A stretch of 64,000 nucleotides of DNA, from positions 3,658,001 to 3,722,000 of the forward strand of contig NZ_CP132938.1 in assembly GCF_040358255.1 (NCBI RefSeq), in the 5' to 3' direction. Made by a program: the position numbers and the translations under genes. Under the pieces are notes generated by a model. It was not told the origin of the DNA and did no database searches. It saw only the letters and a list, made by a program, of their open reading frames with translations. Shown piece after piece: positions 1 through 64,000 of the stretch (the first letter of the stretch is position 1; every line of letters starts with the position of its first letter). The DNA comes from Tunturibacter gelidoferens (lineage in GTDB: Bacteria > Acidobacteriota > Terriglobia > Terriglobales > Acidobacteriaceae).

Positions 1-274
1 TCATCAGAGCTGCGCCTTGAACACTCTTGCTATCCACCGACTGAATGCCTGTGATGTAGAGGAAGTGATACTCGTAGTAGTAGGTAAGAAATCCTTCCAT
101 CTGCGCGGGCGTCATGCCGCCATAGGGCTGGGCGACATAGATCACAGGATTGCCAACCTCTGGAAAGATGTCCATGCGCATCCTTCCAACTGCCAAAAAA
201 AATCCGGCGATGATCGCAATCAACGCGACGATCACGGTAAGCGGACGACTCAGAGCTGCGAGGACTAAACGCAT
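1..274 (-). CDS. RND efflux transporter permease, N-terminal part
   Basis: Inner-membrane proton-driven pump subunit of the AcrB/CzcA (RND) family. The 91 visible residues start MRLVLAALSRPLTVIVALIA, the short cytoplasmic helix and first membrane segment. They continue with MDIFPEVGNPVIYVAQPYGG and the MTPAQMEGF stretch typical of RND permeases. The gene runs off the left edge, so substrate class cannot be judged. It starts 18 bases after the stop of the TolC-type gene on the same strand, so pump and outer membrane channel are probably co-transcribed. No membrane fusion protein lies between PadR and the pump; if present it must be further left. Confidence 0.9.
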   Translation of the reverse strand, partial: MRLVLAALSRPLTVIVALIAIIAGFFLAVGRMRMDIFPEVGNPVIYVAQPYGGMTPAQMEGFLTYYYEYHFLYITGIQSVDSKSVQGAALM

Positions 275-292
275 GTCAAATAATCACCTGAA

Positions 293-1738
293 CTACTGAG
301 CTGCCCGAAGAAAGGACTGAAGATCGCCACGTACTGACTGCAATTGGAGGAACGCACGCCAGACGTTCAGGCGGGCAATCGAATCATCCATCTCTGCCTG
401 CACTAATAGCCGTTGCGTCTGCGCCACATCATCAATCGAAGTCAGCCCCGCTTTGTAACGAGCCGTAGCTTGAGCAAGAGCGGTTCGAGCAGCCTCGACC
501 TGGATAGGAGTATTCTTCGCAATGCCGCGCATCGCCCGTAAGGCGGCTCGTGCTTGGCTGAACTGCTCCTGGAGCTGTCTGCCAACCAATGTCTCGCGAG
601 ATTGCTCGGCCTTCAACGTGGCCGCTTGCGAGGCTTCACGGGCGTGGATATTGGCAAAATCAAGAAAGCCAAAGGTAACGTTCAGTCCGACCGCGTAGTT
701 TCCTACGGTTGGAGCGAGGCCGTTGGCTCCGTTCAGGCGCTGTCCGTTTGTCGCCGCGCCGGTGCCTCGGCCGTACCCTGCCGCTTCCAGATTGAACTGT
801 GGCACCCAACTTCGGTCTGTGGCGCGAAGTTCCGAAGCGGATTGAGAGACGGCTGCATGTTGCTCCAGCATCGCAGGAGTGCTTTCTGGATGAAATACGC
901 CGTCATCTTCGACTCCCATTGGGAACTCTCCAAGAAGATGTTCGGAATTGAGTGGTTTCGTTATGTCATCCGGCTTCGAGAGAAACTTCGCGAGAGTTGC
1001 CTCGCCCATTTCGACCGCTTCTGTGGCTAGAGCCAATTGAGTGTTCGCAGCCGCCTTCTCCGCTTCAACCCGCGATTCGTCGGCGCCGGGACGCAGCTCC
1101 GCAGCCGTGAGAGCGTGGATGCTTTTCCGTAGGATTTCCCAATTGTCGACGGCAGCCTGAGCGGAATTCTGTATCTGACGAGCCGCAAGAACCGTTAGAA
1201 ACGCGTCCGCCGCCGCACTGGAGACCTCAAGCTGGCTCCTCTGAACAGACGCATTCGCTCGGTCACGTGCTGCTGCGGCCGCTTCCACTTTGGCGTTCCG
1301 GAAACCGAAGTCGAATGGCTGCCAGTTGATCAGAAGCCCTGCAGCGCTCCCCCATACGGAGCCGGCATTATTCGTTCCAATGACTGGCCCGGACATGCTT
1401 GGCAGCGTGCTCTGTGGAAGCAGAGTGCCGAAGACGTTGTTTCGTGTAGCCCTGTTGATCTCTACGATCCCGTCGAGACGTGGAAGATAGGCAGTCCTTG
1501 CTAACCGGATATTTGCCACAGCCGCGTTGAGATCCTGCTCAGAGACATGAATCGCAGGATAGTTCTGCTCGGCATCCTGAACGACTTGAACAATCGTGAG
1601 ATCAAGCGTCACAGCGGGAGTAGCTGTGACCGAGGATTGCGCTAAGGCAACGGTAGAGCCACTCGCTGCGAGGAGGCAGCCGACAACGATCCCTCGAATT
1701 CTGCGGACATCTCGCGTGAATGGGCTATTTGCCTTCAA
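293..1738 (-). CDS. TolC-family outer membrane efflux channel
   Basis: Outer membrane channel of a tripartite exporter, 481 residues, a normal family length. A signal peptide (about residues 1-34, ending ALAQS) is followed by two outer membrane efflux repeats rich in Ala, Gln and coiled-coil heptads (for example near VEAAAAARDRANASVQRSQL and in the C-terminal third). The start is a TTG at 1736-1738 inside the end of the PadR gene, chosen because a GGAG lies six bases upstream. The two genes overlap by 14 bases, suggesting translational coupling. The RND pump gene follows directly. Substrate unknown. Confidence 0.9.
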   Translation of the reverse strand: MKANSPFTRDVRRIRGIVVGCLLAASGSTVALAQSSVTATPAVTLDLTIVQVVQDAEQNYPAIHVSEQDLNAAVANIRLARTAYLPRLDGIVEINRATRNNVFGTLLPQSTLPSMSGPVIGTNNAGSVWGSAAGLLINWQPFDFGFRNAKVEAAAAARDRANASVQRSQLEVSSAAADAFLTVLAARQIQNSAQAAVDNWEILRKSIHALTAAELRPGADESRVEAEKAAANTQLALATEAVEMGEATLAKFLSKPDDITKPLNSEHLLGEFPMGVEDDGVFHPESTPAMLEQHAAVSQSASELRATDRSWVPQFNLEAAGYGRGTGAATNGQRLNGANGLAPTVGNYAVGLNVTFGFLDFANIHAREASQAATLKAEQSRETLVGRQLQEQFSQARAALRAMRGIAKNTPIQVEAARTALAQATARYKAGLTSIDDVAQTQRLLVQAEMDDSIARLNVWRAFLQLQSVRGDLQSFLRAAQ

Positions 1739-2042
1739 TCAACTCTCCAAAAAGCTCGCGGACCCGGAGCTTTGCTGTCTTAAGCGCGCGCCGACCGGAA
1801 GCCGTGATCTTGTAGAGGCGGCGAATACTCCTACCGGACCGCTCTTCCTCTGATGTGAGATAGCCGCGCTTTTCTAAACCGTGGAGGATCGGATAGAGAG
1901 TTCCTGGGCTGATCTTGTATCCATGCCGGGCAAGCTCCTCCGCCATTCCCGCCCCAAAAATAGCTTCATGTTCCGCATGATGAAGAATGTGAAGACGAAT
2001 CATGCCGGAGTACAGATCGCGGTTGTTCGGATCATCCTTCAT
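1725..2042 (-). CDS. PadR-family transcriptional regulator
   Basis: Small winged-helix regulator (105 residues). The PadR signature is clear: a helix-turn-helix with GYKISPGTLYPILHGLEKRG and a wing ending SGRSIRRLYKITASGRRAL. PadR proteins usually repress neighbouring efflux or stress genes and release DNA on ligand binding. This gene heads the efflux operon and overlaps the TolC gene by 14 bases, so autoregulation of the whole operon is likely (inference). The ATG has a GAGG seven bases upstream, and an inverted repeat lies just upstream of the start (2056-2070). Confidence 0.92.
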   Translation of the reverse strand: MKDDPNNRDLYSGMIRLHILHHAEHEAIFGAGMAEELARHGYKISPGTLYPILHGLEKRGYLTSEEERSGRSIRRLYKITASGRRALKTAKLRVRELFGELIEGK

Positions 2043-2055
2043 TATCGAACCTCGT

Positions 2056-2070
2056 TATCGAGATACGATA
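2056..2070. promoter_or_regulatory. Candidate PadR operator (inverted repeat)
   Basis: TATCG-AGATA-CGATA is a perfect 5-base inverted repeat with a 5-base centre, 14-28 bases upstream of the padR start codon. PadR-family operators are usually short dyads close to their own gene. Assignment is positional inference; no promoter hexamers are clear around it. Confidence 0.4.
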
Positions 2071-2140
2071 TCAGAAAAAATATTAAGCTAGAATGAAGCC
2101 TCATCAAGATCTAAGGCCCGGCTGAATTTAGGGGCATCCT

Positions 2141-3613
2141 CTACCGGCCGGCGACCAATCTTAGAGAGTGCGGAGCATCAACCGTCTCTCCTGCAGCGCG
2201 AGGCCAGTTTATTGTCAGAAGAGCCCCTCCCTGTCGAGGGTTTGACGCCGTTACACTTCCTCCATGAGCGCGCACCACCGCTTCAACGAATGCAAGCCCC
2301 AACCCACGACCTTTCGAATCTCTCCCCTTCACGCGCTGCTCGAACATCTGGAGGCCAATCTCCGAGGAAAATCCCGGGCCATCATCCTCCACAGTCAAGA
2401 TCACGGTGTTCTCACTTGCTCCAAGTCGTATGGAAACAGTGCATGCAGCGGGCAGGTGGTTGAGTTCGTTATCGAGCAGGTTTGCGATTACTCGATGAAG
2501 AAGGGCAGCGTCTGCCTGGACCATGACAGGACCGGCGCTGCGCAGATCCACACGAAGTCCTTTCTCCGACATACAAGGCTCGTACAGATCGATCATGACT
2601 CGAAGCAGTTCATCGAGATCGACTTCCGTGCGCGACAACCTCAGCGCGTCAGCTTTCGCTTCCGCAACATCGAGCGAAGTATTCAGGAATTCCGTTAGTC
2701 GATCCAGTTCATCAATGGCCGAGACAATTGGCTCACTCTGCTCGACTTTCAGATCGCCCGACAAAACGATCTCCAGTTTCCCCCGAATCGCCGTCAAAGG
2801 GCTACGAAGATCGTGGGCAAGCGACTCGGTAATAGTGTGCAGCTGGTGCATTGAGCTTTCTATCCGGTCCAGCATGTGGTTGAGCGTTAACGCCAGATGT
2901 CCTACTTCGTCGTTGCGCTTGTTGGTTGGAACTCTACTGCTCAAATCAGATTGTCCAATTCTGGATGCGGCCTCAGTGATCTCGCGGACATAGTTGAGCA
3001 TGCGTCGGGTAGCGTAGAAGACGATCGCAAAGCCAAACAAGACGATGAGCAGCCAAAGGCAGAAGAAGCGGAATCGGAGGTTCCTGAGTACACGCAATTC
3101 GTCTCGCTCCGAGAGTCCGAGGTAAATGTGGCTTCCATCCTCCATGCGCACCGACGCCACCCGAAAGGGGTGCTTGAATCCCTTGACATTCAAGTCGTAA
3201 GGCACATCGGAAACGACCTTATGTGCGCGAATGGCTGCTAAGTGCGGCGTCCCGTCACCAACACCAACCCAAAGTTTCAGACTACCGTCGTCTCCGGCCT
3301 GAAGAAAGAAGACCGAGTCGTTCTCGTTGCCGTTCGAGCGCAGTTTGTTTGGCACCTCTCTACTTGCAAGTTCCGCGACTTCTCTCACTACCCGACCGTA
3401 GAGGCGGTCCTTTGGCGTTCGCCCGGCTACATCGCCGAGTACTGCCACCTCACCAGTAAGCCACGCGTCGCTCCGACGCTGAATGTCGTTCGCTACGAAG
3501 CGATGGAGCATCGCAAAAACCAGCATTGTTCCAATGGCAAAGGCTAGTGTTGCCCAGAGGGAGATACGCCATGCGGCACTGTGCATGATGGGATTAGCGG
3601 TCTTTGAGGACAT
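2141..3613 (-). CDS. Sensor histidine kinase (HAMP, HisKA, HATPase)
   Basis: Membrane sensor kinase, 490 residues. Visible parts: first membrane helix near residues 15-37, a periplasmic loop of about 145 residues, second helix near 183-202, HAMP about 204-256, dimerisation box with the phospho-accepting His267 (ESLAHDLRSPLTAIRG), and a C-terminal ATPase with NLLDNELNHLP, VEDDGPGF and GRGLGLAFVEAVVRAHGG. The ATG at 3611-3613 is preferred because GAGG lies eight bases upstream; a TTG two codons earlier is possible. It overlaps the response regulator end by 20 bases. The HK-RR pair immediately precedes the PadR-TolC-RND genes and may respond to envelope stress (inference). Confidence 0.93.
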   Translation of the reverse strand: MSSKTANPIMHSAAWRISLWATLAFAIGTMLVFAMLHRFVANDIQRRSDAWLTGEVAVLGDVAGRTPKDRLYGRVVREVAELASREVPNKLRSNGNENDSVFFLQAGDDGSLKLWVGVGDGTPHLAAIRAHKVVSDVPYDLNVKGFKHPFRVASVRMEDGSHIYLGLSERDELRVLRNLRFRFFCLWLLIVLFGFAIVFYATRRMLNYVREITEAASRIGQSDLSSRVPTNKRNDEVGHLALTLNHMLDRIESSMHQLHTITESLAHDLRSPLTAIRGKLEIVLSGDLKVEQSEPIVSAIDELDRLTEFLNTSLDVAEAKADALRLSRTEVDLDELLRVMIDLYEPCMSEKGLRVDLRSAGPVMVQADAALLHRVIANLLDNELNHLPAACTVSIRLGASENTVILTVEDDGPGFSSEIGLQMFEQRVKGRDSKGRGLGLAFVEAVVRAHGGSVTASNPRQGGALLTINWPRAAGETVDAPHSLRLVAGR

Positions 3614-4289
3614 AACCAATACCTCGTAAAGTCTTGATTAGCGGCTCGCGGCCTTCAATATCCACCTTGCCGCGCAACCGGTAGATATGGACGTCGACAA
3701 CGTTAGTGTCCGGCTGAATTCGCATTCCCCATACCTCCGAGAGAAGCATGGATCGAGTGACAACTCTCCCGGCATGGCGACAAAGGTACTCCAGGAGAAC
3801 AAACTCCTGTGGGCTTAGATTCAGGACTTCGCCCCCACGGGAGGCTCTACGCCTGATGAAGTCCAATTCCAGGTCGAGTACACACAAACGTGAGGCTTCT
3901 TCGCTCGCAGCCAGGTTTCGTCTCAAGAGGTTGCGCAGTCGAGCCAACAATTCGGCGAGAGCAAAGGGTTTGGTCAGGTAGTCGTCGCCACCTTGTTCCA
4001 GTCCCTTGACTCTGTCGTCGACTGATCTTCTGGCCGAAAGTATCAATACAGGGCTGCTTACGCCAGATTGTCGAAGCTGAAGAATCAAGTCAATGCCATC
4101 TTGATCCGGAAGGCCAAGGTCGACGATCAGAACGTCATACTTCTTTCCAGACGCAAGTTGAGCGGCGGCTCGCCCATCCTTGGCGGCATCCACCTCGTAA
4201 CCCGCATCAGTGAGCGATTGCTTGAGGAAGCGCTGGATCTCGAGTTCGTCCTCCACGAGCAGGAGCTGCATGAAGTGATGGTAAGCCAT
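3594..4289 (-). CDS. OmpR-family response regulator
   Basis: Two-component DNA-binding regulator, up to 231 residues. The receiver has the acidic pocket VEDE, phospho-acceptor Asp57 (VLIVDLGLP) and the DYLTKPF lysine. The C-terminal winged helix (about 130-228) includes LNLSPQEFVLLEYLCRHAGR and VDVHIYRLRGKVD. The real start may be the internal ATG at residue 7 (MQLLLVEDE), as in most family members; neither start has a convincing Shine-Dalgarno. It overlaps the kinase gene, so both are made from one transcript. Confidence 0.94.
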   Translation of the reverse strand: MAYHHFMQLLLVEDELEIQRFLKQSLTDAGYEVDAAKDGRAAAQLASGKKYDVLIVDLGLPDQDGIDLILQLRQSGVSSPVLILSARRSVDDRVKGLEQGGDDYLTKPFALAELLARLRNLLRRNLAASEEASRLCVLDLELDFIRRRASRGGEVLNLSPQEFVLLEYLCRHAGRVVTRSMLLSEVWGMRIQPDTNVVDVHIYRLRGKVDIEGREPLIKTLRGIGYVLKDR

Positions 4290-4887
4290 TTTGATTCACG
4301 ATTCGCACACTTCAGGAAGCTGCAAGATGACGATTCGGTCATCTACGTCCATTCAGCGGTGGACGAATCGGGAAAGGCTAGACAAAGAAGAAGATAGCCG
4401 AATAACGACTCCTGACGTAAAGGTGAGCAGAACGATCGATTTCCGGCCCCATTATGAGGCCCGTACACGTTGATACCGCAAGTGCAAGTGCTGTGGCGGC
4501 AAAGAATCGATGCATGGAGCGATGGATTGGAGCGATGCTGCAAATGTCATTTCGGAGTATCGACCTCGCAAATTTTAGGCGCTGGCAGAGCGCCGAATGC
4601 CGATTCCGAAGAACACTCGTGGTCGTGCATCTTGCCTTGCTCTTCCGTAACTTAGCATGTGGAAGGACGAAATTGAGGGGACGCTCCGGTGATTGCGCCC
4701 TCCATGAACAAATCGTCATCCTATCCCTTCCTGCAAAGTGCTATCAAAAGAGCAAAGGTCTCGTCTCAACGAGTAGCCGTTGTATTGAGAATACGGGGCC
4801 TGTTCTCTCAAGTAGTCGACTGTCGCTGGATTGTCGTCTCTTCGTGGTCCAGCTTCCCAAACACACACACGCGACATTTAATCCCCG
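4290..4887. other. Intergenic stretch, possible tiny ORF
   Basis: About 600 bases with no confident gene between the divergent regulator and polyketide synthase genes; both promoters must lie here. On the minus strand, 4378-4515 could encode a 45-residue peptide starting MHRFFAATALALAVSTCTGL, which resembles a signal or lipoprotein leader. It has no recognisable ribosome binding site, so I do not call it as a gene. The remaining frames show only uneven, out-of-style codon use. Confidence 0.35.
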
Positions 4888-5976
4888 ATGATCCGGGCTG
4901 AGGACATATTCCGCTTGACTACGGCTTACCTGAACCGCATCGCTACTGCCGTACCAGAGCACGACGTGCATGACACCTTCGTTGTCTTCGCAGAGAAGAT
5001 GCTCGCCGACCCGCGGCTACGCACGGTCTTTCGCCGCATGGTGAGCCGCGCCGACGTCGCGCATCGCTATTCCTTCCTCGATCCGCAGAAAGACTCCGCC
5101 CAATTTTCGTCGCATTACGCGCATGAGTTTTACCAGCTAGGCAATTTTCCCAACACGGCGCGCCGTATGGAGTTGTTTGAACAGAGCGCTCCGGTGTTGA
5201 TGAAGAAGGCCGTGGATCGGCTTGCGCTCAATGAGAAGGAACGCTCCGGTATTACGCATGTGCTGGTGACCTGCTGCACGGGGCTCTATGCGCCGGGATT
5301 GGACTTTGAGATCGTCGACCATCTCGGACTTTCGGCGGGCGTGGAGCGCACGATGGTTGGATTCATGGGATGCTATGCCGCGATCAATGCGCTGAAGCTG
5401 GCGCGGCACATTGTGCGCTCAGATCCGAAGGCGGGTGTTCTGATGGTCAACCTGGAGCTGTGTACGCTGCACTTCCAGGAGACGCAGGAGCTGGAGCAGG
5501 TGCTCTCCTTCCTGGTGTTTGCCGATGGCGCAGCGGCGAGCCTAATTACTGCTCGCGAGCAGGGTCTCGCGCTGGACAGCTTCAAGGCGGTGATGGTGCC
5601 GAAGACACGCGGGCTCATCACCTGGAAGATTCGCGGGCTAGGTTTCGACATGCTGCTCTCCGGGCAGGTGCCCGGAGAGCTGGGCCGCGCGCTGCATGAG
5701 GGCGAACTGATGGCGGAGCGCGACGGCATCGACCTGTGGGCGGTGCATCCCGGCGGACGGTCGATTCTGGATGCGGTGGAGAAGGGACTGGAGCTGCCGA
5801 CGGATGCGCTGGCAGCGTCGCGCGAAGTGCTATCGTGCTTCGGCAACATGTCGTCGGCGACGGTGATGTTTGTGTTGCAGCGAATAATGCAGCAAGCGCG
5901 CCCGGGGCAGCGTGGGTGTGCGATGTCGTTTGGGCCGGGCCTAACAGCGGAGACGATGCGCTTCCATGGGGTCTAG
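4888..5976 (+). CDS. Type III polyketide synthase (chalcone synthase-like)
   Basis: Homodimeric ketosynthase that extends an acyl-CoA starter with malonyl-CoA and cyclises the product without an acyl carrier protein. At 362 residues it has the usual bacterial length. The catalytic triad is visible: Cys162 (VGFMGCYAAINALKLA), His287 (LWAVHPGGRSILDAVE) and Asn320 (SCFGNMSSATVMFVL), with the C-terminal SFGPGLTAET loop. It overlaps the methyltransferase by 11 bases. The coding strand is G-rich, unlike most plus-strand genes in the window. The product may be an alkylresorcinol, alkylpyrone or quinone precursor; the sequence alone does not decide. Confidence 0.95.
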   Translation: MIRAEDIFRLTTAYLNRIATAVPEHDVHDTFVVFAEKMLADPRLRTVFRRMVSRADVAHRYSFLDPQKDSAQFSSHYAHEFYQLGNFPNTARRMELFEQSAPVLMKKAVDRLALNEKERSGITHVLVTCCTGLYAPGLDFEIVDHLGLSAGVERTMVGFMGCYAAINALKLARHIVRSDPKAGVLMVNLELCTLHFQETQELEQVLSFLVFADGAAASLITAREQGLALDSFKAVMVPKTRGLITWKIRGLGFDMLLSGQVPGELGRALHEGELMAERDGIDLWAVHPGGRSILDAVEKGLELPTDALAASREVLSCFGNMSSATVMFVLQRIMQQARPGQRGCAMSFGPGLTAETMRFHGV

Positions 5977-6679
5977 TGCACAGATCGACTTCAGTCGGCG
6001 GGCCTCTCCGCGTGAGTTGCCGGAGCTCATGGATGGTGACTGTAGTTATGAAGATTTCCGTGACTGCCTGCGCAGTCTGGAAACAGTCAATCGCTGGCTA
6101 CTGGGCTATCGGCCGACGCTGGCTTGGCTGGAGCGGTTGCCGCATGGATTGCGTGATCCGGTACACATCGTCGATGTGGGCAGTGGCGGCGGCGATCTAC
6201 TGCGGCAGATTTCAGGCTGGGCACGGAGACGGGGCATTGCTGTGCAGTTAACGGGGATCGACTTGAATCCTTATGCGGCACGTGCAGCAGCGGAGTCCAC
6301 GCCAAAGGAACTAGAAATCGAATGGGTGACCGGCGATGCTCTGGAGTATCGACCGAAGAAGCCGGTCGATATCGTCGTGAGTTCGCTGCTGGCACATCAT
6401 CTGGAGGACGAGGAGATCGTCGCGCTGCAGAGGTGGATGGAAGCGACCGTGCAGGTAGGTTGGTTTATCAATGATCTGGAGCGGGCGGAGTGGAGTAGTC
6501 GGATGTTTGGGTGGGTGCGTTGGCACTGGCTTGTGCGGCATGATGGGCCGGTGTCGTTCCGGCGGGCCTTCCGGAAGGAGGATTGGGTACGCCTGCTGGC
6601 TGCGGCTGAGGTCCCGCGAGAGGCAGCGACGGTGGAGAAGTGGCGTCCGGGACGGTTGTGCGTGGGGCGGTGGAAGTGA
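5966..6679 (+). CDS. Class I SAM-dependent methyltransferase
   Basis: Methyltransferase of 237 residues. Motif I is VHIVDVGSGGGDLL (residues 66-79), followed by an acidic residue at the end of strand 2 (LTGIDLNPYA) and VSSLLAHHLEDEEIV as motif IV. Its start lies 11 bases inside the polyketide synthase gene, so the two are translationally coupled and the likely substrate is the polyketide product. The ORF is rich in Trp and Arg near the C-terminus. Codon and strand composition match the synthase, not the following gene. Confidence 0.88.
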   Translation: MGSSAQIDFSRRASPRELPELMDGDCSYEDFRDCLRSLETVNRWLLGYRPTLAWLERLPHGLRDPVHIVDVGSGGGDLLRQISGWARRRGIAVQLTGIDLNPYAARAAAESTPKELEIEWVTGDALEYRPKKPVDIVVSSLLAHHLEDEEIVALQRWMEATVQVGWFINDLERAEWSSRMFGWVRWHWLVRHDGPVSFRRAFRKEDWVRLLAAAEVPREAATVEKWRPGRLCVGRWK

Positions 6680-6785
6680 GATCGGTGATTCTAAAGCGTC
6701 TCGTTAGACTAAGAGATATGAAGCCTCTCGCCCCAGTCGCCCTCATGGCGCACCTCATCACGTCTAACCATCTGAGAAGCGAATA

Positions 6786-7421
6786 ATGCCAATTTCCACT
6801 CTGCCAGCACCCAGCTCCGCCGGTTCCAGATTCAAGACTATTCTCTGGGTTTCGCTTGGTCTCACCGTACTCTTCGTCTTCATTACCTCAGAGCTGCTCC
6901 TCGTCACTGACTATCCGATGTACCACGCCTACCGTCTGCAGGTCATTGCCGACCGCCATCTCCTCATCCCGCATACACTCGCCGGAATCTTCGCTCTTCT
7001 GATCGGCCCCATCAATTTCTCCTCGCGGATCCGCCAGCGTCACCTCCAACTCCATCGCATCCTCGGCCGCATCTACGTCATCTCCGTGTTTGTTGGTTCC
7101 TTCACGGGGATTGCTCTCGCAGCTGGCCGTCCGGGCCTTCCCGGAACCTCCATGCAGGCCGCCGCCTGGATGGTCTGCACCACCGCCGCTTTCATCACCG
7201 CGCGCAACCGCCAAATCACACAGCACCGCCAATGGATGGCCCGCTCCTATGCAGTTACCTTTACCTTCGTCTCCAGCCGCGTGCTCAACCTCTGGCCGCG
7301 TTACTGGAGCCACCTGGGCGACGTCTTATCCGCCGTCGGCGTGATTGCGTTCACACTTGCCTCGCTGCTGGTCGTGGACCTCGGCCTCAACTGGCGCGAA
7401 CTCACCACCCGTCGTGACTGA
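6786..7421 (+). CDS. DUF2306-type membrane protein
   Basis: Multi-pass inner-membrane protein of 211 residues with about five to six hydrophobic segments. The pattern HRLLxH...GPINF...RQRHLQLHRILGRIYV and the later NRQITQHRQWMARSYAVTF match the conserved His/Arg signature of DUF2306 proteins, whose function is unknown. The conserved His residues in the membrane could bind haem or metal (inference). It lies 106 bases after the methyltransferase, and its coding strand is C-rich, unlike the synthase pair. A role in the polyketide pathway is therefore uncertain. Confidence 0.8.
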   Translation: MPISTLPAPSSAGSRFKTILWVSLGLTVLFVFITSELLLVTDYPMYHAYRLQVIADRHLLIPHTLAGIFALLIGPINFSSRIRQRHLQLHRILGRIYVISVFVGSFTGIALAAGRPGLPGTSMQAAAWMVCTTAAFITARNRQITQHRQWMARSYAVTFTFVSSRVLNLWPRYWSHLGDVLSAVGVIAFTLASLLVVDLGLNWRELTTRRD

Positions 7422-7513
7422 TCGTCGACTAGGAGGCCATCAGACTTTCAGGGCATCGTCATAAATGCGGGCGATCCACAGCCCACCCTGGTGATTTGGG
7501 TTTTGCAAATGTC

Positions 7514-8296
7514 CTATTTCGCGAAGCTGATTCCTTCGAGATCCGAGCTGACCAGAGGGCCGTAACCACCTAGCTGTCCGACAATCCTCATTACGGCAGG
7601 CTCCTGACCTTCCAAAACCCATACCATCACATCTTTGGGCTGCAGGCCGATTAGCCGCGCGATCACGCCCACGATGCCGCCCAACTCCGGATGGATGCGA
7701 AACACCGTCGCCTTGAGTGTCTGTCCTGTCGTGTGAAACGGCTGCTCGCCCTCCGAAGAGATGAGGAGCTGAATCAACCGCCCTCCGGCGACTGGCGCAA
7801 GCATCCCCACCCGAAACGGCGTCGTATTCTGCGGCACATTCAGCAGCAACGTTCCAACGAATCCATTCGCCAGATCATCCGGCAGGTCAATGCGGTGGCT
7901 CTCGACGTGTATGTTGCCATTCTTGTCCGCTGTGCGGCTGGTCGCTATACCGGTAGCAGCTTCCACCGTAAAGTCGACCGGCTTCATAAAGAACGGCCCT
8001 TTCTGCATGTGATGGTTGCTCACCAGCCGAAATGTGCCCTGCTGCCGGTATGTCGTCGTCTCATCGTCAATCGATCCATCCACGAAGTGATAGGTCAGGC
8101 GCATCGTCACTTCATCCCCCTGCACGACCTGCGAAAACTCACCACTGGCGATGATTTTTCCAGCCTCAGAGCGCGCCACCATAAACCGATGCATCGGGCT
8201 TTGGATATGTCTCACTGAAATTTGTTCTGCTGGCGCTGCGGTGCCCAACATTATCACCAAGAAAGCGGCTACAAAGAAATTGCTTTGCTCCATCAA
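7514..8296 (-). CDS. Exported protein of unknown function
   Basis: 260 residues with a signal peptide (hydrophobic residues 7-22, cleavage near APAEQ). The mature part is rich in beta-strand patterns (GEFSQVVQGDEVTMRLTYHF, GTFRLVSNHHMQKGPFFMKP), suggesting a periplasmic beta-sandwich or lipocalin-like fold. The C-terminal GLQPKDVMVWVLEGQEPAVM is conserved-looking. I do not recognise a family. It sits opposite to, and between, the polyketide genes, so it probably has its own promoter at 8297-8500. Confidence 0.75.
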   Translation of the reverse strand: MMEQSNFFVAAFLVIMLGTAAPAEQISVRHIQSPMHRFMVARSEAGKIIASGEFSQVVQGDEVTMRLTYHFVDGSIDDETTTYRQQGTFRLVSNHHMQKGPFFMKPVDFTVEAATGIATSRTADKNGNIHVESHRIDLPDDLANGFVGTLLLNVPQNTTPFRVGMLAPVAGGRLIQLLISSEGEQPFHTTGQTLKATVFRIHPELGGIVGVIARLIGLQPKDVMVWVLEGQEPAVMRIVGQLGGYGPLVSSDLEGISFAK

Positions 8297-8500
8297 ATAC
8301 CCCGTTCTAACAACTTAGACGCCTTCCGATCCCCCCGGTGAACCCGGCATAATTTCACGTCGACATGTGCATCCGTCCAGCCAGCGCTCTACCGGCTTCA
8401 AAATGACGATTTGTACAGAATGAAGTGCCGAACTGTTTTTTTGGACGTCTACTAGAAAGATGGAATCCCGCTACAAATTGATTGAACATCCAGTGAATTA

Positions 8501-8506
8501 GGAGGG
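8501..8506 (+). promoter_or_regulatory. Shine-Dalgarno that selects a TTG start
   Basis: GGAGGG ends six bases before the TTG at 8513-8515. An ATG at 8508-8510 is out of frame and ends after seven codons, so the TTG is the plausible start of the oxidoreductase. Confidence 0.7.
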
Positions 8507-8512
8507 AATGCT

Positions 8513-9643
8513 TTGCAAGACGAAGTACTGATCCTCGGTGGTGGAGTGGCAGGCTGTGCGGCTTCGATCGCGCTCGCTCGAAAGGGAAGAAGCGTCACGC
8601 TGATTGAACGCGAGCCCACACCGCGCCATAAGGTCTGCGGAGAATTTCTAAGCGGTGAGGCGCTTGAAGACCTGCACGCACTTGGTATCGACGTGGCCTC
8701 GCTTGGCGCGGTGCCTATCGATTACGTTCGCCTCGCCGCAGCCAGACGAGCCGCGGAGGCTCCGTTGCCTTTTCCCGCAGCCTCGCTCACGCGCAAGGCG
8801 CTCGATACAGCGCTCATCGCCGCAGCCATCGCCGCGGGAGTCCGCGTTAAGCGTGGTCGCAGTGTGCAGTCGCTCAGCCACGCGACCGCCAACCTCTGGC
8901 AGGCTACACTCGACGACGGCACCACCTACGAAGCTCCAACCGCCTTTCTCGCCACGGGCAAGCACGATCTGCGCGGCCACGGTCGCCCGAAGGACCCTCA
9001 CCAATGGGTCGCCTTCAAGATGTATTACCGACTGTCCGCCGCCCAGACCGCAGACCTGGCGGACGCCTCCGAGTTGACGCTCTATTCCGGAGGCTACGGT
9101 GGTATCCAACCCGTGGAAGACGGCATTACGAACTTCTGCTGTGTGGTGCAACGGCGGTATTTTGCACGTGCGGGTCTTCGCTGGGAGGGCCTCCTTGCAA
9201 GGATGCAGCAGGACTGTCCCCATCTCGCGATGCGGCTTGACGGTGCGGAGCCGCTGCTCGGCAAACCGATCACCATCACTCATATCCCGTACGGTTACCT
9301 CCGCCGCGCAACCGAGGATGGGCTCTACTGTATCGGCGATCAAGCAGCCGTAATCCCCTCGTTCACCGGAGATGGCATATCCATCGCCCTGCATACTGCC
9401 CGCCGTGCAGCCGCCGCCTATCTTGCCGCGGAGCCAGCGCCGGTCTTTCAGCCAAAACTACGCTCCACACTGCTGCCCCAGATGCGTCTTGCCGAGGTCG
9501 CCGCCAACGGCTTGAACAACGCACTCGCGCGCGCGGTACTGCCGTTCTGCCTCAGGGTCTGGCCCGGCGCGATGCGCGTAACGGCTAGACTCACGCGTGT
9601 CACCCAGCCCGCCGCTGTTGCTCCACAGGCGTTCGCCAACTGA
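8513..9643 (+). CDS. FAD-dependent oxidoreductase (PHBH/GGR-like)
   Basis: Flavoprotein of 376 residues in the aromatic hydroxylase / geranylgeranyl reductase group. The N-terminal Rossmann motif is LGGGVAGCAASIALA, followed by VTLIERE for the ribose-binding acidic residue and the KVCGEFLSGEAL stretch. The second FAD motif YCIGDQAAVIPSFTGDGI lies near residue 280. It probably oxidises the type III polyketide product: synthase, methyltransferase and this flavoprotein form a recurrent trio in bacteria (established pattern). Here two genes separate it from the other two. It starts at TTG behind a strong GGAGGG. Confidence 0.88.
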   Translation: MQDEVLILGGGVAGCAASIALARKGRSVTLIEREPTPRHKVCGEFLSGEALEDLHALGIDVASLGAVPIDYVRLAAARRAAEAPLPFPAASLTRKALDTALIAAAIAAGVRVKRGRSVQSLSHATANLWQATLDDGTTYEAPTAFLATGKHDLRGHGRPKDPHQWVAFKMYYRLSAAQTADLADASELTLYSGGYGGIQPVEDGITNFCCVVQRRYFARAGLRWEGLLARMQQDCPHLAMRLDGAEPLLGKPITITHIPYGYLRRATEDGLYCIGDQAAVIPSFTGDGISIALHTARRAAAAYLAAEPAPVFQPKLRSTLLPQMRLAEVAANGLNNALARAVLPFCLRVWPGAMRVTARLTRVTQPAAVAPQAFAN

Positions 9644-9698
9644 AGTCGAGCCCCGCCAAAACAACTCTCGGCAGTTAAACCTTAGGGGATGTGATGCA

Positions 9699-10262
9699 AT
9701 GAAATCCTTCGCAGTCGTAGCCCTCGCGCTCATATTCGCTCCAGCCGCACTCGCCCAGTATCAGACCTTCGCCGTCAACCCCGATGCCAGCGACGTCAAG
9801 ATGAAGCTCAACACGACCCACGAGGTAGTCAACGGCACGTTTCACATTCAGTCTGGATCGATCAATTTCGATCGCACTGCTTCCCATATATCGGGGATAG
9901 TCATCGTGGCAACGGGCAGCGGTAAGACGGGAAACGATAGTCGCGATAAAAAGATGTACAAAGATATCCTCAAGGTGGACCAGTTCGCCACCGTCTCTTT
10001 CGCGCCTAAAGCGTACAACGGAACAATTGCTGCTTCAGGCGACTCGGCTATTCAGGTGAGCGGAGTATTCACTCTGCTCGGCACTGCTCACGACCTGACG
10101 ATTCCGATGCAGATTCACATGGACGGATCGAAGGCAACGGCGAGGGCGCAATTTGTCGTTCCCTATGTTCAGTGGGGCCTCAAGAATCCAAGCTTCATGT
10201 TCTGGAAAGCTGAGAATGACGTTGCGATTGATCTTAATCTCGTTGGCCAGGTTTCCAACTAG
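9699..10262 (+). CDS. YceI-family periplasmic protein
   Basis: Secreted lipocalin-like protein of 187 residues that typically binds polyprenyl or amphiphilic lipids. A clean signal peptide (MKSFAVVALALIFAPAALAQ) precedes the YceI core: a VNPDASDVKMKLNTTHEVVNGTF opening (split here as NPDASDVKMK and HEVVNGTF), a KDILKVDQFATVSF strand, and GVFTLLGTAHDLTIPMQI. The ATG at 9699 has AGGGGA upstream. It lies 55 bases after the oxidoreductase on the same strand, so co-expression is possible. A lipid-carrier role for the polyketide is speculation. Confidence 0.9.
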   Translation: MKSFAVVALALIFAPAALAQYQTFAVNPDASDVKMKLNTTHEVVNGTFHIQSGSINFDRTASHISGIVIVATGSGKTGNDSRDKKMYKDILKVDQFATVSFAPKAYNGTIAASGDSAIQVSGVFTLLGTAHDLTIPMQIHMDGSKATARAQFVVPYVQWGLKNPSFMFWKAENDVAIDLNLVGQVSN

Positions 10263-10350
10263 CTGACCGTCTTGCTCGTACGTTGAAATAGGCCCATTTC
10301 GGTCTAACTGCTTCGCATTTCGTTGAACTCAGTCGGAGCTACAAAGAACT

Positions 10351-10698
10351 ATGCCCAATTCCGTGTCTCCCCATGCACTGACACGCAGACGTTTCACTCA
10401 ACTTTCTGGAATGGCGGTCGGATCATTCGCGCTGTCCGGCGCGGCCGCTGCGGCGCCGGACGTGACGCTTGAGATTGCGCCATACACCCTAGAGGCTTCG
10501 CCGAAACATCACATACGGACCGTAGCTTACAACGGGCAGATTCCCGGACCGTTGTTCCGTATGCGTGAAGGAGAAACGCAGTCTGTTGAGATTCGGAACC
10601 TCACGAAAGATTCGGAGGTCGTTCACTGGCACGGCCTCTACTTGCCGCCGGATATCGACGGAGCCATGGAAGAAGGCACACCGATTGAAGGGAACTGA
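10351..10698 (+). pseudogene. Truncated multicopper oxidase (N-terminal remnant)
   Basis: The 115-residue ORF is the start of a Tat-exported multicopper oxidase: twin-arginine signal TRRRFTQLSGMAVGSFALSG, then the first cupredoxin domain with YNGQIPGPLFRMREGE and the copper site motif VVHWHGLYLPPDIDGAMEEG. It ends in TGA after EEGTPIEGN, where family members continue for about 400 residues with two more cupredoxin domains and the other copper ligands. The downstream sequence shows no continuation in any frame. It is therefore a 3'-deleted remnant and not expected to oxidise copper. Confidence 0.8.
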
Positions 10699-10784
10699 GT
10701 TCGAACGGTTCAAGTACCCTATCGCAAACCTTCGCCATTTGTCATAGGCTTTGGTTCGTAGATTCAAGTACATACAGTTTCTTT

Positions 10785-10949
10785 ATGAAACTAAAACTAT
10801 CGCTCTTCGTTCTCGCCTTCACCTGACTATTCGTGCCGAGCATTCAGCCAACCCACAAGAACAGCCTGCGTCCGTCAAACTGTAGCCCCAACGATCCAAC
10901 CTGTACTCTCGGGAATGGTTGTGGCGGCGCTCCTTGCCTGGTTCGATAG
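10785..10949 (+). pseudogene. Small Cys-rich secreted peptide with in-frame TGA
   Basis: Reading from ATG 10785, the frame gives MKLKLSLFVLAFT, a TGA at 10824-10826, then in the same frame LFVPSIQPTHKNSLRPSNCS and onward to a Cys-rich tail (Cys in SNCS, PTCT, NGCGG and APCL) ending at TAG 10947. Read through, it would be 54 residues: a signal-like leader plus a four-Cys peptide. A Trp codon TGG changed to TGA is the simplest reading. Selenocysteine is unlikely in the middle of a hydrophobic leader. No strong ribosome binding site is seen. A terminator hairpin follows 19 bases later, supporting a once-real gene end. Confidence 0.4.
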
Positions 10950-10967
10950 CTTGTGATCTCACCACCC

Positions 10968-11001
10968 CGCTGGCGTGATCACAAATCGCGCCAGCGTTTT
11001 T
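10968..11001 (+). terminator. Rho-independent terminator
   Basis: CGCTGGCG (10968-10975) pairs with CGCCAGCG (10989-10996) around a 13-base loop and is followed by five T. It closes the unit holding the multicopper oxidase remnant and the small Cys-rich ORF. Confidence 0.75.
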
Positions 11002-11126
11002 ATGCACTTCTGTAGCGAAGTGTCAGGAACACGACAGAGTCATGAAGTAAATATCTGAAATAAAAGAGTATCGCTGGCAGGAGAAACGCATAGCCTTTCC
11101 GCACACCACAGAAACACAACGGAGAT

Positions 11127-11756
11127 ATGAACCGCAGAGCATTCCTGACTTCAGCCTCCAGCTCCGTAGCGCTCGCAGCTACGGTCGGACTATCCCCCCG
11201 CAGAGCAACCGCACAATCATCGAACCCCATCTACTCGACCTCAGCCGGAGTCGCATGTCTTACAGCTGGCAACACAATTGTTTCACCAACAACGAGCGCA
11301 GGGAACTGGAACGCCTATCGAAACACGCTCATCTCAGCTGCAAATGACTGGCAGGCCAATAATATTGATGGTCAGCTCGCCTCGTACTACGCCAACCTCC
11401 AGTCCTATGACTGCAAGAGCTCTTACCTCAACCAGAATCAGATCCTGGCGAACATGCAGGCCTCTTACCCTCAGGTGACGTTAGCTCAGTTGCAGGCTGG
11501 ATGGGCCATAGTTGATGGGATGGCGACAAGTGACGTGAACAACTTTCTCACGAGTATTCGTCAGGGAGGCATCGTCCAGTACTTTACGGCTGCTATGCAA
11601 CAGGCTGCCAGGTACGCGGAAGCGGCTAGCGGAACTACGATCACTCTGAAGGTTCCCTCACCGGACTGGTTGCTGCCACCACCTGTCGGCGGTGGTGGTG
11701 GTGGTAAAAAGGGAGCCTGTAGCGAATCGACCACCTTTGCGATAGATACTATGTAG
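11127..11756 (+). CDS. Secreted hypothetical protein with Tat-like leader
   Basis: 209 residues. The leader MNRRAFLTSASSSVALAATV resembles a Tat signal (NRRAFL), with likely cleavage near ATAQS. The mature part is Ser/Thr/Ala-rich, with a helical middle (ILANMQASYPQVTLAQLQAG) and a C-terminal Pro/Gly stretch (six consecutive Gly) before KKGACS. I do not recognise a family. GGAG sits just upstream of the start. The Gly-rich tail and two isolated Cys (ACL and YDCK) may mark a maturation or processing site, which is inference only. Confidence 0.7.
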   Translation: MNRRAFLTSASSSVALAATVGLSPRRATAQSSNPIYSTSAGVACLTAGNTIVSPTTSAGNWNAYRNTLISAANDWQANNIDGQLASYYANLQSYDCKSSYLNQNQILANMQASYPQVTLAQLQAGWAIVDGMATSDVNNFLTSIRQGGIVQYFTAAMQQAARYAEAASGTTITLKVPSPDWLLPPPVGGGGGGKKGACSESTTFAIDTM

Positions 11757-11827
11757 TGTGGGGCGGCGGATCGTCAGTCGCGGCGACCTGGGGACAGCAC
11801 GTATTCTGCTAACTGGAGAGGTTTCAT

Positions 11828-12040
11828 ATGACATGGGTCTTCGAACATAGTTCCAATATCAGCTTGTGGGTAACGACCCTGGCAGGTCTTTATGCCGTGT
11901 ATATGGGGATTCAAATTCAGCGGCGAAAGAATATACCTTCGCCGGTGAAACTCAAGCCGGCGGAGATTTCAATTGGGATCATTCTTCTAGTAATCGGTTG
12001 TTTTATGTTGGGTATCCGGGCAGTCAGAATCTGGGCCTGA
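11828..12040 (+). CDS. Small two-helix membrane protein
   Basis: 70 residues with two hydrophobic segments (about 12-29 and 48-64) separated by a basic loop (QIQRRKNIPSPVKLKP). A GGAGAGG ribosome binding site precedes the ATG. The gene lies 71 bases after the secreted protein on the same strand, so the two may be linked. No family recognised. Confidence 0.6.
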   Translation: MTWVFEHSSNISLWVTTLAGLYAVYMGIQIQRRKNIPSPVKLKPAEISIGIILLVIGCFMLGIRAVRIWA

Positions 12041-12132
12041 AATAAGCAACCTCCTGGTCTGAATAAGAAAGTTTTCTCCACCCGCACAAAACCACTCCGA
12101 CCGGGACATTAACAACGGTAGGAGGCTGTCTT

Positions 12133-12306
12133 ATGAAACGCACACGATTCGCAGAGGAACTCGATCTCATTCTGTCCATGATCTCGATCGCCGAGGCCGG
12201 GCCGGGAAAACTGTTTTTGTGTCCGATAACACATATTATGTATAGTGGCACTGCGGCGGTGGGCACAGCACTTGGCTGCCACCCGCCCAGAACACCCTTT
12301 CCCTAG
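12133..12306 (+). pseudogene. Possible IS3-type transposase (OrfA) N-terminal remnant
   Basis: A 57-codon frame preceded by GGAGG begins MKRTRFAEELDLILSMISIA and then EAG. The opening MKR-RF-EE and the EAG resemble the conserved N-terminus of IS3-family OrfA, after which similarity stops. The frame then runs through the dif-like sequence at 12219-12246 and ends in low-information residues. I read it as the 5' scrap of an insertion element, with low confidence. The rest of the 12041-12358 gap holds nothing else I can support. Confidence 0.3.
12219..12246. other. dif-like (XerC/XerD-type) 28-bp site, weak match
   Basis: GTGTCCGATAA - CACATA - TTATGTATAGT has the 11-6-11 architecture of dif. 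The inner halves (ATAA, TTATGT) match the E. coli dif core, while the outer halves are diverged. The centre is also a near-perfect small dyad (ACATA-T-TATGT). It could be the chromosome dif, a decayed dif used by an integrating element, or chance. Strand skew does not switch cleanly here. Confidence 0.25.
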
Positions 12307-12358
12307 TCCGCCAAAGACCTTTGTTACGATGAACCGAGGTCAATCGCCCACCGGCGCT

Positions 12359-13567
12359 ATGCAAATCGTTCAGACGGTCTTCGGTGTCTTTCATCACTTT
12401 GAACTCGCCCGCCAGCTGCATCGCCGAGGTCATCTCCAGCGCATTTACTCTACCTGGCCTTGGACACGCCTCAAACGCGAAGGCCTCCCCCACGAAATCG
12501 TCGAGACGTTCCCTTGGGTCCACACCCCTGAAATCCTCATGCAACGCTTTGGTATCCACCATCCATGGCTAATGGATCAAATAAGTTATGCGAATGCGCT
12601 CTCATTCGATGAGTGGACCCTGCGCAAAGTCCGCGCCGCCGCAACGCCCGACGCCGTCATCGCTATCTCCGGCTCCAGCCTCAAGACTGGTCACGAGATA
12701 CAGTCCCGTGGCGGCCGCCTTATCTGCGACCGCGGCTCCTCCCACCAGCGCTACCAGGAAACTATCGTCTCCGAGGAGTACCAGCGCTGGAACGTAGACC
12801 GCCCCGTCACCGACATTCGCGACATCGTCCGCGAAGAAAAGATCTACGCCCTTGCCGACGCCATCACCGTCCCATCCAGCTTCGCAGCCCGTTCCTTCGT
12901 CGAAATGGGCATCCCAACCGACAAGGTCCACGTCATCCCTTACGGCGTTCGCCTCGAAAAATTCACCCGCACTGGAGAGTCCCCCACCGATCGCTTCGAG
13001 GTCCTCTTCGCCGGCTCCGTCACCCTGCGTAAGGGAGTTCCCTATCTGCTGGAGGCCTTCGCCCAACTACGCCACCCCGCAAAACGCCTGCGCCTGGCCG
13101 GCTCCATTCATCCCGACATGAAGTCCGTTCTCGACCGCCTCCCTCAACAACAAGTCGAGTTCCTCGGCCCGCTCCCGCAGGAGCAACTCCCCCACCTCAT
13201 GAGCACCAGTCACGTCATGGTCCTCCCCAGCATCGAAGAGGGTCTGGCACTCGTGCAGGGTCAGGCCCTCGCCTGTGGCTGTCCCGTTCTCTGCTCCACC
13301 AACACAGGCGGCGAAGATCTCTTTACCAACGGCGTCGAAGGCTTTGTAGTTCCTGTCCGCGACGCAGCCGCCCTCACCGAGCGCATGCAGCAACTCGCCG
13401 ACGACCCCGCCCTCCAATCGCAGATGAGCGAGGCCGCCCTTCGTCGCGTCCAGCTTCTCGGAGGCTGGGACGACTACGGCGACCGCTGGGAGTCGCTTCT
13501 GAAGCATCTGGTAGCAAGAGAGACAGCGAACGAACCGACCCATCACACCCCGCCGCCGACAAAGTGA
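12359..13567 (+). CDS. Glycosyltransferase family 4 (GT-B)
   Basis: Retaining glycosyltransferase, 402 residues. The N-terminal Rossmann half starts at once with MQIVQTVFGVFHHFELARQL; the C-terminal half has EVLFAGSVTLRKGVPYLLEA, HVMVLPSIEEGLALVQGQAL and CSTNTGGEDLF for nucleotide-sugar binding. The usual second Glu of the EX7E motif is Gln (VQGQALACG). The ATG at 12359 is chosen because the fold begins there; one at 12329 is possible. The 3' end overlaps the convergent thiS gene by 25 bases. Acceptor unknown; cell-surface polysaccharide is the usual target. Confidence 0.88.
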   Translation: MQIVQTVFGVFHHFELARQLHRRGHLQRIYSTWPWTRLKREGLPHEIVETFPWVHTPEILMQRFGIHHPWLMDQISYANALSFDEWTLRKVRAAATPDAVIAISGSSLKTGHEIQSRGGRLICDRGSSHQRYQETIVSEEYQRWNVDRPVTDIRDIVREEKIYALADAITVPSSFAARSFVEMGIPTDKVHVIPYGVRLEKFTRTGESPTDRFEVLFAGSVTLRKGVPYLLEAFAQLRHPAKRLRLAGSIHPDMKSVLDRLPQQQVEFLGPLPQEQLPHLMSTSHVMVLPSIEEGLALVQGQALACGCPVLCSTNTGGEDLFTNGVEGFVVPVRDAAALTERMQQLADDPALQSQMSEAALRRVQLLGGWDDYGDRWESLLKHLVARETANEPTHHTPPPTK

Positions 13568-13761
13568 ACCACCTCGAGCCGATCCCCTCCATGTAAAGCT
13601 GTCTGGGACCAACTCGACCGAGGAGCGATCTCGCCATTGTGTTCGATCGCTACCCGGTCGCCCTTCAATCCAAGCTCCACGACAAGCTGTTCAAGGTTGG
13701 CAGCTTCCTCAAGTGCGTCAAAGCTGCGGGACTGGCCGTTCAAAATCACCGTAAGTGCCAT
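13543..13761 (-). CDS. thiS: ThiS-like sulfur carrier protein
   Basis: Ubiquitin-fold sulfur carrier for the thiazole part of thiamine, 72 residues. The fold pattern MALTVILNGQSRSF, VAIEHNGEIAPRSSW, and a C-terminal GGDRLEVVHFVGGG fit ThiS. In the family the chain normally ends at the GlyGly that is adenylated and thiocarboxylated; here one Val follows (GGGV then TGA). The gene overlaps the end of the convergent glycosyltransferase gene. thiG and thiF are not adjacent; thiD lies 0.7 kb upstream on the same strand, with one unknown gene between. Confidence 0.8.
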   Translation of the reverse strand: MALTVILNGQSRSFDALEEAANLEQLVVELGLKGDRVAIEHNGEIAPRSSWSQTALHGGDRLEVVHFVGGGV

Positions 13762-13788
13762 ACCCATCCAGCCTAGCAGCATCGCCGT

Positions 13789-14145
13789 CTAAGCCAACAA
13801 ACGCACCACCCGTTCGATCAACCAGTTCCAGATCCGGCGTGTCAGCGCTGCTGGTTGGGCAAGGTCTTCGAACACACTCCGGCTCAGCCCCATCAGGATG
13901 TGGATCGCCTCATCGTCAGATTTATTGTCGAACGCCTGGATCGAATAACGCCGCGAGTTCGCAAGGTACTCGGCTGCATGTCCCAGCGTCAGCAGCGTGC
14001 GCCCGTGATGCGTCTGGCTGATCCGATGAATCGTCAGGTCTGCGTTTTTCGGCTGGGGGTTCCCAGGCGAAAGAGTTGGAACGCTCGAGGCGTTCTGGTT
14101 TACGAGTTCGGGTCGAAAGACCCCGGGAAAAGCTACTGTGGACAT
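13789..14145 (-). CDS. Conserved-looking small cytoplasmic protein
   Basis: 118 residues with a GGAGG ten bases before the ATG. The N-terminal 40 residues look disordered (Pro, Ser, Asn-rich). The C-terminal half is helical with HHGRTLLTLGHAAEYLANSR and SIQAFDNKSDDEAIHILMGL, resembling a small all-helical regulatory or adaptor fold. No family recognised. It sits 27 bases upstream of thiS on the same strand and probably shares a transcript. The 276 bases between it and thiD hold nothing I can support. Confidence 0.6.
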   Translation of the reverse strand: MSTVAFPGVFRPELVNQNASSVPTLSPGNPQPKNADLTIHRISQTHHGRTLLTLGHAAEYLANSRRYSIQAFDNKSDDEAIHILMGLSRSVFEDLAQPAALTRRIWNWLIERVVRLLA

Positions 14146-14421
14146 GGACCTGAATCCTCCGTCCTAATCCCTATCGGCGAACCCCACCGCGGCATTATCC
14201 GGAATGTTCCGATGACGACAACTCAACCTGAAAACCCTCACCGATATCGAAACAGTCCAGGAAGAACGTCGCAATGACCCAATCGATGTAGTTTCTGCAC
14301 TTAACTGTCTTTATTCCCCGCCATCGTCCACCCAGAAACCGTACCGCCACTCCACGGTTCCCGATTCAGCACAATGGAAATCTCGACGCGACGGAAAGCC
14401 CACCCCACCACCCGAAGACCA

Positions 14422-15228
14422 CTACTCATCCCGCAGCGGCCAAAGCGAATTCACCGGCCCCAGCCCCTTGCCTCTCGGCTCAGCCGTCCGAATCGCCTCC
14501 GCAACATACCGCTTGGCCATCTTCGCCGCGCCCAGCGGATCATCTCCCAGCACCACCCGGCTTAGCAGAGCGCTCGAAAACGCACACCCCGTCCCATGGG
14601 TGGACCGGCTCACAATCTGCTCCCCCTGCAGCCAGTCCAACTCACCATTCGCTCGCAGTAGCAGATCGTCCGGCGGCATCAGATGCCCACCCGTCGCCAC
14701 CACGTTCAATCCAGTCCACATCGCCTGCAGATCCCGCGCCGCCTCCGGCAGATCTCCCCGCTGCATCACAATCCGCCCCGCCAGAATCCCCAGCTCCTCA
14801 AGATTCGGCGTCACCCAATCCACCAGCGGCAGCAATCTCTCCCGCAGCACCCCCACCCCCTCCGCATCGAGCAGTTCCCTTCCCGAGCTCGACCGGATCA
14901 CCGGATCAAGCACCACCGGAACCCGCAACCCGCGTCCGCGCAGCCCCTCCAGAAACTCCGCCACTGCGACCACGTTCTCCGCAGTAGCCAGCATTCCAAT
15001 CTTGATCCCCGCCGCCGGCAGATCGCTCTCCAGGCAATCGAGTGTAGCCCTCACCATCTCCACCGGCACCGGCAGACTATCCCGCACCCCCTGCGTCGAC
15101 TGCACCGTCAAACTCGTAATGCACGAAGTCCCAAACAGCCCATGCGCCGCAAACACCATCAGGTCCGCGGTCACACCCGCACCCGAAGACGGATCAAATC
15201 CAGCGATCGTCAAAACTGTCTGCATCAT
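14422..15228 (-). CDS. thiD: Hydroxymethylpyrimidine/phosphomethylpyrimidine kinase
   Basis: Ribokinase-fold enzyme that phosphorylates HMP and HMP-P in thiamine synthesis; 268 residues, normal length. The substrate motif TIAGFDPSSGAGVTADL is at the N-terminus, KIGMLATAENV follows, and the catalytic anion hole HGTGCAFSSALLSR is near residue 220. AAGGGA precedes the start. The coding strand is G-rich, as for most minus-strand genes here. Together with thiS nearby it suggests a dispersed thiamine gene group. Confidence 0.93.
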   Translation of the reverse strand: MMQTVLTIAGFDPSSGAGVTADLMVFAAHGLFGTSCITSLTVQSTQGVRDSLPVPVEMVRATLDCLESDLPAAGIKIGMLATAENVVAVAEFLEGLRGRGLRVPVVLDPVIRSSSGRELLDAEGVGVLRERLLPLVDWVTPNLEELGILAGRIVMQRGDLPEAARDLQAMWTGLNVVATGGHLMPPDDLLLRANGELDWLQGEQIVSRSTHGTGCAFSSALLSRVVLGDDPLGAAKMAKRYVAEAIRTAEPRGKGLGPVNSLWPLRDE

Positions 15229-15550
15229 TCGCTTCCCTTCAGCATAAAGGAAGAAGCGCGCAGCTTCCGACTAACCGGAGATCCGGGAGTCACAGTGGCG
15301 TAAAGCGCGCGTTCTACCGATAATTCTGTGACGAAGCGTAATTTTTTGAAGGAGGACCATGAATCATGGGTCACCATACAGAACGTCAGAAATCGTACGC
15401 CAACGATCAGCGAACCTTGTGTTTTTTGGCACTTACGCGGTCGGCGACAAGCACAGGAACGCAAGCAGAACGTGAATTAATAAAGCCTTATAGAGTTAGC
15501 GGAATTTCCGTGCGTTAACGTACTATTTTGTCGATTGGTTTCGCTTGACA

Positions 15551-15652
15551 ACGCCTAAGTAGAAGGCGTAGCGTCAGCGTCCGGTAGGTAACGCGATGCG
15601 TTCTGGACGCCGTGGAGAGGGCTAGCAGGCAGGCCAATTTTCCATCGAAAAT
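15551..15652 (+). ncRNA. Candidate structured 5' leader of the lectin gene
   Basis: The 400-base gap before the lectin holds three consecutive stem-loops: ACGCCT/AGGCGT (15551-15569, 7-base loop); GCGTCC/GGACGC (15577-15610) with an inner AACGC/GCGTT stem; and ATTTTC/GAAAAT (15637-15652, 4-base loop). The heptamer GGGCTAG occurs at 15619 and again at 15659, flanking the third hairpin. The lectin ribosome binding site follows 40 bases later. Such tight packing suggests a folded leader or small RNA; I cannot match it to a known riboswitch. The rest of 15300-15550 shows nothing clear. Confidence 0.4.
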
Positions 15653-15704
15653 CGCGCCGGGCTAGTCCCAAGAAGCCTTTCAAAAATACATCGGGAGGTG
15701 GAAG

Positions 15705-16121
15705 ATGGCAGATATTTCGGGCGGCATCCTAGCTCCTTGGGTTTGGTATGATCCCCCGCCGGGGGGCGGTCTCGCGTCGCCGACGAATGGGACGATGGTA
15801 AGAGGGGACCGGCTAATTTCGTTCGACCGACAATTTTATGTCGCCATGCAGACGGACGGCAACTTTGTCATCTATGGCTCAGCTGGGAATTTTTCAGGTT
15901 GGGCTGTCTCGAACTTTTACGATCAATACCATTTGATCAATAAGGTGGTCATGCAGGGCGACGGCAACTTAGTGTGGCAGACGTACGACGGCTGGCCTCT
16001 TTTGGCGACAAACACGCAAGGCCATTGGGGTGCTTTTGCGGTGATGCAGGATGACCGCAACTTCGTGATTTACAACAGCGATAACAGTTGGTCCGGCTGG
16101 TCATCCGGGTCACAAGTATGA
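15705..16121 (+). CDS. Bulb-type (monocot mannose-binding) lectin domain protein
   Basis: Single beta-prism II lectin of 138 residues. Three QxDxNxVxY-type sugar sites are visible: QTDGNFVIY (about 49-57), QGDGNLVWQ (about 84-92, Tyr replaced) and QDDRNFVIY (about 115-123). Two sites match the mannose-binding consensus and one is degenerate. No signal peptide or anchor is present, so export, if any, must be by another route. GGGAGG precedes the ATG. Such domains occur in lectin-like bacteriocins and surface adhesins (known), but those bacteriocins carry two domains. Its role here is unknown. Confidence 0.88.
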   Translation: MADISGGILAPWVWYDPPPGGGLASPTNGTMVRGDRLISFDRQFYVAMQTDGNFVIYGSAGNFSGWAVSNFYDQYHLINKVVMQGDGNLVWQTYDGWPLLATNTQGHWGAFAVMQDDRNFVIYNSDNSWSGWSSGSQV

Positions 16122-16273
16122 AGATGTGCCACTCACCACAGAGATCCCAGTACAAATGATCGACGCGTTGAGAGGATACTCCTTAGCATCCAACAGAGTA
16201 GAATGATGAACTCACCACACGGCAGCGGAGCAACAAAACGTGCACCCATTCATGTGGCTCGCGGTTTGGGCAG

Positions 16274-16760
16274 CCCGCGCGGCATGGCTGAGCCTCAGTT
16301 CCTCCCCTCTGGTTCAAGCGCACCGCCTCCAGGCGGTTTTGGCTCCGTTGGCCTAAATCCCCGCCCGCGCGCCATGGTTGCGCCCCTTTTCGTCCCCTCT
16401 GGCTCAAGCGCGCCGCCTCCAGGCGGTTTTGGCTCCATTGGCCTAAATTCCCGCCCGCGCGGCATAGTTGCGCCTCGGTTCGTCCCCTCTGGCTCAAGCG
16501 CACCGCCTCCAGGCGGTTTTGGCTCCGTTGGCCTAAATCCCCGCCCGCGCGCCATAATTGCGCCCCGTTTTGTCCCCTCTGGCTCAAGCGCACCGCCTCG
16601 AGGCGGTTTTGGCTCCGTGGCCTAAATCCCCGCCCGCGCGCCATAGTTGCGCCCCGTTTGTCCGCTCTGGCTCAAGCGCACCGCCTCCACGGGGTTCTGG
16701 CTCCATTGGCCTAAATCCCAGCCTGCGCGGGCGCGCCGCCTCCAGGCGGTTCTGGCTCCG
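16274..16760. repeat. Tandem array of a 90-bp palindrome-containing repeat
   Basis: Five and a half copies. The palindrome CCGCCTCCAGGCGG or a variant falls at 16323, 16413, 16503, 16593 (CTCGAGG centre), 16681 and 16736: spacings of 90, 90, 90, 88 and 55 bases. A partial copy precedes the first. Each unit also has GGCTCAAGCG and GGCCTAAAT. As 90 is a multiple of three, open frames arise on both strands (GGFGSVGLN-rich on plus, PPGGGALEPEG-rich on minus), but the fourth unit has single-base indels that break them. I therefore treat it as a repeat, not a gene. Flanks 16122-16273 and 16761-17047 hold no supported gene. Confidence 0.85.
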
Positions 16761-17047
16761 CCCCGGGGGCTAGCAGCTGAAAAGCACCGGGAAATCTCCA
16801 GCGTTCACCATTCTCTTGCCCCGGTTTGTCGCATCTCGGACATTGCCGAGCGAAAGCAGCAGCGGGTGCTGCGCTTTTCCTCCATGGGGAAGAAAAGGGG
16901 ACGTTCCTCGATGGCCTTCCGGACATGCCGGAGTTCCTCGTCTATGTTCTCTATGAGATCCAAACGCTGTTACATTCTCTCCATCTCATAGGACGATGCC
17001 GGCGAGCACCGGTCAACGATCACGCCATGCTTCGCCTCGAATCGGCT

Positions 17048-17584
17048 CTACTTCGCCTCTTTGAGCAGTTCGGTTCGGTACTTCGGAGCCAGTTCCACCG
17101 CTTTCTTGAGGAACGCTGCTCCCTGCGCCGCATCGACCGCGGGAGGCGGAGTGGTACGCATCGCAACCACTGTTCCCAACTCTTTGAAGAACTCCTCCTG
17201 GCCTGCCGGCGAGCAGATGCAAAGCATCCTCACCGGTTCCGGCGAGCCATTATGGAACTGGTGTGGAGCGTTCGCTGGAATGTGGATAGTCTCTCCAGCG
17301 CGCACAATACGCTTCTCCCCTCGGAAGGTAGCCTCGAGTTCACCGTCGAGAAGAGTAAAGCTCTCCTCGAAATCATGACGATGCGGGGGAGGTCCGCCTC
17401 CGGGAGGAACATGCATATCGATCAGGGTGAATCGACCTGCAGTATCTGCTCCGGACAGCAGGATCGTGTAGGTGTCGCCCACGACTCCGAGATGCTGCGC
17501 ATTGCTGTTATCCGGATTTGCCACCACAAGACTCCGTCGCAGGTCGTCGGCTGGAATCGCTACCGTGTTGGACATCGTAGACAT
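17048..17584 (-). CDS. Cupin-domain protein
   Basis: 178-residue small beta-barrel protein. The two cupin motifs are visible: PPPHRHDFEESFTLLDGELE (metal ligands His, His, Glu) and IPANAPHQFHNGSPEPV (third His). This fits a mononuclear metal-binding sensor or enzyme such as a quercetinase-like or polyketide-cyclase-like cupin; substrate unknown. A helical tail of about 45 residues follows the barrel. GGAG precedes the ATG. It lies downstream of the SDR gene but past a terminator, so it is probably separately transcribed. Confidence 0.88.
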   Translation of the reverse strand: MSTMSNTVAIPADDLRRSLVVANPDNSNAQHLGVVGDTYTILLSGADTAGRFTLIDMHVPPGGGPPPHRHDFEESFTLLDGELEATFRGEKRIVRAGETIHIPANAPHQFHNGSPEPVRMLCICSPAGQEEFFKELGTVVAMRTTPPPAVDAAQGAAFLKKAVELAPKYRTELLKEAK

Positions 17585-17673
17585 CTTCTGCTCCTTGTTT
17601 TGAAATTACGGTTGAAGTTGCGTTTTGTGAACCTGACCAACGTAATTACGCTGCTATTCCCCTACCTGCAAAC

Positions 17674-17715
17674 AAAAAAAAGCGCTCCGAGCTTCCTTCC
17701 AAAGCCCGAAGCGCT
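17674..17715 (-). terminator. Rho-independent terminator of the SDR gene
   Basis: On the minus strand AGCGCTTCGGGCTT pairs with AAGCTCGGAGCGCT (one wobble region) around a short loop and is followed by a run of eight T. It starts 15 bases after the SDR stop codon. Confidence 0.85.
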
Positions 17716-17730
17716 CTTCAGCAACTCCCC

Positions 17731-18480
17731 TTATCGCATCCCACCCGCGGCCTGCAGCAGAGAACCGGTCACCCACTTGGCATCGTCCGAGGCCAGGAAC
17801 GCAACCACGGTGGACACATCATCCGGCTGTCCGATACGGCCGAGCGGCGTGCCCTGCAGCATCTGCTTTTCAAAGTCGCTTCCCTCCACACCAGCCGACT
17901 TGAAGCCCTCCGTTACAACAGGCCCAGGATTCACCGCGTTGACGCGAATCTTCTTCGGCCCCAGCTCCTTCGCAAACACGCGCGTAATCGCATCCACGGC
18001 GCCCTTCGTGCTGCTGTACACCGCCGACATCGGAGGCGTCTGCTCACTCGCGACCGACCCAATATTGATCACGCTGCCGCCCTCTGCCGGAAACAGAGCC
18101 ACTCCAGCCTTGGTGGCGAGCAACAATCCCTTCACATTGATGTCAAGCATCCGGTCGATCGACTCTTCCGTAATCCCCTCCAGCGGAGCGAACTCATACA
18201 CCCCGGCGTTGTTCACCAGAATATCGACTCTGCCATAAGCCTTCTTCGTCTCGGCAAAGAGCGCATCAATCTCCGCAGCCTTCGCGACGCTGCCCCCTAC
18301 GGCAATCGCCTTCCCGCCCGCCTTCACAATCTCTGCGACCACCTTGTCGGCGCCCTCTTTGCTCGATGCGTAGTTCACCACAACAGACGCACCCTGCGCC
18401 GCCAACTCCTTGGCAATGGCCGCGCCAATACCCTTCGACGCACCGGTCACAACCGCTACCTTACCTGCAAGCTTTCCCAT
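17731..18480 (-). CDS. Short-chain dehydrogenase/reductase (SDR)
   Basis: Classical SDR, 249 residues. Cofactor motif VTGASKGIGAAIA near residue 12, NNAG in VDILVNNAGVYEF, and catalytic Ser...Tyr-x-x-x-Lys in IGSVASEQTPPMSAVYSSTK. The Arg/Lys-poor second strand (NYASSKEGADK) favours NADP(H), as in 3-oxoacyl reductase-like members. The start at 18480 has GGAGATTGAG just upstream. It is 88 bases downstream of an ArsR gene on the same strand, which may control it. Substrate unknown. Confidence 0.92.
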   Translation of the reverse strand: MGKLAGKVAVVTGASKGIGAAIAKELAAQGASVVVNYASSKEGADKVVAEIVKAGGKAIAVGGSVAKAAEIDALFAETKKAYGRVDILVNNAGVYEFAPLEGITEESIDRMLDINVKGLLLATKAGVALFPAEGGSVINIGSVASEQTPPMSAVYSSTKGAVDAITRVFAKELGPKKIRVNAVNPGPVVTEGFKSAGVEGSDFEKQMLQGTPLGRIGQPDDVSTVVAFLASDDAKWVTGSLLQAAGGMR

Positions 18481-18568
18481 CTCAATCTCCTTTATTCGAT
18501 ATCTATCGAACAGTGCAGCTCTCAAATAGATGCGGAGACGGTCGAATCTGATTCGCGATTTACCGAAA

Positions 18569-18868
18569 CTAAATAGAAGCAAGCCGCCTGACATAAGCGT
18601 CGAACACTGGCCGGCGCAAATAAAGGTTCGCGCCTCGACCCACGCGTTTTATCTCAATCAGCCCTGCCTCGCTTAACTCCTTCATATGGTGCGACACCGT
18701 AGCCGGACTAATACACTCATGCTCCTGCAGCGCGCTGCACTCCATCCCCTCAGAGGCGCCCACCTGCTGAAGGATGGCAAACCGCCGCGGATCACTCAGC
18801 GCGCGAGCGATCGCCTGAAACTGATCATCCGACAGGGTCATCTCCGCGCTGGAATTCTTCTTCTTCAT
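18569..18868 (-). CDS. ArsR-family transcriptional regulator
   Basis: Winged-helix repressor of 99 residues. ALSDPRRFAILQQV and the recognition helix SPATVSHHMKELSEAGLIEI are typical of ArsR/SmtB proteins. The metal-binding ELCVCDL-type motif is absent (sequence reads SALQEHECISP), so it likely senses something other than heavy metals. The ATG at 18868 is preferred to upstream starts because homology begins there. It precedes the SDR gene on the same strand and is the natural candidate to regulate it. Confidence 0.9.
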   Translation of the reverse strand: MKKKNSSAEMTLSDDQFQAIARALSDPRRFAILQQVGASEGMECSALQEHECISPATVSHHMKELSEAGLIEIKRVGRGANLYLRRPVFDAYVRRLASI

Positions 18869-19091
18869 ACTTAAACCAGATGTCCCTCTCGCTGATTTGA
18901 TGCAAATGCCGAAGCGACACAGCAATCAACCAAAACCCCGGTACTCCGGCCCTTCCCGCTCTTACTGCTGCTGCAACAGACCGATCACATTCGCGCTTTC
19001 AACGAAATGAAACGTTTAGTCCGTCAGCCCGCACGTCCTCGGAACGGAAACGCGTGGCGGCTGCCTGCACCCACAGCCGCCACGAAACACC

Positions 19092-20957
19092 CTAGACAGA
19101 AAGATTCAGAACACGATTAAGTCGCTGCACAAACGCCGCGGGGTCCTGAAGCGCCACGCCTTCCATCAGGAGAGCCTGATCAAACAGCAGCCACGCCGCA
19201 TCCTGAGCCACCGAATCATCCGACCGCGCCAGCAGCTTCTTCACAATCTCATGATCAGGATTAATCTCCAGCGTAGGCTTCAGTGCAGGAATATCCTTCT
19301 GTCCCATCGCACGCATCATCTGCTGCATCTTCAGCGACGGCTCCTCTTCATCCGACACAATGCACGAAGGACTATCCGCAAGCCGCACCGAAGCTCGCAC
19401 GTCTTTCACGCGGTCCCCAAGCGTCTTCTTCAGCATCTCGATCAGCGGCTTCAGTCCCTCTGCCTTATCCGGCTCTTCCCCGCCCTTCAGATCTTCGCTC
19501 GTAGAAGATTTATTCACTGCCTTCAGATCGATCTCGCCATACTTGTCTACACCCGAGAAGATCACCTCATCAAAGTCATCATCAAGAATCAGAACCTCAA
19601 CGTCCTTCTTCTTGTAGATCTCGAGCAACGGCGAAGTCCGCAGCAGAGACTCCGCGCCCCCCGTGATGTAGTAGATGCTCTTCTGATCATCCTTCATCCG
19701 CGACTTCACATCCGCAAGACTCGTCAGCCCATCCACCTTGGTCGATTTGAATCGCACCAGCTCCAGCAGAGTCTCGCGATTCGCATAATCCCCGTACAGG
19801 CCCTCTTTCAGAGGACGGTTGTACTCCGCAATAAACTTCAAATACTCGTCCGGCTGATTCGCAGCAATGTTCTTCAACTCAGAGAGAATCTTCTTCACGC
19901 TGGCCGTACGAATGCTCGTCAGCACGCGATTCTGCTGCAGAATCTCGCGGCTCACATTCAGCGGAAGATCTTCGCTGTCGATGATCCCCCGCACAAAGCG
20001 CAGGTACTGCGGCAAAAGCTCTTTTGCATCATCCATAATGAAGACGCGCTTCACATACAGCTTCACCCCCACCTTGTACTCCGAGTTGTACAGATCCAGA
20101 GGAGCCTTCGCCGGAATATAGAACAGCGTCGTGTACTCGAGACTCCCCTCCGCTTTGGTATGGAACCAGAACAGCGGATCATCCCACCCACCCGACACGG
20201 ACTTATAAAGTTCCTTGTAGTCCTCATCCGTCAGCTCGCTCTTCGGACGTCGCCACAGTGCACTCGCCGCATTCACCTGCTCGGTCGTGCGAACCTTATC
20301 CGACTTCTTCTCTGCCTCATTCCACTGGCTCTTGTCGTAAGTCAGAAAGATCGGAAACGCAATGTGGTTCGAGTACTTCTTAACGATCTCCTGCAGCCGC
20401 CAGCTATTCGCGTACTGCTTCCCTTCTTCGTTGAAGTGAATTACCAGCGTAGTGCCAGCAACGGCTCGCTCCGCCGGTTCGATATCGAACCCGGTCTTGC
20501 CATCGCTCACCCAGCGCCAAGCCTGCTCCTCTCCAACCTTACGCGATACCACTTCGACGCGATCCGCAACCATGAACACGCTGTAGAACCCAACGCCAAA
20601 CTGCCCAATCAGGTTCGAATCCTTCTTCGCATCGCCCGACAGCTGCGACAAAAAGTTCTTCGTACCCGACCGCGCAATCGTACCTAGGTTCGAAGTCAAC
20701 TCCTCCTCATTCATTCCGATGCCCGTATCGCTGATCGTAAGAGTCTTCTTCTCCTCATCCAGCTCCAGCTCGATGCGCGGATCGAACGGCAGCGCCTTAT
20801 AGACCTCATCCGTGAGCGTCAGATGCCGAAGCTTATCCAGCGCATCGGAAGAGTTCGAGACCAGTTCACGAAGAAAGATCTCAGGGTGAGAGTAAAGCGA
20901 GTGGATGATCAGTTGCAGCAGCTGACTAACTTCAGTTTGAAATTCACGTTTCGACAT
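19092..20957 (-). CDS. htpG: Chaperone Hsp90 (HtpG)
   Basis: ATP-dependent homodimeric chaperone, 621 residues, the normal bacterial length. The GHKL ATPase domain shows ELVSNSSDALDKLRH, ISDTGIGMNEEEL and IGQFGVGFYSVFMVADRVEV; the middle domain has GIIDSEDLPLNVSREILQQN with the catalytic Arg loop; the C-terminal dimerisation domain follows. Start MSKREFQTEVSQLL matches the family. It is monocistronic, with divergent transcription to the secreted protein at 21185. The 165 bases between htpG and arsR hold nothing notable. Confidence 0.98.
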   Translation of the reverse strand: MSKREFQTEVSQLLQLIIHSLYSHPEIFLRELVSNSSDALDKLRHLTLTDEVYKALPFDPRIELELDEEKKTLTISDTGIGMNEEELTSNLGTIARSGTKNFLSQLSGDAKKDSNLIGQFGVGFYSVFMVADRVEVVSRKVGEEQAWRWVSDGKTGFDIEPAERAVAGTTLVIHFNEEGKQYANSWRLQEIVKKYSNHIAFPIFLTYDKSQWNEAEKKSDKVRTTEQVNAASALWRRPKSELTDEDYKELYKSVSGGWDDPLFWFHTKAEGSLEYTTLFYIPAKAPLDLYNSEYKVGVKLYVKRVFIMDDAKELLPQYLRFVRGIIDSEDLPLNVSREILQQNRVLTSIRTASVKKILSELKNIAANQPDEYLKFIAEYNRPLKEGLYGDYANRETLLELVRFKSTKVDGLTSLADVKSRMKDDQKSIYYITGGAESLLRTSPLLEIYKKKDVEVLILDDDFDEVIFSGVDKYGEIDLKAVNKSSTSEDLKGGEEPDKAEGLKPLIEMLKKTLGDRVKDVRASVRLADSPSCIVSDEEEPSLKMQQMMRAMGQKDIPALKPTLEINPDHEIVKKLLARSDDSVAQDAAWLLFDQALLMEGVALQDPAAFVQRLNRVLNLSV

Positions 20958-21184
20958 AGACCTCTATTATCGCCAATATTCCCTCACAAAACGAGGCCCC
21001 CGGCACCGCGAAGGAGGAGAAGTAAATTTCCGCCTTGGCGCACAAGTTCCAGAAGGTTATCTACTACTCGACATTAAAATTAAGAACAGTTGGGTTTTGG
21101 AAGGCTTTCCAGGCTTCGTTGTGGCGTCTTGAACACAGGTTACAGTTACGAAGTGAGGATATAACTCTCTGCGGGAGAAACATC

Positions 21185-22981
21185 ATGAAGAAGGGCCTCT
21201 TGTTTAGCATCTTTACATCGATGCTGACTGCCGTATCCTTTGGCCAGACTTTTGCTACCCCCATTCAGAAACCCGTTGGTACGCCCGCGAGCAGCGTAAA
21301 CCTTACACCGTCCGCAACCCAAAACATCGTCAACACCCCTGGCACCAATACAAACTTTAGTTCACCGACAGGATGGAAGCATGCCAACCTCTACCCTGGA
21401 ACAGATGCAGGCGCAAAGATCAACGCGGCCTATGCTGATCTGCCAGCGAACGGTGGCATAATTTTTTATCAACCAGCGGTCGGGGGAGAGAAATTCGGCA
21501 CCTCAATAGTCTTCGACAATCCCCACAAGCCCGCCATTCTCCAGTGCTACGGCGCATCAGGAAATGGAGAGGAGACGCTGACATATACGGGAAGCGGGAC
21601 AGGAATCTTGATCAATACCGGCCCAGCGACCGTTCCCAGCGGACCAGTAGGCTCAGGAATTCGGGACTGCGACTTTGCCGCTTCCAGCTCTTCCGCGACA
21701 CTCTTGTTTCTTGGAGGTTCGAATGGAGCTGAAGGAGCTGTAATTCGTGACAGCAAGTTCTTCGGTGGCGCGCTGACGATGGGAATCGGCAATAACACTT
21801 GGCACGTGCTCATGTCTCACCTCTATCTCCAGGGTGGAGTTCAGCAGTTTGCTACATCGGGTAGCATCAATGCTGGAGAGAACATCGACATCGAAGGTGT
21901 AGTTTTCGGTGGTGGCGGCTTTGGTATCTTTGCAAACGGTGTTGTTTTCGGCGGGGGGGCTTCAGGGCCCGGTCTCAATCTTAAATGTGGTTCGTGCTCC
22001 TTCGACAATACGCAATTAGTTGTCGCTGGTGGCCAGATAAAAATGGACTCCACCCACTTTGAAGATCCAGGGGCAATCCCGTGGCCAACCTATCCGCTGG
22101 TTGTGAGAGGAGGCAACCTATCGCTTGATACGCCTAGCTTCTTTGGCAATCATAAGACGGCTCCTCTTGACGCATACATCAGTGTGACATCTGGAATTTT
22201 AATCACGGAAGCCGTAGACGCCTTTGGGTGCGATTGCACCTATATTTATTCCTCGTCTGGAGATGGAAGGATTATAGGAGGCCCCCCCTTATCGCTAAGC
22301 GGGCCCTCTGGGTCCAGAGTAACCCTGATTCACGACACGAGTTCTGAGAAGTCTGTAGTTGACGGTGGCAGGAACTACGCGTACCACGCTGAGAGCCCTA
22401 CAGCGGTTCAAGGCTATTACGATTTCCTGCCTGGAGGCGGCGTTCACGTTAGGGACACCGCTACCTCTCAGGCCGGAACCGGAATGTACCTGCGGTCCAG
22501 CGATTTGATGTCAGTCACTACACCAGATTTGTCGGGTTACACCCACGCCAAGTTCATCGGCAGAAACTGCGACAATACAGCCTACAGTTCATCCATTGAC
22601 TTCTATACAGAGAAGAAGACTGCAGCGAATCAGTCCGACACAAGCACCGTGGCTGCGACGATCGACTGCAACAAAGTACTAAGTGTTCCAGCCGTCGTAT
22701 CTGGCGGATCAACCTTCACTATAGCCGGATGCGGAGCCACAAGCGCCATCGGTGGCTCTACTGCAGGGCAATTTGTCTCAGGTGCTACTGGCACCTGTAG
22801 CGTAACGGTAACAATGGGCGGGAATGTTAAAGCCCCTCATGGGTGGGTCTGCCCGCAGCCGATTAGTATTTCCACGGGTACTTCGGCATGGATAGAAACC
22901 GGCTTCACGACAACCACCGCCACATTTCAAGGTAAGACCACACCAGGACAGTTGATTATTTTTTCCTGTACCGGCTACTAG
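21185..22981 (+). CDS. Large secreted protein, probable right-handed beta-helix
   Basis: 598 residues with a signal peptide (MKKGLLFSIFTSMLTAVSFG, cleavage near GQTFA). The N-terminal third has YPGTDAGAKINAAYADLPAN and GGIIFYQPAV, the opening typical of pectate-lyase-superfamily beta-helices and phage tailspike-like proteins. The middle is rich in short Gly/Asn turns (GVVFGGGGFGIF). The last 100 residues form a separate Thr/Ser-rich beta domain ending FSCTGY. No catalytic residues are identified; a surface or extracellular polysaccharide-binding role is inference. Confidence 0.7.
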   Translation: MKKGLLFSIFTSMLTAVSFGQTFATPIQKPVGTPASSVNLTPSATQNIVNTPGTNTNFSSPTGWKHANLYPGTDAGAKINAAYADLPANGGIIFYQPAVGGEKFGTSIVFDNPHKPAILQCYGASGNGEETLTYTGSGTGILINTGPATVPSGPVGSGIRDCDFAASSSSATLLFLGGSNGAEGAVIRDSKFFGGALTMGIGNNTWHVLMSHLYLQGGVQQFATSGSINAGENIDIEGVVFGGGGFGIFANGVVFGGGASGPGLNLKCGSCSFDNTQLVVAGGQIKMDSTHFEDPGAIPWPTYPLVVRGGNLSLDTPSFFGNHKTAPLDAYISVTSGILITEAVDAFGCDCTYIYSSSGDGRIIGGPPLSLSGPSGSRVTLIHDTSSEKSVVDGGRNYAYHAESPTAVQGYYDFLPGGGVHVRDTATSQAGTGMYLRSSDLMSVTTPDLSGYTHAKFIGRNCDNTAYSSSIDFYTEKKTAANQSDTSTVAATIDCNKVLSVPAVVSGGSTFTIAGCGATSAIGGSTAGQFVSGATGTCSVTVTMGGNVKAPHGWVCPQPISISTGTSAWIETGFTTTTATFQGKTTPGQLIIFSCTGY

Positions 22982-23286
22982 ATATTTAGGCATGACCAGT
23001 CAGACAGCCTAAGCAACTTTTCCACACGAAGAGGATAACGCCGGAATTGTCGGATCGATGATTTGGTCAGTGTGTCGATCTCGTGATGAAGCAAAGGAGA
23101 TCCTGCGCTCTCTTGAAGTCATCACGAATGCGCCCCAAATGCCTCTCGTGTACAGATGTGATCATTCGCGCCCCGCGCGGACGGTCTTCTTAAATCAAAC
23201 CCGCGCATCCAACCCAGAGCCCGCACAAATCGTCTGCTCTTAACTTTCTCCACGCATCCAACGAAGCAAAAAGTTACACTCACCTC
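22982..23286. other. Intergenic stretch before pyrF
   Basis: About 300 bases with no supported gene. A 12-base sequence close to CGCATCCAAC occurs twice (near 23205 and 23254). Nothing else stands out. Confidence 0.4.
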
Positions 23287-24009
23287 ATGCCCGGTCCCAA
23301 AGCTCGCCTTGCCGTAGCCCTTGACTATCCCGACGCCGAGCAAGCCCTCAGACTAGTCGACACTCTCGGCCAGACCTGCCAATGGTTCAAAGTCGGCATG
23401 GAACTCTACTACGCCGCCGGCAACACCATCATCTACCAACTCCGAGACCGTGGCTTCAACGTCTTCCTCGACCTCAAACTCCACGACATTCCCAACACCG
23501 TCGCCGGCGCCGTCCGCTCCGCTACACAGGCAGGAGCAAGCCTCCTCACCCTCCACGCCAGCGGAGGAGCCGCCATGATGGTCGCCGCAGCCGAAGCCGC
23601 CTGCGCCCCCGGCTCCCCCCGCCTCCTCGCCGTCACAGTCCTCACCAGCATGGACGCCGCACAACTGGCAGGCACAGGCATCACCGCCTCTCCAGCCGAC
23701 CAGGTGCTCCGCCTCGCAAAGCTCGCAACGCAATCCGGCATAGATGGCGTCGTCTGCTCCGCTGAAGAGGTCGCCGCCGTCCGCGCAGCCACCGGCCCCG
23801 ACACACTCCTCGTCATCCCCGGGATCCGCCCCACCGGCACCGCCATCGGCGATCAGAAGCGCATCGCCACTCCCGCCCAGGCCATCGCCGACGGAGCCTC
23901 CATGCTGGTCGTAGGCCGCCCCATCACCCAGGCCACAGCCCCCGCCGCCGCCGCCCAGGCAATTCTCGACGAGATCGCCGAAGCCATCCAGAATTTGACT
24001 CACCCATAA
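23287..24009 (+). CDS. pyrF: Orotidine 5'-phosphate decarboxylase
   Basis: Converts OMP to UMP, the last de novo step of pyrimidine synthesis. 240 residues, TIM barrel. The catalytic signature FLDLKLHDIPNTVAGAV contains the Asp-Lys-Asp network; FKVGMELYY and the phosphate site PGIRPTG...VVGRPITQA are intact. The last residues LTHP and the stop codon lie inside a dispersed repeat (copy 1, 23997-24060), so the C-terminus was set by repeat insertion. The carAB genes in this window serve the same pathway. Confidence 0.96.
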   Translation: MPGPKARLAVALDYPDAEQALRLVDTLGQTCQWFKVGMELYYAAGNTIIYQLRDRGFNVFLDLKLHDIPNTVAGAVRSATQAGASLLTLHASGGAAMMVAAAEAACAPGSPRLLAVTVLTSMDAAQLAGTGITASPADQVLRLAKLATQSGIDGVVCSAEEVAAVRAATGPDTLLVIPGIRPTGTAIGDQKRIATPAQAIADGASMLVVGRPITQATAPAAAAQAILDEIAEAIQNLTHP

Positions 24010-24060
24010 CAATCGGGTGCCCCATCCTTCGCGCGCTTGCGAAGGGTGGGGTGTAGAACC
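23997..24060 (+). repeat. Dispersed palindromic repeat, copy 1 (overlaps pyrF stop)
   Basis: Begins GACTCACCCATAACAATCGG, then GTGCCCCATCCTTCGCG...CGAAGGGTGGGGTGTAGAACC. The CCATCCTTCGCG / GCGAAGGGTGG arms form a strong hairpin. Copies 2 and 3 are at 24791 and 25393. The TAA at 24007-24009 is the pyrF stop codon. Confidence 0.8.
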
Positions 24061-24193
24061 TCAATCGACGTGAGGGTCTAGAACGAGAGCCGCGCACTGA
24101 CCTGAAGCGACCCTCCAACGCCAGGAATTCACTTGACGCCCCCCAAACCAAGGCGCACCCTTATCTCACTTAAATTCGAGAAGGGATCCACTT

Positions 24194-24766
24194 ATGCGCA
24201 AAACTCTCTTCGCTCTTGCCCTCCTTGCCTCTGCCTTGTCCATCCCCCTAACCGCTCACGCCGACACCATCGACCAGCTCTCCTTCGACTTCCCCCACAT
24301 CTCCGACGGCCACCCAGGCGTCCTCACCATCGACCTCCCCGCCTCCCCTCAACCCTACCTGCCCTTCGTGAGCGGCCTCTTTCTCGGCCAGTCCGGCTCC
24401 GTTGACTACCTCGTCCAGATCGGCGAGCTATCGCCCACCGAAACGTTAATCGGGTACGCCTTTTACGTGGGCGGCCCTATCCCCCCGGCAAGGGCTTTCA
24501 CGCAGATCTACTTCACAACCGCTCTCTTGACCGGTCCCGTTGACGCTCCTACCTTTCTCACCGGAACCTTCAACGGCGTGTACAAGATCGACGTCCCATT
24601 TCTCCCACCTTACCCCGGTACCCTCACCATCGAACCTCTCACCAACTCAACCGTTCCCGAACCCTCCTCCTTGGCCCTGATGGCAACCGGAATCCTCGGA
24701 GCAATCACCACACTCCGACACCGCAAATCCATGAGCAGACCCATGAGCAGATCCAGAACGAGCTAA
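24194..24766 (+). CDS. PEP-CTERM sorted exported protein
   Basis: 190 residues. A signal peptide (MRKTLFALALLASALSIPLT, cleavage after AHA) and a C-terminal PEP-CTERM tripartite signal: VPEPSS, a hydrophobic helix (LALMATGILGAITTL), then a basic cluster (RHRK). Exosortase (EpsH/XrtA type) recognises this signal and links such proteins to exopolysaccharide or biofilm export (known). The middle domain is beta-rich and unrecognised. The tail after RHRK is longer than usual, with a repeat SMSRPMSRSR. No exosortase gene is in the window. Confidence 0.85.
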   Translation: MRKTLFALALLASALSIPLTAHADTIDQLSFDFPHISDGHPGVLTIDLPASPQPYLPFVSGLFLGQSGSVDYLVQIGELSPTETLIGYAFYVGGPIPPARAFTQIYFTTALLTGPVDAPTFLTGTFNGVYKIDVPFLPPYPGTLTIEPLTNSTVPEPSSLALMATGILGAITTLRHRKSMSRPMSRSRTS

Positions 24767-24790
24767 AGCCCGGCTGCCCCTCCAAACTCT

Positions 24791-24825
24791 GACTCACCCA
24801 TAACAATCGGGTGCCCCATCCTTCG
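24791..24825 (+). repeat. Dispersed repeat, copy 2 (truncated)
   Basis: Carries GACTCACCCATAACAATCGG and GTGCCCCATCCTTCG, identical to copy 1, then stops abruptly at the junction with the S41 peptidase remnant. The second hairpin arm is missing. Confidence 0.75.
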
Positions 24826-24830
24826 AGGCC

Positions 24831-25342
24831 ATGGGCTTTGTAGCGCATACGGATGCGATCATCTTCGATCTACGGCAGAACGGCGGCGGCCAACCGGCGA
24901 TGGTCACGCTGATTGCGAGCTACCTGTTCGATAAGCCGACGCACCTGATCGACATATACAACCGCAAGGAGGACTCGACCACGCAGAACTGGACCCTGTC
25001 ATACCTGCCGGGACCGAGGCTGACCAGGCAGCCCGTGTTTGTGCTGACGTCGAAGCGAACATTCTCAGGAGCCGACGAGTTTGCATTTGATCTGAAGAAC
25101 TAAAAGCGCGCAACGATTGTTGGCGAGACGACCGGCGGCGGAGCGCACCCGGTATCGGGCACACGGTTGCCGACTACTTCACCATTGGTGTGCCGTTTGC
25201 CAAGTCGCTCGATCCAGCGACGAGAACAAACTGGGAGGGGACCGGCGTGGAACCGGATGTGAAAGTGCCGGCGGCCGATGCACTGACGACTGCAGAGAAG
25301 CTCGCGATGGAGAAGATTCAGGCGAAAACAAACAGTAAATAG
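24831..25342 (+). pseudogene. S41 (C-terminal processing) peptidase remnant
   Basis: Fragment of an S41-family serine peptidase. AIIFDLRQNGGGQPAMVTLI and PVFVLTSKRTFSGADEFAFD match the core around the catalytic Ser. The 5' part (signal, PDZ and helical domains) is gone, cut where repeat copy 2 ends. A TAA at 25101-25103 breaks the frame after DLKN, where family members continue. The sequence GETTGGGAHPVSGTR continues past it, then shifts frame near 25164 into VADYFTIGVPFAKSLDPATR and ends at TAG 25340. At least three lesions, so it is not functional. Confidence 0.85.
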
Positions 25343-25392
25343 GCATCCTGTTCGGACGCCACCCCAACACAAGCGGTGCCCACCTAAAATCT

Positions 25393-25465
25393 GACACACC
25401 CAAAACGATCGGGTGCCCCATCCTTCGCGCCCTTGCGAAGGGTGAGATGTAGAACCTCAATCGAG
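25393..25465 (+). repeat. Dispersed palindromic repeat, copy 3
   Basis: GACACACCCAAAACGATCGG then GTGCCCCATCCTTCGCGCCC TTGCGAAGGGTGAGATGTAGAACCTC, a diverged full-length copy with both hairpin arms. It follows the peptidase remnant, so copies 2 and 3 flank that remnant in direct orientation. Confidence 0.75.
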
Positions 25466-25528
25466 GAACGGGTTCGGTTAGGTGGCTGGGTGGGGCGCCC
25501 GAAAAAAAAGTCTAAAAAGTTGGCGTAT

Positions 25529-25649
25529 TTTTAGCAGCCAAAAAGAGCGCTGCTAAAACACCACATCCACCACGCAAAACACCACAACTTCACCACCAAA
25601 ACACCACATGAAAAAGGCGTTTTTCTGGAAAACCCCCAGCAAAAACGCC
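25529..25649. repeat. Hairpins and three direct repeats downstream of the amidinotransferase gene
   Basis: TTTTAGCAGC / GCTGCTAAAA (25529-25558) is a perfect 10-base stem with a 10-base loop. GGCGTTTTTCTGG pairs with CCAG-C-AAAAACGCC (25616-25649). Between them AAAACACCACA occurs at 25555, 25576 and 25598, spaced 21 and 22 bases. Neither hairpin has a canonical U-tract, so simple terminators are unlikely. No gene is supported in 25466-25690. Confidence 0.6.
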
Positions 25650-25690
25650 CCTCCACCACACTCAGGAAAAATTCGCGCCTACCGTAGAAA

Positions 25691-26599
25691 TCAGATCGCC
25701 GATTCGGTCCGAACCTCCCCCAAAGCCAACGCCGAATCACTCAACCGCAGTGCCAGCGACTTCGCCGACCCGCCCCCGCGCTGAAACTCGCCCAATGGCA
25801 TCTCAGTCACATCGAACCCGCTCTCCATCAACCGTTTAGCCAGGTCCGTCTCCACCGCCCCCATCAAAATATCCCGGCCGACATTGATCACATTGCATCC
25901 AAATTGTGTAGCCTCTAACTCGCTGACAATAATCCGCTTATCCGCCCCATACGCCGCATGAATCTTTGCCAGCGAAGCCGCATCGAACGCCCCGGGAAAG
26001 TAAACCAGATAGCCCCCGCTAAGTGGCGCAAAACAAAGATCCAGATGATAAAACCGCGGATCCACCAGATGCAGCGAAGTTACGCGCGTATGCCAGGCAT
26101 CTGCTACATGCTTATGGCTATATCGGCAGGTTCGAACCCCATGCGCAGCCCACAGATGCCCGCCATTCGCATCGAAAAGCGCATCCCCCTCACCCTCGAA
26201 CGAAGTCTCCCGCGGCGTCTCCCACAGCAGAAAACCTGCTTCCTGCAACCACTTTCGCAGATGCCCCTCCTCCGTCTGCCGCTGCGGATGTGCGAAACTC
26301 GATACCGCCGCCACTCCATGCTGAACCGCCGCCGCATGCGCCACAAACACCATATCCGGCGAGCCTTCCCGAGCATGCAACAGCCGAACATCCGCCACCC
26401 TCTGCAACTGCCGATAGAGATTCTTCCACTGCATAAACGCAGTATCCCGCGACGGCTGGTGCAGATTCCCCGCCATCCACGGGTTGATGACGTAGTTCAC
26501 GTCATAAAACTCAGGTGGACACATCAGAAATGTTGGGCGATTGAAGTGCGGGAGAGGCGCAAAAGCAGAGGAGGTCAGTGCAGAGCTGCTGGTCATCAT
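25691..26599 (-). CDS. Amidinotransferase/DDAH-fold protein, catalytic Cys replaced
   Basis: 302 residues of the guanidine-modifying (arginine deiminase / dimethylargininase) superfamily. The beta-propeller signatures are present: PPEFYDVNYVINPWM near the N-terminus, SFEGEGDALF, the catalytic His in FYHLDLCFAPLSGG, and the C-terminal GGGSAKSLALRL. In related proteins the nucleophilic Cys stands where Ser is seen here (K-S instead of K-C). The Ser codon is TCG, two changes from a Cys codon. If real, this argues against hydrolase activity. No neighbour hints at arginine metabolism. Confidence 0.8.
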   Translation of the reverse strand: MMTSSSALTSSAFAPLPHFNRPTFLMCPPEFYDVNYVINPWMAGNLHQPSRDTAFMQWKNLYRQLQRVADVRLLHAREGSPDMVFVAHAAAVQHGVAAVSSFAHPQRQTEEGHLRKWLQEAGFLLWETPRETSFEGEGDALFDANGGHLWAAHGVRTCRYSHKHVADAWHTRVTSLHLVDPRFYHLDLCFAPLSGGYLVYFPGAFDAASLAKIHAAYGADKRIIVSELEATQFGCNVINVGRDILMGAVETDLAKRLMESGFDVTEMPLGEFQRGGGSAKSLALRLSDSALALGEVRTESAI

Positions 26600-26755
26600 A
26601 AAACGGGGTTCCTACTTTCCAGCGTCGAGTCTGCCCGTCTCAAGCAACGATCGTCAAGTCCTCGCCTGTAAATTATCTGTACAACTTTGGTGCATAGTCC
26701 GCTACGAAACTTAGCTCTTGGGAAGACACTGCAAAAATGCAGGCCCACACACGAC

Positions 26756-26775
26756 AAAGAGCCCACGTAGGGCTC
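26756..26775 (-). terminator. Small terminator-like hairpin
   Basis: On the minus strand GAGCCC-tacgt-GGGCTC is followed by TTT. It lies 33 bases after the stop of the zinc-ribbon gene. Weak U-tract, so only a candidate. Confidence 0.4.
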
Positions 26776-26807
26776 CTTATCCTGTGATTTTGCGTGGAAT
26801 CGCTCGC

Positions 26808-26987
26808 TTAAAGTTTCTCGAAGAAATCGCACGCTGAGCAGGAGATATACACTCCGCCGGGGGTACCGCGCTCGCGATCCTTCACGCGCTTCACAATGCG
26901 AGTTGGTTTGGAGCACTTCGGACAATCCGTGCTCTTGTTAGTATCCATGACCTTCTTACGGTCGCCGGTCTTGGCAATCTTCGCCAT
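26808..26987 (-). CDS. Small zinc-ribbon protein (59 residues)
   Basis: Begins MAKIAKTGDRKKVMDTNKST. Two CxxC knuckles (DCPKCSK and SCSACDF) 27 residues apart make a single zinc ribbon. The N-terminal half is Lys-rich, suggesting nucleic acid or ribosome contact. GGGAG lies eleven bases upstream of the ATG. Small proteins of this type are often conserved and encoded next to housekeeping genes, but I cannot name the family. The 209 bases to the next gene on the left-hand operon hold nothing clear. Confidence 0.75.
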   Translation of the reverse strand: MAKIAKTGDRKKVMDTNKSTDCPKCSKPTRIVKRVKDRERGTPGGVYISCSACDFFEKL

Positions 26988-27196
26988 AATGCTTGCTCTC
27001 CCTAATACGAACGTTACGAATATCTCGGCCCACGCATTGGATGGCTCGATCGGCTGCCACCCTTGCAGGCAAGCAGAATCTCATCATCCGGTGCTTCTCG
27101 TAAAGATTGTCCGGGACGAACCACGGCGGGAATCGGAGGAGAAGAACTGCGATTGAAGCTCTCCTACAAGTCTACACGACGACGGCCTTACCGTGG

Positions 27197-28300
27197 CTAC
27201 TGGGCCAACGCAAGGTTGTTCGACGGAGGCGGCGTGGGAGATGCGGGAGCAGACGCTCCCCCCTTGTTATCGTCGGGAAATTGAACCTTATTGTCGGAAC
27301 GACCGGCGGATACTGCCTCTCCAGGCTTTAGCAATGTTGGAGGCCCATTCGTCTTCTCAGTTCCATCAGCGGGCTTGTCTCCCATCGCAACCTCACGCGT
27401 CGGCGCAGTGGAGTTATAGCCGCCCATCTCATCTTTGTCATGAATATCTATCGGCTTACCCAGCGCAGCAATCTCCACGACCGTCACCCTGTCCCCTACA
27501 AACCGAACAAACCGGATGGTCTGCGGAACATGCCCATAGATCCACTCTTCATATCGGCCGCCGCTAGCATCCCCGCTCGGCTGGTCACGCATCTTGTTTT
27601 CCGGTGCGCCCAGCGCAGCCAGCACCATTCGATGGTTCATTCCTACTAAAACCTCATGTGCAGCGATTGCTTCCTTCAACACGGGTGGCAGCGTATCCGC
27701 GTACGCCTGTTCGGAGGTCTTCACTCCAAAATCGATCACCGGCTCCAGCAGAGCCTTTACCTCTGGCGCGGAGATCTCCGGAACATGCCCCTCGAAGATC
27801 AGCGTAATTCGCGAGCCGCTAGCCCGCTCCGCGTTCGTTTGTGCGACGGGTGCATCGTTGATCTGAATGTGACTTAGAAAGCGATGCTTTAGATATGGAC
27901 CGCCGTTGAGATCCAGTACAATCCGATCGGGCTTGATCTCCATCGATGTAATGATGACGCGATCCCCGAGTGCCGCAGCCTCCCCCTTTTGATAGATCAA
28001 CTTTCTGTACTCCGCCCCGCCGGGACTAATCGGTCCGTTCGCTCGGAGCGTCACACTCGCACTCACCGGCAACGCACGATGAGCAAAGCCTTGCTCCGCC
28101 TCAAGATTTCGAACCAGTTCTCGACGTCCACGCTCCGTCATTGGAGTATCTGGAAGCGAGACATGCGTAGGGGAGAAATCCGTGGAGATATCAGCAGTCG
28201 CAGTGCCTTCCCCAACCACAAAGACCTGACAAGGAGCCGTCCCTAGCGACAACGCCAGAGTACCCAGGAGGAGAGCCGATCTGTATTCGAAAAGTGCCAT
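27197..28300 (-). CDS. Exported protein with SmpA/BamE-like segment
   Basis: 367 residues with a signal peptide (hydrophobic segment ending near TAPCQ). The N-terminal 200 residues are unrecognised, with beta-type GPISPGGAEYRKLIYQKGEA and ILDLNGGPYLKHRF-like stretches. Around 215-280, LVGMNHRMVLAALGAPENKM ... GRYEEWIYGHVP ... VRFVGDRVTVVEI follows the SmpA/BamE pattern (G-M-x-x-x-V-x-x-x-x-G-x-P ... W-x-Y). The last 60 residues are a disordered Pro/Ala/Asn-rich tail. The ATG at 28300 has GAGG eight bases upstream. Periplasmic or envelope role inferred. Confidence 0.75.
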   Translation of the reverse strand: MALFEYRSALLLGTLALSLGTAPCQVFVVGEGTATADISTDFSPTHVSLPDTPMTERGRRELVRNLEAEQGFAHRALPVSASVTLRANGPISPGGAEYRKLIYQKGEAAALGDRVIITSMEIKPDRIVLDLNGGPYLKHRFLSHIQINDAPVAQTNAERASGSRITLIFEGHVPEISAPEVKALLEPVIDFGVKTSEQAYADTLPPVLKEAIAAHEVLVGMNHRMVLAALGAPENKMRDQPSGDASGGRYEEWIYGHVPQTIRFVRFVGDRVTVVEIAALGKPIDIHDKDEMGGYNSTAPTREVAMGDKPADGTEKTNGPPTLLKPGEAVSAGRSDNKVQFPDDNKGGASAPASPTPPPSNNLALAQ

Positions 28301-28439
28301 GGGAAGCACCTCAGATACACACCAGCTTGCGCCTTCTCTTCCCCTTTGACAAGAGCCGGTTCACGAATTTTGATCAGACCACATAGAACCGGCCTTTGTG
28401 TCTCAAAAATTAGAACAAAAGCGGCTTAGTCTGACGCCA

Positions 28440-29474
28440 TCAGAGCTTCGGTTCCTCGCCAACCGAACGCGTCTGAGGGGTCACAGGAAGAATCTGGACA
28501 AGAGAGGACGCAGGCGCCGATTTCGCTTCCTGTTCCATCGCCACATGCGCTGGCGGCGGCTGAACTTCAATGGCATAGCCACCCGCGACGATCGGTTTAT
28601 GGGTGTAATTCCACGCATAGTCACGGGTAATGGGTATCAGAACCCCGACCCCAATCAGCAAAACTACCACCGTGAAGGCCGCCCCCTCAGGTCCGTAGCT
28701 CCCTCCAGTCAGCCAGAGGGGTCCGAAGGCCCGCGTCTGCACCACGCTGGCGAAGTCACTGATTCCGCTGATTGGAAGGCCAAACAGAACCCCAATGCTG
28801 GCATTCCAGGCAAAGTGAAGTCCCCAGGATAGCCACAGCCCATGCGTTCTCAACCACGCCACCGAGAACAGCAGACCAGCCAGCATCGTCACAAAAACGC
28901 CAGTCCACGTTGCCCCCGGATTCAGTGCGTGTCCAAGCCCAAAGAGGATAGACATTCCAATGGTCGCCGCGACCGGCCCAATCGCTTCAATCAGACGCCG
29001 GAAAGGGTAGCCGCGAAACGCGACCTCTTCCGCAAGCGCCGCGATCCCGAGAGTCAGAAGATTCAAAAGCAACAGCCAGATCGCCCGCGGTTGCATCCAT
29101 AGTTGGACATCCAACTTTCCGGTAAGCGTCATCGGGAGGACGGCCAGCACCACGCAACCCCAGCCAACAGCCGCCCCAAGGGTCCATTCCCGCACCGATG
29201 TCGGCCGCTTCGGGAGGCCCAAAACCTCGCGAAGGGTTGAGTGTCGATGCGCAATTGCCTGGAGGATCGAAAACCCCACAGCCAGCAAGAAAAGAAGAAA
29301 TAGCGCGGCAAGCAAGGGTCTCTCTGCGTCAAGGCCAAATCGCTCCGAAAGACCACGCGCTGAGCGTCCCGCCAGGACATCCGAAGCGACGAACCAGGTC
29401 GCAGATGTTACGAAGAGCGCCAGTTGCAAGGTGCGCTCAGAGCGGCCTGAGTGTGTCGAATTGAAGGCTTGCAA
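28440..29474 (-). CDS. CPBP-family intramembrane metalloprotease
   Basis: 344 residues, about eight membrane segments. The Abi/CAAX signature is complete: AALAEEVAFRGYPFRRLIEA (Glu-Glu and Arg), FGLGHALNPG (His) and LHFAWNASIGVLFG (His, Asn). Bacterial CPBP proteins act in membrane-protein processing or bacteriocin self-immunity; prenyl-CAAX cleavage is eukaryotic. The C-terminal 60 residues are cytoplasmic and Pro-rich. It lies just downstream of accA with 29 bases between, so they may share a transcript. Confidence 0.9.
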   Translation of the reverse strand: MQAFNSTHSGRSERTLQLALFVTSATWFVASDVLAGRSARGLSERFGLDAERPLLAALFLLFLLAVGFSILQAIAHRHSTLREVLGLPKRPTSVREWTLGAAVGWGCVVLAVLPMTLTGKLDVQLWMQPRAIWLLLLNLLTLGIAALAEEVAFRGYPFRRLIEAIGPVAATIGMSILFGLGHALNPGATWTGVFVTMLAGLLFSVAWLRTHGLWLSWGLHFAWNASIGVLFGLPISGISDFASVVQTRAFGPLWLTGGSYGPEGAAFTVVVLLIGVGVLIPITRDYAWNYTHKPIVAGGYAIEVQPPPAHVAMEQEAKSAPASSLVQILPVTPQTRSVGEEPKL

Positions 29475-29503
29475 CGCTGGCTACTCCAGAAACGGTCGTA
29501 CCG

Positions 29504-30361
29504 TTAAGCGGTGGTATAAAACTGGGCAATATTACGAAACTTGGTGTAGCGCTGCTCCAGCAGCAACTCGAGCGGCAAGGCGCGAAGATCTGCGAGATTG
29601 TTCCGCAGTCTTTCGTCGACGAGCACCATGGCCTCTTCCGGATTGTTTTGCGTCCCACCCCACGGCTCAGGCAACACCTCATCGACACAACCAAGTAATT
29701 TGACGTCCACGGCTGTGTACTTCAAAGCCGCTGCAGCTTGCTGCTTCTTGCTGGCGTCCTTCCACATGATCGACGCACATCCTTCAGGGGAGATCACCGA
29801 GTAAATTGCGTTTTCGAGCATTAGCACACGATCGGCAACCGCCAGTGCCAGCGCACCCCCAGAACCGCCCTCGCCGGTAATGGTGGCGATGGTCGGTACC
29901 CGCAGCCGAGACATCTCTAATAGATTCCGTGCGATTGCCTCCCCCTGCCCGCGCTCTTCGGCTCCGATGCCAGGATTCGCCCCTGCCAGATCGAGGAACG
30001 TAAAGACAGGACGCCCAAACTTCTCGGCGATCTTCATCGCCCGTAGAGCCTTACGATATCCTTCAGGATCGGGGCTTCCAAACTTTCGCGCCACCCGCTC
30101 CTTCAGCGTCCGCCCCTTCAGGTTCCCCACCACCAGCACCGGTTCGCCATGAAATAGCGCCATGCCACAGCTCATCGCGGCATCGTCGCCAAAGGCCCGA
30201 TCGCCGTGGATCTCGCTGAAATCGGTGAACAATCCTGCAATGAAATCCATCGGGTAGGGACGTTGGGGGTGCCGCGCCAACTCCGTCTTAATCCACGCTT
30301 CGGGAGTCGGTGCGGATACTGCCTGGGAATGCGCTGTTCTTCCGGTTTCGTGTTCTGCCAT
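29504..30361 (-). CDS. accA: Acetyl-CoA carboxylase carboxyltransferase subunit alpha
   Basis: Transfers the carboxyl group from biotin to acetyl-CoA to give malonyl-CoA, with AccD. 285 residues, slightly shorter than the E. coli protein because the N-terminal coiled-coil is abbreviated. Crotonase-fold motifs TFLDLAGANPGIGAEERGQG, ATITGEGGSGGALALAVAD and SVISPEGCASIMWKDA are intact. It supplies malonyl-CoA for fatty acids and for the type III synthase in this window. It follows dnaE by 50 bases, both on the minus strand. Confidence 0.96.
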   Translation of the reverse strand: MAEHETGRTAHSQAVSAPTPEAWIKTELARHPQRPYPMDFIAGLFTDFSEIHGDRAFGDDAAMSCGMALFHGEPVLVVGNLKGRTLKERVARKFGSPDPEGYRKALRAMKIAEKFGRPVFTFLDLAGANPGIGAEERGQGEAIARNLLEMSRLRVPTIATITGEGGSGGALALAVADRVLMLENAIYSVISPEGCASIMWKDASKKQQAAAALKYTAVDVKLLGCVDEVLPEPWGGTQNNPEEAMVLVDERLRNNLADLRALPLELLLEQRYTKFRNIAQFYTTA

Positions 30362-30411
30362 TGTCTAGGTATGCTTCGCTAATTTCTATAACGATTGTAT
30401 GGCATCGAGGG

Positions 30412-33400
30412 CTAGTCGATGATCCGAACCCCTCCTCGGCCAACCAGTTCCTCCACCTGATCGATGAAAAGCCGATCTGCAGCTACCAGACAGTTGTGAG
30501 GTTCCAGCACCGCACAAAACTCCCCCGGCTCTTCGAGATCGAGCAGCAGCTTTCCTTTCCCGGGAGCGCCTATTAGGATGGCATGCAGCTTCTCAAGCAA
30601 CGCCGCGTCCGGATTATGCAGGGGCACCTTGATTCGCAGCGAATCCGGCAGCTTGATCTTCACGTCCTCCAGCGCCTGAATACTCGAGATCGCCAGCTTC
30701 GGCGCCGAATCTTCTTCCCCACGCAGTACCCCCCGGACCACCACGGGAACATCAATCTTCAACTTCTCCGCGAGCTTCTCGTACGACTGCGGAAACGCGA
30801 TCAACTCGATCTTGCCCACGGTGTCTTCGAGCGAAGCCTGCGCATACATCTCCCCCGAGCGCTTGGACTTCGCGACCTTTAAGCTTGTAATAACGCCCGC
30901 GATGGATATTTCATTCTGAGGCTCTTCATTTCGTCCGCGTCGAAATACCTGCGGCTCAGGCTTCATCTCGCAGGCTGTCACTGTATCGACGACCTTCATG
31001 TTTCGAAGTTTCTCCCGGTACTTGTCCATCGGGTGCCCCGACACAAAGAATCCCAACACCTCTTTTTCGTTCTGCAGTCGAGTGTGTTCGTCCCACTCAG
31101 CCACGCTGGGCAGCGCCTCCTCTCCGTTATTCGAAGAAGGAGAATGGATATCTGCATCGAAGATCCCAAACAGTCCGTGCTGCCCCGCCGCCTCATCGCG
31201 CTGAGACTTCTGCGCTCGCTCCATTGCCTTATCAAGAGCAGCGCACAGCGCCGCCCTACCGCCAAAGGCATCCATCGCGCCCGCTTTGATCAACGACTCC
31301 AACACGCGTTTATTCAACAGTCGCAGATCGACCTTCTCGCAGAACTCCCAAAGGCTGGAGAACCCCTTCTTTCCCGTAGCCTGTAGGGCTGTCCGCGCCG
31401 CGATGATCGACTCAATCGCGTTATGACCCACGTTTTTGATCGCTGCCAATCCAAACCCGATCGCCCCGTTGATCGGCGTGAAGTTCGCATCTGATACCTG
31501 CACATTTGGCGGCACCACCGAAATATTCATCTCGCGGCACTCTGAGATGTACTTGACCACATTCTCCGGCTTTGACGTTTCGCTCGTCAGCAGCGCCGCC
31601 ATAAACTCCACCGGGTAGTGAGTCTTCAGCCACGCCGTGTGATACGCCAGCAGCGCATACGCAGCCGAGTGAGACTTATTGAACCCATACCCTGCAAACT
31701 GCGCCATCAGGTCGAAGATCTTCCCCGCCGTATCCTTTGGATGTTTATTCGCAGCAGCGCCACTCATAAAGCGATCGCGCTGTTTCGCCATCTCCGCAGG
31801 ATCTTTCTTACCCATCGCTCGACGCAGCAGGTCCGAGTCGCCCAGCGAGTACCCAGCCAGCACGTTTGAAATCTGCATCACCTGCTCCTGGTACACGATC
31901 ACACCCAGCGTCTCGCGCAGAATCATCTCAAGCTCAGGCAGCTCATAGCTCACCGCGCGCCGTCCCCACTTGCGCTCGATGAAATCATCAATCATTCCAC
32001 CCTGAATCGGCCCCGGACGATACAACGCGTTCAACGCCGTCAGATCCTCAACAGTATTCGGCTTATAACGCCGCAACACATCACGCATCCCGCCCGACTC
32101 AAACTGAAACACCCCGGAGGTCAACGCCTTGTGATAGACCTGCTCATACGTAGTCGCATCATCGAGCGGAATCGTCGACATATCGACATCCGTCCCCGTC
32201 GTCGACTTAATCAGCTTCAGTGCGTCATCAATAACAGTCAGCGTCGTCAGGCCAAGAAAGTCCATCTTGAGAAGTCCCATCTTCTCGACGGCCTTCATGT
32301 CATAAGCTGTGACGATATCGTCGTTCTTCGCACGGGTCACCGGAACCAGCTCTGTCAGCGGCTTCGGCGCAATCACAACGCCTGCTGCGTGTACGCCCGC
32401 ACCGCGAACCAGTCCCTCCAGCCGCAGCGCAGCATCGATCAACTCCTTGATCTTTGGATCGCCCTCATACGCCCCAGCCAAGGTCGGCGAATCCTTCAGT
32501 GCCTGATCGATCGTGATCCCAATCGTAGAAGGAATCATCTTCGCAATCCGGTCGACCTCGCCATACGGCATATCGAGCGCCCGGCCAACGTCTTTGATCG
32601 CAGCCTTCGCTGCCATGGTGTTGAACGTAATAATCTGCGCGACCTGATCCCGACCGTACTTACGATTGACGTACTCGATCACCTCGCCGCGCCGGTTCAT
32701 ACAGAAGTCGATATCGATATCGGGCATCGACACGCGCTCCGGATTCAAAAACCGTTCAAACAGCAGTTCATTCTGCAGCGGATCAATATCGGTGATCTGC
32801 ATCACGTAAGCCACCAGAGAACCGGCAGCCGATCCACGCCCAGGCCCCACCGGAATTTTCTGCTCACGCGCGTATCGGATAAAGTCCCAGACAATCATGA
32901 AATAGCCAGGAAACTTCATCTGTTTGATGATGTTTAGCTCGCGATCCAGACGCTCATGATATTCAGGAATCGTTTTCTTCAACAACCCGCGAGAACGCAG
33001 ATGAGCAACCGCGGTCTCCAGTCGCATCTCCAGGCCCTTGCGGCATATCTGCTCAAAGTAGGTGTCAAGCGTCTCTCCCTCCGGCACAATGAAGTCCGGA
33101 AACGGGTTGTCGACCTTCATCATCTTCACGTTGCAGCGCTCGACAAACTGCATCGTTCGAGTGCACACCTCGGGATTCTGAGAGAAGGTGCGAAGCATCT
33201 CCTCCGCGCTCTTGATATAAAACTCCTGCGTATCGAACTTGAATCGCTTTGGGTCGTTCATGCTGCCCGCCGTCTGCACGCACAACAAAATCTCGTGAGC
33301 CCGCGAATCATCAGCGGCAACATAGTGACTGTCATTGGTCGCGATCAGAGGGATATCAAGCTCGCGCTCCATCTTGAACAATGCATCGCATACGCCCTTA

Positions 33401-33948
33401 TCCGGTGCGAGTCCGTGGTCCTGAATCTCGAGAAAGTAGTTGCCCTTCCCAAAGAGATCCTGGTAAAAACCAGCGGTACGCTTAGCCTCGTCGTACTTGT
33501 CCTCCATCAGAAACTGATTCACCTCACCCGCGAGACAACCCGAGAATCCGATCAACCCCTCCGAGTGCTTCGCAAGAAAATCCTTTGACACGCGAGGCTT
33601 TCGATAGAACCCATGCAGGGCCGCCTCGCTCGTCAGTCGAACCAGATTGCGATAGCCTTCCTGATTTTCAACCAGCACCAGCAGGTGGTTATACTTATCT
33701 CCTTCAGGCGCAGCGCGATGATCGTCGTTCTTACAGATATAAAGCTCGCAACCAAGAATTGGCTTGATTCCCTTCTTCTGCATCGCATCGAAGAAGTGCA
33801 CCGCCCCATAGATATTTCCATGATCGGTCATAGCGGCCGCAGTCTGACCAATCTTGCTCAGGTGCCCGGCAAGCTTATCGACGTCGCACGCGCCATCAAG
33901 AAGGGAGTAGTCAGTATGAAGATGAAGGTGGGTAAACTCTGCTGCCAT
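30412..33948 (-). CDS. dnaE: DNA polymerase III subunit alpha
   Basis: Replicative polymerase, 1178 residues, the expected DnaE1 length. N-terminal PHP domain (HLHTDYSLLDGACD, MTDHGNIYGAV); palm with GPGRGSAAGSLVAYVMQITD and the catalytic MPDIDIDFC; the RRAMGKKDPAEMAKQR and GYGFNKSHSAAYALLAYHTA thumb/fingers segments; a C-terminal OB fold (ISIAGVITSLKVAKSKRSGE) and a tau-binding tail. PHP residues look intact, as in enzymes with intrinsic proofreading. It is likely co-transcribed with accA and the CPBP gene. Confidence 0.97.
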   Translation of the reverse strand: MAAEFTHLHLHTDYSLLDGACDVDKLAGHLSKIGQTAAAMTDHGNIYGAVHFFDAMQKKGIKPILGCELYICKNDDHRAAPEGDKYNHLLVLVENQEGYRNLVRLTSEAALHGFYRKPRVSKDFLAKHSEGLIGFSGCLAGEVNQFLMEDKYDEAKRTAGFYQDLFGKGNYFLEIQDHGLAPDKGVCDALFKMERELDIPLIATNDSHYVAADDSRAHEILLCVQTAGSMNDPKRFKFDTQEFYIKSAEEMLRTFSQNPEVCTRTMQFVERCNVKMMKVDNPFPDFIVPEGETLDTYFEQICRKGLEMRLETAVAHLRSRGLLKKTIPEYHERLDRELNIIKQMKFPGYFMIVWDFIRYAREQKIPVGPGRGSAAGSLVAYVMQITDIDPLQNELLFERFLNPERVSMPDIDIDFCMNRRGEVIEYVNRKYGRDQVAQIITFNTMAAKAAIKDVGRALDMPYGEVDRIAKMIPSTIGITIDQALKDSPTLAGAYEGDPKIKELIDAALRLEGLVRGAGVHAAGVVIAPKPLTELVPVTRAKNDDIVTAYDMKAVEKMGLLKMDFLGLTTLTVIDDALKLIKSTTGTDVDMSTIPLDDATTYEQVYHKALTSGVFQFESGGMRDVLRRYKPNTVEDLTALNALYRPGPIQGGMIDDFIERKWGRRAVSYELPELEMILRETLGVIVYQEQVMQISNVLAGYSLGDSDLLRRAMGKKDPAEMAKQRDRFMSGAAANKHPKDTAGKIFDLMAQFAGYGFNKSHSAAYALLAYHTAWLKTHYPVEFMAALLTSETSKPENVVKYISECREMNISVVPPNVQVSDANFTPINGAIGFGLAAIKNVGHNAIESIIAARTALQATGKKGFSSLWEFCEKVDLRLLNKRVLESLIKAGAMDAFGGRAALCAALDKAMERAQKSQRDEAAGQHGLFGIFDADIHSPSSNNGEEALPSVAEWDEHTRLQNEKEVLGFFVSGHPMDKYREKLRNMKVVDTVTACEMKPEPQVFRRGRNEEPQNEISIAGVITSLKVAKSKRSGEMYAQASLEDTVGKIELIAFPQSYEKLAEKLKIDVPVVVRGVLRGEEDSAPKLAISSIQALEDVKIKLPDSLRIKVPLHNPDAALLEKLHAILIGAPGKGKLLLDLEEPGEFCAVLEPHNCLVAADRLFIDQVEELVGRGGVRIID

Positions 33949-34021
33949 CTCTCTAGTTTAGAACCCGCGACGCCGTAGGAAAACGCGTCCCAAATTGTCG
34001 TATTAGAATCGTTACCCAAGT

Positions 34022-34396
34022 ATGGCTGGCATCTTTTTCATCGACGCAATCAGTCGCAGACTCCGCCGCAAAAATCGCGAGAAGAAACTTCGCCTCGCCG
34101 CCCAATGGCCGCTCGCCCTGGCCGAGATCAACCACTGGCAAGTCCTCTCCGCCGACGAAGACGCGGCCTCTCCTGGAGCCCCCTACCAAATCGAAGCTGG
34201 TTTCCACTTCAAGATCAACGGGGAATACTACGGCGGCTATCTTCGCAGCGTAGCTCTCACTCACCACGAGGCAGAGTCGAAGTCCGTCGGCAATCCCTTC
34301 GTAAATATCCGCTACAACTCCGCCAATCCAGACGAGACAGCCGTGTTCGCCGAAGACAACCAGGGCAATCTACCCTTCCGGGTAGTCTCTGGCTAA
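34022..34396 (+). CDS. Small protein of unknown function
   Basis: 124 residues divergent from dnaE (73-base gap). A basic N-terminus (SRRLRRKNREKKLRLAAQ) is followed by WPLALAEINHWQVLSADEDA and a beta-rich section with FKINGEYYGGYLRSVALTHH and NPFVNIRYNSANPDETAVF, similar in pattern to DUF3592-type external domains but without membrane helices. Cytoplasmic by appearance. Function unknown. Confidence 0.7.
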   Translation: MAGIFFIDAISRRLRRKNREKKLRLAAQWPLALAEINHWQVLSADEDAASPGAPYQIEAGFHFKINGEYYGGYLRSVALTHHEAESKSVGNPFVNIRYNSANPDETAVFAEDNQGNLPFRVVSG

Positions 34397-34419
34397 AAAT
34401 CTCAAATGGTTGAATCAGT

Positions 34420-35121
34420 TCAGCGAATTAGATCTCTCAGCTCGCCTGGTGTATAAGGCGGGTTCTTTCTGTGAAGCATCGCGTGACAATTAGGACATAC
34501 GGGAACCAGGTCGAGAATAGGGTCAACCCTCCTGCCGCCTTCTGACAACATTCGAAGATGGTGAACATGAATGAAGCCCGTCCCAATCTCTGAATATCTG
34601 ATCCGGAAGTCGAAGCTACAAACAACACATATTCGACCGTGCTTAGCTAGACATGCTTCGCGTGCTTGCGAGTCTCGTTCAAAACGATCAACAAAAACTT
34701 TTGTTTTCGATCCCTCCCAATGATCCGTTGTCGCCTGATCGGATGAACTATCGAGTGCCTCTTCTCCGCTCGAGGTGAACATCTGTCCAGAAGATCCCGA
34801 TAAATGACCGAGCCACTCATGCAGGATTCGTACGATTCCGTATGCGTAGTTTTCCGTCGAAAGATGCTGTCTTCTTTTCGCGGCGATGAGAACAGGCTGC
34901 ATTGTTCGTTGGATCGCTCGTGGGTCAATCTTGTCGAAGCCGTCAGAGATATCACTGAGATAACTGAATGTGAAGTAGTTTCCAGACTTATTTTGCAGAG
35001 ACTTGATTCTGATGCCTTCCTCAGCAATAAGTAAGATTTTTAATTGGGCGCGGAAACCGCCAGATGGGATGATTTCACCTGCATGAAGCACTGTCTTGAC
35101 CTGCGCCTGGTCAAATCTCAA
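34420..35121 (-). CDS. HNH endonuclease domain protein
   Basis: 233 residues. The C-terminal HNH/McrA-type nuclease is clear: CVVCSFDFRIRYSEIG, FIHVHHLRMLSEGG and LVPVCPNCHAMLHRK give the two Cys pairs and the catalytic His and Asn. The N-terminal 130 residues carry GIRIKSLQNKSGNYFTFSYL and are unassigned; they may recognise modified DNA. The start is a TTG at 35121 with AGGAG seven bases upstream. The coding region is visibly AT-richer than its neighbours, a sign of transfer. It could be a solitary restriction-type defence nuclease; no methylase is adjacent. Confidence 0.85.
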   Translation of the reverse strand: MRFDQAQVKTVLHAGEIIPSGGFRAQLKILLIAEEGIRIKSLQNKSGNYFTFSYLSDISDGFDKIDPRAIQRTMQPVLIAAKRRQHLSTENYAYGIVRILHEWLGHLSGSSGQMFTSSGEEALDSSSDQATTDHWEGSKTKVFVDRFERDSQAREACLAKHGRICVVCSFDFRIRYSEIGTGFIHVHHLRMLSEGGRRVDPILDLVPVCPNCHAMLHRKNPPYTPGELRDLIR

Positions 35122-35140
35122 GCATTCTCTCCTACGTCTC

Positions 35141-36187
35141 TCATGCAGTTAGTAAAGTCGCAAGATTGAAATATAAATCAACAGCGTCCAACAGTTCTTT
35201 CTTTGCAATCCTCTCCTGAGGAGTATGCGCCACGTGAATCGACCCAGGCCCCAGCAGAAACGGCTCACCCCAGGCCGTCAGCTTAGGAATATCCGTCGTA
35301 AACTTCGCAATCATTGTCGGCAGATTCCCAACCTTCCTCATCCTTACAAACGGCAGATCAAGGCTGAACTCAACATCCGCCCTGCCACCCACTGTTGCAA
35401 CGATCGATCTCCTCACTTCGTCCGACGGCCCCACCAGACGAACCAGAATATGCGCCTCTGCTGTGTCCGCGATCACGTTCGGAGCACGCCCACCATCGAT
35501 CAATCCAATGTTCAACGTGGAAGGGCCGATCTCCGGCTCGATCGGTAAAGGCAGCGCTAAAACATCATGCAGCGCTTCTATTAACTTATCGATAGCCGAC
35601 TCACCCAGTTCAGGATAAGCAGAGTGCGCCATGCGCCCCTTCGCCCTGAGTTCAACCCGCAACGCGCCCTTCGATGCTAGCGCCAGCCGATTGTCAGTCG
35701 GTTCCCCGTTGATCAGAAACCGCGATCCCTTCGGAGACAGGTTAGCCTTGGCCGCACCCGCCGAATCTCGTTCCTCACCCACCACAAACAGCAATCCAAC
35801 CTTCACACCCCCGTCACGAAGCCGGTCCGCTGCAGCTACCTGCGCCGCAATGATTCCCTTCGCATCGCAACTCCCGCGGCCATATAAAAACTCATCGTCT
35901 TCTATGCACCCAAAGAAGGGAGGGACAGTATCCATATGGGTCGAGAGCACCACATCCGGAGTAACCCCGGGCATTGCGGCGTACACATTGAAACGCTCGC
36001 CGCTGCCCGCTCCCGGCGTGCTGGCGCGGTCCGGTTGCTCGACCGCCGTCCGCTCCACCTCGTAACGTTGTGCCCCGAGATACTCATAGAGAAAATCACC
36101 GGCAAGACCCTCGTGATACGTAGTGGACTCAATATTTACAAGCTGTTTCGTCAGTTCGATAGGGTCAATCGCCATGCCCTCCAGCAT
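35141..36187 (-). CDS. M20-family metallopeptidase (ArgE/DapE-like)
   Basis: Two-metal deacylase or peptidase, 348 residues. Metal ligands appear in VVLSTHMDTVPPF (His, Asp), YGRGSCDAKGIIAAQV (Asp), VVGEERDSAG (Glu-Glu, catalytic base) and the last His in GPGSIHVAHTPQE. The lid domain occupies about 165-280. The ATG at 36187 is chosen because GGGAG lies seven bases upstream; an ATG four codons later is possible. Substrate cannot be read from sequence; acetylornithine, succinyl-diaminopimelate and aminoacyl-lysine hydrolases share these motifs. Confidence 0.9.
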   Translation of the reverse strand: MLEGMAIDPIELTKQLVNIESTTYHEGLAGDFLYEYLGAQRYEVERTAVEQPDRASTPGAGSGERFNVYAAMPGVTPDVVLSTHMDTVPPFFGCIEDDEFLYGRGSCDAKGIIAAQVAAADRLRDGGVKVGLLFVVGEERDSAGAAKANLSPKGSRFLINGEPTDNRLALASKGALRVELRAKGRMAHSAYPELGESAIDKLIEALHDVLALPLPIEPEIGPSTLNIGLIDGGRAPNVIADTAEAHILVRLVGPSDEVRRSIVATVGGRADVEFSLDLPFVRMRKVGNLPTMIAKFTTDIPKLTAWGEPFLLGPGSIHVAHTPQERIAKKELLDAVDLYFNLATLLTA

Positions 36188-36240
36188 ACGGTATCTCCCA
36201 TAAAGAACGGATAACGAACACACCCGATAAACTGAAGAAG

Positions 36241-36924
36241 ATGACGCAAACCACTACCTCCCAGATCCGTTCGATCGACGATCTTCGCGGCCCCGCCGGT
36301 CGCCTCGAAGCACTTCTCAACACCGGCCGCGACGACGCCCCATACGCTGCGCTCGTCTGCCATCCCCACCCCTCGGGCGGCGGAACCATGCATAACAAAG
36401 TGGTCTATCACGCCATGAAGGCCTTCTCATCCTTCGGTCTTCCCGTCCTTCGCTTCAACTTCCGCGGTGTAGGTCTAAGCGAAGGCGCTCACGATGACGG
36501 GCTCGGAGAACAGGACGACGTTCTCGCAGCTCTCGACTGGATGCAACACAACCTCGACCGACCAATCCTATTTGCCGGCTTCTCCTTCGGCTCCAACGTC
36601 GGTCTGCGCGCATGCTGTGGAGATCCCCGGGTGAAGGGTCTAGTCGGCCTCGGCGTTCCAGTCCACGCAGAGGGTCGCGACTACACCTACAAGTTTCTGC
36701 CTAAATGCACCCAGCCTAAGCTCTTCATCAGCGGCGACCACGACCGATACGGTCCACGCGACACTCTGGAAGGCGTCTTTGCCAGAGCGCCCGAACCAAA
36801 GCGTCTGGTTTGGATCGCAGACGCTGACCACTTCTTTCAGGGAACCGAGTCCCCCAACCCAAAGCTCGATCTGATGCAGGCCGAGATTCGTCTCTGGTTG
36901 CAGAGCGTGTTTAGCTTGAGTTAG
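36241..36924 (+). CDS. Alpha/beta hydrolase
   Basis: 227-residue hydrolase. The oxyanion segment CHPHPSGGGTMHNKVVYHAM and RFNFRGVGLSEG are typical of dienelactone-hydrolase/YpfH-like members. The nucleophile elbow is GFSFGS (Ser), the acid is in FISGDHDRYGP, and the His in IADADHFFQG. No signal peptide. Divergent from the M20 gene and convergent with the next hydrolase; only four bases separate the two stops. Substrate unknown. Confidence 0.9.
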   Translation: MTQTTTSQIRSIDDLRGPAGRLEALLNTGRDDAPYAALVCHPHPSGGGTMHNKVVYHAMKAFSSFGLPVLRFNFRGVGLSEGAHDDGLGEQDDVLAALDWMQHNLDRPILFAGFSFGSNVGLRACCGDPRVKGLVGLGVPVHAEGRDYTYKFLPKCTQPKLFISGDHDRYGPRDTLEGVFARAPEPKRLVWIADADHFFQGTESPNPKLDLMQAEIRLWLQSVFSLS

Positions 36925-36928
36925 CGAG

Positions 36929-37861
36929 CTAAGCCGCGCCTCGTTTCGCCACGTGATTGGCAAACGTGGCAGGCTCCGCATGCCGGCTCACAGTGACGCG
37001 CGCTTCGGAGGGCAGCGGCTTTAGCAGCCAATCTCGCATCGCCTTGTTGCAGATCTCAGGCATCTCTTCAAACGGGATGTGGCCTACGCCCGGAAGCACC
37101 ATCAGACTCGATTGCGGAAGAATCCGCTGCAACTCTCGCGCAGAATTCAATCCAACCGCTCTGTCCCGATCTCCCCATATCAGCAGCATAGGCTTCGCCA
37201 CCAACCGCTCAAGGACAGATCGCAGCAACCCCATGTCAACGAACCAACGCTGCACAATCTGCAGCACGTGATCCATCGTTCCCGGAACATGCAGACCTTC
37301 GATATACCCCTCAAGAGCGCCGGCCGAAACCCGAGAGGGATCCCCATACATGCGGCTGAGCGCGGTCGCCTTCAACATCCTCGGCAACGAAGGGATCTGC
37401 CGAGCGACCCAAATCCCGAATCTTGTCTGATAGAACCGGATCAACTGGTGTCCCAGGTCGCAGAACGGATTTGCTGGTGCGAACAGGATCAGCCTGCGCA
37501 CTCGATCCGAGTGCCGGGCGGCAAACATCATCGCCACTGCTCCACCGTGCGAATGTGCTGCGATATCCGCCTGTTCCAAACCAAGCGCGTCCATATATGC
37601 GGCTAACCGGTCTGCCGTAGCTTCAAGCCCAGCATCGAGTCCGGGAACCCTCTCCGACTCCCCCATATTGAACAGGTCGATCGCATATACTTCGGAATTC
37701 TGCGCAAGAAAGCTGATGTTTCGCCGCCAATTCCTGGCCGATCCCACGAGGCCGTGAAGCAGCAGGAGTGGCCGTCCCGAACCCGCACGTTGGTAGTGGA
37801 CCTTCACCCCGTCCACCACGACAAACCCGTCGGCAATTTGGTTAGGATCTCTTCGTGTCAC
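36929..37861 (-). CDS. Alpha/beta-fold hydrolase (MhpC-like)
   Basis: 310 residues. The HG oxyanion motif LLLHGLVGSARNW, nucleophile elbow IAAHSHGGAVAMMFA (Ser), acid in LLIWGDRDRAVG, and catalytic His in LPGVGHIPFEE form a complete triad. It resembles meta-cleavage hydrolases and epoxide-hydrolase-like proteins; a lid of about 70 residues sits between strands 6 and 7. Cytoplasmic. Monocistronic by position. Substrate unknown. Confidence 0.9.
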   Translation of the reverse strand: MTRRDPNQIADGFVVVDGVKVHYQRAGSGRPLLLLHGLVGSARNWRRNISFLAQNSEVYAIDLFNMGESERVPGLDAGLEATADRLAAYMDALGLEQADIAAHSHGGAVAMMFAARHSDRVRRLILFAPANPFCDLGHQLIRFYQTRFGIWVARQIPSLPRMLKATALSRMYGDPSRVSAGALEGYIEGLHVPGTMDHVLQIVQRWFVDMGLLRSVLERLVAKPMLLIWGDRDRAVGLNSARELQRILPQSSLMVLPGVGHIPFEEMPEICNKAMRDWLLKPLPSEARVTVSRHAEPATFANHVAKRGAA

Positions 37862-38192
37862 TGTCCGACGGCCTCGATCACCAGAAAATTCATCCTAGCG
37901 CAATCTCACAATATTACAGGAGTATTAATTCTTGCTCAGGGATTTTTCTCCCTAAATCCATTTCCTCTTGCCCATGTTCATTTTGGAAAAATAGCCGGTC
38001 AATCACATAGATGCGCAGGATGTGAACAATTTCCCGATCGCGAGCGTAAGCTTTCAAATATCTTTGACTATTACGGAATAGGTTATGATTTTTTGTAGGC
38101 TCTGAGACCGCAAATGCCTTCGCCGTGGTGCATAAAGGCCTAAATCGTTTGGTCCTTGATGTGCTGATGATGTTCCAGATTGTCGGATTTTC
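37862..38192. other. AT-rich regulatory gap upstream of the large kinase
   Basis: 330 bases, markedly AT-richer than the flanking genes. Contains AGGGA-ttttc-TCCCT (near 37937) and the promoter-like pair TTGACT and TATGAT near 38068-38094, but their spacing (14) is short for a sigma-70 promoter. No gene supported. Confidence 0.35.
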
Positions 38193-41168
38193 ATGAAAAA
38201 CGCCTCCCAAACTCGCATTCTGGCAATCGTGCTCGCCGTAGCGACCGTCGCCGCCTGCGTCCTTGCAGCCATGAACTTCGATCGGGAGAGTGGATTCGAC
38301 GTCCCAACTGATGGCATCTGGTGGGTCGAAGCTGCCACTGGCCTCCGGGCCGAGCGTGTTCCAGCAGTCTCCCCGGGTCACCGGGCCGGCATACGCACTG
38401 GCGACATTCTGGTCAGCGTTGACGACCAGCCGACCCCCCGTGTCGCCTCTCTCACCCGGGAGATGTTTCGCAGCGGCATCTGGGCCCACGCCACCTACTC
38501 CATCCTCCGCCCGGTTCCCCAGTCTATTGATCTGCATGGAGCGACTAAGCTCGACATTCAGGTCATCCTCGAACCCAAAGACCGCACCATCAATCAGGGG
38601 CTACGCTTCATCGCTCTGGTCTATCTCTGCATCGGCATCTACGTCCTGTTCCGGCGCTGGACCGCTCCAAAGTCTGTCCACTTTTACGTCTTCTGTCTTG
38701 CCTCGTTCGTCCTCTACAGCTTCCGATCTACCGGCGAGCCGGGCACCTTCGACTGGTATATCTACTGGGGCAACATGGCGGCGCAGGCGCTTCAACCAGC
38801 GCTCTTTCTGCACTTCGCAGTCAGCTTCTCCGACAACTTCGCCTCCGACCAACGCAAACGTTTGGGTCGCCGCATTGCCTGTGTGCTGCTCTACCTCCCG
38901 GGGGTCTTTCTCATCGGTCTGCAGTACACAGCTATCCGCTCCTGGTCTGCGACTGAGGTCCTACTCCACCGGCTCGATCAGATCGCCCTCGGCTACCTGG
39001 CCCTCTACTATGTAATCGCCGCCATCGTCTTCCGCCTCCGTTATCGCTGGGCCGAGTCTGCTCTGGAGCGCCAGCAACTCAAATGGCTCACCCGCGGTAC
39101 CCTCATCGCGGTCACGCCGTTCACTCTCCTCTACGTCATTCCCTACCTGGCCGACTGGTCGGTCAACAGCCAGATCGCCAAGATCGCTGGTCTCTCTCTC
39201 GTCGTCCTTCCTCTCACCTTCAGCTGGGCCATCGTCCGCTATCGGCTCATGGACGTCGATCTCATCTTCAAACGCGGCGTCACCTACACCCTGGCCACCG
39301 CCTCTCTCGTCGGCGTCTACTTCGGCATCATCGCGCTCACCGGCGAGATCGTTCACACACGGCTCTCCAGCCTCGGCGTCTGGGGACTGCTCGCCGCCAT
39401 CATCATCGCCGGAATCGTCTTCGATCCGCTCAAGCGCATGATTCAAGCACGAGTCGACCGCGTCTTCGATCAGAAGCGCTTCGACTACCGCGAGACCCTC
39501 GTTGAATTTGGCCGCGGCATCAACGCCCAAACCGATCTTCGTGCCCTGCTGGACTCCATCGTCGAACGTCTTCCCCAGACTCTCCTCGTCACTCGCGTCG
39601 CGGTCTTTCTCGCCTCGGAGAGTGAAGGCAGCTCTACCCCGCGTCACTTTGATCTAGCAGCCTCCCACGGTCTCACCAACCTCCACTCCGCCGAACTCCG
39701 CAGCCTGGACGTTCGCTTCCTGGACTTCGACCGTCCCGGTGCAAACAACCATATCTTCCTCGAGAATCCCCAACAGGTCCTCCGCCTCCCCGAAGCCCAG
39801 CGTCAGAGCGCCGGACGCCTCGATCTCAACTACTACCTCCCCTGCCGCGTCGCTAATCGCGAGGGTGGCGGAACCCGTACCGTCGCGGTCATCGGTCTCG
39901 GCCGAACCGACGATGGAGACTTCCTCTCCAGCGAAGACATGGAGTTGCTCGAATCCCTCGCCGGGTACATCGGTATCGCGATTCAAAATGCGCAGCTCTA
40001 CCGCCGCCTCGAGCAAAAGATTACCGAGTTCGAAAGTCTCAAGGAGTTCCACGAAAATATCGTCGAGTCCATCAACATCGGCGTATTCGCCGTCGACCTA
40101 GACGACCGTATCGAAAGCTGGAACACCCAGATGGAGGGCATGTACTCGAAGTCCCGCACCGAGGTCCTGCGTCAACCGCTCTCGGCCGTGCTCCCGCCGG
40201 ACTTCGTAGCCCGCTTCAACAGCGTGCGCGAGGAACATGGCACCCACACACTCTACAAGTTCCGCCTCGTACTGCCCGACGGAAAGGTCCGCATCGCCAA
40301 CATCGCTATCGCCCCACTCGTCACCCGTAACTTCGTCGCCGTGGGTCGCATCATCCTTGTGGATGACATCACCGACCGCATCCAACTCGAGGCGCAACTC
40401 ACCCAGGCCGAAAAACTCTCCTCCATCGGTCTGCTCGCCGCCGGTGTCGCCCACGAGGTCAACACGCCTCTTGCAGTCATCTCCAGCTACACCCAGATGC
40501 TCACCAAGCACATGCGCGACGACGAACGCCTCGCGCCTGTTCTCGAGAAGATCACCCAGCAGACCTTCCGCGCTTCAGAGATCGTCAACGGCCTGCTCAA
40601 CTTCTCCCGGACCAGCGGCGCCGAGTTCACTCCCCTCAACCTCAACGAGCTTCTCCGCGACACCGTCACCTTGCTCGAGCATCAGTTCAAAACCGCGCAG
40701 ATCCGGGTCGAGACCAACTTCGACCCGCACCTTGCCCGCATTCACGGCAACCAGGGCAAGCTCCAACAGGTCATTCTGAACCTCATGTTGAACGCAAAGG
40801 ACGCGATGTTCGGAACCACCAATGCAACGCTCAAGATCGCAACCTTCAATGGCGCCGGCCGCGTCGTCGTCCGCATTCAGGACTCCGGCAACGGCATCGA
40901 AAAGGAGCACCTCCACCGCATCTACGATCCCTTCTTCACCACCAAAACCAAACCCCAGGAGGGCGAGCATAAGGGCACCGGCCTCGGCCTCGCTGTCAGC
41001 TACGGCATCATGCAGGAGCACGCCGGCAAGATCCACGTTGAGAGCGAAATCGGCGTTGGCACCGCCTTCCAGTTGGAGTTCCCCACCTCAGCCGCCCGCC
41101 CCGCCGTGATAGCGGATGGATCGAAGAGCGAGTCTGCAATTGTTGACAGGAAGGCGATGCATGTCTGA
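38193..41168 (+). CDS. Large membrane histidine kinase (PDZ, TM, GAF, PAS, HisKA, HATPase)
   Basis: 991 residues. Order: N-terminal helix; periplasmic PDZ-like domain (about 40-115; SPGHRAGIRTGDILVSVDDQ); a membrane region of about seven helices (130-375); GAF-like sensor (about 430-600); PAS (about 615-735; FHENIVESINIGVFAVDLDD); HisKA with His754 (GVAHEVNTPLAVISSY); and ATPase (NLMLNAKDAM, IQDSGNGI, GTGLGLAVSYGIMQEH). Kinase type is NtrB/ZraS-like. It overlaps the sigma-54 activator by eight bases and must phosphorylate it. The PDZ may sense misfolded envelope protein or a lipid-side signal (inference). Confidence 0.93.
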   Translation: MKNASQTRILAIVLAVATVAACVLAAMNFDRESGFDVPTDGIWWVEAATGLRAERVPAVSPGHRAGIRTGDILVSVDDQPTPRVASLTREMFRSGIWAHATYSILRPVPQSIDLHGATKLDIQVILEPKDRTINQGLRFIALVYLCIGIYVLFRRWTAPKSVHFYVFCLASFVLYSFRSTGEPGTFDWYIYWGNMAAQALQPALFLHFAVSFSDNFASDQRKRLGRRIACVLLYLPGVFLIGLQYTAIRSWSATEVLLHRLDQIALGYLALYYVIAAIVFRLRYRWAESALERQQLKWLTRGTLIAVTPFTLLYVIPYLADWSVNSQIAKIAGLSLVVLPLTFSWAIVRYRLMDVDLIFKRGVTYTLATASLVGVYFGIIALTGEIVHTRLSSLGVWGLLAAIIIAGIVFDPLKRMIQARVDRVFDQKRFDYRETLVEFGRGINAQTDLRALLDSIVERLPQTLLVTRVAVFLASESEGSSTPRHFDLAASHGLTNLHSAELRSLDVRFLDFDRPGANNHIFLENPQQVLRLPEAQRQSAGRLDLNYYLPCRVANREGGGTRTVAVIGLGRTDDGDFLSSEDMELLESLAGYIGIAIQNAQLYRRLEQKITEFESLKEFHENIVESINIGVFAVDLDDRIESWNTQMEGMYSKSRTEVLRQPLSAVLPPDFVARFNSVREEHGTHTLYKFRLVLPDGKVRIANIAIAPLVTRNFVAVGRIILVDDITDRIQLEAQLTQAEKLSSIGLLAAGVAHEVNTPLAVISSYTQMLTKHMRDDERLAPVLEKITQQTFRASEIVNGLLNFSRTSGAEFTPLNLNELLRDTVTLLEHQFKTAQIRVETNFDPHLARIHGNQGKLQQVILNLMLNAKDAMFGTTNATLKIATFNGAGRVVVRIQDSGNGIEKEHLHRIYDPFFTTKTKPQEGEHKGTGLGLAVSYGIMQEHAGKIHVESEIGVGTAFQLEFPTSAARPAVIADGSKSESAIVDRKAMHV

Positions 41169-42606
41169 AACCTCCGAGCTCGCCGCCGAAACTCTCCATC
41201 TGCAACGAACCGCCCGAATCGTCGGCGATCCCCGCATCCTCATCATCGATGACGAAGCAGCCATCCGCGAATCGCTCGATACCCTGCTGACCCTCGAAGG
41301 CTTCACCGTCAGTGCCGCCAGCGATGGCCCCTCCGGCCTCGAACTTCTCTCACGCAACGAGTACGACCTGCTCCTCCTTGACCTCGCCCTGCCAGGCGAA
41401 AGCGGATTGGATCTACTCCCCCGCATCGTCGAGATGCAGCCCAATCTTCCCGTAATCATGATCACAGCGTATGGAACGGTCGGCAACGTGGTTGACGCCA
41501 TCCGCGCCGGCGCAGAAAACTTCGTCCAGAAGCCGTGGGACAACGAGAAGCTGCTCGCCGATATTCGCGCCGCCGTCGCCCGCCATCGCGCCGAAGAAGA
41601 GGTCGTTCAACTTAAGCGCACCCTCAAGCAGCGCTACAACTTTGAAAATATCGTCGGCAAGAGCGAGCCGATGCTTCGCCTCTTCGACCTCATCGCGCAG
41701 GTCGCACCTAGCCGCTCAACCGTTCTCATCCAGGGCGAAAGCGGCACAGGTAAAGAACTCATCGCAAAAGCCATCCATGCCAACTCCCCACGCAGGGATC
41801 GCCCCTTCGTGCCCGTCAACACCGGCGCCGTACCATCCGAGCTGCTCGAATCCACTCTCTTCGGGCACGTCAAAGGCGCCTTCACCTCCGCAGTCACAGC
41901 GAAAAAGGGCCTCTTCGAAGTCGCCAACGGTGGCACCCTCTTCCTCGACGAGATTGGCACCATGGGCATGGACATGCAGGCCAAGATCCTACGCGTCCTT
42001 CAAGACCGCCGCTTCATGCATCTCGGCGGTGTGCAGGAGATTCAGGTTGACGTCCGAATCATCGCCGCCACCAACGTCAACTTACAGGATGCAGTCCGCG
42101 CAGGCCGCTTCCGCGAAGACCTCTTCTACCGTCTCAACGTCATCAGTCTCGAACTCCCACCACTCCGTTCCCGCCGCGAAGATATTCCCCTCCTCGCTGC
42201 GCATTTTCTCAAGTTTTACGCAGAAGAGAATGGCACTGAGACTCGCTCTCTATCACCCGAGGCGATGCGAATCATCATGGACTACGAGTGGCCCGGCAAC
42301 GTTCGCGAACTGGAAAATGCGATGGAACGCGGCGTCGTCCTCTCCACCTCGCGCAGCATCAATCCCGACCTGCTGCCAACTCAACTCACCGGCAGCACCT
42401 ACTCGGCCAGCCTGCTCGATCACCAGCCCAACGCCAGCCTCTTCGACCTGATGGAGGAGATCGAGCGCCGCATCATCTCCGACCGCCTCGAGCGCTGCCA
42501 CTGGAACCAGACCGAAGCCGCCGAATACTTCAAGATTCCGCTCTCCACTCTCAACCAAAAGATCAAGCGTCTCAGCGTAGAGGTCAAGAAGCGCACCCGC
42601 GACTAG
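41161..42606 (+). CDS. NtrC-family sigma-54 response regulator
   Basis: 481 residues. Receiver with phospho-acceptor Asp74 (LLLLDLALPGESG); AAA+ domain with Walker A GESGTGKELIAKAIH, Walker B NGGTLFLDEIG and an Arg finger region; C-terminal Fis helix-turn-helix (HWNQTEAAEYFKIPLSTLNQ). The sigma-54 contact loop reads GAFTSA instead of the usual GAFTGA. Start ATG 41161 has AGGAAGG upstream and overlaps the kinase end. Its stop codon shares CTAG with the convergent alcohol dehydrogenase stop. Sigma-54 targets are not visible here. Confidence 0.95.
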   Translation: MSETSELAAETLHLQRTARIVGDPRILIIDDEAAIRESLDTLLTLEGFTVSAASDGPSGLELLSRNEYDLLLLDLALPGESGLDLLPRIVEMQPNLPVIMITAYGTVGNVVDAIRAGAENFVQKPWDNEKLLADIRAAVARHRAEEEVVQLKRTLKQRYNFENIVGKSEPMLRLFDLIAQVAPSRSTVLIQGESGTGKELIAKAIHANSPRRDRPFVPVNTGAVPSELLESTLFGHVKGAFTSAVTAKKGLFEVANGGTLFLDEIGTMGMDMQAKILRVLQDRRFMHLGGVQEIQVDVRIIAATNVNLQDAVRAGRFREDLFYRLNVISLELPPLRSRREDIPLLAAHFLKFYAEENGTETRSLSPEAMRIIMDYEWPGNVRELENAMERGVVLSTSRSINPDLLPTQLTGSTYSASLLDHQPNASLFDLMEEIERRIISDRLERCHWNQTEAAEYFKIPLSTLNQKIKRLSVEVKKRTRD

Positions 42607-43679
42607 CTTCCGGGCTGAATCACAATCTTCATCGAGTCAGCCTGGGGATGCGAGGCCAGATCGATGGCCGCGACCGCATCCTCCAGCGAAAACCGGTGTG
42701 AGATCAGGTTGGTCAGGTCGAACCCATTGCGGTAGCCGTCGAACACCAACCGCGTCACCTCATCCTGTATCGCCACCGACGCACTATAAGACCCCATCAA
42801 CGTCTTCTCGTCCATACATACAGCCGCAGGATCGAACGGCGCCTCTCCATGCTGCGTCGAGGCGAACAGCATTACTCGCCCGCCCGGCCGAATCGCCTCC
42901 ATGGCAACCTTGATCAGCGCATCGCTTCCAACCGCCAACAATGCCACATCCGCACCGCGCCCTTCGGTAGCCGCCTTTGCAGCCGCAACCACATCATTGC
43001 GAGCGTCAATAGGACGATCAAGCCCGAACTTTGCAGCAACCGCATGGCGCTCCTTATAGAGATCGCTGGTCAACACACTGGCACCCGTCCGTCGTGCCAG
43101 CGCAGCCAGCAAAATCCCAATCGGTCCCTGTCCAATCACCAACACCGTCTCATCCGCCTTCAAATCGAGCAACTGAACGGCCTTGTAGCACGTGTTCACG
43201 GGCTCCAGAAACGCCGTCTGCTCAAACGGAACATCGTCCGGAATCTTCACCAACCCACGCCGCACAATCCAGTCCATCACGCGAATGTACTCCGCAAAGC
43301 CGCCGCCGGAGGGCGCAAAACCCGCCGTACACCCGACCTTCTTATAAACCTCACACTGCGCGAACGTCTGTTTCCGGCAGTAATAGCACTCGCCACAAGG
43401 AATGTGATGATAAGCCATAACCCGGTCGCCTAAAGCGAAGCCCTCGACCCCAGCGCCCACTTGCACAATCGTTCCCGCCATCTCATGTCCAAAGACGCGC
43501 GGCGCATCATGCGAACCACTATGGATCTTCTTCAAATCCGTCCCGCAGATCCCGCAGGTGTGGATCTTTACCAACACCTCACCGTCACCAATCTCCGGCA
43601 CCGCGATCGTCTCAACCCGAACATCATCTACACCGCGATAGACCGCAGCACGCATCGTCTCCGAAACCATTTGTGACAT
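42603..43679 (-). CDS. Zinc-dependent alcohol dehydrogenase (MDR family)
   Basis: 358 residues. Catalytic zinc ligands in CGICGTDLKKIH (Cys) and VFGHEMAGT (His, Glu); structural zinc lobe CGECYYCRKQTFAQC; NAD motif VIGQGPIGILLAALA. It resembles threonine/sorbitol dehydrogenase-type members. ATG 43679 has AAGGA seven bases upstream. It is the last gene of the hopanoid operon, 14 bases after hpnG. A role in oxidising or reducing a ribosyl/tetrol hopanoid side chain is a reasonable inference but not shown. Confidence 0.9.
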   Translation of the reverse strand: MSQMVSETMRAAVYRGVDDVRVETIAVPEIGDGEVLVKIHTCGICGTDLKKIHSGSHDAPRVFGHEMAGTIVQVGAGVEGFALGDRVMAYHHIPCGECYYCRKQTFAQCEVYKKVGCTAGFAPSGGGFAEYIRVMDWIVRRGLVKIPDDVPFEQTAFLEPVNTCYKAVQLLDLKADETVLVIGQGPIGILLAALARRTGASVLTSDLYKERHAVAAKFGLDRPIDARNDVVAAAKAATEGRGADVALLAVGSDALIKVAMEAIRPGGRVMLFASTQHGEAPFDPAAVCMDEKTLMGSYSASVAIQDEVTRLVFDGYRNGFDLTNLISHRFSLEDAVAAIDLASHPQADSMKIVIQPGS

Positions 43680-43693
43680 CAACCGATCCTTAC

Positions 43694-44443
43694 CTATCCA
43701 TGTTTCTCAGTGTAATCGTCGCTCGATCTGCGCACCGAACCGCTCTCATCCAACCATCCATAGATCCCCTCTGCCAAATTCTTAGCAGCAGCAGAACTAT
43801 GTCTTCCCAACTTCATCAAACCCGACCACGAGCCCGGCCGCACCGCAACATGCGCGAGAAACGGCAACATCTTCAACCTCCCATTTTCTGCAACAAACGG
43901 ATTCAAGTCAGGCAACTGCGCATCTGCATCATCCGAGACGGCCTTGAAGCAGTAGAACGGGATACCCTTCTTCAACGCCATCCGGGCAATCGTCGCCGCC
44001 TCCATATCCACAAGCCCCGCCCCGTAACTCGCTGCTAACCGCTTCTTCTCTCGTTCATCAGCTACCCACGTCGTAGTCGCCAGTACCGGCCATGCCGGCT
44101 GAAAGTCCGCCGGACGAAACCGTTCTCCCGTCTTCGTATCGACGACCAAAGAGACACCGGAAACAGACTCTGCCGCAATAGCTCCATCCAGAGCACCCGC
44201 CCATCCCACCGAGCAAACAGCGTCAACCGCAGCAACCTTCTCAACCTCAACAAAGGCCACAGCAGCCCTCACTTCACCCATGCCCGCACAAGCGGCAATC
44301 CAACACCCATCCGCGTGGCGGTACTCCCACACCGAACACCCTTTACCCGACTGTCTGCGCTTCCAACTTTCTGCGCCTCGGCCACGAATCAGCGGCTTCA
44401 GCTCGCCTTCCAGAGCAGCAATAATCGCAATGTTTCCCTTCAT
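43694..44443 (-). CDS. hpnG: Hopanoid-associated nucleoside phosphorylase
   Basis: 249 residues, purine nucleoside phosphorylase fold. AIIAALEGELKPL opens the first strand, AACAGMGEVRA follows, and YGAGLVDMEAATIARMALKK contains the catalytic MEA motif; FYCFKAVSDDAD is the distal strand. HpnG removes adenine from adenosylhopane to give ribosylhopane (established for the family). Start ATG 44443 overlaps the hpnA stop codon in ATGA, so the two are coupled. Annotated from motifs plus position between hpnA and the dehydrogenase. Confidence 0.85.
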   Translation of the reverse strand: MKGNIAIIAALEGELKPLIRGRGAESWKRRQSGKGCSVWEYRHADGCWIAACAGMGEVRAAVAFVEVEKVAAVDAVCSVGWAGALDGAIAAESVSGVSLVVDTKTGERFRPADFQPAWPVLATTTWVADEREKKRLAASYGAGLVDMEAATIARMALKKGIPFYCFKAVSDDADAQLPDLNPFVAENGRLKMLPFLAHVAVRPGSWSGLMKLGRHSSAAAKNLAEGIYGWLDESGSVRRSSDDYTEKHG

Positions 44444-45450
44444 GCCACCAGCCCATCCAGTGGCGGCGCATAACCATGTGCAACGAACCACTCGATCGCC
44501 GCTCGCAGCGCACTATAAACAGGCAGCACTTGAAATCCCAGCTCCCGCTCCGCCTTGGCCGAAGAAGCAAACATCATCTTCTGCCCCATCCGGACGGCTT
44601 CTACGGTCGCACGCGGCTCCTTGCCCCTCAACTTGCCGGTAAAGTTTTCATCGAAGAACGCAAAGGCCATCGCCACTGCATGCGGCACCTTCACAGTCGG
44701 AGAAGGCAGTCCAGTGATCGCCGACATACGATCCAGAATCTGCTTTAGCGTAAGATTCTCCCCGCCAAGAATGTATCGCTCTCCCGGAGTTCCACGCTCG
44801 AGCGCGACGACATGCATCCGCGCCACCTCGGCCACATCCACCAGGTTCAATCCGGTATCCACATACGCAGGAAAATTTCGATTCAGGAAATCAACGATGA
44901 TCCTTCCCGTTGGCGTAGGCTTCGAATCGCCAGGACCAATCGGCGTTGTAGGATTCAGGATCATCACATGCTGGCCAGCCTTCGCCGCTTTGATGGCCTC
45001 GAACTCTCCAAGAAACTTAGACCGCTTGTAATGCCCAATCATCTCCGACAACGAGACCGGAGACCCCTCGTCTACGATCGTCCCATCTTTCTTGAACCCC
45101 ATCGTCGCCACGCTCGAGGTATAGACCACACGTTGCACCCCAGTCTCGCAAGCAAGCTTTAGCAACTCCCGCGTACCAGTCACATTGGCTGCATACATCT
45201 GGTCCGGATCACGCACCCACAGACGATAATCCGCAGCGACATGAACCAGAGCATCGCAGCCCACTAATGCCGAGCGCAGCTTCTCCGGCTCCCGGAGATC
45301 CCCGGTCACCATCTCTGCATCAATGCCAGCAAGGGAGTCCAGCCTGCTCGTCTGTCGAGTCAGCAGCCGAAGGCTGGCGCCCTCTGCCGCATAACTCCTC
45401 GCCACATGGCCTCCGACGAAGCCCGTCGCTCCCGTAATAAATACGCGCAC
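44440..45450 (-). CDS. hpnA: Hopanoid-associated NAD-dependent sugar epimerase
   Basis: Extended SDR, about 336 residues. The dinucleotide motif VFITGATGFVGGHVARSYAA is at the very start; catalytic residues are in VVYTSSVATMGF and the YKRSK (Tyr-x-x-x-Lys) of MIGHYKRSKFLGEFEA; GPGDSKPTPTG follows. A GTG at 45450 is preferred as start (GGAAAG seven bases upstream); a GTG two codons earlier is possible. HpnA is a regular member of hopanoid operons, with its exact reaction unproven. It follows the unknown 149-residue gene after 84 bases. Confidence 0.9.
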   Translation of the reverse strand: MRVFITGATGFVGGHVARSYAAEGASLRLLTRQTSRLDSLAGIDAEMVTGDLREPEKLRSALVGCDALVHVAADYRLWVRDPDQMYAANVTGTRELLKLACETGVQRVVYTSSVATMGFKKDGTIVDEGSPVSLSEMIGHYKRSKFLGEFEAIKAAKAGQHVMILNPTTPIGPGDSKPTPTGRIIVDFLNRNFPAYVDTGLNLVDVAEVARMHVVALERGTPGERYILGGENLTLKQILDRMSAITGLPSPTVKVPHAVAMAFAFFDENFTGKLRGKEPRATVEAVRMGQKMMFASSAKAERELGFQVLPVYSALRAAIEWFVAHGYAPPLDGLVA

Positions 45451-45534
45451 TCTCACTCTTTCCAGCCAAACTGGCAGATAACCCTGGAAAAACACCAACC
45501 TGCTACCCGGCAAACTCTACGCCCGACAGCGGTC

Positions 45535-45984
45535 TTAGTCCAGCTTCTCCGGCTCGATCTGGATGTTCTGTTCGCCGGCTGCCTTCTTCTCCCAGTACTT
45601 CTTCACCCAGGCTTCGAAGGTCTTGCCCGCCGCCGTATCGCGGCCGCTGAACGCAAGCGCAGCGATCTCAGAGTAAGCAATGCTCACCTTCGCCTTTGCG
45701 TCGTTGGATGGAATCACACGAACAAACGAGTCTTCCAGAGAAGCTCCCCGCTGTCGATCGAACAGATACCCAACCACCTGCGAGCCATCCTTCTGCGTGA
45801 TCGTAATATCGCCGCGATAGTCGAATGCCTTCTCCAGCGCCTCACGAATCTCCGCGTCACTCGCCAGCGCCGGAATCCAGCCCTCAAGCTGTTCCCTCTC
45901 ACGTCCCGCCGCTACTTCAATCTCGTCTGGATTCTCATGCGCCAACTGCGCCAGCTTTGCGGACTCCTGTGTCTCGGTCGCCAT
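45535..45984 (-). CDS. Unknown protein inside the hopanoid operon
   Basis: 149 residues, soluble, acidic N-terminus (helical, QESAKLAQLAHENPDEIEVA), then a region with FDYRGDITITQKDGSQVVGY and FDRQRGASLEDSFVRVIPSN, followed by VSIAYSEIAALAFSGRDTAA and a helical tail. The central part resembles small beta-barrel RNA- or ligand-binding folds, but I cannot name a family. It starts two bases before the hpnH stop region, so it is translationally linked to hpnH. Position suggests a role in adenosylhopane synthesis or its control (inference). Confidence 0.8.
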   Translation of the reverse strand: MATETQESAKLAQLAHENPDEIEVAAGREREQLEGWIPALASDAEIREALEKAFDYRGDITITQKDGSQVVGYLFDRQRGASLEDSFVRVIPSNDAKAKVSIAYSEIAALAFSGRDTAAGKTFEAWVKKYWEKKAAGEQNIQIEPEKLD

Positions 45985-45986
45985 CG

Positions 45987-47123
45987 TTAGTCTCCTGAAA
46001 CCTCTTGAAGTTCAGACGCGCTATTGGTTACAGGCGCACCGATCTGTACCAGCGGTCCATAGCTCGCAGGCTTCCACTCATTCAACAGCTTCATCGCACC
46101 TTCGTCTTCATACTTGCTGAAGAAGATTCCCTTCGCAGTCTGCAGCAGCCCCTTCAACGAGCTGAAGGTGTAATTCACACCGCTGGCCTCATAGCCAGAG
46201 TGCACCATGCAGTTCGCGCACTGCGGATTCCCGCTCTCGGTCCCGTAGTTCGACCACTCCACCGTCTCCATCAACTCCTTGAAGCTATCCGCATAGCCAT
46301 CCTGCAGCAGGTAGCAAGGCTTCTGCCAGCCGAAGATACTGAACGTCGGCATCCCCCACGGCGTGCAGGTCAGATCCTTCTTGCCCATCAGGAATTCCAT
46401 GAAGATGGGCGAAGCATTGAAGCGCCATGTCTTTTTACGATTCGAGAGGATCGACCGAAACAACTTCTTCGAGCGCGCGCGTCCAAGAAAGTGTTTCTGA
46501 TCAGGAGCTTTGTCGTAGGTATATCCCGGCGAGACCATCATGCTCTCCACCCCGGCCACCATCAACTCATCGAAGTGCGCGCGAACGCTGTTGGGATCGG
46601 CTCCATCAAACAAAGTAGTGTTCGTCGTCACGCGGAAGCCGGCCTCAACCGCAACCCGCACACCCTCCATCGCAATGTCGTATCCACCCTCGCGGCAGAC
46701 AGAAAAGTCGTGATGCTCGCGCTGACCATCCACGTGAACCGAGAACGAAAGATACTTGCTCGGTTTGAACAGGTGCAATTTTTCCTTCAACAGCAGAGCA
46801 TTGGTGCACATATAAACGTACTTCTTCCGCGCGACCAGGCCCGCAACGATCTCCGGCATCTGAGGGTGCAGCAGCGGTTCCCCACCCGGAATCGCGACCA
46901 TCGGCGTCCCGCACTCCTCAACCGCCTTGAAGCATTCCTCTGGCGAGAGCTCTGCCTTCAGAATGTGTGCGGGATACTGAATCTTTCCGCATCCGGCGCA
47001 GGCCAGATTGCAGCGAAACAACGGTTCCAGCATCAGCACGAGCGGATACTTCTTCCGGCCCATCATCTTCTGCTTCAAAACGTAAGTTGCAACCGTCCAG
47101 GCTTGCGAGACTGGCACTGCCAT
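45987..47123 (-). CDS. hpnH: Adenosyl-hopene transferase (radical SAM)
   Basis: 378 residues. The radical-SAM cluster CNLACAGCGK (Cys38, Cys42, Cys45; CxxxCxxC) binds 4Fe-4S; AIPGGEPLLHPQM is the SAM glycine motif. A C-terminal SPASM-like region has CYLLQDGYADSF and CANCMVHSGYEASG. HpnH joins the 5'-deoxyadenosyl radical to hopene (diploptene), the first step of C35 hopanoid side-chain building (established). It follows shc by 54 bases and is nearly contiguous with the unknown gene. Confidence 0.96.
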   Translation of the reverse strand: MAVPVSQAWTVATYVLKQKMMGRKKYPLVLMLEPLFRCNLACAGCGKIQYPAHILKAELSPEECFKAVEECGTPMVAIPGGEPLLHPQMPEIVAGLVARKKYVYMCTNALLLKEKLHLFKPSKYLSFSVHVDGQREHHDFSVCREGGYDIAMEGVRVAVEAGFRVTTNTTLFDGADPNSVRAHFDELMVAGVESMMVSPGYTYDKAPDQKHFLGRARSKKLFRSILSNRKKTWRFNASPIFMEFLMGKKDLTCTPWGMPTFSIFGWQKPCYLLQDGYADSFKELMETVEWSNYGTESGNPQCANCMVHSGYEASGVNYTFSSLKGLLQTAKGIFFSKYEDEGAMKLLNEWKPASYGPLVQIGAPVTNSASELQEVSGD

Positions 47124-47177
47124 CGATGTCTCCTCCAGATAACTTCCAGATAAATTCTTGCCAAGCGGCTTACTGGG

Positions 47178-49202
47178 TTAGTGAGCCGTACCGCTCTTCA
47201 TCGCACGTTCGTAGGTCGTCAATGCCAGCAGCGGGAAGTACTGTTTGTAAAGGTGGTATCCGAGATAGAACACACGTGGGAAACCGGTACCCGTGTAGTA
47301 GCTCTCGCCATTGCGTCCGGGAACCAGCTCATCCCAGCTTCCATCTTCATGCTGACGATCCACCAGCCAGCGAATACCTTTCGCCACGGAATCAGAGCGT
47401 GTATCCCCCGCAGCCAGCAATCCAAGCACAGCCCACGCCGTCTGAGAGGGCGTACTCGGTCCAATGCCACGCTGATTCGGATCGTCGTAGGTTCCGCAGG
47501 TCTCGCCCCACCCTCCGTCAGCGTTCTGCACCATGCGAATCCACTCGGCTGCCTGTTGCACGGCTGGCTCATGATTCCAGAAGCCCATCGCCTCAAGCCC
47601 GCGCAGCACCAGGAACGTTCCGTAGAGATAGTTGACGCCCCAGCGCCCGAACCAGCTCCCGTCCGGCTCTTGCTCCTTCAAGATGAACTGGATCGCCTTC
47701 TCCACACGTGGATCGCTTCTCGTAACGCCATACAGCGCCAGCATCTCCAACATGCGGCCCGTGATATCGACCGTCGGCGGATCGAGCATCGCGTTATGGT
47801 CCGCAAACGGGATGTACTGAAAGATCATCTTGGTGTTGTCGCGATCAAAACTCGCCCAGCCACCGTTCTTGCACTGCATCGCCCAAATCCAATTCAGGGC
47901 GCGCTGGCAAGCATCATACTGATTCCGTTCACGCGGATTATCTACGCAATTGAGCGCAAGCAGAACCTGTCCAGTATCATCCACATCCGGATAAAACTCA
48001 TTGTTGAACTCGAAGTACCAGCCGCCCGGCTCAACATTCTTGACCTTCTCCGCCCAGTCGCCCTTCTGGCGTACTTCTTTGGACAGAATCCAATCCGCAG
48101 CCTTCAACATACGCGGATCATCTCTGCGAACGCCTGCCTCCCCAAGGGCATACATCGCCTGGGCCGTATCCCAAACCGGCGGAAAGCAGGGCTGCATGCG
48201 AAATGTAGGCGTCGAATAGTCGTCCGTTCCATCAGGACAATCGATACCAAGCTTCTCAAACTCATCAAGCGCACGAATCAACTGAGGATCATCCACCGAC
48301 CGTCCCAGGCACCGCAGAGCCACGATCGAGTTCAACATGGCCGGATAGATCGCACCCAATCCATCGGACTTCTCGAAACGCTCCAGCATCCACTCTTCCG
48401 CCCGCTTCAGCGCAATCTTGCGCAACGGACGAATATGAACCCGTTCCGCCAGGTGCGCAATCCGGTCGAGAGCAAGGAAGACGTTGCGCCAGCCAAATGG
48501 CTTTTTCTTATCCCAGCGAAGATGCAGATTGGCATTCTCGCGCCCACCCACGAAAAGCTCCTCAATCCCCTGCTCCGGAGCCAGTTTCTTGAACGGCTTC
48601 TTCGCATAAATGATCGACAGCGGAACAAGAATGCCGCGCGACCACGAAGAGATCTCATAGATGTTGAAGTAGCACCAGTTTGGAAAAAGAACAATCTCCG
48701 GTGGAATTGCCGGTACTGCGTCGTAATCGTACTGCCCCAGCGCGCACAGATAGATCTTCGTAAACGTGTTGCACTCGACGACGCCGCCGTGCGCTAGCAC
48801 CCACTCACGGGCCTTCACCAGCACCGGATGATCCTTCGACCATCCCATCAGCTTCAAAGCAAGATAGGCTTTGACCCCATAACTGATGTTCGACGGCCCA
48901 CCTGGGAACAGTCCCCAGCCCCCGTCGTCATTCTGATGACGAAGAATCTCATTGATCGCGCGTTCCATCCGGCCCGGTTCGCCGGTTCCCAGCAGCGTAT
49001 GCATGAAGATGTAGTCAGACTCCAGCATGCTGTCTGCTTCGAGTTCGCCGCACCAGTAACCATCGGGATGTTGCTGTTCGAACAGCCACTTTTTGGCGCG
49101 CGTCACACCTTCGGCAATGCGCTCCAGGCCAACATCCATCCGGCCAAAGCGTGGCTGGGCCAGCTGATCGGCGCCCTTCGGATTACTTGCAGATATCCCC
49201 AT
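47178..49202 (-). CDS. shc: Squalene-hopene cyclase
   Basis: Membrane-associated class II terpene cyclase, 674 residues. The catalytic Asp motif is PDVDDTGQ (about residue 405), which protonates squalene. Several QW repeats are visible, for example QEPDGSWFGRWGVNYLYGTF, NADGGWGETC and HEDGSWDE. The ATG at 49202 is used (a TTG lies three codons earlier). It produces hopene/hopanol for membrane ordering. It is the first cyclase gene of the operon, 48 bases after ispH. Confidence 0.97.
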   Translation of the reverse strand: MGISASNPKGADQLAQPRFGRMDVGLERIAEGVTRAKKWLFEQQHPDGYWCGELEADSMLESDYIFMHTLLGTGEPGRMERAINEILRHQNDDGGWGLFPGGPSNISYGVKAYLALKLMGWSKDHPVLVKAREWVLAHGGVVECNTFTKIYLCALGQYDYDAVPAIPPEIVLFPNWCYFNIYEISSWSRGILVPLSIIYAKKPFKKLAPEQGIEELFVGGRENANLHLRWDKKKPFGWRNVFLALDRIAHLAERVHIRPLRKIALKRAEEWMLERFEKSDGLGAIYPAMLNSIVALRCLGRSVDDPQLIRALDEFEKLGIDCPDGTDDYSTPTFRMQPCFPPVWDTAQAMYALGEAGVRRDDPRMLKAADWILSKEVRQKGDWAEKVKNVEPGGWYFEFNNEFYPDVDDTGQVLLALNCVDNPRERNQYDACQRALNWIWAMQCKNGGWASFDRDNTKMIFQYIPFADHNAMLDPPTVDITGRMLEMLALYGVTRSDPRVEKAIQFILKEQEPDGSWFGRWGVNYLYGTFLVLRGLEAMGFWNHEPAVQQAAEWIRMVQNADGGWGETCGTYDDPNQRGIGPSTPSQTAWAVLGLLAAGDTRSDSVAKGIRWLVDRQHEDGSWDELVPGRNGESYYTGTGFPRVFYLGYHLYKQYFPLLALTTYERAMKSGTAH

Positions 49203-49250
49203 GAAAAACAAACTCTCTGTCTACAAAACTAGTTACCGATACGAAATTCG

Positions 49251-50264
49251 TTACCGGTTTACTGGTGGAGCAGATGCAATCGCCTGAACGATCTCCGGCG
49301 GCAAGCCAAAGCGAACGTTCTCCGGCATCACTTCAACTTCATCGACCGAACCATACCCCATCGTCTGCAGATACTCGACAACGTCCTTTACCAGAACCTC
49401 TGGAGCCGAAGCACCAGCCGTCACAGCAACCGTGTCAACCCCATCAAGCCACTCCGGACGAATAGCATCTGCCGTGTCGATGAGGTATGAATTCGTATCC
49501 AGATTCTTGGAAACCTCGACCAGGCGATTGGAGTTGGAGCTGTTGGTCGACCCAACAACCAGAACCAGGTCCGCTCCGTGAGCAACATTCTTCACCGCAA
49601 CCTGCCGGTTCTCCGTCGCATAGCAGATGTCCTGCGAGTGCGGCCCAACGATGTTGGGAAACTTATTCTTGAGCGCCTGAATCATATCCCGGGCCTCATC
49701 GAGCGATAAGGTCGTTTGCGTCAGATAAGCCACGCGATTCGGATCTGGCACAACAAGGTCCGCAACCTCCTGCACCGTCGAGACAACCTGAGTCACATCC
49801 GGAGCCTCACCCTGTGTACCCTCTATCTCGTCATGGTCACGGTGACCAATCAGCACCAGCGAGTACCCCTGCTTCGCAAATTTAATCGCCTCAACGTGAA
49901 CCTTCGTCACCAGCGGGCAGGTAGCATCCACCACCTTCAGGCCGCGTTCCTTCGCCCGGTCACGGACCGCCGGCGAAACTCCATGAGCCGAGTAAATCAC
50001 CCGCGCTCCCTCCGGAACCTCATCAAGTTCGTTGACGAAGATCGCGCCCTTCTTCGCCAGGTCGGTCACAACATAGCTGTTATGAACAATCTCTTTGCGA
50101 ACATAGATCGGAGCGCCAAAGGTCTCCAGCGCAATCTGCACGATATCGATCGCGCGCACGACGCCGGCACAGAAGCCGCGAGGCTTGAGGAGGAGAACCC
50201 GCTTAGTTTTCGTTTTGTTGCCGCTATCGGTTACAACGGCGTGATCAAGGGTGGTTGTAGTCAC
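49251..50264 (-). CDS. ispH: 4-hydroxy-3-methylbut-2-enyl diphosphate reductase
   Basis: Iron-sulfur enzyme that makes IPP and DMAPP in the last MEP step; 337 residues. Cluster ligands in KPRGFCAGVVRA (Cys32), DATCPLVTKVHVEA, and the third Cys in SQDICYATENRQ; catalytic Glu in IEGTQGEA. The N-terminus has a 20-residue extension. Heading an operon with shc, it ties isoprenoid supply to hopanoid output. The 156 bases upstream contain no other gene; the metallothionein-like gene follows to the right. Confidence 0.96.
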   Translation of the reverse strand: MTTTTLDHAVVTDSGNKTKTKRVLLLKPRGFCAGVVRAIDIVQIALETFGAPIYVRKEIVHNSYVVTDLAKKGAIFVNELDEVPEGARVIYSAHGVSPAVRDRAKERGLKVVDATCPLVTKVHVEAIKFAKQGYSLVLIGHRDHDEIEGTQGEAPDVTQVVSTVQEVADLVVPDPNRVAYLTQTTLSLDEARDMIQALKNKFPNIVGPHSQDICYATENRQVAVKNVAHGADLVLVVGSTNSSNSNRLVEVSKNLDTNSYLIDTADAIRPEWLDGVDTVAVTAGASAPEVLVKDVVEYLQTMGYGSVDEVEVMPENVRFGLPPEIVQAIASAPPVNR

Positions 50265-50419
50265 GTCCCTAGTATACCGCGTTCAACCCCATCTAAGCAC
50301 AGAATTGAACCATTGTAGGTGCAGCATCACAAGTCGAGAAAGCAACGAAAGTCGCACAAATAATAGAACCTTCTCGAGGTCTCCGGCATCGTCTTGGCGT
50401 CGTCCTATGGGTCCGAAAC

Positions 50420-50575
50420 CTAGAGCTTCTGGCCAGCACAGGCCGGGTGACCGCAATCGCACTGCAGCTTCGTCTCACCCTTTGCTGTTTCACAGTATGC
50501 TGAACAGTACTTCTGTCCTGCAGGTGGGGTGCATAGACAACCTTTCATAGCGCATTTCTTGGAATCGTCCGACAT
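50420..50575 (-). CDS. Bacterial metallothionein-like protein (51 residues)
   Basis: Very small Cys-rich protein starting MSDDSKKCAMKGCLCTPPAG. The pattern C-x3-GC-x-C, KYCSAYCETA, and a C-terminal C-x-CGHPAC follows prokaryotic metallothioneins of the SmtA/BmtA type, which bind Zn, Cd or Cu through Cys and His. Eight Cys and one His in 51 residues. AGGAGGATGAG immediately before the ATG is one of the best ribosome binding sites in the window. It lies 155 bases upstream of ispH and may be separate. It is too short for usual ORF cut-offs. No metal regulator is adjacent. Confidence 0.8.
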   Translation of the reverse strand: MSDDSKKCAMKGCLCTPPAGQKYCSAYCETAKGETKLQCDCGHPACAGQKL

Positions 50576-50643
50576 CTCATCCTCCTGGATAGCATCTCCT
50601 CACTCGGATGCGTATGCGGTCTCACAAGATGTGCGGCAAACCA

Positions 50644-52338
50644 TCATCGACTGCTTTCCAATAGGTGTTCTGCGTGTTTGAGACTGGTTTCCGTCAGCTT
50701 CGCCCCACTCAACATGCGTGCAATCTCGTGGGTTCGCTCCGAATTCTCCATCCGACGAACCTCTGTCTGCGTGCGGCCGCGTTTCTCCGTCTTTTCAATC
50801 AGGAAGTGCTGATCCCCAAACGCCGCAATCTGCGGCAGATGGGTAATACACAGCACCTGCTGGCCCTTCGACAAGGTCTTCAGCTTCCGCCCAACCGCCT
50901 CCGCCGCTCGTCCGCCGATGCCAATATCGATCTCATCAAAAACCAGCGTCCGCGGAAGAGCCGACTTCTTCTTCCTCCCCGCCCCTCCCGACGCTGCTTC
51001 CTCCACCGTCACCTTCAACGCCAGCATCACCCGCGACATCTCACCACCCGAAGCGATCTCATGCAACGGCTTCATCGGCTCTCCGGCGTTGGTCGCAATC
51101 AGACACTCCACCTGATCCCATCCATGCGCGGTCCAGTTCTCCGAAGACTTCTCCGCCGTAACCCGAACATGAAACCGAGTGCTCATTGCCAGGTCATTGA
51201 TCTGCGCCTCGGCCAGCTTCTCCAGCCGCTTCGCAGCCTCCGCACGTCCACCGGTGAGCTTCGTCGCGACAACTTTGTAAGCCTCCGCATCCCGCTCCTG
51301 CTTCGCCTTCAGTTCAATCAGCAGCGCATCGCGATTCTCAACCTCAGCCAGCTGCCGCGCCGCCTTCGCACCAAAGTCGATGACCTCTTTCAAACTCTGC
51401 CCATACTTCCGCTTCAACCGATCGAGCGCAGCCAGCCGATCTTCAATCTCTTCCAGCCGCCCCGGCGCAGCGTGAACATTGTCAGCAAAATCCCGCACCT
51501 CGGCATCGACGTCTTCAACGATCGCCTTCGCAGCCGCTAACTGTTGCGCAGGCTCCTGAAACCGTGCATCGTACCGAGCCAGCTCCTCCACATGCTTCAA
51601 CGCCGCACCCAGTGCGCCCTCCGCAGAGCTCTCCGATTCATAAAGCAACTCATGCGCGCTCATGGCAGCCGTATAAAGCTTCTCCGCATTCCCCAACACG
51701 CGTTTCTCTGCCTCAAGCTGCGTGTCTTCATCTTCCGCAGTCAACCCAGCCTGGTCGATCTCCTTGCTCTGAAAGCGCCACAGATCCGCCATCCGCAAAC
51801 GGTCCTGCTCGGCAGACTGCAGCTCGTCCAGTTTGTCCGTAGTCGCACGCCACGCAGCAAACGCCTCCGCCACACTATCGATATTCACTCCACCAAAGCG
51901 ATCCAGCAGAATCCGCTGCTGCGCCTGGTCAAACGAGCCCATCGTCTCCCCTTGCGAGTGGACCAGCGCAAGCTCGGGCGCAAGCTGTCGCAACACCCCC
52001 ACAGTCGCTGGCTGATTATTAACAAACACCCGCCCCTTGCCATTCACCAGGATCTCCCGTCGCAGCAAAAGATGATCCGACTCACTGTCGATCCCATTCG
52101 CCTCCAGAATCGCAGCCGCCCCCTGCGTCAGCTCGAAGACGCAGCTAACCACCGCCTTCTCTTCCCCATGACGAACAAAGTCCGCCGATGCCTTTCCTCC
52201 CAGCAGCAGCGCCAGGGCGTCGATCAAGATCGACTTCCCCGCGCCCGTCTCGCCAGTCAGCAGGTTAAGACCAAGCCCGAACGTAGCGACCGCACGGTCG
52301 ATCACAGCATAGTTTTCCGCGCGCAACTCCAGCAGCAT
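50644..52338 (-). CDS. recN: DNA repair protein RecN
   Basis: SMC-like ATPase of recombinational double-strand break repair, 564 residues. Walker A is LTGETGAGKSILIDALALLL near residue 30; a long central coiled coil follows (about 150-360); the signature IASGGEMSRVMLALK and Walker B LVFDEIDIGIGGRAAEAVG are near the C-terminus. The ATG at 52338 starts the homology and has GAGGG upstream; a longer frame upstream lacks family character. In other bacteria recN is LexA-controlled; I see no clear SOS box here. Confidence 0.93.
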   Translation of the reverse strand: MLLELRAENYAVIDRAVATFGLGLNLLTGETGAGKSILIDALALLLGGKASADFVRHGEEKAVVSCVFELTQGAAAILEANGIDSESDHLLLRREILVNGKGRVFVNNQPATVGVLRQLAPELALVHSQGETMGSFDQAQQRILLDRFGGVNIDSVAEAFAAWRATTDKLDELQSAEQDRLRMADLWRFQSKEIDQAGLTAEDEDTQLEAEKRVLGNAEKLYTAAMSAHELLYESESSAEGALGAALKHVEELARYDARFQEPAQQLAAAKAIVEDVDAEVRDFADNVHAAPGRLEEIEDRLAALDRLKRKYGQSLKEVIDFGAKAARQLAEVENRDALLIELKAKQERDAEAYKVVATKLTGGRAEAAKRLEKLAEAQINDLAMSTRFHVRVTAEKSSENWTAHGWDQVECLIATNAGEPMKPLHEIASGGEMSRVMLALKVTVEEAASGGAGRKKKSALPRTLVFDEIDIGIGGRAAEAVGRKLKTLSKGQQVLCITHLPQIAAFGDQHFLIEKTEKRGRTQTEVRRMENSERTHEIARMLSGAKLTETSLKHAEHLLESSR

Positions 52339-52504
52339 AAGGCCCTCAGGCAAACACGTATCGCGAGAATAGCAAACCTCGCTCCCACCCACCATTTCCG
52401 CCAGAAAACAGGGCACACACTCGCACCACAGCAGATGCCCCGCCCCGATTGCCAGCCACATTGCCCCAACCACGATTTACACTAAGTTCTGGTACACAAC
52501 AACT

Positions 52505-53290
52505 ATGGTCTGGACCCTTTCCTTAGCTCTCTACTTTTTTCAGGAAGACCCCTCTGCCGCCGCGCCCCCCGCGGCCTCCAACACCAGCGCCCTGGTAGAG
52601 ATGATCCATAACAGCGGCCCCGTTGCCTTTGCCGTCCTGGTCATCCTGCTTCTCGCCAGCATCTTCTCGTGGGCCATCATGTTCTCCAAGTGGTCGAGCT
52701 TCAGCAGAGCCCACACTCAAAGCCAGCGCTTTGTCCGGGCCTTTCGCAAATCGACTCGCCTCAGCGAAATCGCCGCCGTAGCCGACCAGTTCAGGCCCAG
52801 CCCACTCGTCGCCGTCTTCACGGAGATCCACGACGAGTATCAGCGTCAGAACGGCGGACGCGGCCTCCCCCGCAATCCAGTCGCCCTCGAACGCGCCGCT
52901 CAAACTGCCTCAAGCGAAGCCCTCACCGCGATGGAAAGCCGCATGACCTGGCTTGCCACCATCGCCGCCATCGCTCCCTTCATCGGCCTCTTCGGCACCG
53001 TCATGGGCATCATCGACGCCTTCCACGGCCTCGGCACCGCTGGCGCCGCGACCCTCCGCGCCGTCGCCCCCGGCATCTCGGAGGCCCTCATCACCACCGC
53101 CGCCGGCCTCGTCGTCGCCATTCCCGCCGTCGTCGGCTACAACCAACTCACCGCCCGTCTCCGCGAGTTCGGCGCGCGGATGGACGACTTCGGACGCGAG
53201 CTACTCAACGCCATCGAAAACGCAGCCATGATCAGTCCTCCCAGCCCGCCGCAGCCGCAAGCCGAAGAAGTTCGCAGGAGAACCTTCTAG
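52505..53290 (+). CDS. tolQ: TolQ/ExbB proton channel protein
   Basis: 261 residues, MotA/TolQ/ExbB family, three membrane helices (about 40-62, 155-178 and 195-218). The long cytoplasmic loop sits between the first two. The conserved TIAAIAPFIGLFGTVMGIID and GISEALITTAAGLVVAIPAV pair line the channel. With TolR it energises TolA/TonB. First gene of the Tol-Pal operon; divergent from recN. Conservation of order with tolR, tolA, tolB and pal supports Tol over Exb. Confidence 0.95.
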   Translation: MVWTLSLALYFFQEDPSAAAPPAASNTSALVEMIHNSGPVAFAVLVILLLASIFSWAIMFSKWSSFSRAHTQSQRFVRAFRKSTRLSEIAAVADQFRPSPLVAVFTEIHDEYQRQNGGRGLPRNPVALERAAQTASSEALTAMESRMTWLATIAAIAPFIGLFGTVMGIIDAFHGLGTAGAATLRAVAPGISEALITTAAGLVVAIPAVVGYNQLTARLREFGARMDDFGRELLNAIENAAMISPPSPPQPQAEEVRRRTF

Positions 53291-53292
53291 CC

Positions 53293-53706
53293 ATGGCCTT
53301 CTCTGCAAAGGGACGCACCCAGACCGCGCTCGCCGAGATCAACATCACTCCGCTGGTCGACGTCGTTCTTGTCCTTCTGCTTATCTTCATGCTCACCGCC
53401 CCGGTTCTCCAGTCCGGTGTCGAGGTTGCCATCCCCAAGACGCGCTCCGTCAACCAGCTCACCGAAGAACGCATGGTCGTCACCATTGACCGCGAGCAGA
53501 ACGTCTTCCTCCAGGACAAGCCCGTCAACGTCAACCAGCTCCCCACGCTGCTGAGATCCACCGGCAAAGCCGAGCCCTCCAAGCGCATCATCTACCTGCG
53601 AGCCGACGAGCGCGTGCCCTTCGGCGCATTCGCTTCGGTTATGGATGCGGTCAAGCAGGCCGGCATCACCAACATCAGCATCGTCACCCAACCAATCCAG
53701 AAGTGA
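53293..53706 (+). CDS. tolR: TolR/ExbD protein
   Basis: 137 residues, single N-terminal membrane helix (VDVVLVLLLIFMLTAPVL) with the proton-carrying Asp in ITPLVDVV, then a periplasmic domain (VVTIDREQNVFLQDKPVNVN, IIYLRADERVPFGAFASVMD). Starts two bases after the tolQ stop. TolQ-TolR form the motor of the system. The real start ATG 53293 is clear; longer upstream frames are out-of-style. Confidence 0.95.
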   Translation: MAFSAKGRTQTALAEINITPLVDVVLVLLLIFMLTAPVLQSGVEVAIPKTRSVNQLTEERMVVTIDREQNVFLQDKPVNVNQLPTLLRSTGKAEPSKRIIYLRADERVPFGAFASVMDAVKQAGITNISIVTQPIQK

Positions 53707-53712
53707 GGAGGG
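53705..53712 (+). promoter_or_regulatory. Strong Shine-Dalgarno before a gene without a normal start codon
   Basis: GAGGAGGG overlaps the tolR stop codon. The next in-frame codons of the downstream TonB/TolA gene are ATA (53717), AAT and ACG; no ATG, GTG or TTG follows within the next 60 bases in frame. It marks where initiation should occur. Confidence 0.6.
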
Positions 53713-53716
53713 TGAC

Positions 53717-54517
53717 ATAAATACGTCTCTCACAATCGGTCGCGACAGCGATGGCAATCCCGATAAGCTCGGCGCGAACTTCGTCGGCTCCATCGTGCTG
53801 CACGGCCTCATCGCTGCGGCCATCCTGGGCTGGGCCTTTCTCTTCCACACACGAGGCCACGACTGGGGCGAGAACGCCTCCAACGCAGGAGCCATTCAGG
53901 CCACCATGGTCTCCTCGCTCCCGCTTCCACCCACACAACGCACCCTCGACACCGGCGTCCTCACATCGGAAGCGCCAAGCCCCGCGCCCGTCATCACCAA
54001 GGAAAGAACCGAACCGCCGCCTACACCCAACGAAGTAGTGATCCCTGAAAAGATCACCAAACCAATCAAAGAAGCTGAAAAGCCCACGCCAGCGCCACCA
54101 AAACACATCCAGCCCGTCACCCCTCCGCCAACCAAAGCAGTCACAGGCGAAACCGCAGGCGTCCGCATCGCGCAATCGACGCTGGAGGTAAAAAACGGGA
54201 CCGCAAGTGTCTCCGTCGAAGACCGTACCTTCGGCCAGCGCTTCGCCTACTACGTCAACATCGTCAACAGCAAGGTCGCGCAAAACTGGTACACCGCCGA
54301 GGCTGATCCGCGTACCTCCATTGGGAAAAGCACCACCATCATCTTCGATATCAATCGCGAAGGAGTTCCCTCCAACCCCCGCGTCGAATCCCCCAGCGGC
54401 TCACCCTCGCTAGACCTCTCCGCCATGCGCGCCGTGCAGCGAGTCGACGGCTTCGGTCCTCTGCCGCAAGGCGATCACATCACCGTCGAATACACCTTCC
54501 ACCTTCATCCCCAGTGA
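53717..54517 (+). CDS. TonB/TolA-type periplasmic spanning protein
   Basis: About 267 residues. One N-terminal membrane helix (NFVGSIVLHGLIAAAILGWA), a Pro/Lys-rich spanner (about 90-150; PPTPNEVVIPEKITKPIKEA, KPTPAPPKHIQPVTPPPTKA) and a C-terminal TonB/TolA fold (NGTASVSVEDRTFGQRFAYY, PSGSPSLDLSAMRAVQRVDG). It links the TolQR motor to Pal. The start is odd: SD GAGGAGGG is followed by ATA-AAT-ACG, and the only in-frame ATG (53645) lies 62 bases inside tolR with no ribosome site. I place the start at the ATA; ATG-to-ATA change or a sequence error are alternatives. Confidence 0.85.
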   Translation: MNTSLTIGRDSDGNPDKLGANFVGSIVLHGLIAAAILGWAFLFHTRGHDWGENASNAGAIQATMVSSLPLPPTQRTLDTGVLTSEAPSPAPVITKERTEPPPTPNEVVIPEKITKPIKEAEKPTPAPPKHIQPVTPPPTKAVTGETAGVRIAQSTLEVKNGTASVSVEDRTFGQRFAYYVNIVNSKVAQNWYTAEADPRTSIGKSTTIIFDINREGVPSNPRVESPSGSPSLDLSAMRAVQRVDGFGPLPQGDHITVEYTFHLHPQ

Positions 54518-54613
54518 AAAAAGTTGCGCCTGTTGGAGTGCTTCCCTTGATTCCGCTGAGCAACCTGCGCCAAGCACCCCATCAAGACAACTTTGCGTCT
54601 AACATAAGACATA

Positions 54614-55984
54614 ATGCATAGACCGAAACGAACGCCAGTCAGTCGGCACTCTTATTGGCACAATATAGTAGCTCTGCTCTTTCTTCTTGCATGCGCCTTC
54701 GCCCTACAAGCGCAGGAAGGCTTCAAGACTGAAACCTCCAGCGGAGTCTCCAACATCCGCATCGCAGTCGCCGACTTCAAACCCGCCTCCGCAGATCCGC
54801 AAACCTCCGCCTTCAAACACACCTTCGACGCGACCCTCTACGCGGACCTGGCGAACGCTGGCATCTTCGACATCGTCTCGAAGAGTCTCCTCCCGGAATC
54901 CACTCCAGGCGCACCCGCCGAGATCAGGATTCAGCAGTGGGCCGATGCACCGACGTCCGCGGCCATGGTGGCCTTCGGCAACTTCAGCGTTCAGGGCAAC
55001 AGAATCACCTGCAACGGCTTCCTCTTCGACGCAAAGAATCTCCAGTACCCACAGGTCCTCGCCAAGCAGTACAACGAGGACGCCACCGACGACTCAGCCC
55101 GCCAGATCGCCCATCGCTTCGCCGACGAGATCATCTTCCGTCTCAGCGGAGGAAGTCAGGGTATCGCAGAATCCAAGATCTACTACGTCAAGCTCACAGG
55201 CGCCGACAAAGAGATCTGGCAGATGGACTACGACGGAGCCAACCAGCACCCTCTCACACACCTCGGCACGGTCTCCCTATCTCCTCGCATCTCGCCCGAC
55301 AACTCCCGCCTGGCCTTCTCCTCACTAGGCCGCGATGGCTTTCAAATCCGCATGTTCTCTCTCGTCCTCAACCGCATGGTGAACTTCTCCGCAACCGGCG
55401 GGACCAATCTCTCGCCGGCATGGTCGCCCAACGGCAAGGACATCGCCTACTCCTCCTCCCGCAGCGGCGACCCTGAGATCTGGATCTCCGACACCAACGG
55501 AGGCACCTCCCGCCGCGTCACCAGCTTCCGCGGCCCCGACGTCTCACCCGTCTTCAACCCCCGCACCGGCTCGCAGATCGCCTGGATCAGCGGACGCACC
55601 AATCTGCCCCAACTCTACGTCATGGACGTTGACGGCTCCAATATCCAGCGCATGACCGACGGTGGATACGCAACGTCCCCCTCATGGTCTCCCAACGGAC
55701 AGTTCCTCACCTTCGCCTGGGATCGCAAGTACGGCCCAGGCGCTCCCGGTGGACAGGATATCTACGTCATGGAGATCGCCACTAAACGCTGGATTCAACT
55801 CACCCACGACGGCGGTCGTTGCGACTTCCCCTCCTGGTCTCCAGACGGGCGTCACATCGTCTACGCCAACTCACCCGATGGCAAAGCCACCCACATGAAG
55901 ATCATGACCATGCTGGCCGACGGCACGCAAAAACATGAACTCACCGGCGCTGGCGCAGACATGCCCAACTGGAGCTGGAAGTAA
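54614..55984 (+). CDS. tolB: TolB-type periplasmic beta-propeller
   Basis: 456 residues with signal peptide (hydrophobic 18-32, cleavage near ALQAQ). An N-terminal alpha/beta domain (about 45-195; FDATLYADLANAGIFDIVSK) is followed by six WD40-like blades with repeated SP-x-W/Fxx(D/N)GQ units: RISPDNSRLAFSS, NLSPAWSPNGKDIAYSSSRS, SPSWSPNGQFLTFAWDRKYG and PSWSPDGRHIVYA. TolB binds Pal and the system keeps the outer membrane attached during division. A 96-base gap separates it from the TonB-type gene. Confidence 0.95.
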   Translation: MHRPKRTPVSRHSYWHNIVALLFLLACAFALQAQEGFKTETSSGVSNIRIAVADFKPASADPQTSAFKHTFDATLYADLANAGIFDIVSKSLLPESTPGAPAEIRIQQWADAPTSAAMVAFGNFSVQGNRITCNGFLFDAKNLQYPQVLAKQYNEDATDDSARQIAHRFADEIIFRLSGGSQGIAESKIYYVKLTGADKEIWQMDYDGANQHPLTHLGTVSLSPRISPDNSRLAFSSLGRDGFQIRMFSLVLNRMVNFSATGGTNLSPAWSPNGKDIAYSSSRSGDPEIWISDTNGGTSRRVTSFRGPDVSPVFNPRTGSQIAWISGRTNLPQLYVMDVDGSNIQRMTDGGYATSPSWSPNGQFLTFAWDRKYGPGAPGGQDIYVMEIATKRWIQLTHDGGRCDFPSWSPDGRHIVYANSPDGKATHMKIMTMLADGTQKHELTGAGADMPNWSWK

Positions 55985-56061
55985 ACATTCTTATCGTCTC
56001 TGCGGAAGCGCTTCGCAGGCAACTTGATCTTTGATCCACTAACGTTGGCAGGAGATATCAA

Positions 56062-56829
56062 ATGAACGCGATGCAAATAGGAATTCGCAAGACCTTGGTG
56101 ATTGCAGTAACCCTCATTTCCATCGGCGCCGTCACCGGCTGCCACAAGAAGGCCAGCGGCATTGACCCGAATGCGCTCGGCCCGGCGCCTGCTCCTCCAG
56201 CGGCCGCCCCCACTGCCACCATCACCGCAGATCCGCTCTCCATCGATGTCGGCCAATCCGTCGTCCTCAACTGGCGCACACAGAACGCAGCCTCTGTCAC
56301 CATCGACGGCATCGGCGACGTGAGCACCAACGGCACCCAGACCGTCGCTCCGTCCACCTCCACCAACTTTCATCTCACTGCCAAGGGTGACGGCGGCACC
56401 ACCGAAGCCAGCGTGCGCGTAACCGTCCGCGTACCTGCCGCCCCCACTGCGCCTCCTCCGGCAGACACGGACATGGGCACCGAAGCCGCCTTTCACCAGA
56501 ACGTTCAGGACGTCTTCTTCGACTACGATAGCTTCGATCTTCGTCCCGACGCGACGTCAGCTGCATCCAAAGCAGCAGCGTACCTCACCGCTCACCCCGC
56601 CATCCGGGTAGTTATCGGCGGTTACTGCGACGACCGCGGCTCCGCAGAGTACAACCTCGCCCTCGGCGAGAACCGCGCCAACGCAGCTCGCACCGCTCTG
56701 GTCTCCGCTGGCGTGCCGGCCAGCCGTCTCCGCGTCATCAGCTACGGAAAAGAGAAGCAGTTCTGCACTGAAGAGAACGAGAGCTGCTGGCAGCAAAACC
56801 GCCGCGCCCAGTTCTCCCTCGACCGCTAG
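56062..56829 (+). CDS. pal: Peptidoglycan-associated lipoprotein with extra Ig-like domain
   Basis: 255 residues, longer than typical Pal. Lipobox IGAVTGC with Cys27. Residues 50-120 form an inserted Ig/PKD-like beta domain (ATITADPLSIDVGQSVVLNW, FHLTAKGDGGTTEASVRVTV). The C-terminal OmpA-like domain (about 145-255) has FFDYDSFDLRPDATSAASKA, GYCDDRGSAEYNLALGENRA (peptidoglycan diaminopimelate-binding Asp/Arg) and a Cys pair. Follows tolB by 77 bases; a strong terminator lies after it. Confidence 0.93.
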   Translation: MNAMQIGIRKTLVIAVTLISIGAVTGCHKKASGIDPNALGPAPAPPAAAPTATITADPLSIDVGQSVVLNWRTQNAASVTIDGIGDVSTNGTQTVAPSTSTNFHLTAKGDGGTTEASVRVTVRVPAAPTAPPPADTDMGTEAAFHQNVQDVFFDYDSFDLRPDATSAASKAAAYLTAHPAIRVVIGGYCDDRGSAEYNLALGENRANAARTALVSAGVPASRLRVISYGKEKQFCTEENESCWQQNRRAQFSLDR

Positions 56830-56860
56830 CCTCAACGCAACCAATCAAAAACCATCCCTT

Positions 56861-56889
56861 CCCCTGTCCTGATTCAAGGACAGGGGTTT
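56861..56889 (+). terminator. Rho-independent terminator after pal
   Basis: CCCCTGTCCT (56861-56870) pairs perfectly with AGGACAGGGG (56877-56886) around GATTCA, followed by TTTCT. The U-tract is short, so partial read-through into cpoB is plausible. Confidence 0.75.
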
Positions 56890-56948
56890 CTGCTAACCTG
56901 ACCCCAACTCTTTTTAGTTCCTCGCGCAGCCCACCACGCTGAGGGTCG

Positions 56949-57959
56949 ATGGAAGACAGAAAGCCGAGTGCCTCTGACATGATCAAACCAATTCAACCCG
57001 TTCACCGTAAATTTGCCATCCCGACGATTCCATTAGCCGCTCTCCTCGCGGTCATCCTATTCTCCTCCGCCCCAGCCTTCGCCGTAAGCAAAGACATGGT
57101 GCAGCTGCAGACCCAGATTCAGGAGCTGCAGGACGCGGTAGCCCGGCTTCAGCAGTCCAACGATGAGCGCATGGGCGTCATGAAAGACCTCATCCAACAA
57201 AGCGCCGACTCCATCAACAAGATGGGTGCAAACGTCGACGCAATGCGCAAGCAGCTACAGACCCAGCAGGAGGCGCAAGGCGGAAAGGTCGACCAGGTCT
57301 CCGGCCAGATTCAATCCCTCAACGACTCCGTCGACGAGATCAAGGCACGCATCGCAACCCTCCAGAAGCTCATGCAGGATGTCCAGAGCCAGCAGCAGTC
57401 CATGAGCGCCGGAATGCCGCAGCCGACAGGCTCAGCGGCCCCCCAACCCTCGAACTCCGCACCGATCACAACCGCGCCTCCAACGGGCCCGGCCCCCATC
57501 GTGAGAAAAGGCAAACCCTCGGCAAACATCCCCCAGGCAGCCGACACTCCCGGTCCCGCCGTCCCTCCCGCCGACGAGCTCTACAAGACCGCCCTCGGCG
57601 ACTACATGGCCGCCAAGTACCCCCTCGCATCCTCTGAGTTCGGCGACGTCGTCAAGTACTACCCCGACAATCCCCTCTCAGGAAACTCCTTTTACTACCA
57701 GGCGGAGATCGACTTCCGCGACGGCCGCTACCCCGCAGCCATCAAGTCCTACGATGCCGTCCTCGAGCAGTATCCTGACAGTAATAAGGTCCCCGCCTCC
57801 CACCTTCACAAAGGCATCGCCCTCTTCAACCTCAAGGAGAACGAAGCCGGCACCCGCGAGCTCCGCGCCCTCATCCAACGCTTCCCCAATGCGCCGGAGT
57901 CGATGCAGGCTCGCAGCAAACTCAGCGGCATGGGCATCCCCGTCACACCCAAGCACTAA
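56949..57959 (+). CDS. cpoB: Tol-Pal system protein CpoB/YbgF
   Basis: 336 residues. A signal peptide (hydrophobic PTIPLAALLAVILFSSAPAF, cleavage near AFAVS) follows a longish basic N-terminus. A coiled coil (about 47-140; LQTQIQELQDAVARLQQSND) comes next, then a Pro/Ala linker, then TPR repeats (about 208-330; ALGDYMAAKYPLASSEFGDV, AIKSYDAVLEQYPDSNKVPA). CpoB coordinates Tol-Pal with cell-wall synthesis. GAGGG precedes the ATG. It comes after the pal terminator and may be partly independent. Confidence 0.93.
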   Translation: MEDRKPSASDMIKPIQPVHRKFAIPTIPLAALLAVILFSSAPAFAVSKDMVQLQTQIQELQDAVARLQQSNDERMGVMKDLIQQSADSINKMGANVDAMRKQLQTQQEAQGGKVDQVSGQIQSLNDSVDEIKARIATLQKLMQDVQSQQQSMSAGMPQPTGSAAPQPSNSAPITTAPPTGPAPIVRKGKPSANIPQAADTPGPAVPPADELYKTALGDYMAAKYPLASSEFGDVVKYYPDNPLSGNSFYYQAEIDFRDGRYPAAIKSYDAVLEQYPDSNKVPASHLHKGIALFNLKENEAGTRELRALIQRFPNAPESMQARSKLSGMGIPVTPKH

Positions 57960-57962
57960 CCC

Positions 57963-59021
57963 TCAGTTACGTATCCCCTGCATCAGAGCCTCAATCTCGG
58001 CCCGTTCTTCCCCGCTAAGCGGCAGCCAAGGCAGACGCGCCCTCCCTCCGAAGTACCCATTCAAATCACACCCAAACTTGATGCCTCCAACCCCCATCTG
58101 GTTCTCTATCCTTGCCGCCACATCCTGCAACCTCATCTGCTTCTCCTGCGCCAACCCTTCATCCCCATCTTTCCAGGCTGCCAGCACCTCATAGCAGGCC
58201 TGCGGAGCCGCCGCCGCAAACGCCGGCATCGCTCCCACTGCGCCACTCTTCAGGCCTTCAAACATTCCATCAGTCCTTCCAGCCAATACTTGAAATCCCA
58301 CCACCTTCGTTCGCGTCTTCGCCATAGTCTTCGAAGGTGTAGCCACCGCAGCTCCCCCTTCCGTCAATGCAGTCGCCAGAATCAAATCTTTCGCCTCGGC
58401 GCCTTCACTCCGACTCTGCATCCTCCCAGTCACGGCCGCGAACACTGCAGTCACCGTGACATCGCGTTTATAGCTAGCAGTGCCCGTCATGATCGCCTTC
58501 ATCCGCTCGCGGTCGCCCGAACCATCCACCATCCCGAGAACCTTCGAATGTCCCGCGAGCTCGATGACAACCTCCGCGGGCAGCACAGCGCCACCCTCCG
58601 CAGACGAGCTGTACAACACCACCGGCAGCGCCGACCGGTCGCCCACCGCCTGGAAATAAGCCATCAGCTCTTTCGTCCGTTCTCCAGTACCCCGAAGCAT
58701 CGAAGGACACTTCATAAGCACAGCATCATATCCAAACTCAGCAGCGGACTCCGCCAAATCCAGCGTCCCCGCCACGCTATCGCGCGACACACCTGCAATC
58801 AGCACCTTCTCCACCGCAGCCGACGCAACAACACTCCGCAACACATGTCGCGTCTCTTCTTCCGACAGCAGAGTCGGCTCACCTACATCACACAGCGCGA
58901 CAAGTCCGGCGGCCGGCGTCTTCGAGTAGCGAGCGACATTGTGTTCCAGCTTATGGAGATTAAGGCGTCCGTCGGGATAGAACGGTGTAGTCAGCGGCAG
59001 TTGAAGTCCATCAAGAAGCAT
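57963..59021 (-). CDS. DHDPS-family protein lacking the Schiff-base lysine
   Basis: 352 residues, TIM barrel of the dihydrodipicolinate synthase / N-acetylneuraminate lyase superfamily. The N-terminus DGLQLPLTTPFYPDGRLNLH, ALCDVGEPTLLSEEE and the Tyr of LPVVLYSSSAEGGAV are present. The strand that normally carries the Schiff-base Lys (G-[IL]-K-[DE]-x-[ST]-G) reads VLGMVDGSGDRERM, with Val instead of Lys. A classical aldolase mechanism is therefore unlikely. Convergent with cpoB (three bases apart). It is about 50 residues longer than DapA, in the C-terminal helices. Confidence 0.85.
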   Translation of the reverse strand: MLLDGLQLPLTTPFYPDGRLNLHKLEHNVARYSKTPAAGLVALCDVGEPTLLSEEETRHVLRSVVASAAVEKVLIAGVSRDSVAGTLDLAESAAEFGYDAVLMKCPSMLRGTGERTKELMAYFQAVGDRSALPVVLYSSSAEGGAVLPAEVVIELAGHSKVLGMVDGSGDRERMKAIMTGTASYKRDVTVTAVFAAVTGRMQSRSEGAEAKDLILATALTEGGAAVATPSKTMAKTRTKVVGFQVLAGRTDGMFEGLKSGAVGAMPAFAAAAPQACYEVLAAWKDGDEGLAQEKQMRLQDVAARIENQMGVGGIKFGCDLNGYFGGRARLPWLPLSGEERAEIEALMQGIRN

Positions 59022-59137
59022 CTCTCTATTCTAAGAGCGAATGCCCAAACCATGCGAAGCCGTGCCCCATACCCCGAAAGACGTAACCACAGGCCGTCTC
59101 GACGAAACCCCATTGAAGTAATCTAACCCTGATACCT

Positions 59138-59623
59138 ATGACCAACGGACGAGACATCTCGCAGGGCAAATCTCTCGGCGACCTTGGCCGCGAAGCCTCC
59201 TGGTTTCTCACCCACACCCTCATCGCCGTCCTCATGCTCGCCATCGTCATCGTAGTCATCTCGCTCAACCACCCAGACCCAGACTCAGCGACTCCCAAAG
59301 TGCTCGCCACCATTCTGGCCGCCCTGATCCCCCTCTTCGGCGGAGCGATCGTCACTCGCCTCCTGCAAAACGACATCGCGCCCTACACCTGGATCTCAGG
59401 TCTGGTCATCTTCTCCATCGTATGTGTCTGGGTGCTCGACCTGCCCACAGGCAAAGGCCTCTGCGAAGGCTGCGGAGCAGTGGAAAAGCTCTGGCGCACC
59501 TTCTTCACCTTCCGCCATGGCAGCGGGCTCATGGGTGGGGACGGCCTCCTCATCGGCACCTGGCTCCCCCTGTCAATGATCAGCTACGCCATCGGCGCAA
59601 AGATCGCCCGCGAGCCCTACTAA
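59138..59623 (+). CDS. Small multi-pass membrane protein
   Basis: 161 residues with about three to four membrane helices (HTLIAVLMLAIVIVVISLNH; VLATILAALIPLFGGAIVTR; ISGLVIFSIVCVWVLDL; a last short helix). A short cytoplasmic loop has GLCEGCGAVEKLWRTFFTF, with two Cys three apart, a possible metal or redox site. No family recognised. Divergent from the DHDPS-like gene (116 bases) and convergent with carB (15 bases). Confidence 0.75.
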   Translation: MTNGRDISQGKSLGDLGREASWFLTHTLIAVLMLAIVIVVISLNHPDPDSATPKVLATILAALIPLFGGAIVTRLLQNDIAPYTWISGLVIFSIVCVWVLDLPTGKGLCEGCGAVEKLWRTFFTFRHGSGLMGGDGLLIGTWLPLSMISYAIGAKIAREPY

Positions 59624-59638
59624 CCCACCTGATATCTT

Positions 59639-62600
59639 CTAGTCGACCACCGCAACCGCTTTGACCTCGCCCGCAATCCTGTTCGCGTGAAGCGTCTGCA
59701 ACGCCACAACACTCAAGGTACCGTCCTGCAACGCGGAGATCCCCTCGGCCGCTGCCCGTGCCGCTGCCAGCGTCGTAATCGTCGGGATCCTCGCCATCAC
59801 CGCCGCGCGCCGAATCGCCTTCTCATCAAAGAACGTATCCTGCCCATGCGGCGTGTTCACGATCAGCTGAATCCGATCTCCCTTGATCAGGTCAACCACA
59901 TTCGGCCGACCCTCCTTCACCTTGTAGACGCGCTCCGGCTGCAGCCCAGCCTGTTCCAGCACAAGAGCCGTGCCATGCGTAGCTACCAGGTGAAATCCCA
60001 TCTCCACAAAATCCCGCGCCAGCAACACTGCGCCTTCCTTATCGTGATCATTGACGCTCAGAAACACCGTCCCCTGCAACGGAAGCACCTGCCCCGCGGC
60101 GATCTGCGCCTTCGCAAACGCCTCGCCAAAGTTATCCGCAACCCCCATCACCTCGCCCGTAGACTTCATCTCCGGTCCAAGCACCGTATCCACGCCCGGG
60201 AACTTGCCCCACGGAAACACCGGCGACTTCACAAAGTAATGCGAGCCCGTCTCCAGATCCTTGCCACTGGCAGTCTGCTCCGGCAGCAACTCCTTCAGCT
60301 TCCGACCCACCATAATCCGCGAAGCAATCTTTGCCAGCGGAATCCCGGTCGCCTTCGAAACATAAGGCACCGTCCGCGAAGCCCGAGGGTTCACCTCAAT
60401 CACGTAGACAATCCCGCGCTGAATCGCAAACTGAATATTCACCAGCCCGCGCACGCTCAACGCCATCGCCAGCTTGCGCGTGTACTCGCGAATCATCCGC
60501 AGCACGTCATCGCTCAGATCAACCGCAGGCAGCACGCAGGACGAGTCGCCCGAGTGAATCCCCGCCTCTTCAATGTGCTGCATGATTCCTGCGATCACCA
60601 CATCGTCGCCATCGCACAGCGCATCCACATCGCACTCGACTGCGTCTTCCAGGAAGTGGTCGATCAACACCGGCCGCTCCTGCGAGTACTCGATCGCCGT
60701 CGACATATACCGCACAACTGCCTCATCGTCGTACGCGATCACCATCGCGCGTCCACCCAGAACATACGAAGGCCGCACCAGCACCGGATAACCCACACGA
60801 TTCGCGCCAGCCACAGCCTCTTCCACGCTCGTCGCCATCGCGCCCTCAGGCTGTGGAATCTTCAACTCTTCAATCAGTTTTCCAAACCGTTTTCGGTCTT
60901 CCGCTAGATCAATCGACTCCGGCGACGTCCCAATAATAGGAACACCAGCCTTCTTCAGCGGCAGCGAAAGATTCAGCGGCGTCTGACCGCCAAACTGCAC
61001 GATCATCCCGATCTCCGCACCCGAAGAAGCCTCGTGCTCATACACCCCAAGCACATCCTCCAAAGTCAGCGGCTCGAAGTACAGCCGGTCGCTCGTGTCA
61101 TAGTCGGTCGACACCGTCTCCGGATTGCAGTTCACCATGATGGTCTCGTAACCATCCTCACGCAGCGCAAACGCCGCATGGCAGCAGCAGTAATCGAACT
61201 CAATTCCCTGCCCGATACGATTCGGCCCACTCCCCAGAATCAGAATTTTCTTCTTCTTCGTCGGCGCCGCTTCATCTTCCTCGTCATAGCAGCTGTACAG
61301 ATAAGGCGTGTAGCTCTCAAACTCACCCGCGCACGTATCCACCATCTTGTACACCGGCACCACGTTCAGCTTCTTCCGCAACGCCCGCACAGCCGCCGTC
61401 CCTTCAGCGCCAGTCAAACCCCAACTCGCAGCCAGCCTCTCATCCGAGATCCCCATCCGCTTAGCCGCGCGCAGTTGCTCCGCCGTCACCTCCGCCATCG
61501 GCACTCCGCCAACAGCCTTGATCTCATCCGTAATCTGCTTCATCTGATACAGAAACCACGGGTCCATCGAGGTCATGCGTGCAACCTCACGCACCGTCAT
61601 CCCCCGCTCAAACGCGTACCGGATGTAGTTCAGTCGTTCCGGATGCGGCGTCACCAATCGCTGCGTCAACCGCCGCGGCTCAATCTCATCTGCCGTCGCC
61701 TTCTTACCCGTCTCCAGCGACCGCACCGCCTTCATCATAGCTTCCTTGAAGGTTCTGCCGATAGCCATCACCTCGCCGACCGACTTCATCTGCGGTCCCA
61801 GAACCTCATCCGCGCCAGGAAACTTCTCGAACTGCCACTTCGGAATCTTCACCACGACATAGTCAATCGTCGGCTCGAAACAGGCAGGCGTCGCCTTCGT
61901 AATATCGTTCTGAATCTCATCGAGCGTGTACCCGACCGCCAACCGCGCCGCAATCTTCGCAATCGGAAAACCCGTCGCCTTACTCGCCAGCGCCGACGAA
62001 CGCGACACACGAGGATTCATCTCAATCACCGTCATGCGCCCGTTCAGCGGATTCACTGCGAACTGCACATTGCTGCCGCCCGTCTCCACACCAATCTCAC
62101 GAATCACACGAATCGCCGCATCCCGCATCGCCTGGTACTCGCGATCGGTCAACGTCTGCGCCGGCGCCACCGTAATCGAATCACCAGTATGCACGCCCAT
62201 CGGATCGAAGTTCTCAATCGAGCAGATGATGATGACGTTATCCTTCAGGTCCCGCACCACCTCCAGCTCATACTCCTTCCAACCCAGCACGCTCTCTTCC
62301 AGCAGACACTCATGCACCGGCGAGAGATCAAGCCCACGCGAAAGAATCTCCATCAACTCCTCGCGGTTGTAAGCAATTCCTCCACCCGAACCGCCCAGCG
62401 TAAACGAAGGCCGAATCACTACCGGAAATCCAATCTTCGTCGCAAACTCCAACCCATCGCGAATATTGTTGATCAGCGCAGACCGCGGCATATCCAGCCC
62501 GATCTTCGTCATCGCATCCTTGAACAGCAGCCGATCCTCAGCCTTCTTGATCGCCTCCAGCTTCGCGCCGATCAGCTCAATCCCCAACTTATCCAGCACG

Positions 62601-62953
62601 CCCGAGTCCGCAAGATCGACCGCAAGATTCAGCGCCGTCTGCCCACCTACCGTTGGCAGTACCGCAAACTTCCCCTTGCCGCACAACCCATCCGAATCAA
62701 GCATCTCCTTCTCAACGCGGAGAATCTCCTCGAGATAAGCGGCATTCAGCGGTTCAATATAGGTTCTATCCGCAACCTCAGGATCGGTCATGATCGACGC
62801 CGGATTCGAGTTCACCAGCACGACCTCATAGCCCTCGGCCTTCAGCGCCTTACAAGCCTGAGTCCCCGAGTAATCGAACTCCGCCGATTGACCAATCACA
62901 ATCGGCCCCGAGCCGATCACCAAAATCTTCGCAATGTCATTCCTGCGTGGCAT
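59639..62953 (-). CDS. carB: Carbamoyl-phosphate synthase large chain
   Basis: 1104 residues, normal for CarB. Two ATP-grasp halves: first with [20 protein letters not shown] and [20 protein letters not shown], second with [20 protein letters not shown] and [20 protein letters not shown]; a C-terminal MGS-like allosteric domain (about 965-1100). Makes carbamoyl phosphate for pyrimidines and arginine. Its start lies 17 bases inside the unknown gene that separates it from carA, so the three are one unit. No PyrR or riboswitch-like signal seen. Confidence 0.97.
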
Positions 62954-63470
62954 TCATCTTCTCCGCTTCTTGCAACGAACCGCCACAAGGCAACGATTCG
63001 ATAGTTCTGTAAATCGGTACATGACTCAACTCTGCCGCATACTCCTCGGCATCATCCGGATGGCTGATCAAATCCCGCGAATCCGGCTTGTAGTACTTCA
63101 CGTGAAAACTTCCAACCGTTCCATCGGCCTCTGGGTAAAGATTAGCTTCACCCAGCCACTGACCCCACATCTCCACACTTCCAAGCAACGCGGTCAGCCT
63201 TCCAGCGCTGTCGAACTTGTAATCAAAAACAACTTCATGATCCGGATAAAACTGCCGCAATCGAGCCGCTTCGAGCACGGTTCCCGCAAAGGAAAGCTCC
63301 GCAAACACTGTTCCAGCCCGTGGATTGATCAGTGGCTGAAACCGTTGCAAGCTCCACGCGCCGTTCATCGCGTGTGTGCAGTACACAGCTTTTGTCTTTC
63401 TCTTGACTCCAAAAACAGAAGAAGAAAACAGAAGCAGCACCATGAGAAAAGTGCCACCTCGCAAAATCAT
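62937..63470 (-). CDS. Unknown exported protein inserted between carA and carB
   Basis: 177 residues. A signal peptide ([20 protein letters not shown]) is followed by a soluble domain: [60 protein letters not shown]. Two Cys (THA-near Cys and ESLPCGGS). No family recognised. The start codon follows the carA stop codon directly, and the end overlaps carB. An exported protein has no obvious role in carbamoyl phosphate synthesis, so it likely only shares the transcript. Confidence 0.8.
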
Positions 63471-64000
63471 CTACTTCTTCCACTCTTCCATCATCTTCCG
63501 GAAATCCTTGAAGAGATAATGCGAGTCGTGCGGCCCCGGACTAGCCTCCGGATGGTACTGCACACTGAACATCGGGTCCGTTTTATGCTTCAAACCAGCC
63601 AGTGTCTGATCGTTCAGATTCGTATGCGTCTTCTCCACTGTCTTCTCATCCAGAGACTTCGGATCGACAGCGAAGTTATGATTCTGCGCAGTAATCTCAA
63701 CCTTCCCCGTCTGATGATTCATGATCGGGTGGTTTCCGCCGTGGTGCCCGAACTTCAGCTTGTAGGTCGTACCGCCCAGCGCCAGCCCAAAGATCTGGTG
63801 GCCAAGACAGATCCCGAAGATCGGCGCCTTCCCCTGCAACTGCTTCACATTCTCAACCGCATACTCCAGCGGCTCAGGATCGCCCGGCCCATTCGAGAAG
63901 AACACCCCATCCGGCTCCATCGCCAGCACATCCGCAGCCGAAGTCTTCGCCGGAACCACGGTCACGCGGCAGTTCTCCCGCGTCAGCATCCGCAGGATAT
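63471..64000 (-). CDS. carA: Carbamoyl-phosphate synthase small chain, C-terminal part
   Basis: Class I glutamine amidotransferase half that delivers ammonia to CarB. The visible 176 residues hold the nucleophile elbow [18 protein letters not shown] (Cys) and the His-Glu pair in [39 protein letters not shown] is the family start of the GATase domain. Runs off the right edge: codons before the first Met in view (ILR) stay open. The TAG stop is followed at once by the ATG of the unknown exported gene. Confidence 0.95.

Follow-up and report, generated by a model that had tools for sequence, protein, structure and literature searches.

A 90-bp tandem array behind a lectin gene of Tunturibacter gelidoferens: a candidate fast-changing repeat-protein gene with a shortened tail

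We found that a 90-bp tandem array in the genome of the soil bacterium Tunturibacter gelidoferens lies within a small cassette, behind a lectin gene. Our best explanation, which we hold tentatively, is that the array forms the main part of a small repeat-protein gene of this lectin cassette, that this gene changes fast, and that a 1-bp deletion has removed its tail here. We favour the view that the array is a gene, but this is not proven. Coordinates refer to the window, the whole stretch of 64,000 nucleotides analysed. Genomes compared were the window genome (G000), a second strain of the same species (G065), and one genome from each of two related species (G031 and G024). The features are as follows.

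15413 to 16797, plus strand: lectin-repeat cassette of ~1.4 kb, shared with the G031 locus (from blastn blocks and alignment; edges approximate)
15413 to 15704, plus strand: conserved 5' non-coding part, 95% identical to G031 and 87% to G024; Rfam gave nothing at the gathering score
15705 to 16121, plus strand: lectin of the monocot mannose-binding (MMBL) type, 138 amino acids (from phmmer, NCBIfam and motifs)
16203 to 16625, plus strand: repeat open reading frame, 140 amino acids with 30-residue repeats, cut short by a 1-bp deletion near 16617
16272 to 16361, plus strand: repeat copy 1, 90 bp
16362 to 16451, plus strand: repeat copy 2, 90 bp
16452 to 16541, plus strand: repeat copy 3, 90 bp
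16542 to 16630, plus strand: repeat copy 4, 89 bp; the 1-bp deletion near 16617 creates a TAA stop at 16623-16625
16626 to 16780, plus strand: drifting tail, comprising the end of copy 4, copies 5 and 6, the former C-terminal codons and the former stop TGA (16778-16780)

Tandem Repeats Finder placed the array at 16273-16729 (period 90, 5.1 copies, 89% matches, score 711) and listed one further array across the 64-kb window, a 22-bp repeat at 25555. As the original prediction held, the unit is exactly 30 codons long in the first copies (copies 1-3 are 90 bp each) and both strands are open, the plus strand from 16203 to 16625 (140 amino acids) and the minus strand from 16183 to 16644 (153 amino acids). 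The indels it described in later copies are also there: besides the deletion in copy 4, copy 5 has a second 1-bp deletion near 16657, and the middle of copy 6 is gone near 16730. Array length differs by species, with 3.4 copies in G031, 3.9 in G024 and 5.1 in the window.

A palindrome had been ascribed to each copy, which proved true of part of the array. Copies 1-3 carry CCGCCTCCAGGCGG, copy 4 carries CCGCCTCGAGGCGG and copy 5 carries CCGCCTCCACGGGG; in copies 1-4, CCGCCTCCAGGCGG or its variant is fully self-complementary. REP and MITE elements have a short inverted repeat in each unit and occur as many dispersed copies. The array resembles them in the inverted repeat, perfect in copies 1-4, and it had been suggested that it might be such a non-coding element. 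However, the array is tandem, occupies a single locus and does not conserve its inverted repeat. We searched the 5.58-Mb genome and detected no copies other than its own locus (E≤0.001). Among the seven copies of the relatives, six have an imperfect palindrome (2/3 in G031 and 4/4 in G024). Seven single units (five plus-strand, two minus-strand) folded no better than their shuffles (z of -0.75 to +0.58), and no Rfam family was matched at the gathering score. Copy number, loss of the palindrome and folding rule out the REP/MITE and structured RNA or DNA readings, to which we give almost no credence. The palindrome probably arises from the coding of PPPGG, as CCN CCN CCN GGN GGN tends to yield one.

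We also considered the minus-strand frame (16183-16644, 153 amino acids) as the gene. It is open in the window, but contains one stop in G031 and two in G024, and consistent purifying selection is absent from it. The stops in the relatives count against it, and we regard a minus-strand gene as very improbable.

The plus-strand frame is kept through the array in both related species, with a start and a stop. It encodes 134 amino acids in G031 and 144 in G024, and both versions begin at the same ATGATG and share their C-terminal end. The two frames are 30 bases apart in length, a difference that is not a whole unit and that keeps the phase. The predicted product consists of 30-residue repeats of Pro, Gly, Ser and Arg with a pI of 12, and in the window it ends ...GGFGSVA. 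No Pfam or NCBIfam model matched it at cut-off. Its predicted structure had no confident fold (mean pLDDT 49.8), although with an alignment depth of three sequences this is uninformative; the protein is probably disordered.

In the window species the frame is truncated. The 1-bp deletion in copy 4 is common to the window genome and G065, three further indels lie downstream of the new stop, and the former C-terminal end persists at 16760-16780 in another phase. The deletion moved the stop upstream, leaving 140 residues and a sequence behind the new stop that drifts. The same observations fit a genuine repeat-protein gene that has died in this species, its function ended by the frameshift and the whole array now drifting: the deletion and the tail indels are shared by two strains, and the original C-terminus is lost. 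Against such a death, the 140 residues left are comparable to the 134 and 144 of the relatives, and neither strain has another break in the remaining frame. We consider a dead gene unlikely, and the frame may have been trimmed rather than killed, because its length is close to that in the relatives and it is unbroken in the second strain. One of the two alternatives in the original prediction, a recently decayed gene, thus comes close: relatives have frames with a C-terminal end of their own, and here the frame is broken and its tail drifts. It is at odds with the length and integrity of what is left.

We found that the placement of indels is weak to moderate evidence that the frame is kept. 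We compared, in four genomes, the first 381 bases of the frame with 357 bases of non-coding cassette DNA counted from a fixed anchor. No indel fell in the 381 frame bases, versus six events in the 357 non-coding bases, five of which were not multiples of three (p = 0.013, or 0.019 if only frame-breaking events are counted). Including the 30-base in-frame difference gave p = 0.051, including the window's own frame-breaking deletion gave p = 0.097, and including both gave p = 0.15. Behind the new stop there were 3 events in 149 bases, versus 0 in the 423 bases before it (p = 0.017, with the frame-breaking deletion left out). The test was post hoc and treats events as independent. The 5' part of G024 had 12 or 19 gap columns depending on the slice, and we took the excess to be an edge effect.

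These counts bear on the most serious rival, a non-coding 90-bp minisatellite behind the lectin gene that varies by unequal exchange and owes its length and openness to chance, the unit being GC-rich and free of stops. We regard this as a real possibility. The stricter counts (p = 0.013 and 0.019, and 0.017 behind the new stop) favour a kept frame, as do the start and end shared in phase by two relatives. In contrast, the indel test carries no weight once every event is counted (p = 0.15), and the frame is an orphan. Openness itself is weak evidence because the unit is nearly stop-proof in the plus frame: only 0.4-0.7% of substitutions in it create a stop.

Substitutions did not favour a gene. 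Purifying selection in one frame had been expected of a gene, and we did not detect it. Differences between copies totalled 27 non-synonymous (N) and 11 synonymous (S), where neutrality predicts about 69:31; within each of the three species the N:S counts were 11:3, 5:5 and 11:3. A bias toward synonymous sites was thus not seen in the repeat frame, in which N:S was neutral or rich in N. Between species, dN/dS in the plus frame was 0.57 for the window and G031, 2.35 for the window and G024, and 1.35 for G031 and G024, values inflated because some changes are common to several copies. The first 23 codons, which lie outside the array, had N:S of 8:1 between G031 and G024 and 8:0 between the window and G024. 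No frame gave consistent purifying selection; the lowest ratios over all pairs (0.63-1.04) were in frame +2, which holds 4-8 stops. The neutral N:S between copies and between species is what a minisatellite would give.

Codon usage likewise gave no coding signal, as a minisatellite would predict. With scores trained on 40 long open reading frames of the window, the plus frame scored -0.10 to -0.21 per codon, whereas five neighbouring genes reached +0.06 to +0.32, with the lectin at the bottom of that range. Within the array, some other frames did better than the plus frame. We also tried positive selection as an account of the substitutions. Five unit-level changes are fixed in G024 and all are non-synonymous, against an expected ~3.4:1.6, which is not significant (0.69^5 = 0.16).

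The neighbours of the array are more informative. The repeat frame starts 81 bases after a lectin gene. The lectin matched lectin II (1kj1; 4.3e-10) and putidacin L1 (1e-7) by phmmer, and contains the QxDxNxVxY motif three times, twice complete and once with a final Q. We place it among the MMBL lectins on these motifs and on its similarity to members with solved structures. It matched the NCBIfam model LLB_putidacin at 2e-13 with 50.3 bits, below the cut-off of 275, and the Pfam B_lectin model was not reported for it at E≤1. No signal peptide was recognised by eye, and a search of phages gave no match to the lectin. We found no paper on Edaphobacter and lectin.

The repeat frame and the lectin occur together. 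Searching 62 genomes of the genus gave five matches to the repeat protein at E≤0.001, of which four were good (G000, G065, G031 and G024) and one, in G073, was weak (E of 7.4e-4, 38%, one internal stop). In 4/4 genomes with a good match the lectin lies directly upstream. The lectin is present at ≥94% identity in these same four genomes; three others have weak matches (30-45% identity) within larger frames. A profile of the repeat protein matched 4/396 genomes of the phylum at E≤1e-4, all carriers of the cassette, and no homologue was found outside the cassette among these 396, nor in viral contigs or plasmids. Genome contigs searched with patterns from the N-terminus alone returned only two Edaphobacter lichenicola loci, in strains M8UP30 and M8US30.

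We asked whether the two frames form a single one. In the window and G031 they are in one phase, the TGA of the lectin is the only stop that separates them, and its read-through would fuse them; in G024 they are out of phase, hence the fusion is not conserved and we rejected it. Three species also have a short open frame across the linker, which enters the repeat frame in G024, but its differences look mostly non-synonymous by eye.

The cassette probably moved between species, since its history differs from that of its flanks and it sits at a different place in G031. Between window positions 13001-22000 and the 19.9-kb G031 locus, only 15413 to ~16797 is in common (main block 95%), with the right edge ~17 bases past the former stop of the repeat frame. 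The flanks of the G031 site are 30 bases apart in G024, and the G031 insert has an 89-bp stretch on both sides (90% identity). At the window's own locus, G031 has a 324-amino-acid NHL-repeat frame instead (L083:1149-2123, minus strand). Flanking genes pair G031 with G024: a gene that we take to be thiD-like is 96.3% identical, and a cupin gene 92.5%, versus 91.9% and 90.8% in the other pairs. The cassette pairs G031 with the window species (94.8% versus 89% in the 5' part; 94.2% versus 85.6% in the frame). The lectin is little informative (95.2-96.4% among G000, G031 and G024).

Several other observations concern the cassette and its edges. The lectin genes of the window genome and G065 differ by 1.7%, their 5' parts are identical and their repeat frames differ by 0.5%; some of the G065 lectin differences match G031, which suggests recombination within the lectin gene. 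Window positions 16845-16955 (end approximate) retain only the C-terminal end of the NHL-repeat gene whose 324-amino-acid version has the same neighbours in G031, and this stretch also matches four other loci (two in G071, one each in G017 and G002). At the left edge, 15356-15439 has matches of 81-89% in five other Edaphobacter genomes and is single copy in the window genome (E≤0.001). Beside the G031 insert lies a dispersed repeat, REP-like by eye (L006:8880-8976), with more matches in G000, G065, G024 and G031.

If the array is a repeat-protein gene, it would encode very basic 30-residue repeats placed behind a single-domain lectin. The protein, if made, might be a flexible, positively charged partner of the lectin and act together with it, as their constant adjacency hints. 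If the frame is translated, its product would be a repeat protein of this lineage only, linked to a lectin and carried with it from one relative to another. A bolder version is a two-gene mobile cassette of a lectin and a cationic, disordered repeat protein selected to change, a self-diversifying partner used perhaps in competition between relatives. In such a cassette, the rate of change at amino-acid sites would equal or exceed that of nearby non-coding DNA, with homogenisation spreading changes to most copies. We think this version improbable.

The lectin invites comparison with the lectin-like bacteriocins LlpA, putidacin L1 and pyocin L. As described in PMC3585409, these also have the MMBL domain with QxDxNxVxY, three motifs making up one domain, and Pseudomonas LlpA is reported to lack a signal peptide, which we likewise did not recognise in the lectin here. 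Unlike the LlpA-type bacteriocins described there, which have two MMBL domains in tandem, the lectin here has 138 amino acids and one domain, is followed by a repeat frame, and scores under the NCBIfam cut-off.

The array is an instructive case for when tandem repeats should count as a gene. In this case the length of the unit, its openness and its palindrome are all misleading; indel placement and neighbours alone are informative, and not loudly. Purifying selection on the repeats is not visible, and the array is confined to one lectin cassette, in contrast to the coding satellites and minisatellites of prokaryotes as presented in PMC6749651. With those it nonetheless shares a long unit that is a multiple of three, a probable place within a protein gene, and a length that varies among relatives.
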